Origin: Bryobacterales bacterium | GTDB taxonomy: Bacteria > Acidobacteriota > Terriglobia > Bryobacterales > Bryobacteraceae | Assembly (NCBI GenBank): GCA_947467185.1 | Contig: CANIHR010000012.1 | Coordinates: 1-38,927 of the forward strand | Direction of reading: 5' to 3' | Length of the DNA: 38,927 bases | In this document: piece after piece, positions 1-38,927 of the stretch | How the letters are laid out: the number at the start of each line of letters is the position of its first letter | Position numbering within the stretch: position 1 is the first letter of the stretch | Position numbers and translations under genes: made by a program | Notes under the pieces: model-generated | The model's input: only the letters and a program-made list of their open reading frames with translations | Databases searched by the model: none | Told to the model about the DNA's origin: nothing

Positions 1-630
1 AAAGAGCTGCAGGCGGTGGACCCGGCGCGTACGGTGCGGCTGCGGGTGGTGTTGGATGAGTTGAAGGCGTGGGATCAGAATTCCGATGTGGCGTCGGTAC
101 CCGCGACGTGGTTCCTGGAAATGGAGTCGCAGGCGGTACAGCTGCGGCGGACTGCCGCGGGCGACGCGTATCTGCTGATTTCAGCACTGGAGAAAGGCCT
201 CGCGAGCCTGGAGAAGGTCTGGGGGACGAACCGCGTGGCGTGGGGTGAACTGAACCGGCTGCAGCGGGTTCACACGAGCGGCACGGAACAGCCGTTCAGT
301 GATGCCCGCCCGAGTCTGGCGATGCCGGGCGTGCCGAGTTTCGGCGGGTCGATCCTGACATATGGGGCGGATCCGGTGGCGGGGGAGAAGCGGCGGTACG
401 GGGTGCGGGGGAATACTTATCTGGCAGTGGTGGATCTGGGGCAGAAGCTGACGGCGCGGTCGTTGCTGGTGTTTGGGCAGAGTGCAGACCCGGCATCGCC
501 GCACCATACGGATCAGGCGAAGCTGTACAGCACGGGAAAATTCAAGCCAGCCTGGTTTGAAGAGCGGGAAGTCAAAAAAAATGCGGAGCGCCGGTACAGG
601 GTGCAGGAAAGCAAAAAAGCCCTCCGGTAG
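1..630 (+). CDS. Penicillin acylase family protein (peptidase S45), C-terminal part
   Basis: The frame is open from the first base, so the window cuts off the 5' part and no start can be assigned; the GTG at 16 is probably internal. About 209 residues up to the TAG at 628-630 are visible. The last ~90 match the usual end of penicillin/acyl-homoserine-lactone acylases: a GNTYLAVVDLG strand, then LLVFGQSADPASPHHTDQ and LYSTGKFKPAWFEEREV, the conserved GQSGnP-S-H--DQ and Y--GKYKP-WF signature of the beta subunit. Family enzymes are secreted Ntn-hydrolases that cleave amide bonds in penicillins, N-acyl homoserine lactones or related amides. The catalytic N-terminal Ser of the beta chain lies upstream, so activity and substrate cannot be judged. 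The gene converges on the minus-strand block and ends in the hairpin at 613-639. Confidence 0.85.
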   Translation, partial: KELQAVDPARTVRLRVVLDELKAWDQNSDVASVPATWFLEMESQAVQLRRTAAGDAYLLISALEKGLASLEKVWGTNRVAWGELNRLQRVHTSGTEQPFSDARPSLAMPGVPSFGGSILTYGADPVAGEKRRYGVRGNTYLAVVDLGQKLTARSLLVFGQSADPASPHHTDQAKLYSTGKFKPAWFEEREVKKNAERRYRVQESKKALR

Positions 631-639
631 GAGGGCTTT
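613..639. terminator. Shared hairpin terminator between convergent genes
   Basis: A perfect 10-bp stem (AAAGCCCTCC at 616-625, GGAGGGCTTT at 630-639) closes a 4-base loop. The acylase stop codon lies inside it. On the minus strand the stem is followed by a run of six T (complement of 613-618), so it is a good intrinsic terminator for the PEP-CTERM gene. On the plus strand the trailing T run is only three bases, so termination of the acylase transcript may be weaker. Confidence 0.75.
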
Positions 640-646
640 CACAAAC

Positions 647-1180
647 CTAATGTTGCGGATGAGTCCGGGCTTTGCCTGTTCCCACGTACAGCAGTGCGAA
701 GCCCGTCGCAACCATCACCAGGCTCGACGGTTCAGGCACGTTCGGAGGGATAGTTTTCACCGAGAAGGTGGCCTGTGCCAGGTGGTCCTGAGCGCTCCCA
801 TCGCCTCCATCAAAACCTCCAAGCAATCCGTACGTACCCCAATACGTTCCGAAGGGGTCTGCCGGGAACGGGTCCAGTGTTACGTTGAACAGCTCAAGCT
901 CAGCCGTCGATTCGCCAGAATCAAGAAAGAGAGGCACCGTACTGAAGAAAAGGTCGGTGAACGAATAGCTCGCTAAGCCGAGTTCCAGGTTCAAACTGTC
1001 GGCGTTCAGGTATATCCTCCCACCCGCATCCGCGTCGACGTTCGAGAGGTACCCGAAGAACTGCAGTGTTTGCCCCGGACTCGCAGTCTGGTCGGGCTGG
1101 CTGAACTGGATAACGATACCTCCGTGGGCCCCCGCCGCCCCCATCGCCATCACCGCCAGTATGCTTATCAATGTCTTCAC
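647..1180 (-). CDS. Small secreted PEP-CTERM sorting-domain protein
   Basis: A 177-residue protein starting at GTG 1180 with a strong AGGAGG five bases upstream. Residues 1-20 form a Sec signal peptide. The middle is an acidic, beta-rich region of no recognised family. The C-terminus (about 148-177) is a textbook PEP-CTERM tripartite signal: VPEP, a hydrophobic helix (SLVMVATGFALLYVG) and a basic cluster (GKAR). By family knowledge such proteins are cut by an exosortase in the inner membrane and released to the surface or EPS matrix. No exosortase is encoded in this window, so the enzyme must lie elsewhere. The gene follows the 686-residue secreted protein by 15 bases on the same strand, so co-expression is likely. 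Closeness to the EPS operon fits the known link between PEP-CTERM proteins and EPS. Confidence 0.88.
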   Translation of the reverse strand: MKTLISILAVMAMGAAGAHGGIVIQFSQPDQTASPGQTLQFFGYLSNVDADAGGRIYLNADSLNLELGLASYSFTDLFFSTVPLFLDSGESTAELELFNVTLDPFPADPFGTYWGTYGLLGGFDGGDGSAQDHLAQATFSVKTIPPNVPEPSSLVMVATGFALLYVGTGKARTHPQH

Positions 1181-1195
1181 AAGTTCCTCCTGAAA

Positions 1196-3256
1196 TTACG
1201 GTAGTGTGATCCGTGCGGTGGCGCTAAAGGTTCCCCCGGTGTAGGTGCCGCTGAGGGTGAACGAACCGGACGCGCCGCTGGGGCCCACCGAGGCCGGTAC
1301 CGTGACAGTGGCGACCGCTGTTGTGCCCGCACCGATCAGGCCGAGGCTCTGTGGCAGCGGGGTGCCTGTTTCTGAACCCACCTTGACGCTGGTGACGACC
1401 ACATTCACGGCTGAAGATCCGCCAGTATTGGCGATGGTCAGCCGAATGTTGACAGTGTTCGCGGTGCGCGTCAGGACTCTGGTGACCACCAGGTTCGCCG
1501 GGGTCGCTGCCGCCGGATTCACGTTGATCGTCGTCGATGCAGTCGCCGGGGCGTAGTTGGCCGCATCGCTGGCTGTGAAAAGAACGGACAGGGCTTGTGC
1601 GTTGCCAACAGGTATGACGGTTCCGGCCGGTGGCGTGTACGCGAAAAGCCCCGGCACACTGGCTGAAGCGTTCAGTTGCCCTGAACCCAGCGCACCGCCA
1701 AAAGTAATGGCTGCCGGCGAGGGCCATGCGATTGCCGGCTTTGCCCTGTTTACCACAATCGTGGTGGTGGCGGTTGTCGGGGCATACACGGCGGAATCGG
1801 CAGGCGTGAACCTTGCGGACAGGGTGTGACCAGACCCCGCAACGAGCACCGTGCCTGCGGGGGGCGTATAGATGAACACGCCTGGTACATCGGCCGTTCC
1901 ATTCAGCTGAGCGGCGGAGAGCGCAGTTCCGTAGCTAATAGCGGCGGGAGCCGGCCACAGTATCCGCGGAATCGCCTGTGCCCCGACCGCCAACAGATAA
2001 GTATCCGTATATTCGGTGGAGTTACCCAGAATTGCCGCCAGGTTGAAGTTACTCGAGTACAACAACCGTGTACCGTCGCGGCTGGATGATAACCTGGGCT
2101 GCCAGTTATAGCTGTTCACCGGACGGCTGCGATGATGTGCCCACCGCGTGACACCGGAGCCGTCCAGTTTCACCTGGAGGATCTCATTGGTGTAAGCAAC
2201 CCAACCCGTCGTCCCCGGGTTCGGGTTCGACGGAGCCTCGGTGGAGACAAAGACACTTCCGTTTCGGTCGGGCCCCGACACGTGCATCGCAAGACTCCAG
2301 TCGAATTGCGCCAGACAGGTCTGGGTGCCGTCAGCCAGCCGAATCTTTACAAGGCCGTTATTACAGTTCGGAATGGGCAGTGGATCATTCGAGTTATTCC
2401 AGACAAGGACCTCGTCGCCGTTGGTATCGACGGTGACGTCTTTGTGCCCGTTGGCATGGCCGACCTGCCGCAGAAAGTTCATGTTGATGTCGAAAAGCTC
2501 CTGACCGGAGTAACGCGTGCTTCCGGTCGCGACCCAGGTCAGAATGACGTTGTTGGTGGGCGTCAGGTAGATGCTGTCGAAATACCGAGGCCCGGCGTCC
2601 AGTTGGCGAAATTTTCGATCGGAACTAATTTCGTAGACGAAAACGAATTGGTTATCGCCGCAATAGATCAGGTGATCGCCATCCAGAGAGATATCCATCT
2701 CACCGTTTCCGGTGATAGCCGAATACTCGCTGAAAGTATGCAGTACCGTGGTGGCACCGCTACCGGTGTTGTAGCTCTTTATCTGATTCCCGGTGTGGTA
2801 GTAGAGTGTGACAAGATCTTTCCTTGACCAGCGTGGTTCGCTGGAAGAATTGATTTGCAGGGGCAAGTCGCGAAGGAACACGCCAGCACCGTCATACAAT
2901 CCGAAGTAACTCTCGTGAACGAGTATGAATCTCGAATTGTCGTTGTTGAAGGCGCTCATAGTGGAGTATTCGTTGCCGATCCAGGGTAGAGTGCCGCCAG
3001 ATGCATTGTTAGGCGTTGACAGGGCGCTAGACACGCGTCGGATGGTGGAACCAAAGGCCGGATCAACATAAACTGCACCCGCTGCGGGCGGGAGAAACGA
3101 CCCGTAATTCGGCGGGATAGTTACGCCTTGCGTCGAGACCTGCGAGAATGCGGATCCCAGGCTGAGTAATGCCAGCAATGGAATGTATGTGGGCCACAGG
3201 ATCAGACGGAACCCGTGAAACACGGCCCCGCGATTAAACCGAAGGAGATTTCGCAT
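1196..3256 (-). CDS. Secreted protein: conserved N-terminal module, two Ig-like repeats and a CARDB-like C-terminus
   Basis: A 686-residue protein starting at ATG 3256 with AAAGG five bases upstream. Residues 1-39 are a signal peptide ending in SAFSQ. Residues ~40-430 form a module shared with the gene at 5297-7264, roughly two thirds identical by eye (for example NEYSTMSAFN, GNGEMDISLDGDH, DTNGDEVLVW, PIPNCNNG-VKIRLAD, DEILQVKLDGSGVTR in near-identical form). Its repeated beta-strand pattern suggests a beta-propeller. Residues ~433-588 are two tandem ~78-residue Ig-like repeats (AI-WP-PAAI--G-AL---QLN motif) and ~590-686 resemble a CARDB/DUF11 Ig fold. The paralogue carries a TIGR03437 domain here instead. 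It is probably a surface or matrix protein; ligand and function are unknown. It lies between the duplicated-domain gene and the PEP-CTERM gene on one strand. Confidence 0.85.
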   Translation of the reverse strand: MRNLLRFNRGAVFHGFRLILWPTYIPLLALLSLGSAFSQVSTQGVTIPPNYGSFLPPAAGAVYVDPAFGSTIRRVSSALSTPNNASGGTLPWIGNEYSTMSAFNNDNSRFILVHESYFGLYDGAGVFLRDLPLQINSSSEPRWSRKDLVTLYYHTGNQIKSYNTGSGATTVLHTFSEYSAITGNGEMDISLDGDHLIYCGDNQFVFVYEISSDRKFRQLDAGPRYFDSIYLTPTNNVILTWVATGSTRYSGQELFDINMNFLRQVGHANGHKDVTVDTNGDEVLVWNNSNDPLPIPNCNNGLVKIRLADGTQTCLAQFDWSLAMHVSGPDRNGSVFVSTEAPSNPNPGTTGWVAYTNEILQVKLDGSGVTRWAHHRSRPVNSYNWQPRLSSSRDGTRLLYSSNFNLAAILGNSTEYTDTYLLAVGAQAIPRILWPAPAAISYGTALSAAQLNGTADVPGVFIYTPPAGTVLVAGSGHTLSARFTPADSAVYAPTTATTTIVVNRAKPAIAWPSPAAITFGGALGSGQLNASASVPGLFAYTPPAGTVIPVGNAQALSVLFTASDAANYAPATASTTINVNPAAATPANLVVTRVLTRTANTVNIRLTIANTGGSSAVNVVVTSVKVGSETGTPLPQSLGLIGAGTTAVATVTVPASVGPSGASGSFTLSGTYTGGTFSATARITLP

Positions 3257-3444
3257 TCAGACCTTTTGATGCACGGGCGTGGCCACAAGCTGGCGGGACC
3301 CATTTCTACGGCTGGAGAAACAGAGGTCGCGCTCGTTGCCACTGTCACATGAAACGGATCCTCCAGGGCGCGGACGCCAGTGGATTTGTGTCCTCGGGCA
3401 TGAACGCCCGGAGGACCAGGGTGGCCGCCGCGCCGGGTTACGAA

Positions 3445-4320
3445 TCACTGGCCGCCGGTAATGTCAAACGCATCTATCCAGACCCATGAACCCTGCGATT
3501 GTGTGCTGTGGGTACCGGTCACTTCAATGGTCAGTGTGTGGGCACCGGCAATCAATCCAGTCAGGGAATAGCCAGTCGCCTTAGCCTGATCGGATGGTGC
3601 GTAGGTATCAACTGTTCCTTTCAGCGTCCCGTCAATGTAGACATTGGCGATTCCCGACCACTGGTCGCGGTAGGCGATCCATCCAATGCCGGTGCCTGTG
3701 AAGGATATGGTGGCGCGGGAACCGAAGTCGGTGGACAGGACAGCGGTACCGCCACTCTGCACCGGGTTCGTGTTCAGAAACCATGTGCCTGTGTAATTCA
3801 CGGCGGGGTTATTCTGCTCCGTACGGCCCGCGGGAGCGCTGATGACGCCGCTCATCCCCCCGCCATCTTCGACATCAAAGCCATCGATCCAGACCCAGGA
3901 ACCGCTTCCGTTGACGTCCCTGCTATGCATGATCTCTATCGAAAGCGTATGGACACCGGGGGCCAGACCCCTGGCTGTAAAGAGAACTCGCTGGTATGAC
4001 GTGTCATTCCCGTATGAATCTACCGTATTCATGACGCCGTCCAGATAGACGCGAGCGAAGCCGGACCATGGATCCGCAACACCTATCCATGAAATGGCAG
4101 TACCAGTAAACGTAATGGCAGCCCTTGCGCCAAGCGCGTTGGACAGGACCGAATGTCCGCCGCTGTTGGGGGAAGCGGCATTCGCATACCAGTTGCCGGA
4201 ATACACGATGCTGGGATCGTTCTCCTCTATGCGGGTTGTGGTGCCCGCCTGCGCTCCGAGTGGCGTTAGCAGACGAAGGGCGGCGAGAAACAGAACCGAC
4301 GAACGAAAAGTACGTTTCAT
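3445..4320 (-). CDS. Secreted protein made of two tandem copies of a ~120-residue beta-sandwich-like domain
   Basis: A 291-residue protein starting at ATG 4320 with GGAG seven bases upstream. Residues 1-25 are a signal peptide (cut near LGAQA). Residues ~30-152 and ~166-290 are tandem copies of one domain; shared signatures are R-E-N-P---Y-G-W, a glycine-rich turn before VLS, A-ITFTGT-I-WI, WSG-A-VY-DG, a G--PG-HTL-IE strand and GSWVWID-FD at the end. The fold looks like the galactose-binding/jelly-roll domains found in surface carbohydrate-binding proteins, but no catalytic residues are recognisable, so sugar binding is only a suggestion. The 188 bases between this gene and the next one downstream (3257-3444) show no credible ORF. 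It is the first gene of the minus-strand accessory block. Confidence 0.82.
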   Translation of the reverse strand: MKRTFRSSVLFLAALRLLTPLGAQAGTTTRIEENDPSIVYSGNWYANAASPNSGGHSVLSNALGARAAITFTGTAISWIGVADPWSGFARVYLDGVMNTVDSYGNDTSYQRVLFTARGLAPGVHTLSIEIMHSRDVNGSGSWVWIDGFDVEDGGGMSGVISAPAGRTEQNNPAVNYTGTWFLNTNPVQSGGTAVLSTDFGSRATISFTGTGIGWIAYRDQWSGIANVYIDGTLKGTVDTYAPSDQAKATGYSLTGLIAGAHTLTIEVTGTHSTQSQGSWVWIDAFDITGGQ

Positions 4321-4433
4321 AATATTGCTCCAGATTCGAGGTCTATTGACCTGGTTTGGATAATGCAGTTTGTAGCCCTTACCCTTTTCCCTGACACTCC
4401 CAACCCCGGTGGCACCAGCCCCGAACCTCGCGC

Positions 4434-4462
4434 TTTATATACGGGTGCGTGAATGGTCACAA
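4434..4462 (-). promoter_or_regulatory. Candidate sigma-70-type promoter for the 4320 gene
   Basis: On the minus strand, TTGTGA (-35, complement of 4457-4462; 4 of 6 consensus bases) and TATAAA (-10, complement of 4434-4439; 5 of 6) are 17 bases apart. Predicted transcription would start about 105 bases before the ATG at 4320. This is a by-eye match only. Confidence 0.35.
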
Positions 4463-4639
4463 AATAATCCGGTTTGGCGGCTGGGTTCCGAGAGCCTTTT
4501 GAGGCCCTGAGTGACCCTGGACGGGCATCTGACCACGTGCGGTCAGCAGCGGTTCCCCTCTCGTGCTGACGGCGGGCGCCGACTTGCCAGGCAGCGATGA
4601 GACCTCCCTGGCAAACGTGAACCCCAGGGTGGTCAGGCA

Positions 4640-4709
4640 CCTACCCTAAGGCACCACCCCAGGCCAATGTGGCACCCCTGCCCTAGGGAAGAATAGCGGC
4701 GACCTTAGG
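4640..4709. promoter_or_regulatory. Cluster of CCTWAGG-like palindromes, possible operator
   Basis: CCTACCCTAAGG (4640-4651) and CCTGCCCTAGGG (4677-4688) are direct repeats matching at 10 of 12 bases and starting 37 bases apart. A third related site, CCTTAGG, lies at 4703-4709. Each core is palindromic or nearly so. The position between divergent transcription units fits an operator for a dimeric regulator, but no such regulator is identified. Confidence 0.25.
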
Positions 4710-4865
4710 AAACAATCCCGATTTCAGTATTTTCCTTCAGGCCGCACACTTGGATTGGCAAGAGATTGACTGATTAGGCGTGCGGGCATTCAGCCGACAC
4801 TGCTCCGAATAGAGCGCTGACGACTGTCGGGCGGAGCTGTGCGCACTCACCGGAGATAGACGAAG

Positions 4866-5234
4866 ATGAACAAAACCAGAGTTGTGTTTGTAGGGCCGCT
4901 GGCGCTTTCAAATGTCATTAGGCACCTCTTTCATGACCACACCGAGTTCGAAGTTGTCGGGAGTCTGAGAGGGCTCAAGAATCTGGCGGAACAGGCGGGC
5001 CAACTCCTGCCAGAGCTCATCATCGCCAACGTAAAGCCTGTGGAGACGGACGTATGTGCCGCTGTCGTCTCGATTAAACAAGCGAGCCCGGCCTCGAAGG
5101 TAATCCTGATCTGTCCGATCACCCAACGGAACGCCGAAGCCCGGCGATGCGGGGCGGATGCCTGTCTCGACGGGGAGCGGCTATTTCGACGGCTTGTTCC
5201 AGCCGCATCAGCGCTATCCCTCCCACGTTGCTGA
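4866..5234 (+). CDS. Stand-alone degenerate receiver (pseudo-receiver) protein
   Basis: A 122-residue protein with ATG at 4866 and GGAG ten bases upstream. The alternating strand/helix pattern follows a CheY-like receiver, and the spacing aligns with the NarL-type regulator at 7295-8008. All positions needed for phosphorylation are altered: the N-terminal acidic pair is absent (VVFVGPLAL), the phospho-acceptor Asp is Asn55 (LIIANVKP), the beta-4 Thr/Ser is Cys83, and the beta-5 Lys is missing (GADACLDGE). There is no output domain. By analogy with other pseudo-receivers it may act by protein-protein contact rather than phosphotransfer. It lies 62 bases before the secreted protein at 5297, so co-transcription is likely. 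A decayed receiver is the alternative, although the frame is intact. Confidence 0.7.
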   Translation: MNKTRVVFVGPLALSNVIRHLFHDHTEFEVVGSLRGLKNLAEQAGQLLPELIIANVKPVETDVCAAVVSIKQASPASKVILICPITQRNAEARRCGADACLDGERLFRRLVPAASALSLPRC

Positions 5235-5296
5235 CATTCCGCAGACAACAACCCCAAACCTCGCTGTAACCAATGGAAACAAAAGGAGTAAACACG

Positions 5297-7264
5297 ATGA
5301 AACGCTCGCACCCACGGCTTCTGCCCGCAGCTCTTCTTCTGGTAGTCACTTCGCTGACAGCCCATGCCCAACTCACCAGTCAGGGGGTCCAGGCCGCGCC
5401 CAATTACGACAGCTTTGTCCCGCCAGCGGCAGGCGGTGCCTATGTTGACCCGGTGTTTGGCTCCACCATCCGGAGAGTATCGAATGCGCTGGCGACTGCC
5501 AACGCGGATCGCGGCGGCAAGTTGTCGTGGATTGAGAATGAATACTCGACCATGAGTGCGTTCAACAGCGACAACTCGAAGTTCATCCTGTTGCACCAAA
5601 GCTACTTTGCGCTTTATGACGGGTCTGGCAAGTACGTGCGAGACCTGCCTTTTGAAATCAACGCCCTCAGTGAACCCCGCTGGGCCAGAGCCCGCCCGGA
5701 CGTGATTTACTATCACTCCGGCAACCAACTGAAGAGCTTCAGCACCACGACCGGTACTTCCACCGTGGTCCACACGTTCACCGAATACTCGTCCATCAGT
5801 GGAAATGGAGAAATGGATATTTCGCTCGATGGCGACCATTTCGTCTTCGCAGGCGACAACCGCTACATCTTCGTCTACCAGATCAGTGCGGACCGGAAGT
5901 TCACCGCGATGGATGCGGACGGCCACGCCTTCGACAGTCTGTACATTTCTCCGGACAACCACGTGACCGTCACGTGGCTGCAGACCGGTACTAGCCGGTA
6001 CTCGGGGATCGAATTGTTCGATGGCGATATGCACTTTCTCAGACAGGTAGCGCACGCTGGTGGCCATATGGATATTACGCGGGATACGAACGGCGACGAG
6101 GTCCTGGTCTGGACCAACTCGAACGATGCGCAACCGATTCCGAACTGCAATAACGGCATCGTTAAGATCCGCCTGGCGGACGCAACGCAGACGTGCCTCG
6201 CGCAGTTGGACTGGAGTCTTGCGGTACATATTTCTGCGCCGGATGGCAGCGGGTCGGTATTCGTAGACACTGAAGCGCCGGCGAATCCCGTACCGAACAG
6301 CAACGGCTGGGCTGCGTACACCGATGAAATCCTGCAGGTAAAGCTGGATGGCTCCGGTGTCACCCGGCTGGCCCATCACCGCAGCCGTCCATTGAGCAGC
6401 TATAACTGGCAGCCGAAGCTTTCGACCAGCCGGGATGGCTCGCGCCTGCTTTACGCCAGCAATTACAATCTCGCTTCAAGCCAGGGACACACCACCGACT
6501 ACGCCGACACCTACCTCATTGTGCTTGGCTCCGGGAATGCGCCGACAATACGCCCCGGCGGCATTGGTCCCATTTTCAGCACCAACCGCCCGATTCAGCC
6601 TGGATCGTGGATTTCGATCTACGGCAATAATCTGGCGGGAGCCACCACGGTCTGGAATGGGGACTTTCCTACGTCTCTCGGCGGCGTAACCGTAAAGATC
6701 AACAACAAGCCGGGGTATCTGCAGTTTGTTAGTGCCGGCCAGATTAATCTTCAGGCACCAGACGACATCGCAACGGGAGAAGTTAGTCTCGTCATCACAA
6801 ACGGGTATGGAAGCGTCTCGGCTACTGTTACTCTCGCTCAGGCCAGTCCATCCTTCAGCCTGCTCGCCGATGGTAAACAGGTCGCCGCCGCAATTGTGAC
6901 CCCCAGTGGTTTGGGTGCCTACGGCGCAGGTGCTTATGACCTGGCGGGCAAGGCCGGTGATTTCGCCTTCTCCACGAGGCCTGTTCGAAAAGGGGAATCC
7001 CTGGTTCTGTTTGGAGTTGGTTTTGGGCCGGGCAGGACTTCGGTGACGGCTGGTGCAGCATTTTCCGGTTCTTCCCCGCTTACGAATCCGGTCAGCATCA
7101 CAATTGGTGGTGTTGAGGCCTCCGTGGCATATGCGGGGATGACCGCCGCCGGGTTGTATCAGTTCAATGTGACCGTGCCCGATGTCGCTGCCGGAGACCA
7201 GTCGGTACGCGCGACGCTGGCCGGAATCCAGACCATCGACGGCCCCGTTGTTCGAGTTCAATGA
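5297..7264 (+). CDS. Secreted protein: conserved N-terminal module plus TIGR03437 C-terminal domain
   Basis: A 655-residue protein. I place the start at ATG 5297, which has AGGAG eight bases upstream and begins directly with a signal peptide (MKRSHPRLLPAALLLV...AHAQ); the in-frame ATG at 5273 lacks a good site. Residues ~27-415 match the module of the 686-residue protein at 1196-3256, including the conserved Cys in PNCNNG and TQTCLAQ. Residues ~420-655 form a TIGR03437 domain, recognisable from RPIQPGSWISIYGNNLA, the SAGQINLQAP turn, a GESLVLFGVGFGPG strand and YAGMTAAGLYQFNVTVP near the end. TIGR03437 is a C-terminal beta domain of unknown role in Solibacter-type surface proteins. The gene converges on the two-component regulator at 7295. 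Confidence 0.87.
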   Translation: MKRSHPRLLPAALLLVVTSLTAHAQLTSQGVQAAPNYDSFVPPAAGGAYVDPVFGSTIRRVSNALATANADRGGKLSWIENEYSTMSAFNSDNSKFILLHQSYFALYDGSGKYVRDLPFEINALSEPRWARARPDVIYYHSGNQLKSFSTTTGTSTVVHTFTEYSSISGNGEMDISLDGDHFVFAGDNRYIFVYQISADRKFTAMDADGHAFDSLYISPDNHVTVTWLQTGTSRYSGIELFDGDMHFLRQVAHAGGHMDITRDTNGDEVLVWTNSNDAQPIPNCNNGIVKIRLADATQTCLAQLDWSLAVHISAPDGSGSVFVDTEAPANPVPNSNGWAAYTDEILQVKLDGSGVTRLAHHRSRPLSSYNWQPKLSTSRDGSRLLYASNYNLASSQGHTTDYADTYLIVLGSGNAPTIRPGGIGPIFSTNRPIQPGSWISIYGNNLAGATTVWNGDFPTSLGGVTVKINNKPGYLQFVSAGQINLQAPDDIATGEVSLVITNGYGSVSATVTLAQASPSFSLLADGKQVAAAIVTPSGLGAYGAGAYDLAGKAGDFAFSTRPVRKGESLVLFGVGFGPGRTSVTAGAAFSGSSPLTNPVSITIGGVEASVAYAGMTAAGLYQFNVTVPDVAAGDQSVRATLAGIQTIDGPVVRVQ

Positions 7265-7294
7265 CGCGGTGGGCTGGAGCCAGCCGCTGCGTCG

Positions 7295-8008
7295 CTACCG
7301 GCTGGAGGGCGGCTCCTCCAGCTTGATGACCGGGAGACGGATCAGGTTCCGCTGGATGGCGAACTTGATGACGGCCGCCCGATCATGAAGGTCAAGCTTG
7401 CGCATCATATTGGTCTTATGCGCATCCACGGTTTTAACGCTCAGAAGCAGGCGAGCCGCGATCTCTTTGGGTGCCAGGCCGTCGGCCAGAAGTTTGAGGA
7501 CCTCGCGCTCCCGGTCGCTCAGCCTTTCATAGTCCGTCGCGGAACTTTTGCTGCTTTTGCCGACCTTTGAATGCCGCGGCCCCTTGACATGCTCTTTGAC
7601 TACTTTCTTGAGCGCCCGTGGGCTCAGGTACTGACCACCGTTTCTGACGACTTCAATCGCATGAATCAGATCGGACCGCGGGGCGTCCTTGAGAATGTAG
7701 CCGACAGCCCCGGCACGGAGGCAGCGGGTGATGACTTCTTCCTCCTCGTACATCGTGAGAATGACCACTTTGGCTTTCGGGTTGGCTCGCAGAATGTGCC
7801 GAGTCGCCTCCAGGCCACCCAGATCCGGCATGGCAATATCCATCAGAATCACGTCGGGATGAAGTCGATGTGCTCTGGCGACCGCATCCCGGCCGTTGGC
7901 CGCCTCACCGACGATCTCGATAGTCGGTTCATCGCGAAGGATTGCCTTGATTCCCTCGCGGAACAGGGTGTGGTCATCGCAAAGTAAGACGGTACTCGTG
8001 TCCTTCAT
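7295..8008 (-). CDS. NarL/FixJ-type response regulator
   Basis: A 237-residue protein. Residues ~5-125 form a complete receiver: acidic pair Asp11/Asp12, phospho-acceptor Asp57 (VILMDIAMPD), Thr85 and Lys107 (GYILKDAP). Residues ~161-222 form a LuxR-type helix-turn-helix (LSDREREVLKLLADGLAPKEIAARL, then SVKTVDAHKTNMMRKL). A basic Ser/Lys-rich linker joins them, and the C-terminal tail after residue 222 is longer than usual. Its start overlaps the kinase gene by 4 bases (8005-8008), so the two form a cognate pair. It is the last gene of the EPS operon, so the pair may control its own operon; this is inferred from position. It converges on the secreted-protein gene, with 30 bases between the two stops. 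Confidence 0.93.
   Translation of the reverse strand: MKDTSTVLLCDDHTLFREGIKAILRDEPTIEIVGEAANGRDAVARAHRLHPDVILMDIAMPDLGGLEATRHILRANPKAKVVILTMYEEEEVITRCLRAGAVGYILKDAPRSDLIHAIEVVRNGGQYLSPRALKKVVKEHVKGPRHSKVGKSSKSSATDYERLSDREREVLKLLADGLAPKEIAARLLLSVKTVDAHKTNMMRKLDLHDRAAVIKFAIQRNLIRLPVIKLEEPPSSR
7301..7322 (+). terminator. Possible hairpin terminator after the secreted-protein gene
   Basis: A perfect 8-bp stem (GCTGGAGG 7301-7308, CCTCCAGC 7315-7322) with a 6-base loop lies 36 bases after the stop at 7264. It lies inside the 3' end of the convergent regulator gene and lacks a T run, so its role is uncertain. A second weak hairpin (GGCTGG/CCAGCC, 7272-7285) sits just before it. Confidence 0.3.
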
Positions 8009-9168
8009 TTTGTTTCGACCTCCTGAAGGGGCAGGACAAATTCAATGGTTGTACCGTGTCGCCCGGCCGGTCGGCGTCCCGAATGCGACAAAAAGGTAAT
8101 GGTGCCACCGAGAAGTTCAATGCGGTCCTGCATGGCGCGAAGTCCGAAGCACTTGGGTGGGGTGCTTAGCGTCTTCCCGACGTTGAAGCCCCTGCCGTCG
8201 TCCTCGATTTTCATCATCACGCTGTCGCGGTTTCTTTGCAGCGTGATGGCGACTCGCTCCGCATTGGCATGAGCTGCAATATTTGCCAGAGCACCCTGCA
8301 ATACCTTGTAAAGAGCTGTTTCGTAGCGAGCCGGCAGGGCGCCGTTCAGCCGAGCCGACCGCAGGCCTACTTTCAGGCCTGTTCTGGCTGCAAACTGCTG
8401 CACGTAAAAGCGAATTGCGGGTACGAAGCCCTGTTCGTTCCAGATCGCCGGGCCCAGATCGAAAGTAAGGTGGCGGACGGTTTCGAGAGCGTGTTTAATC
8501 AGCGACACCGATTCCTTTAGCTTGCGGCGTACCTGGCTGATTTCGCCTTTCTTCAGGTCCAGCGCAATGACCTGGGTGTACAACTTCAGAACGATGAGAT
8601 CATGGCCAATCTCATCGTGAAGATCCCGCGCCAGACGGCGTCTCTCGGCTTCATAAGCATCGGCGAGTTCGACGGAAAAATCCTGCACACGTCGTTCAGC
8701 CAGGCTGATCTTCTCCTCAAGCGCAGCCCGCTCCGCCGCTTCGTGCAGGGAATAACCGGAGAGGAGAAAGAACTGGTAGAGCGAGGCCCAGCACGCGAAC
8801 GCCAGGATCCGTTGCACCCCGTTGTCTTTGCCGGAAATAAGGTTCGGAACACAACATTCCAGATAGAGCGCGATCGCAATTGTGACACATTCGGCCGGCA
8901 CACCACCGGATGCCAGTGCCTGCCCCTGGGCTTGCGACTCCGTCCGGTAGACGTGTGCCTTCCCGGACGGAAGATCGCCGACTTCTCCCACCACGTGCAG
9001 TTGTGCGAGGACGGCCGCATAAGGCCCGCAAGAGGTACATCGCTTCAGCGCCTGGACCCAGCATTTGCGAACCGAGGATGCCTGTGCCGCAAGGTGGATG
9101 ACGGCGCGTTCCAGTGATTGCGCGTTGTCCGTGACCGCTCGCTCGGCTCCCCTGTTGTCTCCCGTCAT
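8005..9168 (-). CDS. Soluble NarL-family sensor histidine kinase with Cys-rich N-terminal domain
   Basis: I start at ATG 9168, which forms an ATGA overlap with the upstream stop, rather than at an earlier in-frame codon (9267) that would overlap the glycosyltransferase by 100 bases; this gives 387 residues. Residues ~1-145 have no clear membrane span and no known sensor family, but carry seven Cys (36, 44, 47, 94, 105, 106, 126), including C-x7-C-x2-C. A helix ~146-175 leads to the HisKA_3 dimerisation domain with phospho-acceptor His184 (RRRLARDLHDEIGHDL). The C-terminus is an HATPase_c domain with the N box (NIAAHANAERV), DDGRGFN and GLRAMQDRIELLGG. It probably phosphorylates the regulator encoded directly downstream. 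The signal is unknown; a redox, metal or cluster ligand is possible. Confidence 0.88.
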   Translation of the reverse strand: MTGDNRGAERAVTDNAQSLERAVIHLAAQASSVRKCWVQALKRCTSCGPYAAVLAQLHVVGEVGDLPSGKAHVYRTESQAQGQALASGGVPAECVTIAIALYLECCVPNLISGKDNGVQRILAFACWASLYQFFLLSGYSLHEAAERAALEEKISLAERRVQDFSVELADAYEAERRRLARDLHDEIGHDLIVLKLYTQVIALDLKKGEISQVRRKLKESVSLIKHALETVRHLTFDLGPAIWNEQGFVPAIRFYVQQFAARTGLKVGLRSARLNGALPARYETALYKVLQGALANIAAHANAERVAITLQRNRDSVMMKIEDDGRGFNVGKTLSTPPKCFGLRAMQDRIELLGGTITFLSHSGRRPAGRHGTTIEFVLPLQEVETK

Positions 9169-10361
9169 CCGGCTACCTGTGGGCCTGCCATTATCCGAAG
9201 ATGTGTTTTTCGTCGATCTGGCAGCCGCACAATCAACTCGCTCAGAACCTCCACTTTCCCGTCCCACGACTCAGCATCCATATGCCGGGATACCTCGGGA
9301 TCGGGACCTCGTCTGCCGGATGCGAGCAGCGCTTCACACTGGGTTAGAAACTCCTGGGGTGTGGTGGCCGCGTTAACCAGTTCGCCGAGCTTCAAAACCT
9401 CCGGCAGCGGTGTTGCGACGACGGGGAGTCCGGCGGCCAGATACTCCCGCACCTTGAGGGGGTTCGAGGCGAGGGTGAGTTCGTTGACCACGAACGGCAG
9501 AACCGCAATGTCGAACTTCCTGCAGTAGCCGGGCAGCGACTGGTAGGGGCGCCTGCCGGGGAAGTACACGTTCGGTAGTTTTCGAACTGCCGCGGTGTCG
9601 GTCTTGACCTCGCCGATCATGACGAATGACCAGTCTGGCCGTTCGACCGCCATGAAGCGGATTACCTCGAGATCCACCCAGTCCTCAATCAGGCCGTAGA
9701 AACCGATGACGGGCGCAGGTATATCTTCAACGTCCGCGGGCACAGGTGTGGTGGCGAGGCATGCGGAGCGGAAATGATCCACATCCACGCCATGAGTGAT
9801 CAGCACTGTGTTGGGGTTGTGCGTTTTTTTGGATTCATAGAGGCGGCTGGCTGAAACCACCACCAGGTCTGCCTTTTCCATAAGCCGGCTCTCCATGTCG
9901 AGCACGGCGGTCCGATCGGCACCGGTGAACTGCGAATACTCATCAACGCAGTAATAGATCACCACGCTTTCGCCAAGCGAGCCAACTACATCGACAGAGT
10001 TCGGAACAAACGTCAGTGTCACCATGTCCCGAAACCCGAGCTTGCGGCAAGCGCGCTGCAGGCTCCAGGCGAGCAGGCGTTTATTGATCCATCGGGCCAC
10101 CGGGTTACCGTGAAAAGGAATTACCAGGGGACAGAAACGGAAAATATTATCCGCCACCGGTCTGCAGCCCCGGCAGAACTGCCAGAGTTTCTTAACAACA
10201 CGACGAAGGTCGTGAGCGGAAACCGTGGGATTCCGATTGCCCATGGAATTAACCCACAGCACCCGATTCTGCTTCGCGAGCCGCAGGGCGATTTGATGCT
10301 TGCTCAGCGGATCTCCTCCCCAGTCGTTGGAGAAGAGGATGATATCTCTGCCTTTGATCAT
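9165..10361 (-). CDS. GT4-like glycosyltransferase (TuaH-like)
   Basis: It begins at ATG 10361 (MIKGRDIILFSNDWGGDPLS), which shares ATGA with the stop of the amidotransferase gene; the ORF extends 16 codons further, but without support. 398 residues. The N-half has the GT-B opening (FSNDW--DPLSKHQIALRLAK) and a TuaH-like segment (VVIYYCVDEYSQFTGAD ... MEKADLVVVSASRLYESK). The C-half has GFYGLIEDWVDLEVI, a GRRPYQSLPGYCRKFDIAVLPF segment and a nucleotide-sugar site (ASNPLKVREYLAAGLPVVATPLPE). The enzyme should add a sugar to the lipid-linked EPS repeat on the cytoplasmic face. Donor and linkage cannot be told from sequence. The same ATGA coupling joins it to the kinase gene. Confidence 0.85.
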   Translation of the reverse strand: MIKGRDIILFSNDWGGDPLSKHQIALRLAKQNRVLWVNSMGNRNPTVSAHDLRRVVKKLWQFCRGCRPVADNIFRFCPLVIPFHGNPVARWINKRLLAWSLQRACRKLGFRDMVTLTFVPNSVDVVGSLGESVVIYYCVDEYSQFTGADRTAVLDMESRLMEKADLVVVSASRLYESKKTHNPNTVLITHGVDVDHFRSACLATTPVPADVEDIPAPVIGFYGLIEDWVDLEVIRFMAVERPDWSFVMIGEVKTDTAAVRKLPNVYFPGRRPYQSLPGYCRKFDIAVLPFVVNELTLASNPLKVREYLAAGLPVVATPLPEVLKLGELVNAATTPQEFLTQCEALLASGRRGPDPEVSRHMDAESWDGKVEVLSELIVRLPDRRKTHLRIMAGPQVAG

Positions 10362-12259
10362 GCCGCGCGCCTCCTCTGTGCGCTGTCTTCGATAAAGTGC
10401 CCGTGCCAAAACTGGAAGACGAGCAGCGCCCAGATTTCCGCGGCGCGATCCACCCGCCCCTGTTCATGTTCTTCGACGATTCGTTCCACCTCGCCACGAT
10501 CCAGCCACGAATTGCAGGCTGAGTCGGCGGAAAGCAAATGGTCTCTGGTGAATTCCCGCATGGGTCCCCGGAGCCAGGAAGAGATGGGAACAGAGAATCC
10601 CTTCTTGGGACGCTTGAGAATAGCCTCCGGCAGAACTGGCCGCATTGCATTTCGCAACAGAGCCTTTCCAGTCCCGTCATTGAGCTTGCAGTTATCGGGC
10701 AGCGAGGCCGCGAATTCGACAAGCTTGTGGTCGAGGAAGGGAACGCGCAGTTCCAGGCTGTTGGCCATCGTCATTTTGTCCGCCTTCAGCAGAAGATCGT
10801 CGGGCAACCAGACCTTGGCATCGACGTAGAGCATCCGGTTCAAGGGAGAGGCCGAACCGGCAGCCCGGAAGTGTCCACTGAACGTATCCGTCAGTTGCCG
10901 CTCCGCCTGCCACATGCGGTCCTCGCCAACCAGTCGCTGCATAGTCTCGATACTGAAGCCACGACACACGCCACGATAGCCCTCATTGAGCGGCTTGCCT
11001 GCCATACGCAAATAGCGCCGTAGGGACTCGGTCGGAGCCAGCGAGGAGAAGCGGCCCGCAAGGCGACCCAGCACAGGAATATTTCGGGTTGCGCGGTCGA
11101 GGGCCAGCATCTTCGGGTAAATTGCATAGCCGCCGAGAATCTCGTCGGCACCCTCGCCGGACAGGACAACGGTGACATGCTCCCGGGCCAGCCTTGCGAC
11201 AAAATGTAACGGGATGCAACTCGCATCGGCCAGCGGTTCGTCCAGGTGCCACACCAGGTCGGAGATGGATTCCTGGAAGTCTTTGGGCCCGAGGCGATAC
11301 TCGTAGTGGTCCGCCTCCATCGCACGTGCTGCTATGCCTGCGTACTCCAGCTCGCAGGCTTCCTCCACCCCCTGGCCGGATGTTTCATACCCAACGCTAA
11401 AGGTCTTGATGCGCTGCCCCGGGGCCACCTTCTTCATGGTCGCGAGGATGGCGCTGGAGTCGAGGCCACCACTGAGAAACACCCCGAGTGGCACCTCTGA
11501 GATCAGCCGCAACCGTACGCTCTCCTCGAGAAGTGCTTCAAACCTCTCGGCGATTTGTTGGGGAGATTCGGAGGTCCGTTCGGAGTAATCGATGTCCCAG
11601 TACTTGCGGATGTGAACACCCGAGCCATCGGCAACGAGGGTATGGCCCGGCTGCAACCGGAAGATACCTTTGAACATCGTTCGCGGACCAGGCACGTAGC
11701 GAATGGAGAGGTACTGATCAAAGGCCTCCTGATCCACTTCATGCGGAACTCCGGGAATTTCCAGCAGTGCCTTAATCTCCGAGGCGAACGCCAGAAAGCG
11801 CGAGTTGCGGTAATAGTAGAGCGGCTTCACTCCCATCCGGTCCCGGGCGAGGAGGAGTCTTCGTAATCTGCGATCCCAGATTGCGAAGCCAAACATACCT
11901 CTCAGATGCTGGACGCACTCGTCGCCGAATTCATCGTAGGCGTGGAGAATAGTCTCCGTGTCGGATCTGGTCCGGAAGACATGTCCCGCGCTTGTCAGTT
12001 CTGCCGCAAGATCCCGGTAGTTGTAAATCTCGCCGTTGAATACGATTGCGGCGGAGTTATCCTCATTAAAAATGGGTTGGTGACCACCACTCAGATCGAT
12101 GATGCTGAGGCGACGGAAGCCCAGACCGGCCTGTCCATCGACCAGGAAGCCTTCGTCGTCGGGTCCCCGATGGACAAGGGTGCGTGCCATCCGCTCGATG
12201 AGCGTCCGGTCAACGAGGTCGGATGGATCGAAGTTTACGATGCCGCAAATGGCACACAT
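10358..12259 (-). CDS. Asparagine-synthase-like amidotransferase 1 (XrtA/PEP-CTERM-system type)
   Basis: 633 residues; the start at ATG 12259 is confirmed by GGAGG seven bases upstream. The N-terminal class II glutamine amidotransferase domain (~2-220) has nucleophile Cys2 (MCAICGIVNF), RGPDDEG, RRLSIIDLSGGHQP and FNGEIYNYRDL. The C-terminal synthetase domain (~240-620) has the PP-loop SGGLDSSAI, SGEGADEILGGY and PKKGFSVPISSWLR. Family members move the amide nitrogen of glutamine to an acid acceptor via an acyl-AMP. In EPS loci they are thought to amidate sugar acids or the growing polymer rather than make asparagine; that role is inferred. Gly3 of the usual MCGI is Ala here. It overlaps the lyase gene by 25 bases and the next glycosyltransferase by 4. 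Confidence 0.92.
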   Translation of the reverse strand: MCAICGIVNFDPSDLVDRTLIERMARTLVHRGPDDEGFLVDGQAGLGFRRLSIIDLSGGHQPIFNEDNSAAIVFNGEIYNYRDLAAELTSAGHVFRTRSDTETILHAYDEFGDECVQHLRGMFGFAIWDRRLRRLLLARDRMGVKPLYYYRNSRFLAFASEIKALLEIPGVPHEVDQEAFDQYLSIRYVPGPRTMFKGIFRLQPGHTLVADGSGVHIRKYWDIDYSERTSESPQQIAERFEALLEESVRLRLISEVPLGVFLSGGLDSSAILATMKKVAPGQRIKTFSVGYETSGQGVEEACELEYAGIAARAMEADHYEYRLGPKDFQESISDLVWHLDEPLADASCIPLHFVARLAREHVTVVLSGEGADEILGGYAIYPKMLALDRATRNIPVLGRLAGRFSSLAPTESLRRYLRMAGKPLNEGYRGVCRGFSIETMQRLVGEDRMWQAERQLTDTFSGHFRAAGSASPLNRMLYVDAKVWLPDDLLLKADKMTMANSLELRVPFLDHKLVEFAASLPDNCKLNDGTGKALLRNAMRPVLPEAILKRPKKGFSVPISSWLRGPMREFTRDHLLSADSACNSWLDRGEVERIVEEHEQGRVDRAAEIWALLVFQFWHGHFIEDSAQRRRAA

Positions 12260-14529
12260 ACCGTTTCCTCCAGAAAACTATTGGCGCGGCGCATGCTTCC
12301 GCGGATCGCGAGGGACCTCCGAACGAGATGGCCTTCGAGTCGCAGCCAGAAGAACTCGCCCTGCATCTGAAAGCCGGCTACCCGCACTTCGGATGTCCCG
12401 GTCGGGAACACTGCCAAATCGGTGAATCGCCCATGGCGATAGGCGCACGCGATTCCGTCACCGGAATCGACACTCAGGCGATCGACGACGGGGCTGGTGT
12501 CACATGGCAGCAGAAGGGTCAGTGCCGCCGGCGCTGTCTCGCCAGGGAGAGGTTTCCCCGCATACCCCTGTATCGTCGCGGACAAAGAGTGCACTGGCTG
12601 CCGATGGCCGTAACCGTGCGACCTCCACCCGGCGATGGGTGCGGTCTGACCTTTTCTCAACTGCGCGGCGATGGGGCGCGAGGAGTACATCCCGAGAAAT
12701 AAGCCCGGTGCCCTGATCTCCACATCGGTCTCTGCAGGGCAGGTCAGCACCGGCTCGACCTGTTCTCCAAAGTGATAGTTGAACTCAAAGCTGTGGGCTC
12801 CGCTGCCTGTGAAATCGTCCGCCAGAATCCAATACTCTCCGGGAATGTGGAGCACGCGGCGGCGATGGGTCACTCCCTCTGCGAGTCGCTGGTAGCCGTC
12901 GTGTTCGGCCTCCAGATATTCCGGCGGAAGAGAAGCATCCCGGTTGGTCCGGGTGCAGATTCCGGTTTTCCATCGAAAAGTTCCACCGACCTCAGCCTGA
13001 TCCTGGTCGTCAATGGTGACCGTATTGTGCGCCCGCGTAGAGCGGAAGAAGCTGCGCCATTTCGGGGACCCGTTATAGACGCTGGTTCCGGGGTCGATCA
13101 ACAGTTGTTTGTCGCCGCTTGTCAGAATCACCGAGAGAGCGTCCGCGTGCGAGTGACCACCGGTCAGCATCCCGAGACCGCCCGAATCGAAGAGGAGCTG
13201 GCTGCCGGACGTGCCCCACTCCGTGCGTTGAATGGTGCAGCCGGAATTCGGGAAAATCGCCTGCGTCGAGACCGGGAACTGCCCGCCCAGCAGTTCGTAT
13301 TGCCGGTATGCATCCTGGCCGAGGAGCCAGAGTGTTTCCTCGCAAAAGCCGCCGGCGCAGTGCTTGAAATCGGGGCGCTGGAAAAGCACGGCACCAAGAC
13401 AGAGGGCATCGTGGAAGGAATGGTACGTGGTTTGTTCGAGCGCCAGGGCCCGGCCACCATCGTCGTCTCCCATCAAAGGAACGTCTCCGCCAGGCGTCCG
13501 GAGATGCATCAGAAAGTTGACCATGTGCTGCGTCTGCATTTGCACGCTGACCGGCAACGGAAAGTGGTTTTGCTCCGCGAGCGCAAGGGCCTGGAGATAG
13601 AAATCCAGGGCGTAACAGTGATAGTACGAGGACAGTTCTGCGTGCACACCGTCGTCCAGAACCTGTTGGTTTGATTCTTTCACCAGCACCGCCGCGCCGC
13701 ACCGCATCCATTCGGCAGCCCTTGGGTGGTCCTGAAAAACAAGGCCTCCGATGAAGAGCGCGGCAGCTTCTCCCAGCAGGTGAGTGTTCGGACTGCTGAA
13801 CCGGGAGGTGTGCCGGTAGACGTGCTCCAGTTGTGCAAAAAGAGAATCGCCGATCTTCTGCGCAACCTCGTCTCCGAAAGAACGTGAAGGGAGTAACAAG
13901 AAGATTGTCCACAGCCAGGAAGTTGTACGAACGGCGATTTCCAGGCTGGACTGCCAGTTGATACCGACGCCAGGCGGGTTCTGCTCGATCCAGCTTTCCA
14001 GTTGGCTGACTGCTTCGGCGGCGTAACGCTCGTCCCCGGAAAGCAGGTAGGCCTTCGCGAGCCGCGGCAAATGTTGATGACGGTTCAGCTCGTGAATGAT
14101 CTTTGAATCGCGGGACGCGGGGTCGTGCTCGGGGCTGTAGGTTGTATAGAACTGCCGCTCCCAGAGGGATCCGGTAACCGGGTCGCGATGCCAGTCAATC
14201 GGTTGGGCCAAAGTGATGGGTTCGAAGTGGAGCAACTGAATGTCGCGCCGCAGGAGCGCATCCCCCTGGCGGACTGCGCGGTCAAGCCACTGCGGGAAGT
14301 GCTGTGCGATGAACGGGACGCCTTCCCGAGAGCCCCGGTAAAAGCGTTTTGCAGGCAAGTCCCCGAGGTACCGTTTGAAGTCCCGCCCACCCGGCGGCCG
14401 CGGCCAGGGTGCCGCCAGGCCAAAGCGTTCGAGCTGTGAATATCCGTTCTCCCGAACACGGTGAGCTACTTCGCCGGGACTCATGGTGCTGAGGCGGATA
14501 AGCTTCTCCCGGACTGCGGCCATCCGCAT
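12235..14529 (-). CDS. Heparinase II/III family polysaccharide lyase-like protein
   Basis: I choose ATG 14529 (MRMAAVREKLIRLSTMSPGEVAHR); ATG 14523 is equally possible, and the upstream TTG 14586 would overlap the previous gene. About 764 residues. The N-terminal alpha/alpha toroid (~70-420) has NWQSSLEIAVRTTSWLW and SPNTHLLGEAAALFIGG. The C-terminal heparinase II/III beta-sandwich (~430-680) has the hallmark GGHSHADALSVILTSGDKQ, then LIDPGTSVYN and RAHNTVTIDDQDQAE. Such enzymes cut uronate-containing glycans by beta-elimination; in EPS operons they are thought to trim polymer in the periplasm. No signal peptide is visible at either ATG, which leaves its location unclear. It lies between a glycosyltransferase (28-base gap) and an amidotransferase (25-base overlap). 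Confidence 0.88.
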   Translation of the reverse strand: MRMAAVREKLIRLSTMSPGEVAHRVRENGYSQLERFGLAAPWPRPPGGRDFKRYLGDLPAKRFYRGSREGVPFIAQHFPQWLDRAVRQGDALLRRDIQLLHFEPITLAQPIDWHRDPVTGSLWERQFYTTYSPEHDPASRDSKIIHELNRHQHLPRLAKAYLLSGDERYAAEAVSQLESWIEQNPPGVGINWQSSLEIAVRTTSWLWTIFLLLPSRSFGDEVAQKIGDSLFAQLEHVYRHTSRFSSPNTHLLGEAAALFIGGLVFQDHPRAAEWMRCGAAVLVKESNQQVLDDGVHAELSSYYHCYALDFYLQALALAEQNHFPLPVSVQMQTQHMVNFLMHLRTPGGDVPLMGDDDGGRALALEQTTYHSFHDALCLGAVLFQRPDFKHCAGGFCEETLWLLGQDAYRQYELLGGQFPVSTQAIFPNSGCTIQRTEWGTSGSQLLFDSGGLGMLTGGHSHADALSVILTSGDKQLLIDPGTSVYNGSPKWRSFFRSTRAHNTVTIDDQDQAEVGGTFRWKTGICTRTNRDASLPPEYLEAEHDGYQRLAEGVTHRRRVLHIPGEYWILADDFTGSGAHSFEFNYHFGEQVEPVLTCPAETDVEIRAPGLFLGMYSSRPIAAQLRKGQTAPIAGWRSHGYGHRQPVHSLSATIQGYAGKPLPGETAPAALTLLLPCDTSPVVDRLSVDSGDGIACAYRHGRFTDLAVFPTGTSEVRVAGFQMQGEFFWLRLEGHLVRRSLAIRGSMRRANSFLEETVCVPFAAS

Positions 14530-14557
14530 TCGTGAGACGCGAGGGTCAGATGCCACA

Positions 14558-15511
14558 CTAAGCCGGGACACAGGTCTCCCATGCAACTGCGATTCGGGTG
14601 ATCAAATCTTCGAGGTCGCCGGGATCAAAAAGGATGGTGCCTGGCGGTCTTGAGCCCACACGACTGGCGACTACTGGCACACCCAGTGCGAGAGCTTCCC
14701 GGACGGAAATCGAATCACCATCCTCGAAGGTCGGACGAACGAAAACATCGCTACGGGCAATAAGGGCCAGGCATGTTCCGTGGCTCACGTCACCGAGCAG
14801 CAGGACATCGTTTTCGAGCCCGGCTTCGCGAACCAGGTGGGCAGCCTGATTGAACTGCTCGCCGCTTCCCATCACCAGGCAGCCGAGCGCCGGATGTTCG
14901 CTGCGGAGTCGGCGCACGGCATTGAGCAGGAGTTCGAAACCATATTCCGGCCGAAAGAACAACGCGGAGGAGAGCAGGGGCCGATGCTGCGAGATCCATT
15001 CACATAGCTGCTGATCGATGGATGAATCCGCACTGCCTTCATTGACAAACGCAGGTGCCACCCGGGTATGTTCCGCCGGCATACCGAGCTGAAGCGCGGC
15101 GTCCCTGAGTTCCGGACCAACGCAGATGACCGTTGAATACAGGCGACACGTGAAGCCAGCCAGCTTCATTCGCCAGACCGGGCAGCTGCGCAGATAGCCA
15201 GGCATCATGCCGGAGTGGAGGGTCAACGTACTTCCCCTCTTCCAGGTTCCCGCCATGCCTCCGAGCAGAGCCAGCAGCCAACTGTTGGGGTTGTGCCCAT
15301 TCGTGTGGAGATGCAAGGTCCAGCCTCGCGCCGCAAACGAAGCCAGTTGGATCGCAAACCATACGCGGCTGTGAATCCGGGAGGTATCGAGAATCCTGCA
15401 GGTGATGCCCGCTTTGACGGAGCGCCGGTGAAGGCCGGACATGTGAACGGATATTCCACCGTGGGGAGGTGGATACGGGCCGATGAGCAGATTTTTGATG
15501 CGTCGCGTCAT
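14558..15511 (-). CDS. GT4-type glycosyltransferase (short)
   Basis: 317 residues, starting in an ATGA overlap with the upstream glycosyltransferase. The opening LLIGPYPPPHGGISVHMSGL is the classic GT4 acceptor-side loop. Near the C-end are CLVMGSGEQ, NDVLLLGDV, and the sugar-nucleotide motif EDGDSISVREALALGVPVVASRVGSRP, which keeps the E-x7-E spacing. The protein is 40-80 residues shorter than typical GT4 enzymes; most of the loss is in the final helix after FDPGDLEDLI. All core motifs are present, so it is probably active. It should add one sugar of the repeat unit; donor unknown. Confidence 0.85.
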   Translation of the reverse strand: MTRRIKNLLIGPYPPPHGGISVHMSGLHRRSVKAGITCRILDTSRIHSRVWFAIQLASFAARGWTLHLHTNGHNPNSWLLALLGGMAGTWKRGSTLTLHSGMMPGYLRSCPVWRMKLAGFTCRLYSTVICVGPELRDAALQLGMPAEHTRVAPAFVNEGSADSSIDQQLCEWISQHRPLLSSALFFRPEYGFELLLNAVRRLRSEHPALGCLVMGSGEQFNQAAHLVREAGLENDVLLLGDVSHGTCLALIARSDVFVRPTFEDGDSISVREALALGVPVVASRVGSRPPGTILFDPGDLEDLITRIAVAWETCVPA

Positions 15512-16668
15512 GCTGCCGCCGGAGCTCCCACCAGCCGCGAATACAGGCCCTCGACTTCATCTATCGAGCGTTCGATTGAGAAGACGCGGGCTACCCGCAG
15601 GCGTCCGGCTTCACCGAGACGCACGGCCAGTTGGGGGTCGAGCAACAGGCTGGAGATAGCTTCGGCCAGAGCGGCGGAGTCATGTGTTGGGACGAGCAAC
15701 CCCGAAACGTTGTCTTCAATAATCTCGGGATTGCCACCCACTCGTGCGGCAATCACCGGGACACCGGAAGCCATCGATTCCAGGAGTGAATTGGAGAGGC
15801 CCTCGCTGAGTGACGGGAGCACTGAAACGGCAGCCTCACGAAGCAGGTCGGGGACATCGGTGCGGAAGCCTGTGAAGGTGACCTGCTGCTGTAGCCCGAG
15901 ACGCGCGGAAAGAGCTTCTAGTTCGGCGCGTCCGGCACCATCGCCAACAATCAGGAAACGCACTTCCGGGAAGCTGGCTTTGAGCAAGGCGGCGGCTTCG
16001 AGGAAATAGTCCAGGCCCTTCATCGGATTCAGCCGAGAGAACACGAAGATAAGCGGAGCCGTTGGGGATAAGCCCAGGGACTGGCGCAGTGACTCTCCTC
16101 GCTCCGTGCCCGCGTATTTCGACAGCACGATGCCGTTGCGGATGACGATGATCTTCCCGGGTGCATAACCTTGTCCGACCAGGGTGTCGCGAATTGCCTC
16201 TGCATTGACGAGGACGCAATGCGCCAGTCGGCAAACCAGTTTCTGGATCCAGCGCTGCATCGGAGTCAGAATGTCGCCGCGGTCTCTGATGGACGCTACG
16301 ATAACGCCGGCTCCCGCGAGTCGTGCCGCGGGAACAGCGAACACATTGGGATAGAAGCCGTACGTATGGACGATCTGAATCTCATTTCGGCGAATATAGC
16401 GGACGAGCCGGATCGCCTGCCACAAGGTTCTGGGGGCGTAGAGTCGTCCGATATTGAATACGGGACGTGGAACGCGGAGCTGCATCACGTCCTGCAGCAG
16501 TTCGCCGAAATTGCGCAGGCATGCCAGGTGCAGGTCGAATCGAGAGGCATTGAGACCGAGTGCCAGGTTTGTCACCTGCCGCTCCGTTCCGCCGATTTGA
16601 AAGCTTGTCAGTATCTTCAGCAGACGAATTCGGGGAGGGCTCGATTTTATTGGCTGACGCTCAGGCAT
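15508..16668 (-). CDS. GT4 family glycosyltransferase
   Basis: 386 residues from ATG 16668, four bases after the stop of the second amidotransferase. Rossmann-like N-domain: ILTSFQIGGTERQVTNLALGL and IVHTYGFYPNVFAVPAARLAG. C-domain: VIRNGIVLSKY, FVFSRLNPMKGLDYFLEAAALL, FLIVGDGAGRAELEAL, VTFTGFRTDVPDLL, and the donor motif EGLSNSLLESMASGVPVIAARVGGNPEI with Glu-x7-Glu intact. It resembles the GT4 enzymes regularly found in PEP-CTERM/EPS loci. It should transfer a sugar to the lipid-linked oligosaccharide in the cytoplasm. Confidence 0.92.
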   Translation of the reverse strand: MPERQPIKSSPPRIRLLKILTSFQIGGTERQVTNLALGLNASRFDLHLACLRNFGELLQDVMQLRVPRPVFNIGRLYAPRTLWQAIRLVRYIRRNEIQIVHTYGFYPNVFAVPAARLAGAGVIVASIRDRGDILTPMQRWIQKLVCRLAHCVLVNAEAIRDTLVGQGYAPGKIIVIRNGIVLSKYAGTERGESLRQSLGLSPTAPLIFVFSRLNPMKGLDYFLEAAALLKASFPEVRFLIVGDGAGRAELEALSARLGLQQQVTFTGFRTDVPDLLREAAVSVLPSLSEGLSNSLLESMASGVPVIAARVGGNPEIIEDNVSGLLVPTHDSAALAEAISSLLLDPQLAVRLGEAGRLRVARVFSIERSIDEVEGLYSRLVGAPAAA

Positions 16669-16671
16669 GAC

Positions 16672-18573
16672 TCACGCTGCCGCACATTCCTGTTTACTGA
16701 TGCGCCCGTGTTCCCGGGTGTGGCCATCCAGAAAAGTCCTCGCCCAGAGTTCGAAAGAGATGAGGGTCCAGAGCTGGAGGTCGAGATTCTTTCCGCGCTC
16801 GTGTTGCTGGACCAGTGACTCAATGTAGGGAAGGTTGAACAAGCCACGCCGCCGCCCTTGCTCTCCTAACAGCAGATCGCGCACATAGGGGCCAAGCTTG
16901 CCACGGAACCAGTAGCCCAGAGGAATCGCAAAGCCCTTCTTTGGCCGGTCGATGATCTCGTCGGGCAGGATTCCTCTCATGGCGCGTTTGAGTATGTACT
17001 TGGTGGCACCGCCACGCAGGTGCATCTCGGCAGGGATGGTCGCGGCAAACTCCACCAGCTTGTGATCGAGCAACGGCACACGAGTTTCGATGGAGTGGGC
17101 CATGCTCATTCGGTCAACCTTGGTGAGAATGTCGAGTGGCAGGTAGTTGTTGATGTCCAGTTCCTGCAGGTTGGAAAGCCAGGCACCGCTCGAGTCGAGA
17201 GCTGCGAGCCTTTGGCGCGATGGCGGAAGGGACGAGAGCTGTGCCGCGAACTCCGGCTGGAACAGGCGCAACATGTCTTCGTGCCGGAACAGCGTGGAGG
17301 CATCAAGATAACGCTCCGCCGCCGGGAGGGAGTGATGCCGCAGGAAATTCCGGCCTCGCATGCCCTCGGGCATCGCGCGGCTGATAGCCCCGAGCGCGCT
17401 TCGGGCGGGTCCAGGCAGAAAACCCGTACGTCTTTCCCGCTGCTCGACGACGTACTTGTCGTAGCCTCCGAACAACTCATCGCCGCCGTCTCCCGACAAC
17501 ACGACTTTTACGCTTTTTGCCGCCAACTTCGAAACCATCCAGGTGGGAATAGCGGAACAGTCGCCGAAAGGCTCGTCGAGGTGCCAGGCGAGGTCGGAGA
17601 GTTGATCGAGCGAGTCCGGCCCGAGAGTCAGCTCATGATGGCTGGCTCCGAATTGTTCAGCCACTGTTCGGGCGTAGCCAAGTTCGTTGTAGTCCGGTTC
17701 TTTGAAGCCGATAGAGAATGTCTGCAGCGGGTCGCGACTCAGAGCGGCCGCGGTGGCAACCACGGCGCTTGAATCGAGACCTCCACTGAGAAAGGCTCCC
17801 ACGGGGACATCGCTGACCATATGAAGCCGGACGGATTCTTCGAGCAGCTCTCGCACGCCGTTGACAAAGTAACCCTCTCCCCGCCCAAATTCCGGAGTGA
17901 ATGTTACCTTCCAGTAACGCTCAATCGCCAGCGGTCGACCCGGCTCAGCGATAAGCAGGTGCGCCGGTTCCAGCTTGTGAATACCTTCTATGATCGATTC
18001 GTCAGGCGGCGTAGTGAGAAACGTGAAGAGGTGCGCGACGGCGCTCCAGTTGAGGTTCCTCTCCACTTCCGGAAGTTCCAGAATGGACTTCAACTCAGAG
18101 GCAAATAACAACCTGCCTCCCACTCGACCGAAGTACAGTGGCTTGATCCCGAGCCGGTCGCGTGCGATTAGTAACCGCTGGAGTACGCTGTCCCAAAGGG
18201 CGAAAGCGAACATGCCCCGCAGATGCTCCACGCAGCGTTTGCCGTATTCTTCGTAGAGGTGGACGATGACCTCGGTGTCCGTCTGTGTGTAGAAGACGTG
18301 ACCGCGGCCTTCCAGTTGCCGCCGCAACTCCTGAAAGTTATAGATCTCGCCGTTGAAGACGACCCAAATCGAACCGTCCTCATTATGTACGGGCTGGTGG
18401 CCGGAACTGAGGCCGATGATACTCAGCCGCCGCATCCCGAGGCCGACCCCCGCCGCGCAGTAAAAGCCGTCATCGTCGGGGCCGCGATGCACGATCGTGG
18501 CGCACATGTCCCGAATTTCGCGTTCGTGAACTGGTTGGCCTTCGAGGCTGACAATACCGGCAATGCCACACAT
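16672..18573 (-). CDS. Asparagine-synthase-like amidotransferase 2
   Basis: 633 residues, the same length as the copy at 10358-12259 but clearly diverged from it. The amidotransferase domain has Cys2 (MCGIAGIVSL), RGPDDDGF and FNGEIYNFQEL. The synthetase domain has SGGLDSSAVVAT, LSGDGGDELFGGYDKYV and PKKGFAIPLGYWFRGKLG. This copy has the canonical MCGI start, unlike its partner. It lies 14 bases after the flippase gene and 3 bases before a glycosyltransferase. It probably amidates a sugar acid or amino-acid substituent of the EPS (inference); having two suggests two substrates or steps. Confidence 0.92.
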   Translation of the reverse strand: MCGIAGIVSLEGQPVHEREIRDMCATIVHRGPDDDGFYCAAGVGLGMRRLSIIGLSSGHQPVHNEDGSIWVVFNGEIYNFQELRRQLEGRGHVFYTQTDTEVIVHLYEEYGKRCVEHLRGMFAFALWDSVLQRLLIARDRLGIKPLYFGRVGGRLLFASELKSILELPEVERNLNWSAVAHLFTFLTTPPDESIIEGIHKLEPAHLLIAEPGRPLAIERYWKVTFTPEFGRGEGYFVNGVRELLEESVRLHMVSDVPVGAFLSGGLDSSAVVATAAALSRDPLQTFSIGFKEPDYNELGYARTVAEQFGASHHELTLGPDSLDQLSDLAWHLDEPFGDCSAIPTWMVSKLAAKSVKVVLSGDGGDELFGGYDKYVVEQRERRTGFLPGPARSALGAISRAMPEGMRGRNFLRHHSLPAAERYLDASTLFRHEDMLRLFQPEFAAQLSSLPPSRQRLAALDSSGAWLSNLQELDINNYLPLDILTKVDRMSMAHSIETRVPLLDHKLVEFAATIPAEMHLRGGATKYILKRAMRGILPDEIIDRPKKGFAIPLGYWFRGKLGPYVRDLLLGEQGRRRGLFNLPYIESLVQQHERGKNLDLQLWTLISFELWARTFLDGHTREHGRISKQECAAA

Positions 18574-18587
18574 AGGTCGCGGTCTCG

Positions 18588-20114
18588 TTATCCTTTCCCG
18601 TATTCCAAAACGCTGCCAATACCTCCCCGGGCTTTTCGCACCATGTCCGCAAGCGCCGAACGCTCACCGGCGCTCAGAAGATTCAGATGCCAGACCAACA
18701 ATGCGTAAGCGGCAACATAGACTGCGGAAACGATGCACAGCAACGGGAATATCGAGATAGTGAGAAGCACTTTGACGGCCAAAGCAAAACCGCCCGCTGC
18801 CGCCGCTGCTGCGGCCACAGTGGCCAGATTGCGCCAGGGCAACAAGCCGTGAGCGCGGACCTGTAGCAGGTCCCTCATGGACAGGAGCGCCACAGTCTTG
18901 AACGCAAGTGTCGCCAGGAGAATTACCAGGACCGGACCGGTCATGGAAAACGCCGCAACCGACCACTGGATCAGGCCCGCGATGATGGCGAGGCGCATTA
19001 GGTTCAGGATTAGAAGACGTCTGGTGCGGGCAAACACGCGGAGCACGCCGTCTACCTGCAGGGTTGCCAGCGGGATCATCATCGACCAGACCATGAAAAT
19101 GGGCACTGCGGCGGAGTATTTCGCAGTGTAGAGAAGAACGATGATTTCGCGTGCTGCAATGACGACCAGGGCGGCCAATGGGAAGAACAGCAGTGCGAGC
19201 TTCCGTGTGGTTTCGTGCCATGTTTCGAGGACTTCCTTCGCTCGGCCCGCCGAGAGGGACTCCTGCATTCTCACCATCATGACGTCGCTGGTGGGAGACG
19301 CCGCGAAATCCACAAGGGGGACCGAGAGGCAGCCAACTGCGAAGATCGCAAATGTGGCCGGACTGGAGACCCATGCCACCACGTACTGCGGAAGGTTACC
19401 TTGCACGATCTCCACTAATACCGACAGCGCGAATGGGAGCGCATAAGCGAGTTGGGTCCGCAGCAGGCTTATGTCCAGACAGAATTCCCTGCGAAACTCC
19501 AGCTTGAAGTAGCAGAGCGCGACAACGGCACGCACGAATGCCACCAGCACCAGGCCCTTTAGAAGGCCGTCCAGCTGGTGGAACAGCAATACCGGCAGAA
19601 TCGAAGCTGCCGCACGAGCCAGGTCGGACAGAAGATACGACGCGGAAGCCCACATGTATTGTCCGCGCGCGATCAGGATGATCTCGAGCGCTGCGGAAGG
19701 CATCATCAGAAAAAGGTACAGGCCTATCCAGCGGATATAGTGCGCTAGCTCGGAATTGTTCAGCCATAGAGCCAGGTGCGGTCTCGCCAGTTCCAGCGCA
19801 CCGAGGCCAAGCAGACCTGTCACGCCAAGAAACATTACTGCATTTGCAACGTAGCGACCAGCGCTGTGTGGAGCGCGCGGAAGGAAATAGTACAGGCTGG
19901 TCGCCATGCCCACCTGCGCAATCAGATAGACGGTGGAATGGATCAGGAACAGCTGCTTGTACGTGGCAAACCTGGAGGGATCAAAGACCCTCGCCAGAAC
20001 CACGGGAATGAAGAAGGTTGCGGCGAAAGCCAGTGTCCGGCCCAGCATGAGGCACAGGACAGGTCCGAATACCGGGCGTGGTCTGATGGGTGTACTTTGA
20101 CCAACGGCGGTCAT
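18588..20114 (-). CDS. Wzx-like lipid-linked oligosaccharide flippase (MOP superfamily)
   Basis: 508 residues starting in an ATGA overlap with the polymerase gene. About 12-14 hydrophobic helices are spread along the whole length (first at ~18-40 with RTLAFAATFFIPVVLARVF, which resembles the Wzx helix-1 signature; last ~430-480). Small charged loops and a conserved-looking centre (LAYALPFALSVLVEIVQGNLPQYVVAW) fit polysaccharide-biosynthesis flippases of the MATE/MOP type. Role: move the undecaprenyl-linked repeat unit across the inner membrane. It lies next to the Wzy-like gene, as usual. Confidence 0.85.
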   Translation of the reverse strand: MTAVGQSTPIRPRPVFGPVLCLMLGRTLAFAATFFIPVVLARVFDPSRFATYKQLFLIHSTVYLIAQVGMATSLYYFLPRAPHSAGRYVANAVMFLGVTGLLGLGALELARPHLALWLNNSELAHYIRWIGLYLFLMMPSAALEIILIARGQYMWASASYLLSDLARAAASILPVLLFHQLDGLLKGLVLVAFVRAVVALCYFKLEFRREFCLDISLLRTQLAYALPFALSVLVEIVQGNLPQYVVAWVSSPATFAIFAVGCLSVPLVDFAASPTSDVMMVRMQESLSAGRAKEVLETWHETTRKLALLFFPLAALVVIAAREIIVLLYTAKYSAAVPIFMVWSMMIPLATLQVDGVLRVFARTRRLLILNLMRLAIIAGLIQWSVAAFSMTGPVLVILLATLAFKTVALLSMRDLLQVRAHGLLPWRNLATVAAAAAAAGGFALAVKVLLTISIFPLLCIVSAVYVAAYALLVWHLNLLSAGERSALADMVRKARGGIGSVLEYGKG

Positions 20115-21349
20115 TCGGTCACCTTAGGAACCCTTGTGGCGGCCCCCGCCAGTCCGAACAGGAGGTACGGGAACCAGGTCAGCACATACCCTCCGGAGAG
20201 ACCGCAGACTACCAAACCCCAAATTGCAACTTCGACGGCCGCGCCCATCCCGGCTGTTGCCGGTTGAAGCGCGAGTCTGCGCATCCGATAGAGGCTGATC
20301 GCGATCAGCAGCATGAAGGGCACGAAGCCAACAGCCCCCGTCTCGCTCAGCACCTGGATGAAGGTGTTGTGGGTGACCAGGGCGTTCCTGGACTGGAGAC
20401 CAGACGGCGCATACAGCGGCCATGCAATCACCGAACAGCGGAAGCCGACGCCGAGCAATGGATGGTCGAGAAACATGTTGAAGCCAGCCACCGAAGTGGC
20501 CAGACGTTGCCCCACGGTCACGTCACTGGACAATTGCGAGAAGCCCTCGTCCCGCGTCCAGAATCGGCCGGCAAACAACAGGCCGCCCAGGAGGGCAAGC
20601 ACCAGCGCCGCCTGCAGCCATCGGTTTTTGTTTCTCCAGGCGCACAGTGCGATCACCGCGACGAGGCCGAGCAACCCGCCTCTGGAGAACGTGACGAAGA
20701 TTGCGGCGATATAGAGCAGTACAATCGCCAGGAGCAGCAACCTGAGGCCCCAGCGGCGCGGCGCGGCAAGCCAGGCGGCCAGCGGCACGAGAATCACGAG
20801 AGCATAGGCAACTTCGTTCGGATTGGCGAAGATCCCGACCCAGGCGGCTCTGCCCTCGTCGAGATTTCCCGAGAAATAGTTCTTCAGCGTCCCGGCCGCG
20901 GGAAACAACCCGCCGATGACCATGACCCACATCACCCCGCGCAGACCGCGCTCGCTGTTGGCACAATTGGCGATGAAGAAATAGACCAGGGCCATCTTGG
21001 CCAGATCGGAAACGCCTTCCACTGCATAACCGGGCCATAGTGCCGTTAGGCAGGACATTGCGGCCGCAGCCACAAACGCAACCAGGAGGCCCCCCTCTGG
21101 CCAGGCAAACCGAAGGATCCTGCTTCCGAACATCGCTTCGCCAAGCAGGGCGACCAGCGCCAGGCCAGCCACCACTTTGGCTGGTCTCAGGACTTCCGCA
21201 GCCGGCACCAGAAATGGGGTATTGGCATAAAGCAACAGCAGGAATGCGAGCAGGAGCCAATAGGAGGCAGACAGCCTCGTCTCGGCTGGGACGTTGAGAT
21301 GCCGGGGGCGTAAACGAGGTCGCGATTGGGCAAGCGCGCTATTCATCAT
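20111..21349 (-). CDS. Wzy-like O-antigen polymerase/ligase family membrane protein
   Basis: I place the start at ATG 21349 (MMNSALAQSRPRLRP; a second ATG follows directly), overlapping the deacetylase gene by 11 bases; the longer frame to 21457 would overlap it by 119. About 412 residues with 10-12 transmembrane helices and the Wzy_C/O-antigen ligase pattern: helix pairs, a large periplasmic loop (~215-300) with FSRGGLLGLVAVI before it and GVGFRCSVIAWPLYAPSGLQSRNALVTHNTFIQVLSETGAVGF, where the H-N-F--- L-E-G signature is typical. It would join repeat units in the periplasm. A ligase role cannot be excluded. Confidence 0.87.
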   Translation of the reverse strand: MMNSALAQSRPRLRPRHLNVPAETRLSASYWLLLAFLLLLYANTPFLVPAAEVLRPAKVVAGLALVALLGEAMFGSRILRFAWPEGGLLVAFVAAAAMSCLTALWPGYAVEGVSDLAKMALVYFFIANCANSERGLRGVMWVMVIGGLFPAAGTLKNYFSGNLDEGRAAWVGIFANPNEVAYALVILVPLAAWLAAPRRWGLRLLLLAIVLLYIAAIFVTFSRGGLLGLVAVIALCAWRNKNRWLQAALVLALLGGLLFAGRFWTRDEGFSQLSSDVTVGQRLATSVAGFNMFLDHPLLGVGFRCSVIAWPLYAPSGLQSRNALVTHNTFIQVLSETGAVGFVPFMLLIAISLYRMRRLALQPATAGMGAAVEVAIWGLVVCGLSGGYVLTWFPYLLFGLAGAATRVPKVTE

Positions 21350-22442
21350 CGGCCTGTCCTGGTTGCCAGGCGGCGGCAAATCCGGTTCGGCTACCCACTC
21401 TCGCCCGGGCGCTGCCATGCGCTTGCCCGCAACCCGCAACAAGGCCAAATGCGCCATTGACGTGACAGCTCAGAATCGGGCCCGAAAAAGTGCGGTTAGA
21501 ATCGACACAGGAGTGTTCCCAGAGGAGAGTTCGAGGTATGGTCAGCAGGGGATACCGAGTACTCCTGTGCGTGCAACTGGTGTATCCAAAGCTGTACCCG
21601 GCGACGGCAACAGCATTCACCGAGGTCGCGTCAAACACCCCGCTGGGGTACGCAAAGTGCCGGACCGCCACGTCGAGTCGCTGTTCGAGATCCACGCGGG
21701 AGTCCACGGCTTCTTCCAGAACGCGCCGGGGCTTCTCGTTCGTCATAACGATGTGGGACTTTGTATGGGAGCCGATGATAACGCCGGCGCGCTGGAGTCG
21801 AGCCAGCATCTCCCAGGTGACCGTCCTGCCCAGAGCTGTTTCCGGGATGGAGGTCTCCGATTCCAGCACCGCAATCAGTTGTTGCAGGGTCTCGATGGAA
21901 GTACCTTCCACCAGTGCGCGTACGGCCTGATAAGGTGTCATGCCAGTAATATCGGGCAGGGCCGCGCCCGCGTCGGGACAGGGCCGTCCGTGCCTGCCTG
22001 TCAGCAGGAAATAGAGTTGGTCGTGGATTTGGGCGCGTGTTGTCCCCACCAGATCGGAGACCACGAAGAGAGCCGCGGGCACGCCTGTTTTTCGCAGGAT
22101 GGGGAGTGCCACATCGTGGAAGTCTTCGTAGCCGTCATCGAAGGTGATGGCTGCAACCTGTTGCTGCATTGGGCTGCCGGATTCCACCAGTGCTCCCAGT
22201 TCGTCCAGGTCAACGAACCGGTATCGCCGCCCGATCCATTCCAGATGCAGCTGCAGCATCCGCCCGCTTATGAGCAAAGATGGAATACAGGTCTTCGCGG
22301 TAGCCGCAAAGTCCTCCACCACCCTGTGATAGCCAATCACAAGCGGTGTCCGCCGACCTCCGGAGAGAGTACCTACCAACCTGTCCAGCCCGGTGCCGTA
22401 CAGGGCATTCGCGGCGCTCGACTTTATCCAGGTTCGCATCAT
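21339..22442 (-). CDS. Polysaccharide deacetylase (NodB/CE4 family)
   Basis: Start at ATG 22442, in a 4-base overlap with the acyltransferase stop; 367 residues. The NodB homology domain shows VIGYHRVVED (motif region of the N-terminal His), TFDDGYEDFHDVALPIL (catalytic and metal-binding Asp pair), GVPAALFVVSDLVG, and the metal-ligand motif IGSHTKSH (H-x3-H). FAYPSGVFD corresponds to motif 3. The NodB region is interrupted by a long insert (~140-220 residues, including PDITGMTPYQAVRALVEG). The last ~40 residues are poor in structure. It should remove acetyl groups from N-acetylated sugars in the polymer or an intermediate; no signal peptide is evident, as in many EPS-locus homologues. It overlaps the Wzy gene by 11 bases. 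Confidence 0.87.
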   Translation of the reverse strand: MMRTWIKSSAANALYGTGLDRLVGTLSGGRRTPLVIGYHRVVEDFAATAKTCIPSLLISGRMLQLHLEWIGRRYRFVDLDELGALVESGSPMQQQVAAITFDDGYEDFHDVALPILRKTGVPAALFVVSDLVGTTRAQIHDQLYFLLTGRHGRPCPDAGAALPDITGMTPYQAVRALVEGTSIETLQQLIAVLESETSIPETALGRTVTWEMLARLQRAGVIIGSHTKSHIVMTNEKPRRVLEEAVDSRVDLEQRLDVAVRHFAYPSGVFDATSVNAVAVAGYSFGYTSCTHRSTRYPLLTIPRTLLWEHSCVDSNRTFSGPILSCHVNGAFGLVAGCGQAHGSARARVGSRTGFAAAWQPGQADDE

Positions 22443-23590
22443 GCGGCTTTTCCCGGGAGAGCTACCCTGGACGCGAGCGCGCGGGCACTTCTCCCGAACG
22501 ACATGGAAAGGCGGCACAGCGTCCCCGCCGCACCGGGCGGATAAGCTTCCACCCTCCCCAGGTCCCGGCTATGGCTGGACCAATGTGACTTGTAAGCTTC
22601 GTCACCGTGCAGCAGGTCGTACTCATGCGCCCCTTCTTCAACCGCGCTCCGAATGGCCAACCCCATCGCGATCAGGCCGACGCTGCTTTGGGTGTAGGCG
22701 ACGTCGAAGCTTGACTGATAAAAGCTAAAGCTGTCGCGGTAGAGGAAGCCATAGAGGCAAGCGGCGGGCTTACCGTTGAGTCGCAGAACATACAACCGCA
22801 GCCAGCCACGTTGCAGTGCGAGTTGTGCCCACTCCCGGTGAAAAGCTACCAGCGCCTCTGTATGAAAGGCATTGGAACCGCCACGCCCCACCCAGCGAAG
22901 ATTGTGTTGCGCGATCAACACGTCAATCACTTCGCGGCATTGCTCTTCGGTGCGGACCTGCTCAAAGGTTACTTCGTGTTTCCGATGCAGGTTCCGTAAT
23001 TTTCGATTGAAGTTGTACCGGTGCTCAGAGCCCAGCGAAGCGAGGTACGACTCCCACGTAGCTCCCGCCAAAGGAATGAAGGGGCACACGTTGGTTTTCG
23101 CGTCTTCGGAGGTCCAACCCTTTCCAGCCAGGCCTGCGATCACCAGCGGGGCGAGGGCCTGGCCGTGCCTCAGATTTGTCCATTTGAGGGGCAGTTGCAC
23201 GTTGGCAAGATATGAGCTGATTGCATGACAGGCGTCCGCGGTGCAACTCTTTCTGGCAATGATGTCCAGGTAATCGGAACCGGCGTAGCCGCTGCCCAGA
23301 AACTCGAGTGCCGGAAAAGGAATCGCGCGAGACAGATCTCGTGCGCGGACCCCTAACGGGGCGACTCCGACCAGTTCATTTCCCCGGCGAACCACAAGGA
23401 TGCAAAGGCGCTGGCTCTCAGCCAGGTGCTTCCACCATGTGTACAGCCATTCCCAGGTGAGGAACACACAGGCGGAATCGCTCGCCTGCAGAAGCTCATC
23501 CCACTCCTGCTGCAAGGCTCCAAAGGCGGCTGTATCGCCGACCACTTCCACGGTGCAGGGCAATGCGCCCCTGGCTGGCTCGGCTAGCAT
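22439..23590 (-). CDS. FemAB/BioF2-like GNAT acyltransferase 1
   Basis: 383 residues from ATG 23590 (7-base overlap with the aminotransferase); an open upstream extension to 23743 lies inside the aminotransferase and is ignored. Features of the BioF2-like/CelD group: an N-terminal WEWLYTWWKHLAES helix, LVGVAPLGVRAR strand, a central EHRYNFNRKLRNLHRKHEVTFE segment, and a C-terminal GNAT core with LRLYVLRLNGKPAACLYGF, SFYQSSFD and GLIAMGLAIRSAVEEGAHEYDLLHGDEAYKSHW. Family members acylate amino-sugars or amino acids with acyl-CoA or aminoacyl donors. Placement after a DegT aminotransferase suggests acylation of the amino-sugar it forms (inference). Confidence 0.82.
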   Translation of the reverse strand: MLAEPARGALPCTVEVVGDTAAFGALQQEWDELLQASDSACVFLTWEWLYTWWKHLAESQRLCILVVRRGNELVGVAPLGVRARDLSRAIPFPALEFLGSGYAGSDYLDIIARKSCTADACHAISSYLANVQLPLKWTNLRHGQALAPLVIAGLAGKGWTSEDAKTNVCPFIPLAGATWESYLASLGSEHRYNFNRKLRNLHRKHEVTFEQVRTEEQCREVIDVLIAQHNLRWVGRGGSNAFHTEALVAFHREWAQLALQRGWLRLYVLRLNGKPAACLYGFLYRDSFSFYQSSFDVAYTQSSVGLIAMGLAIRSAVEEGAHEYDLLHGDEAYKSHWSSHSRDLGRVEAYPPGAAGTLCRLSMSFGRSARALASRVALPGKAA

Positions 23591-24729
23591 CGTGCGGGCT
23601 CCGGATTGAGATGCAGCACCTGGCTTGCGATGTACTCTATCTGGTCCGGAGTGACATCCTGGTGGATCGGCAATTCCAGCACGTGCGCTCTCATATGACG
23701 AGCGCTGGCACCAATGGCAGGGTTGTCCTGCGGGTCGTTCCAAAACTCCACTGCGCCTATGTCCCGCTGCCGCAACTCAATTGCGGTGGCACGCTTATCC
23801 TGCACCAATATCGGGAAAAACAGTGGGCATACACCTTCTTCGAGATCCTCCCGGAGCATCCGAACCTTCCCTGCCAGCTTGCTCTGCAGCAGCTTAAAAT
23901 TGTCCCGCCGTCTTTGGCGAATTTGTTCGTAGTCGAGGGAACGCATTATGTAGTTGCTGAACGAAGACATGGCGATGTTGACATTCGCGAGGTCCCAGCC
24001 AATATCGCCAACAGGGACGTGGCGAACACTGGCCGACCGTAACATCCGCCCAATGGTTTGCTTGACGGCAAACAAGGCTTTCCCTGCGCCGTTCGCGCGA
24101 GAGCGAAGTGCCTCGAAAGCGAGCTCCAGTGTGCGGCCCGTGGCAGTGACCGAAGGGCCGGGCTCCAGCTTCAGGTCGCGCAGCTCCGGCAGGGATGCGT
24201 TGTTTTGAACCAGCAGGCCGCCATTAGGCACAGGCAGGGTTTTGTAAAGGCAAAAGACTGAGTAGTCCCCAGTGGAGCCCAGGCGTCTGCCGTTCTGCTC
24301 ACTCAGCAGAGACAGGGCGCAATCCTCCACGAGGATGCTGCCACTTTTCCGGCACAGAGCCTGAATTTCGGCCATGGGCTGAGGCCAACCCAGATAGTGG
24401 ATGACGTAGATCACGCGCGGCTCCAGACGGGCAACCAGGCGCGAGAGGGCGTCCATGTCGGGTTCCAGATTGAGCTTGATTGGATAGTACGCGATGGTTG
24501 CGCCTGCTGCATGGATCGCAGCGACTTCATTACCGCTGTAATAATCCGGAGCAAGGACGGTTTCGCCTGGCTTGAGCTGCAGGGCACGGAACAGGTGATA
24601 GATTCCGCTGCGCGCGACGAGGCAGGAGGTTACCAGGGACGCGTCCATCGGATAAGGCACGGGGACACTCCGGGACTGACGAGGGATAACATCCCGAAGA
24701 GTGAGGCCTGGCCATGAAGAGACGTACAT
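23584..24729 (-). CDS. DegT/DnrJ/EryC1/StrS-type sugar aminotransferase
   Basis: 381 residues. ATG 24729 shares one base with the upstream stop (TGATG). Fold type I PLP pattern: a CLVARSGIYHLFRALQLKPGETVLAPDYYSGNEV opening, IYVIHYLGWPQPMAEI, SILVEDCALSL with the PLP-ring Asp136, and YSVFCLYKTLPVPNGGLL with the Schiff-base Lys163. A C-terminal small domain ends ELPIHQDVTPDQIEYIASQV, as in the family. It should convert a nucleotide-linked keto-sugar to an amino-sugar using Glu or Gln as amino donor. The DNA between 23590 and 24729 is tightly packed with acyltransferase genes on both sides, which supports an amino-sugar modification cassette. Confidence 0.9.
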   Translation of the reverse strand: MYVSSWPGLTLRDVIPRQSRSVPVPYPMDASLVTSCLVARSGIYHLFRALQLKPGETVLAPDYYSGNEVAAIHAAGATIAYYPIKLNLEPDMDALSRLVARLEPRVIYVIHYLGWPQPMAEIQALCRKSGSILVEDCALSLLSEQNGRRLGSTGDYSVFCLYKTLPVPNGGLLVQNNASLPELRDLKLEPGPSVTATGRTLELAFEALRSRANGAGKALFAVKQTIGRMLRSASVRHVPVGDIGWDLANVNIAMSSFSNYIMRSLDYEQIRQRRRDNFKLLQSKLAGKVRMLREDLEEGVCPLFFPILVQDKRATAIELRQRDIGAVEFWNDPQDNPAIGASARHMRAHVLELPIHQDVTPDQIEYIASQVLHLNPEPARC

Positions 24730-25913
24730 CAGATCTTTGCCACCTTCCGTGATCGTGCGACCAGGGTTCGTACCTCAACAGCCAGACGCCGGAGTTTTGG
24801 AATGATGAGAAATTTCAAGAAGTGCAGCCAGCGCCCCTTAGACGTACTCGCAAAGATATACAGCCAGTAGTTCGGCTTGGAGTCCCGGGCCCAACAGCTC
24901 TTCCAGTCGGCTTGTTCCCCCAGAAAGTCGTAGTCTGCCTGGCCCTGTTCGAACGCTCGCTCCAGCGTCATGGAGAGCAGCAGGTTGGAAGGTGAGAATG
25001 AGGAGAACGCCGGATCGTAGCCGAGCTTCAGGAGAAACGTCCGGTTGTTGTAGTTCAATGAATAGTCGAAGGCGATCCGCTGTCCGCCTGCCCGCAGAAA
25101 ATTGAGCTGCAGCCACTGTTTTTCCGCGGCGCGCAGCGCGAAGTTTTCATAAAACAAACGGACCTGGGGATCCTGGGAAATCGCTGTACCTGCGCCCCCC
25201 TTCCAGGCGGCCGCCTCCAGTTGAAGCCCCTCCCTTAGCGCCTCCGGTGTCGCGTCCTTCACGGTTTCCAGGGAAACCGCCCCAGGCAGGTTTAGTCGCT
25301 TGAACCGATTGCGGAGATTGGATCGGTGTTTCGTTGCGAGACTCTCGTAATACTGGCGCCACCCCCCGGTTAGAGAAACGTATGGTGACGCCCCGGAGAG
25401 CCAGATCCCGTAAGGGAGGCCTGCTTCGCGCGACAGTTCCCGCATGGTCGCCAGCGTAGGAGATCCAAGGGGTAACTGGCATAGTTGCAGCATGTCCCAT
25501 GTAGCCCGTTCCGCGAGTAAGTGATCGAGGATTGCCCGGCACGCCACTTCAGGCCGCCTGACGATGATGAAACCGGCGCGCGGAACATGCGAGTTGTAGA
25601 AGAAGCCGATGCGGCGTACGCGCATTCCGAACATCGTGATCGTGGTACGAATCAGAGGCGCAATCGCGAGAATCTCATCGCGCTCCCTGACGACGACAAT
25701 GTGCAGCTTATCGCTCCCGCCAAAGGCCTCCCACCAGCTCTTTATCCAGCAGTGTTCCAGGAAGGGATGATCCACCGCCGCAGCCTGCAGCGCCAGTCTC
25801 CAGGTCGGCTCAAGGTCCAGGAATGCCTGCCAGGAGGAAATGGTCTCGGTGCGAACGGCACCCGGTGACTGGTTCTGCGCCCGGGCGATAAAAGTTGCAG
25901 CTTCAACCGTCAT
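24729..25913 (-). CDS. FemAB/BioF2-like GNAT acyltransferase 2
   Basis: 394 residues starting at ATG 25913 in an ATGA overlap with the GT2 gene. The same family as the gene at 22439-23590 but only distantly alike. Markers: FLEHCWIKSWWEAFGGSDKLHI, ILAIAPLIRT, a basic segment YYESLATKHRSNLRNRFKRL, and the C-terminal core FLRAGGQRIAFDYSLNYNNRTFLLKLGYD, FSPSNLLLSMTLERAFEQGQADYDFLGE, WKSCWA. The tail (~360-394) is basic and hydrophobic and may touch the membrane. It probably acylates a sugar or an attached amino acid. Confidence 0.82.
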   Translation of the reverse strand: MTVEAATFIARAQNQSPGAVRTETISSWQAFLDLEPTWRLALQAAAVDHPFLEHCWIKSWWEAFGGSDKLHIVVVRERDEILAIAPLIRTTITMFGMRVRRIGFFYNSHVPRAGFIIVRRPEVACRAILDHLLAERATWDMLQLCQLPLGSPTLATMRELSREAGLPYGIWLSGASPYVSLTGGWRQYYESLATKHRSNLRNRFKRLNLPGAVSLETVKDATPEALREGLQLEAAAWKGGAGTAISQDPQVRLFYENFALRAAEKQWLQLNFLRAGGQRIAFDYSLNYNNRTFLLKLGYDPAFSSFSPSNLLLSMTLERAFEQGQADYDFLGEQADWKSCWARDSKPNYWLYIFASTSKGRWLHFLKFLIIPKLRRLAVEVRTLVARSRKVAKI

Positions 25914-27043
25914 CCCAGGTTCCGCCTCGCCCGATCCGGATTCCAGATCGCGGTGGTCCCCTGCGCAAACTGGAGCAGGCCGGCCAGGGCCGCCCGGTTC
26001 ATGACCACGAACGTGTAGGGAAGAAGAGCCGGACGGAACGTAATCAGGGGCCCGGTTGCCGCCATCCCGTAGAAGAACAATTGAGCGATCAGGACTGGCA
26101 GGTAAATTCCGTGCGGAAGGAAGAGATTGGACATGAACAGCGCCGTCAGGCCGAACGGAGCCAGTAACCGACCCACCTTGTGGGAAACGAATTGCACAAA
26201 GATGGGATTTCGCACCCAGGAAAGCAATTCGGGCATTTCAGCCAACAGTTGGTAATTGCCGGCGGACGTGCGTGTCTTCCTGCGGTACTCGCCTTCCCCG
26301 GCGTCGGTGACGGCGTCGTAGGCCCGTGCCGACGTATCCAGGATCACTCGATATCCTTGCAGCACGATCCGCATCGGCACAGCAACGTCATCGAGGATCG
26401 TGTCGGTGGGCAGTGGTTCAAACAGCGAGCGGCGGATGGCATAAATCGCGCCGGTGGTGCCCGGGACTGAATGGATATCGCTCTCCATCCCGCGCAGAGC
26501 CTTCTCATAGCGCCAGTAAGCGCCTGCTCCGGCTGCGGATTCGTGACCGTGTTCGTCGAGCAAAATCAGGGCACCAGAGACGGCACCGACTCGTTCATCG
26601 GCGAAATTTGCCACAAGTTCGCGAACAGCATTGGGCTCCAGGCGCTGCCCGGCGTCGCCAAAGACAACGATTTCACCAGTCGCTGCGGCTACCCCCCGGT
26701 TGACGGCCACCGCCTTGCCGCCACGAATAGAAGAAGAGACAATTTGTAGTCGTTGCGGCCCGAATTCCTTTAACAGTGTGAGAGTGGAGTCGGTGGATGC
26801 GTCGAGCGAGACAATCACCTGCAGCCGATCCGCAGGGTAGTCCAGTTCGCCGCAGTTCCGCATCTTTGCAGGGACGTTGCGCGCCTCGTTGTGCATGGAG
26901 ATTACCAGGCTGACGGTCGGCTCGCAGGCTTTCTTCAGGACCGGGCGGCGGGCGCATGCGCGCCAAACGAACAGCACGAGGGGATAGCCCAGGAAGACAT
27001 ATCCCACGAACACCAGCGAGATCCAAAAGACGATTATTGCCAT
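25910..27043 (-). CDS. Membrane-anchored family 2 glycosyltransferase
   Basis: 377 residues. An N-terminal helix (~3-27), then a GT-A domain: VSLVISMHNEARNVPAKMRN, LQVIVSLDASTDST (first Asp of the nucleotide site), GGKAVAVNRGVAAATGEIVVFGDAGQRLEPNAV (DXD-like region where the usual D-A-D/N is G-D-A-G), GTTGAIYAIRRSLF, LDDVAVPMRIVLQGYRV (catalytic Asp) and YRRKTRTSAGNYQLL (replacing Q-x2-RW). Three to four C-terminal helices follow (~275-360). Similar enzymes in EPS loci extend the lipid-linked glycan at the inner membrane. The 16-base gap to the NHL gene is the first spacing in this stretch of the operon. Confidence 0.9.
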   Translation of the reverse strand: MAIIVFWISLVFVGYVFLGYPLVLFVWRACARRPVLKKACEPTVSLVISMHNEARNVPAKMRNCGELDYPADRLQVIVSLDASTDSTLTLLKEFGPQRLQIVSSSIRGGKAVAVNRGVAAATGEIVVFGDAGQRLEPNAVRELVANFADERVGAVSGALILLDEHGHESAAGAGAYWRYEKALRGMESDIHSVPGTTGAIYAIRRSLFEPLPTDTILDDVAVPMRIVLQGYRVILDTSARAYDAVTDAGEGEYRRKTRTSAGNYQLLAEMPELLSWVRNPIFVQFVSHKVGRLLAPFGLTALFMSNLFLPHGIYLPVLIAQLFFYGMAATGPLITFRPALLPYTFVVMNRAALAGLLQFAQGTTAIWNPDRARRNLG

Positions 27044-27059
27044 ATTCAGGTTATTCGCC

Positions 27060-28880
27060 TCAGCGCGACACGGCTACCGTAGCGGTGTTGCTGGAGACTC
27101 CCCCGGCGACAACCTGGAGCACGACGTTCCCGGGCGGGAGTCCGGCAGGGACCGACACATTAACCTGATACAAGCCCACCAGGCCAGGCGTCAGACCTGA
27201 GAAGGACACCGCGGCATTGAGGCCACCCAAGGTGACGATCGGGACGAGTTGTGTCTCCGCCAACTGGCTCGCCGGAGCGGGTGCTCCGGACCGAACCGGA
27301 AGTTTTACCGCCCCCAGGCCGGTACAGAATATCGCCAGCGATTCGCCGGCTCGCGCGGGATTCGTAACACTGACGAGGGAATAGTCGGCATGCACAATCG
27401 CACCCTGGCTCGCAGCCTGGTCGACTATGAAAATGCCCGGCGAAACAGCAGCCACCGTTATGGTGCTCACGGAACTCTTCGTCGCGCCGCGAACTACCTG
27501 AAGCGAGGCGATACCGGGGCCGAGTTCGAACGGAACCTGGGCGTTAATCTGACCGGCCGACACATAGTAGAGCGGTGCGGCGATTCCATTGAAGGTCACG
27601 CTGGTCTCGCCAATGACGGCAGGCAGCGGAATGGCGTAGGCGCTCGCTGCGGCTGTCGAGAAATCCGACCCGAAAATAGTTACAATTCCGCCCGGAGCAA
27701 TTGGAGAGTTCTTCGCGAAACTCGCGCTGCTGACGACCGCACCCTCCGGCAACCCGGGTGCCGCGAGAGGTGGGCCTGAGACCCTTCGGATACGGCTGTT
27801 CACGCGGTCCGCGATGTAGACGCTCCCGGAATTGTCCACTGTCACAGCCCAGGGGAAGTTCAACATCGCGGAAGCGGCCAGGCCGCCATCGCCCGAGAAC
27901 CCGTCGGTTCCGGTGCCGGCTACCGTAGTGATGATGCCAGCGGGATCCACTCTGCGCACGCGATTATTCCCGGCGTCGGCGATATAGAGATTGCCCGCAA
28001 AATCAATGGCAAGGTCTGACGGAATATTTAACGACGCGAGTGTGGCAAGTCCGCCGTCACCGGCGAAACGCCCCTTACCATCTCCAGCGACCGTCGAGAT
28101 AATCCCTGCCGGAGTAATTCGGCGAACACGATTGTTGTTGCCATCGGTGAAGTAGAGGTTGCCAACCTGGTCCCTGGCAAGGCCCAGGGGGAAGCTCATC
28201 GTGGCGCCTGTGGCAAGATTCCCGTCTCCGGAGAATCCTTCCAGACCATTACCTGCGATGGTCGTGATCGTGCCGTCCGGGGCGACGCGGCGAATGCGCT
28301 GATTAGAACTATCTGAGAAATAGATATTGCCGGACGGGTCCACAACTACCGATGACGGTCGGTTCAGCGTGGCATCTGTCGCCAGACCGCCATCGCCGGA
28401 AAAGCCTTGTATGCCTGTGCCCGCTACCGTGGTCACGGTTCCGGCCGGAGTCACCTTGCGGATACGCCGGTTGCCCGAGTCGGCAACATAAAGATTGCCT
28501 GCGGAATCCAGCGTCAGGCCGTTGATGTCGCTGAAGGTTGCTGCCAGGGCGGAGCCACCATCTCCGGCGGCACCCAGAACTCCGGTGCCCGCCACCGTGA
28601 AGATCACGCCGGCAGGGTTCACAGCCCGCACACGGAAGTTATCGACGTCGGCAATATACAACTGGCCCGTGGCGCCGACAGCTATCCCCCTGGGATGGTT
28701 GAGCGCCGTCACATTGGCCATTCCGCCATCGCCCGAGTACGTTGTGGCACCGTTGCCCGCGAAGGTGCTGATCGTCACCTGCGACCAGGCCACGGAAGGC
28801 GAGAGAACCACACAGATCGCCGGGAACAACAACATGGCGACGCTGTTACTGACTGAATAACCGGAGATTATTTTAGGCAT
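27060..28880 (-). CDS. Secreted NHL-repeat beta-propeller protein with TIGR03437 C-terminal domain
   Basis: 606 residues from ATG 28880 (AGGAAG nine bases upstream; the longer frame to 28943 lies in the YvcK gene). Signal peptide to about residue 33 (SPSVAWSQ). Six NHL repeats of ~56 residues follow, each with a G(N/T)G---(F/Y)(S/A)GDGG-A--A-L--P motif and NLYIAD--N-R-RRV--AGII-TVAG; six blades fit one propeller. The C-terminal ~230 residues are a TIGR03437 domain (IAPGGIVTIFGSDFS, YYVSAGQINAQVPFELG, GESLAIFCTGLGAV, SFSGLTPGLVGLYQVNVSVPAGLP). NHL propellers bind proteins, RNA or glycans. A secreted one in the middle of an EPS operon may be a matrix or envelope partner of the polymer (inference). 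Confidence 0.9.
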   Translation of the reverse strand: MPKIISGYSVSNSVAMLLFPAICVVLSPSVAWSQVTISTFAGNGATTYSGDGGMANVTALNHPRGIAVGATGQLYIADVDNFRVRAVNPAGVIFTVAGTGVLGAAGDGGSALAATFSDINGLTLDSAGNLYVADSGNRRIRKVTPAGTVTTVAGTGIQGFSGDGGLATDATLNRPSSVVVDPSGNIYFSDSSNQRIRRVAPDGTITTIAGNGLEGFSGDGNLATGATMSFPLGLARDQVGNLYFTDGNNNRVRRITPAGIISTVAGDGKGRFAGDGGLATLASLNIPSDLAIDFAGNLYIADAGNNRVRRVDPAGIITTVAGTGTDGFSGDGGLAASAMLNFPWAVTVDNSGSVYIADRVNSRIRRVSGPPLAAPGLPEGAVVSSASFAKNSPIAPGGIVTIFGSDFSTAAASAYAIPLPAVIGETSVTFNGIAAPLYYVSAGQINAQVPFELGPGIASLQVVRGATKSSVSTITVAAVSPGIFIVDQAASQGAIVHADYSLVSVTNPARAGESLAIFCTGLGAVKLPVRSGAPAPASQLAETQLVPIVTLGGLNAAVSFSGLTPGLVGLYQVNVSVPAGLPPGNVVLQVVAGGVSSNTATVAVSR

Positions 28881-29883
28881 TCGAACACACTTCCTGAAGA
28901 TTTTCTTTGTATGGTGCGGATTGGCTGCTCTTGACCCGGACAAGCTTCACCACCAGACGGCCGAGCCGGTCCGAGTGATGGCGTATATGGCCGCCGTGCT
29001 GAGTCAGCAGGTCAGCCTCAACTGGAACCGCATCCAGAGAGCGAATAACGGCGAGGTCGCACTCCACTGGCTTCGGTCCATCCGGGGACGCGGGGCTCGC
29101 GTATTTGCGCGGCGCGTCCGGGGAATTGACCACGCAATACTGCACTACGCTGCGACCGAGGCAATCGGATACCACGCGGAGATGGTCAGAGGCGGAAAAT
29201 CCATCCGTCTCGCCGGGTTGCGTCATCAGATTGCAGACGAGAATCCTGACTGCGCCGGACCGGCGAATGGCCTCGGCGATTCCCGCCACCAGCAGATTCG
29301 GAATCAAACTTGTATACAGGCTTCCAGGTGCCAGCACGATGGCGTCGGCCGAAGCAATCGCTTCCAGCACCCCAGGGGATGCAGGCGGGCTTTCCGGCTC
29401 CAGCCAGACCCGAGCGATGGAACGGCCCGCCGCAGTGATATGCGACTCGCCCCGAACTACCGTTCCGTCGTGAAATGTGGCGCACAGGGTGGAGGGCGTT
29501 TCCGTGGCGGCCAGAGCGCGCCCTCTGGTGGGCAAGAGCCGGCTGGCGATTTCAATGGCCTCCGTCAGGCTGCCCAGCTTCTGGTAGAGCGCGGCCACAA
29601 TCAGATTGCCGACGGTGTGACCATCGAGGCATCCGCCTCCGGTGAAGCGGTGCTGAAATATGTCGGCAAGAGTGCAATTGCTCCGCGACAGAGCCACCAT
29701 ACAATTGCGCAGGTCACCCACCGCAGGCATGGCGAAGGTCTCGCTGAGGCGACCGCTGGACCCTCCGTTGTCAGAGACACTGACAATCGCCGACAGATCG
29801 ACACCGGCGCCCTTCCGGAGTCCGGCGAGGAGTACGGGCAATCCGGTTCCGCCGCCAATGCCGACGATCCGAACTGTTTTCAC
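28873..29883 (-). CDS. YvcK/CofD-like protein (UDP-sugar-binding gluconeogenesis factor family)
   Basis: I choose GTG 29883: it forms a GTGA overlap with the sugar transferase stop and places the Rossmann motif at the N-terminus (VKTVRIVGIGGGTGLP), as in the family. 336 residues, close to the family size. Other signatures: VSVSDNGGSSGRLSE, VGDLRNCMVAL, LDGHTVGNLIVAAL, LAPGSLYTSLIPNLLVAGI and CNLMTQPGETDGFSASDHL. The last ~60 residues are basic. The family is related to CofD; Bacillus YvcK binds UDP-sugars and is needed for normal cell-wall synthesis on gluconeogenic carbon. Here it lies directly behind the initiating sugar transferase, suggesting that it senses nucleotide-sugar supply for EPS (inference). 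Confidence 0.9.
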   Translation of the reverse strand: MKTVRIVGIGGGTGLPVLLAGLRKGAGVDLSAIVSVSDNGGSSGRLSETFAMPAVGDLRNCMVALSRSNCTLADIFQHRFTGGGCLDGHTVGNLIVAALYQKLGSLTEAIEIASRLLPTRGRALAATETPSTLCATFHDGTVVRGESHITAAGRSIARVWLEPESPPASPGVLEAIASADAIVLAPGSLYTSLIPNLLVAGIAEAIRRSGAVRILVCNLMTQPGETDGFSASDHLRVVSDCLGRSVVQYCVVNSPDAPRKYASPASPDGPKPVECDLAVIRSLDAVPVEADLLTQHGGHIRHHSDRLGRLVVKLVRVKSSQSAPYKENLQEVCSNA

Positions 29884-31202
29884 GACTTGCCCCGGCCGAA
29901 TACAACCAGTTCCAGAGTCCGCAGAAGGATGCCGATATCGAAGAGACACGAGCCGTGCTTGGCGTAGTAGAGATCGTACTGGAGTTTTTCGATGGCGTCT
30001 TCCACCGAAGCTCCGTACTGATACTTAACCTGAGCCAACCCGGTGACACCCGGTTTGACACAGTGACGGAGATTGTAGAAAGGTATTTCCCGTGTGAGCC
30101 GATCCACAAAAAAGGGCCGTTCCGGGCGGGGTCCCACCAGGCTCATTTCGCCGCGGAGGACATTGAACGCCTGGGGTATTTCGTCAATATGGAGTTTCCG
30201 CAGCAGTCGACCGAGGCGCGTCACCCGATCATCGATCTCCTTGGCCCAGGCCGGTCCCAGGTCACCCTCGGCATCCTGCCGCATAGAGCGTAACTTATAG
30301 ATGACGAAGGTCTTTCCATCCAGGCCAACCCGCGTCTGCCGGAACAGGACGGGACCAGCGGATTCCAGCTTGATCGCGAGGGCGACCAGCAACAGGAAAG
30401 GGGCGGCCAGGACAAGCAGGACAGTGGCGAACAGAATGTCGAAAGAGCGCTTAAAGAATGTCCGGATTCTGGACATCTTGAAGCCGCCGGTGTACACAAA
30501 CCACTCTGAACTCAGGCCGTCAATCCAGATCTTTTCAAAGAACTGCTCATAGAAGTCAACCGCGTCGCTGACGACCAACCCGCCGAGGCGAGGGCCTACC
30601 AGAGTAGCTGCCAGCCGGGATCGGTTCGGTACACTCTGTTCCGCCACGATGATGCGAGAGATTCCCTCGCTCTGGAGATATTCGGGGAGGTCTGAAAAAC
30701 CCGTGAGGCCGCAATCCGCCAGGCTTCCCGGAAAGCGCACGAGTCGACGGGTGCGTTGTTGTTCCGCGAAACCTGCACTGGTTGACAACGCCTGATGCAG
30801 CTTCTCGGCTAATCTACCGTTACCAACAATCAGCATGCTCTCGGCCAGGCGCCTGTGGGTAGTCAGATGTCGCAGGATGGGCCTCAGAACCGTCGGCAGC
30901 AAGCTGGTCGCAAAAAAACCGACCAGTACCGCTACGGTTCGGGTGCCGAGTGCAGGGAATATGAGGAGCAGCAGGAGGGCCGCACCGCTTCCCCACAGCA
31001 GGGCTTCCCTGAGGTCACTCCAGAACCGCGTCTTGCTGGATCCGACGATCGAAACATCCATCGCCTTCAAATAGAGGGAGAGGGTGCAGCAGGCGATGAT
31101 GATGGGCGCTTCAAACGTCGCACCCTTCCATGCAGTGTGCAGCAGCGCGAGGCACAGCAAAGCCAGTTCGGCGCCGAGAACAACCTGCAGCGGGCGTGCC
31201 AT
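29880..31202 (-). CDS. Undecaprenyl-phosphate sugar phosphotransferase (polyprenyl glycosylphosphotransferase)
   Basis: The start is uncertain. ATG 31202 (MARPLQVVLGAELALL) leaves a 43-base gap to the kinase gene; ATG 31295 (GGGAG nine bases upstream) or GTG 31217 would be alternatives. 440 residues from 31202. Four N-terminal helices (~1-130), a cytoplasmic CoA-binding-like domain (SMLIVGNGRLAEKLHQAL), a fifth helix (FKRSFDILFATVLLVLAAPF) and the catalytic bacterial-sugar-transferase domain: PVLFRQTRVGLDGKTFVIYKLRSM, RKLHIDEIPQAFNVLRGEMSLVGPRPE with the Asp-Glu pair, and CVKPGVTGLAQV. It attaches the first sugar-1-phosphate of the repeat unit to undecaprenyl phosphate. Which sugar it uses cannot be deduced. 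Confidence 0.88.
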   Translation of the reverse strand: MARPLQVVLGAELALLCLALLHTAWKGATFEAPIIIACCTLSLYLKAMDVSIVGSSKTRFWSDLREALLWGSGAALLLLLIFPALGTRTVAVLVGFFATSLLPTVLRPILRHLTTHRRLAESMLIVGNGRLAEKLHQALSTSAGFAEQQRTRRLVRFPGSLADCGLTGFSDLPEYLQSEGISRIIVAEQSVPNRSRLAATLVGPRLGGLVVSDAVDFYEQFFEKIWIDGLSSEWFVYTGGFKMSRIRTFFKRSFDILFATVLLVLAAPFLLLVALAIKLESAGPVLFRQTRVGLDGKTFVIYKLRSMRQDAEGDLGPAWAKEIDDRVTRLGRLLRKLHIDEIPQAFNVLRGEMSLVGPRPERPFFVDRLTREIPFYNLRHCVKPGVTGLAQVKYQYGASVEDAIEKLQYDLYYAKHGSCLFDIGILLRTLELVVFGRGKS

Positions 31203-31245
31203 AAGAAATGGCCGCACCCGGAGCGAGAGGTTCCCGGTTGCTGGG

Positions 31246-33444
31246 CTAGCTTCTGCCCAGGTAGTGTCGTTGATAGTACCGATAGGCATAGGCATAAGGC
31301 GTAGCTCCCAATTCAACATCGTTCAGTACGAGACCAATCACCTTGGGTGCTCCAAGGCTTTCAAGGGCACGAAGTAACAGTTCGGGCCGCGTTTGGCGTG
31401 CTCGTACCACAAACACAACTCCATCGCACAGGTCAGCCAGAATCTGGCTGTCTGCAACAGGAACAACCGGTGGGCTGTCCACGACAATCACGTCGTACCG
31501 GCTCTTCAGGCGAGCGAGTATCTCGCGGGTCCTGCCGGAGGCAAGCAGGCCGATCGGATTCGTTCGGTCAATGCCGCCAGGGAGGACATCAAGGGCCCCG
31601 ATTCTGGAGATATAACCGTCAATTTCCCCGCCCCGCGGAGCCAGCAGGTCGCCGAAACCTTTCTCCTGCTTCATCCCCAGGCGCTCGTGTACCTGCGGCA
31701 GTCGAAGGTCGCCGTCCACCAAAAGAACCCGGCCCTCAGATATGGCGGCCAGGGCAAGGCTTAGGTTCAGGGCTGTCAGCGACTTGCCTTCTGCTCCCGA
31801 GGAACTGCTGACAAGAAGAGTCTTGCCGCCTGTCTGTGCCATCCACTGGTGCACTTTGAGCGCCAGAATGCTGTACTGCTGCGCAGCGACCGAGCCGGGG
31901 TCGGTGAGGGGCGCCAGGCGCTGTTCCTGAAAGTGCCTGCTTTGTTCAGCCGTTAAATTGCCAGGGAGCAGAAAGGCCTGCGATTCGTTACCGGGCTGCT
32001 TGTTCTTCCCCATCCCTGCGCGCTCCGGAGCGGTCTGAATCGAAGGAACGCTGGACAGGACCGGAAGACCCGTGAAGGCTTCCAGTTCCTCAGCCGTCTC
32101 AAAGGACGGATTCGCGCGCTCGGCGATGAATACCCCCAACAAGCCCAGCGCAAGGCTGCCAAGGAAGCCGGCGACGATGATTCGAACCCGGTGGGGGCCC
32201 GAAGGCGACGCTGGTGTTTGTGCAGGTTCGATGATCCTGTAAGAAAAATCGTTGTCCGTCTTTTCCGCACGGTGGCTCAGTTTGGCTTCCTGTTGCCGGG
32301 CGAGGAGGGCCTCATAACGAGTCCGGGTCAAAGAGGCATCGCGGGCACGCTTGGAGACCGCGGTTTCGAACGCGGGAGCAGAATTCACTCTTCGCTCAAA
32401 GGTCTGCACGTCCGCCGTGAGGGCGTCGCGTTCCCGACGGTAGCTCTCCAGGCGGGGACCGATGGATTTCAGTTCAGCCTGCAACCCCAGATAGCGGAGC
32501 TGTACGGGAGTCGGCTGGCTCCGGACGACCGGTGCCGGCGTTTTTGCGGCTTCGAGCTCCTGAATTTGCGTCGCCGTCTGGCGAATTTCGGGATGCTCCG
32601 AGGTGTAGCGGGTCTTAAGGTCGCGAAGCTTCACCCTTAATTGATCGAGTGTGATCTCCGCACCGGTCCTGGCGGGTGCCTCCGTATCGAGAACGCCCTG
32701 GCCTGCCAGCGCATTCACCTCTTCAGTAAGGGTGGACCGGCGCGCCTCTGCTTCCGTGATCTGGTCGGTCTTGCCGTGGATCTGCTGCTGCAGATTTTCC
32801 AGCTGTTTCAGGTTGGCCGCCAGGCGTTCGGGCAGTTCGCCGGCGACGCCTTGCTTGTACAGTTTCAGGTTGTCTTCTTCATCGCGGAGTTGCGTCTGCA
32901 GGACTCCGACCTCGGAATCGAGAAAGTTGTCCTCCTGCTCCACGCGCCTGCCTCGAAGGTCCGATTTGCGATCCAGAAACATTCCCGCCAGGCGGTTTGC
33001 AACGTTTCTCACCTGCACGGGCTCTGCACCCTCAAAGCCGACGTAGAAACTCTCCGGGCCCTCGACCTGGATCTCAACTCTTGCCCGCATGGCTTCGATA
33101 TCGACGGCAGGGGCGCTGGCGGGTGGCAGATTGTACAGCCGGAATTCCCGAATAACGCGTTCCAGTACGGGCGTACTAAGAATCGTTTCCCGAATGGCGC
33201 GCAACTGATCCTGTGCGTTCAGCGCCACCAGGGCGTCAGGTCTGACCAGCGACGACCGGCCAGCGATAGCCGGATCAGAGCCGACCAGGGCGCGAGCACG
33301 AAAGCGAGGGGGCATGCGAAGCGCATAGAAGGCTATGGCCGGCGTGAGCAGGAGAACAGGGAGTAACAGAAACAGTTTGCGGCGGCGCAGAGCCCGCAGG
33401 ACAGATGCGGGAGAAAAGCTCTTTGTTCCTTCATTCTCTTTCAT
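31246..33444 (-). CDS. Wzc-type polysaccharide co-polymerase with tyrosine autokinase domain
   Basis: 732 residues; ATG 33444 shares one base with the barrel gene stop. TM1 (~23-42), a periplasmic Wzz/GNVR domain with long coiled coil (~170-390), TM2 (~420-441), then a cytoplasmic BY-kinase: Walker A SSSSGAEGKS (Lys554), Walker A' VLLVDGDLR (~573-581), Walker B VIVVDSPP (~652-659). The C-terminus carries a tyrosine cluster with Tyr717, 719, 721, 723, 724 and 728, the expected autophosphorylation tail. The full-length, one-chain architecture is the Gram-negative Wzc type. It controls EPS chain length and export with the export protein and barrel encoded just upstream. The linker between TM2 and the kinase (~442-540) is long. 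Confidence 0.93.
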   Translation of the reverse strand: MKENEGTKSFSPASVLRALRRRKLFLLLPVLLLTPAIAFYALRMPPRFRARALVGSDPAIAGRSSLVRPDALVALNAQDQLRAIRETILSTPVLERVIREFRLYNLPPASAPAVDIEAMRARVEIQVEGPESFYVGFEGAEPVQVRNVANRLAGMFLDRKSDLRGRRVEQEDNFLDSEVGVLQTQLRDEEDNLKLYKQGVAGELPERLAANLKQLENLQQQIHGKTDQITEAEARRSTLTEEVNALAGQGVLDTEAPARTGAEITLDQLRVKLRDLKTRYTSEHPEIRQTATQIQELEAAKTPAPVVRSQPTPVQLRYLGLQAELKSIGPRLESYRRERDALTADVQTFERRVNSAPAFETAVSKRARDASLTRTRYEALLARQQEAKLSHRAEKTDNDFSYRIIEPAQTPASPSGPHRVRIIVAGFLGSLALGLLGVFIAERANPSFETAEELEAFTGLPVLSSVPSIQTAPERAGMGKNKQPGNESQAFLLPGNLTAEQSRHFQEQRLAPLTDPGSVAAQQYSILALKVHQWMAQTGGKTLLVSSSSGAEGKSLTALNLSLALAAISEGRVLLVDGDLRLPQVHERLGMKQEKGFGDLLAPRGGEIDGYISRIGALDVLPGGIDRTNPIGLLASGRTREILARLKSRYDVIVVDSPPVVPVADSQILADLCDGVVFVVRARQTRPELLLRALESLGAPKVIGLVLNDVELGATPYAYAYRYYQRHYLGRS

Positions 33445-34745
33445 TACAATTTCTCCCCGGGCAATGGATCGCCTGTATCAACGGGACCCTGCTGTTCGAT
33501 CGCTCGGCGATCACGTGGCTTGTCCGGTGCCGGGGGCCGCGAAAGTGAAAGTTCTACCCCGGCGAAATAGCGGCTTCTGGACAGCGATTCCGCAACGAAC
33601 ACGTTTCCGCTCTGGCCGTAATGCTCAAGGCGAACGAACCACGTGACTCGGTCGTTCAGCCGGTAACTGAGATGTAACTGGCTGATGATGCCGCTAATCG
33701 ACTGAAAGTGGGTATCCTTTCCGTTGAGCACTCGCTGGAGCCCACCTTCCATGCCAACCCGGGGAGAAAGTCGACCCCAGGCGCGAACCGAGGCGACCTG
33801 ATATACGGAGCCGGGTGTTGAGCCGTCGGCAAATCCCGAGGTGCCCGGTGCCGCGCTGCTGAGCTGAGGCAGGCCGCCGAAGAAGGAAAGGTACCGCTGA
33901 TACCCCCCAGCAACCCACATGCCGCCCAGGCGTTTTTCCACCACGGCTGTGCCGATGAAGGAGGTTTGGGCACCGTAGACAACACCGGCTCCCAACTGAA
34001 GGACCAGGCCGGGATTCACCTCGATGCCGTACCCGGCGTTTGCCAGATTCACATCCGAAGCGCCCCCGGCAACCAGTCGCAGGGGGTGCGAGTGCAGGAA
34101 CGAATAGCTGACCGACAGTTTCTGGCGCGATGTCACCTTGCGGTCCACAGTCAGCGTGGCCGCCGTTGTGACTCCGTCGAGACGGCCCGCCAGCGCTCCG
34201 GGGAGATCAGTATTCGTGAACGTGTTATCGAGCCGGAGGTCAATTTTGGTCCGTGCGTTGACCCGATATCCGACTCCCAGGTAGGCGGAGTTTTGCAGGA
34301 AGCGGCCGCGTGGCAGCAGCAACAGACTATTCACGAGTTGCCGGCTGGCATCCGCCGTGGACAGAAACAGGTTTCCCGTATCGACGCTCCAGCGCGCGTT
34401 GATCCGGTATTTGTAACGCATGGCCGCCAGATGATTCCAGGCGTTCAGTTCCGAATTGTGGCGAAACAACTCGATCTCCGGTCGGTAATCGACAAAGAAC
34501 TCTTGCCGGTGTGTGGTGTGCATCCAGGCAAAGGTTGGTCCGGTCAGTAAGCCGACCGTGTCATTGAGTTTGCCGGTTCTGGCCACAAAGCCCTGGTCAT
34601 AGCCATAGCTCAGACTCAGGGGAGATGTCAGGTAAAAACCCTCCGGTCGTTCCTGTGCCTGCGCGGTGGCCAGAAACAGACTAATGACTACCAGTCCGGG
34701 CGCGGCGGACTCACGCAGGTTCCACCAGGGGCGACTAGGCTGCAT
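33444..34745 (-). CDS. Outer-membrane beta-barrel protein of the EPS system
   Basis: I start at ATG 34745 (MQPSRPWWNLRES...), followed by a signal peptide that ends near ATAQAQE; the upstream frame to 34832 lies in the receiver gene. 433 residues. The mature part is a series of amphipathic strands with alternating hydrophobic residues and Tyr/Trp ends (for example QEFFVDYRPEIELF, YKYRINARWSVDTGNLFLS, SVSYSFLHSH, GAGVVYGAQTSFIGTAVVEKRL, HLSYRLNDRVTWFVRLEHYG, FAGVELSLSRP), typical of a barrel of 14-18 strands. It ends in a polar ~30-residue tail. EPS loci of PEP-CTERM type often contain such a barrel; it may be the outer-membrane pore that works with the small export protein. Family assignment is by pattern only. 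Confidence 0.72.
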   Translation of the reverse strand: MQPSRPWWNLRESAAPGLVVISLFLATAQAQERPEGFYLTSPLSLSYGYDQGFVARTGKLNDTVGLLTGPTFAWMHTTHRQEFFVDYRPEIELFRHNSELNAWNHLAAMRYKYRINARWSVDTGNLFLSTADASRQLVNSLLLLPRGRFLQNSAYLGVGYRVNARTKIDLRLDNTFTNTDLPGALAGRLDGVTTAATLTVDRKVTSRQKLSVSYSFLHSHPLRLVAGGASDVNLANAGYGIEVNPGLVLQLGAGVVYGAQTSFIGTAVVEKRLGGMWVAGGYQRYLSFFGGLPQLSSAAPGTSGFADGSTPGSVYQVASVRAWGRLSPRVGMEGGLQRVLNGKDTHFQSISGIISQLHLSYRLNDRVTWFVRLEHYGQSGNVFVAESLSRSRYFAGVELSLSRPPAPDKPRDRRAIEQQGPVDTGDPLPGEKL

Positions 34746-35136
34746 GAGACGCTCCGTAGGCAGAGCTGATCGCGCGTCGCAACTGTGCTGGTTGGTCTGC
34801 ACTGCGAATGTAACCGGCAGCTCCGGCTGCAAGGCAGGCTTCTATCAACCCATCGTCATCGCTGAGCGACAGGACCAGAACTGCGACATGGGGATGGAGG
34901 GCCTTCATGCATCGCGTGGCCTCTGAACCACACGAGTCGACCGTGTTCGGATCCAGCAGCACAACATCGGGTCGGAGCTGTTGCAGCAGTGCGAGAGCCT
35001 GGCCCGCTGTGGCCGCTTCACCTACAATGCGGATCACCGTCTCCTTCAGAAACAGCGCCTTGATACCCTCGCGAAACAGGTTATGCCGGTTACAAAGGAG
35101 CACCCGGATAGTCTTGCGTCTCGGCATGATGGTCAT
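34735..35136 (-). CDS. Stand-alone receiver protein with degenerate active site
   Basis: 133 residues in an ATGA overlap with the export gene and an 11-base overlap with the barrel gene. The fold and wording resemble the receiver of the operon's NarL regulator (RVLLCNRHNLFREGIKALF versus TVLLCDDHTLFREGIKAIL). The phospho-acceptor Asp62 is kept (VVLLDPNT) and Ser90 fills the Thr position, but the Mg-binding acidic pair is Asn16-Arg17 and the beta-5 Lys is lost (GYIRSADQ). There is no DNA-binding output domain. It may bind the operon's kinase or another partner without normal phosphorylation; this is inference. ATG 35127 is a possible shorter start. Confidence 0.82.
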   Translation of the reverse strand: MTIMPRRKTIRVLLCNRHNLFREGIKALFLKETVIRIVGEAATAGQALALLQQLRPDVVLLDPNTVDSCGSEATRCMKALHPHVAVLVLSLSDDDGLIEACLAAGAAGYIRSADQPAQLRRAISSAYGASHAA

Positions 35137-35783
35137 CTGCCTTCCACGTAAACGGTGTCCTGAGGCTGCAGGTAGAAGGGCAAGGCACCCGAATCTCCGA
35201 CGGTTTGTTTTACGTCGATCCGGAAGCGTTGCGGTCCCGCTGCGGTGGTACGGATCACAATGACCCGGTTCGCTCTGGCCAAATCCGTGAAGCCGCCCGC
35301 CATCGCAATGGCGTCCAGAACCGTGACGCGATTCTTGATTCGGTAGACATCCGGTTTGCGGACTTCGCCGAGGACCGAGACTTTGAGGCTATTGATTTGC
35401 TTGACCATCACACTGACGATCGGCCGGGTAATGTAGAGCTTGAGTCGCTCCGTGATGTCGGCCTGAAGTTCCAGAGCCGTCTTGCCACTGGCATCCAGTT
35501 CATTAGCGAGTGGAAGAGAAATTTTGCCGTCCGGCCGGACCACAACGCTGGTGGAGAGGTCAGGCTCTTTCCAGACAAACACGTCGATCACATCTTCCGG
35601 TCCCATCCGGTAATCCGATGCGGCCTTAACGATACCGGCTGTGGACGGGACATCGGCCGCGGCCAGAAGACAGACGGTAGCGGCAGAGAGGACGACAATC
35701 CCCATGGCGATTCGTCGGCAGCTCGTGCGCTTCACCTGGTCTCTGGCAGAGCCCGTCTGGTCCAAATTAATCGTGCGGTACAT
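35133..35783 (-). CDS. Polysaccharide export protein (Wza/Poly_export family, short form)
   Basis: I place the start at ATG 35783 (216 residues). ATG 35879 and ATG 35705 are alternatives; none has a clear ribosome site, and the frame upstream to 36146 looks non-coding. A hydrophobic segment (~27-43, MGIVVLSAATVCLLAAA) acts as signal or anchor; no standard lipobox. Residues ~58-130 are the Poly_export domain (YRMGPEDVIDVFVWKEPDLS, VRPDGKISLPLANELDASGKT, ITRPIVSVMVKQI) and ~133-182 an SLBB domain (KVSVLGEVRKPDVYRI, TVLDAIAMAGGFTDLA). The large C-terminal outer-membrane part of Wza is absent, which fits a short PEP-CTERM-style exporter that pairs with the separate barrel protein. It is the first gene of the EPS operon. 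Confidence 0.88.
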   Translation of the reverse strand: MYRTINLDQTGSARDQVKRTSCRRIAMGIVVLSAATVCLLAAADVPSTAGIVKAASDYRMGPEDVIDVFVWKEPDLSTSVVVRPDGKISLPLANELDASGKTALELQADITERLKLYITRPIVSVMVKQINSLKVSVLGEVRKPDVYRIKNRVTVLDAIAMAGGFTDLARANRVIVIRTTAAGPQRFRIDVKQTVGDSGALPFYLQPQDTVYVEGR

Positions 35784-35958
35784 GACTCTACTGGAAGCAC
35801 TGCGGGGTCCATTGCGGTCTTCAGATATTGGGCCACGCGCCTGCGGTCGTTGACGAGAGAGAATCCGCTTTGTTTGCATCGGATCCGGACGTAGTGGCAC
35901 GAGTCGCTGCGAGTTGCGAGTTGGGTGCGATGAGGCAAGACGCCAAAGTGGCTGACCA

Positions 35959-35987
35959 CATATAGCCACCCGACTGCCGACGGCCAA
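35959..35987 (-). promoter_or_regulatory. Candidate EPS operon promoter
   Basis: On the minus strand TTGGCC (complement of 35982-35987; 4 of 6) and TATATG (complement of 35959-35964; 4 of 6) are 17 bases apart. Transcription would start near 35951, about 168 bases before the ATG at 35783. The match is weak and found by eye. Confidence 0.25.
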
Positions 35988-36300
35988 CCAGCTAACCGCG
36001 ACCTCTCTTCCTGATCCAAACACCCTTCGGAGAGGGGGCAGACGGTGAACGAAGCGTTCGGGATGGGCTTTCCAATCCGCACCCGGAACCCGTGTCTGAC
36101 GGCCTCGGCTGGCGGGGCGGCGGATCGCAGAGAAGACCAGTGCCATGCCAGAACCGAAGCATTATCCGCTGCGTGTGAGACGCCCCGGAACCCGACTCCT
36201 GGGGTCCGCGGTCGAAACAGCGCAGCAACCGGGCGACCCTTACCTCGAATGCGTTAAAGACAGAGCGTACCTCGACGGAAACAGCCGAAGACGCTGATCT

Positions 36301-36328
36301 CGCGCCGGGAGATGGACCTCCCGGCGCG
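36301..36328 (-). terminator. Strong GC-rich hairpin after the large secreted-protein gene
   Basis: A perfect 11-bp stem (CGCGCCGGGAG 36301-36311, CTCCCGGCGCG 36318-36328) with a 6-base loop lies 54 bases after the stop of the gene at 36383. There is no T run on either strand, so it may be a T-less terminator or an mRNA 3' stabiliser that separates this gene from the EPS operon. Confidence 0.5.
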
Positions 36329-36382
36329 AAACGCTGCTCGCCGCTCTGAAATCGAAGTGTGGCAGCTCTCTTTCAGGCGGCC

Positions 36383-38927
36383 TCAGCGGACAGCAATCGT
36401 AACCGTATTGGATACGACCCCGCCGATAGTGAGAATCAGAGGCACAGCCCCCCCCGAATTCATGCCCGTCGGCACCTGGACATTCACTTGGTAGAGGCCC
36501 ACAGTTCCGGGCGTCAACCCGGAGAAACTCACTGGCGCTGCAATGCCCCCAATGGTCACCGTGGGTGTTGTGGTGGTCATCGACAACAGGGTGGATGAAG
36601 CAGCAACTCCCGTGGCTGGCTGATTGGAAACTGAGCCCAGGCCGGTGCAGTAGACAGAGATGTATTCTCCACCCGCCGCAGGCCTCATACCAGGCCCGCT
36701 CGCAGGGGCCGCAAGCACCTGTGTCCCCGCGATCACGACTATACCCTGAGACGAACCGCTCTGGTTGAGCGTGAAGATGCCGGGAGCGAAAGATGCAATA
36801 CTCACCAGTTGCGGCGGGGAAACCGCTCCGCCGACGGTTGCGGTAACTGTAGCCTGGGTCTGCCCGGCGACCTCCCAGGGAATCTGCAGATTGACCTGGC
36901 CTGGCGTTGCGGCGAATAGTGGGGCATCTCGCCCGCCAATCTGAAAACGGCTTGAGGCAAGCGTAGTGGGCAAAGGAAGGCTGCTGGCAAAAGCCTGTCC
37001 AACGGCAAGGTTGCGTCCAAAGACAGAGGCGATGCTGCCGGCGGCCACAGTAGGCAGATAAGTGGCTGAGTTTACGGTGCCTGCTGTATTAGTTGCCGGC
37101 GCAGGGAGTGCCGGTGGATTGATCGTGGTCAAGTCGTTAGCTGAGTCATTGGCGGTATTCGACTCGCCGCCACCCCCAACTACAGCCGTGTTCATCACCG
37201 CAAGACTGAAGATGTTTCCAGGAATGTTGATCCTTTTGATCATGAATTCCTGGTTGCTGGCAACGTGGCTTTGGATTACGTTGCCCGTCGCGAGGTCAAA
37301 ACGGGTTACCGACGACTGGCACCAATCGCTGGCCCAGAACGACGTACCATCGGAATCCACGGCTACGCCCAGCCGGCAACTGCTGCCCGGCGCATTGTAT
37401 GTGCGAACCAACTTGCCAGACGCGTCCAGACGCGCAATCACGCTGAAGTTGGAGACCAGCATCCCACCGTCGGGAAGGAACGCCAGCGCGAACGCACCGT
37501 TGACCGGATCGGGGAGCGGTGAACTGTTGAAGTTTGGCATCTGTGTGTTGGTACAGACGTTGAATCGTTTTACGTTCGGACCTTCCGACGTGTAGTACAT
37601 CGTGCACTGGTCGTTGTCGAGGAGAATGTCATAGGTTCCACGATTCTCGACAGCGACATCAAACCGGGCGAGCGGCTTACCTGCCGAATCAAATTTCAGG
37701 ATCTGGCCGCCGCAATCGGCCTGGCCGACATATGCATTGCCTGCTTTGTCAAACACGATCGCGGAGGGATTGCAGTTGAATCCGCTTCCAAATGATCCGA
37801 TGCTGCTGCCGTTCTTCGCGAACACCGCGACGTCGTTGCCGGATTTATCGCCGGCCCCGTACCAATGCGTTACATACAGGTTTCCGGAGCGATCGAAGGC
37901 CATACCCTTTGCCTGACCATCTGTGACGCCTGGAAGCATTGCCACCAGCGTCCAGTCTCGGCGCCGCCACTGAACGGTTCCGTCGGCCATGGAGACCAGA
38001 ATATCGCCCATTTGGAAGAGGGGCGGGCCTGACGCCAGACTGAACGCCAGTCCGCTATTGGCTACACTCACCGTCACGGTAATGGCTGGGTAGCTGGCAC
38101 CTGCATCCAGCCCATCGCTGCGTGTGCAGGCAAGCGGGGTCAGCGTGCAAGTCCAGCCGGTCCCGCCAATGGCTGTGGCGGTCAATCCGCCGGGAAGAGT
38201 ATCGGTGACCGTCACCAGACCGGTAGTCGGCCCCGAACCGGGGTTACTGGCGGTGAGGGTATAGGTGTCCCCGGTATCTCCCTGAAGGAAGTTCCCCAGG
38301 TGGCTCTTGCTGATGGCAAGGTCGGGTATGGGGCTGACTGCCAGGGTGTTGACGAAGGTGCAGATCGTCGTTGCGCCGCTGGTTACCGTAACCGCGGCAG
38401 GAGTCCCGCTGGTGCAGGCTGCGCTGGTCTGAGTCCAGCCGGCGAGCGCAGCTTCGCTTACGCTATAGCTGCCGCCTGCGGCCAGACCGCTGAACGTCTG
38501 TGTTGCCGTGTTTCCGCTGGTTGCGAGAGACGTGAGGCCAAAGTTGCTGGTGAACGTGAAGACGCCGTTGCCACCGACCGTGTTCTTGATGACCTGGATC
38601 GAACCCGTGGCCGGAATGATGGTATTGACGAAGGTGCAGATGGTCGTCGCGCCGCTGGTTACTGTAACTGCAGCAGGAGTCCCGCTGGTACAGGCTGCGC
38701 TGGTCTGGGTCCAGCCGGCGAGCGCGGCTTCGCTTACGTTGTAGCTGCCGCCCGCGGTCAGACCGCTGAAGGTCTGGGTGGCGGTGTTCCCGCTGGTGGC
38801 GAGAGACGTGAGGCCAAAGTTGCTGGTGAACGTGAAGACGCCGTTGCCACCGACCGTGTTCTTGATGACCTGGATCGAACCCGTGGCCGGAATGATGGTA
38901 TTGACGAAGGTGCAGATGGTCGTCGCG
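36383..38927 (-). CDS. Large secreted repeat protein, C-terminal part (prealbumin-like repeats, DUF11, propeller-like region, TIGR03437)
   Basis: The frame stays open to the window edge, so the N-terminus is missing; ~847 residues are visible. A GTG at 38215 is an internal Val. In order: at least two full 92-residue repeats of a prealbumin-like (SpaA-type) fold (GSIQVIKNTVGGNGVFTF, SLATSGNTATQTFSGL, ICTFVNT); a DUF11 domain (LAISKSHLGNFLQGDTGDTY, SGPTTGLVTVTDTLPGGL); a ~400-residue region with NHL/SMP-30-like propeller strands (GMAFDRSGNLYVTHWYG, SAIVFDKAGNAYVGQADCGG); and a ~220-residue TIGR03437 domain (AGSIASVFGRNLAVGQ, GGEYISVYCTGLGSV, SFSGLTPGTVGLYQVNVQVP). Such architectures are cell-surface adhesins or matrix proteins. 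It precedes the EPS operon on the same strand but is separated by 599 bases and a hairpin. Confidence 0.88.
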   Translation of the reverse strand, partial: ATTICTFVNTIIPATGSIQVIKNTVGGNGVFTFTSNFGLTSLATSGNTATQTFSGLTAGGSYNVSEAALAGWTQTSAACTSGTPAAVTVTSGATTICTFVNTIIPATGSIQVIKNTVGGNGVFTFTSNFGLTSLATSGNTATQTFSGLAAGGSYSVSEAALAGWTQTSAACTSGTPAAVTVTSGATTICTFVNTLAVSPIPDLAISKSHLGNFLQGDTGDTYTLTASNPGSGPTTGLVTVTDTLPGGLTATAIGGTGWTCTLTPLACTRSDGLDAGASYPAITVTVSVANSGLAFSLASGPPLFQMGDILVSMADGTVQWRRRDWTLVAMLPGVTDGQAKGMAFDRSGNLYVTHWYGAGDKSGNDVAVFAKNGSSIGSFGSGFNCNPSAIVFDKAGNAYVGQADCGGQILKFDSAGKPLARFDVAVENRGTYDILLDNDQCTMYYTSEGPNVKRFNVCTNTQMPNFNSSPLPDPVNGAFALAFLPDGGMLVSNFSVIARLDASGKLVRTYNAPGSSCRLGVAVDSDGTSFWASDWCQSSVTRFDLATGNVIQSHVASNQEFMIKRINIPGNIFSLAVMNTAVVGGGGESNTANDSANDLTTINPPALPAPATNTAGTVNSATYLPTVAAGSIASVFGRNLAVGQAFASSLPLPTTLASSRFQIGGRDAPLFAATPGQVNLQIPWEVAGQTQATVTATVGGAVSPPQLVSIASFAPGIFTLNQSGSSQGIVVIAGTQVLAAPASGPGMRPAAGGEYISVYCTGLGSVSNQPATGVAASSTLLSMTTTTPTVTIGGIAAPVSFSGLTPGTVGLYQVNVQVPTGMNSGGAVPLILTIGGVVSNTVTIAVR
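38349..38927. repeat. 276-bp direct tandem repeats coding for prealbumin-like domains
   Basis: Units begin at 38349, 38625 and 38901 (the third is cut by the window edge). The period is exactly 276 bases (92 codons), which keeps the frame. The block 38523-38651 is identical to 38799-38927 (129 bases), while the earlier part of each unit carries scattered changes. The array probably continues beyond the window. Confidence 0.92.

Follow-up and report, generated by a model that had tools for sequence, protein, structure and literature searches.

A predicted single-domain pseudo-receiver with old EPS-regulator ancestry in an EPS locus of Bryobacterales

In a 38,927-nucleotide stretch of a Bryobacterales genome (assembly GCA_947467185.1, contig CANIHR010000012.1; hereafter the window), we identified within an exopolysaccharide (EPS) locus a gene whose product is, with high confidence, a single-domain pseudo-receiver with old ancestry among EPS regulators. 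Rather than a relic, it is probably a functional protein that binds a partner, and we infer that it serves as a phosphorylation-independent partner made together with the export machinery.

Table 1. Features of the EPS locus and of the pseudo-receiver gene in the window
Feature	Coordinates	Strand	Evidence and remarks
Polysaccharide export protein (OPX-type), first gene	35133..36146	(-)	Poly_export E 3e-24, SLBB
Single-domain pseudo-receiver gene, 133 aa	34735..35136	(-)	Response_reg E 5e-14; same junction in five other genomes
Asn16-Arg17 codons, in place of Mg-binding acidic pair	35086..35091	(-)	Non-acidic in 6/6 orthologues
Retained Asp62 codon	34951..34953	(-)	Asp in 6/6 orthologues
Ser112 codon, beta-5 Lys position	34801..34803	(-)	Lys in 1/6 orthologues
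Outer-membrane beta-barrel-like protein, third gene	33444..34745	(-)	Synteny marker; putative beta-barrel
Wzz/tyrosine autokinase	31246..33444	(-)	AAA_31, Wzz, GNVR; TIGR03007, TIGR03018 below cut-off
Initiating phosphoglycosyl transferase, possible EpsZ-like target	29880..31319	(-)	Bac_transf E 4e-63; TIGR03025 above cut-off
HisKA_3 histidine kinase, penultimate gene	8005..9168	(-)	HisKA_3 E 7e-13, HATPase_c; MctS model below cut-off
NarL-type response regulator, last gene	7295..8008	(-)	Response_reg + GerE; canonical receiver, nearest own-genome kin of pseudo-receiver

The genes of the locus lie on the minus strand (Table 1). They begin with those for the export protein, the receiver, the outer-membrane protein, the Wzz/autokinase, the phosphoglycosyl transferase, a CofD-like protein, and an NHL-repeat protein; continue with glycosyltransferases, GNAT-type and DegT proteins, a deacetylase-like protein, Wzy, and Wzx; and end with two amidotransferases, a heparinase-like protein, the kinase, and the NarL-type regulator. 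This layout suggests a single operon spanning 7295-36146. As a preliminary description of this DNA had it, the pseudo-receiver gene is second in order, and it overlaps both of its neighbors: its ATG shares 4 nt (ATGA) with the stop of the export gene, and its 3' end lies ~11 nt into the third gene, if the likely ATG of the latter is at 34745. A scan of 33300-36500 found no sigma-70-like promoter, although a sigma-70 scan is not informative for a Bryobacterales host. For the chain-length determinant, tyrosine autokinase, transferase, and amidotransferase that mark an XrtA/PEP-CTERM-type EPS locus, the XrtA models (TIGR03007, TIGR03018, TIGR03013, and TIGR03108) were best or near-best, yet all fell below their curated cut-offs.

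The open reading frame of the pseudo-receiver starts with ATG, and PF00072 matches residues 12-123 of the product with a score of 52.8 against a cut-off of 30.2; a Pfam search of all 133 residues found no second domain, DNA-binding domains included. Alignment to the terminal NarL regulator pairs Asn16-Arg17 with Asp11-Asp12, Asp62 with Asp57, Ser112 with Lys107, and Ser90 with Thr85, which bears out the earlier reading that Asn16-Arg17 replace the acidic pair, that Asp62 is kept, and that the beta-5 Lys is lost. Bacterial pseudo-receivers (PsRs) likewise have a PF00072-recognized receiver fold from which key catalytic residues are missing (PMC12632262); here both acids and the Lys are gone, and Thr has become Ser. 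Given the loss of the Mg2+ ligands, ordinary phosphorylation of the protein is unlikely by established chemistry (PMC12632262). The first position lacks an acid in approximately 20% of PsRs, and at the second the acid is commonly replaced by Asn (PMC12632262). The present protein and its orthologues stand apart among PsRs as lone domains without an output that have lost both acids while keeping the Asp and that usually bear a basic residue at the second position.

Orthologues were located only by using the neighboring outer-membrane gene as the search query. A protein search of 40 relatives returned nothing above 43% identity apart from the gene itself, and the receivers it contributed to our alignment are canonical; a phylum-wide profile draw yielded no additional pseudo-receiver locus. 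The best two matches of a contig scan, at 47% and from Candidatus Solibacter MAGs, are full-length canonical NarL regulators and not orthologues. Syntenic EPS loci were found in 16 other genomes, 15 of which are readable at the export/outer-membrane junction (n = 16 with the window; G058, with a contig break there, was left out of the count). A receiver occupies this junction in 6 of the 16 readable loci, belonging to two families: the window's genome (G000), G859, and G524 represent one, and G487, G475, and G462 another. The remaining 10 (G602, G769, G806, G832, G847, G057, G458, G509, G489, and G248) have none, with the proviso that at the G248 junction, where tblastn found no receiver, the gap could fit a small gene and 17 bases are N. 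The preliminary description had named beforehand a want of conservation in related EPS loci as grounds for rejecting its proposal; the gene withstood this test by recurring in five other genomes.

The altered active site is a consistent property of the group. Positions corresponding to the acidic pair read NR, NR, MR, SK, SK, and TN across the six pseudo-receivers, the second being basic (Arg or Lys) in five, and the residue after the Thr position is a bulky Leu, Ile, or Val. The acidic pair is canonical in all 64 other NarL-type receivers that we fetched, the terminal regulator's 16 orthologues among them, so its loss is no chance trait of these proteins. The EPS regulators never vary at 37 positions; every pseudo-receiver retains seven of these, the Asp among them, and none retains a further six, to which both acidic ones belong. 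Each of the six genomes encodes an orthologous NarL regulator, and in five we read the kinase in the terminal part of the EPS locus.

Within its own genome, the pseudo-receiver is most similar to the terminal NarL regulator (43%, E 1e-23; next match 32%, E 1e-14). The N-terminal likeness remarked on earlier is genuine, with 29/53 residues (55%) identical compared with 14-19/53 (26-36%) for the genome's five other NarL-type regulators; the C-terminal half is unremarkable (21/66 compared with 15-23/66). Plain identity is a poor guide to kinship, as the protein shares 42% with its cognate NarL and 45% with unrelated NarLs, and we therefore settled the matter by phylogeny. In a tree of 70 receivers, the six pseudo-receivers form one clade (99/95; 86/83 without the active-site columns), and they group with the EPS NarL orthologues, plus one G006 homologue, to the exclusion of all other NarLs (100/95; 97/95 without these columns). 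Their branches are long, at 0.5-2.4 changes per site versus 0.03-0.6 for the EPS regulators. By these trees the pseudo-receiver is an old paralogue derived from the EPS NarL receiver lineage and common to two families, with a single origin likely, given long branches and few sequences. The earlier suggestion of a duplicated receiver thus stands as to descent from this lineage, but not as to a recent copy of the genome's own terminal regulator, since sisterhood with it was rejected (AU p 0.0004). Pseudo-receiver loci fall into two groups in the locus tree, which would reflect either one gain with losses or transfer.

An AF2 model of the protein (pLDDT 88, pTM 0.85) has five strands and five helices in a (beta-alpha)5 fold. 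Its nearest structures by Foldseek and VIA-align are VraR, LiaR, DesR, NarL-type receivers, and activated CheY (best Z ~20, rmsd 1.4); because no ligand was included in the prediction, its similarity to activated structures is not evidence of state. Helix alpha-1, a kinase-docking and NarL-family dimer surface, is somewhat retained (54% identity to the cognate NarL against a background of 46%), and the switch loops have been rewritten (beta-3/alpha-3, 22% versus 49%; beta-5/alpha-5, 4% versus 52%). A kept alpha-1 together with two erased switch loops fits a partner-binding domain without a switch.

Fast branches, and absence from 10 of 16 readable loci, which indicates that the gene can be lost, are compatible with a decaying relic of a duplicated regulator that has no present function. 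We consider this very improbable: dN/dS in the closest pairs is 0.19 (G000/G859) and 0.28 (G487/G475), values that are rough with dS >1, the reading frame is open in all six, the predicted fold is intact, and the Asp and core positions are kept across two families. By these sequence measures, the gene is maintained under purifying selection. The invariant Asp could instead mark a slow response regulator, phosphorylated at Asp62 at a low rate by a kinase or a small phosphodonor and acting as a weak phosphate sink or slow switch; a review of PsRs notes that phosphorylation is not necessarily lost altogether when DD, T, or K is changed (PMC12632262). With both acids, the Thr, and mostly the Lys changed, no metal site left, the second acidic position usually basic, and a bulky residue after the Thr position, we regard such a role as improbable.

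A more serious alternative is suggested by EpsW of Myxococcus xanthus, likewise a single-domain receiver encoded in an EPS locus (PMC12802240, PMC4671073), which binds the transferase EpsZ directly and thereby activates it (PMC12802240). The window offers the same setting, an EPS locus that encodes both a lone receiver and a large phosphoglycosyl transferase, and the pseudo-receiver might bind this transferase, the export protein, or the autokinase and set its activity without phosphorylation. Its location amid export and assembly genes is consistent with such an effector, as is the arrangement within the window's family, where the transferase gene lies inside the operon in pseudo-receiver loci G000 and G859; in G769, G806, G832, and G847, all without the pseudo-receiver, it belongs to a divergent unit that lies upstream of the gene for the export protein. 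However, EpsW is phosphorylated by DifE, needs this phosphorylation, and is canonical at its site, whereas the pseudo-receiver lacks the acidic pair. Moreover, G458, G248, G509, and G489 have the transferase in the operon and no pseudo-receiver, G524 has the pseudo-receiver and no transferase in the stretch read, and differences in transferase length and inserts do not track pseudo-receiver presence. The model of the transferase (pLDDT 58) is too poor for judging its dimerizing beta-hairpin, which the partner of an EpsW-type regulator would be expected to lack. We hold an effector role of this kind to be less likely than not, yet a close rival of the partner that we favor below; lacking the acidic pair of a phosphorylatable receiver, the protein is not an EpsW-type single-domain regulator by class, but it may have a similar target.

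Our tentative choice of partner, to which we give somewhat less than an even chance, is the operon's terminal two-component pair. It is favored by the descent of the pseudo-receiver from the operon's regulator and by the fact that all pseudo-receiver genomes also encode this regulator. The sequences show a lone domain that arose long ago from the EPS NarL receiver lineage, lost the residues for Mg2+-dependent phosphotransfer, and has been maintained between the export and outer-membrane-protein genes. On the reading that we propose, the gene would be co-transcribed with its neighbors, and because it starts in the stop of the first gene and ends in the start of the third, its dose would follow translation of the export genes. 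The protein would then bind either the NarL receiver, forming a heterodimer, or the kinase at its docking helices, and thereby damp or bias the response of the operon during production of the export machinery. Arg or Lys at the second acidic position may pair with Asp62 and thereby hold the protein in a single state, as reported for CheY, which D13K activates, but an equivalent EpsW D13K allele did not restore EPS (PMC4671073).

Several known systems provide precedents for the two-component pair as partner. The PsR domains of ShkA and CikA inhibit kinases (PMC12632262). CmrT of the Clostridioides difficile CmrRST operon is, like the pseudo-receiver, a degenerate receiver co-encoded with a kinase and a canonical regulator, and CmrT-CmrR heterodimers were recovered in pull-downs; CmrT differs in that it binds DNA, belongs to the OmpR type, and has Glu in place of the Asp, and the authors of that study deemed an origin by gene duplication unlikely (PMC12548384). 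In WhiI-BldM and RcsA-RcsB, a response regulator is similarly modified by an auxiliary partner, WhiI having a degenerate pocket and RcsB-RcsA controlling a capsule (PMC4125116); both partners bind DNA there, whereas the small protein here has no DNA-binding domain.

Other observations weigh against the kinase or regulator as partner. Loss of the beta-5/alpha-5 loop removes part of the usual kinase contact, a gene amid export genes fits a machinery partner equally well, and the reading draws on only six orthologues with long branches. In G462, the kinase that closes the EPS locus has no NarL gene after it (L201:1941-3807); a separate contig, away from the kinase, carries the NarL orthologue (59%). 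The pair does not require the pseudo-receiver, as G602 and G806 have kinase and regulator without it; the regulatory loop that the preliminary description saw bracketing the operon is accordingly not obligatory, the gene being present in 6/16 loci. The fullest version of the proposal, a new family of anti-regulators in which a receiver split from an EPS regulator is locked by pairing of a basic residue with the Asp and exerts export-coupled feedback on the two-component system, strikes us as speculative and rather unlikely.

Pseudo-receivers, CmrT-like operon partners, and EPS single-domain regulators have all been described before; the form seen here looks new, and we found in the open-access literature no stand-alone descendant of an EPS operon's own regulator lacking the acidic pair. 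How bacterial pseudo-receivers are switched, and which partners they bind, is still an open question (PMC12632262). The gene described here offers a natural minimal case, comprising only a receiver, with a traceable ancestor, a putative partner in the same operon, and loci with and without the gene, and this opens the partner, the direction of the effect, and the part played by the conserved Asp to direct tests. Recent work has shown that single-domain regulators matter in EPS production (PMC12802240), and a pseudo-receiver would add a post-translational or feedback layer to its control.

The survey of loci also yielded observations on the EPS locus itself. The outer-membrane marker occurs in 0/18 same-genus genomes examined, and the locus (7295-36146) recurs outside the family, once even in a different class of the same phylum (G248); this patchiness suggests transfer or repeated loss. 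Contig 676 of G847 (L193:5000-7400) carries a collapsed second copy, in which a shortened outer-membrane gene and a Wzz/autokinase piece abut the genes for the kinase and NarL; a deletion in nature or an error of assembly would account for it. A CofD/YvcK-like gene, whose role in EPS is not obvious, lies within the operon at 28873-29949 (-) (PF01933, E 5e-91). It was not found in the stretches read of G769, G806, G847, and G832, and it is also present in the EPS loci of G524, G487, G475, G462, G458, G248, G058, and G509.
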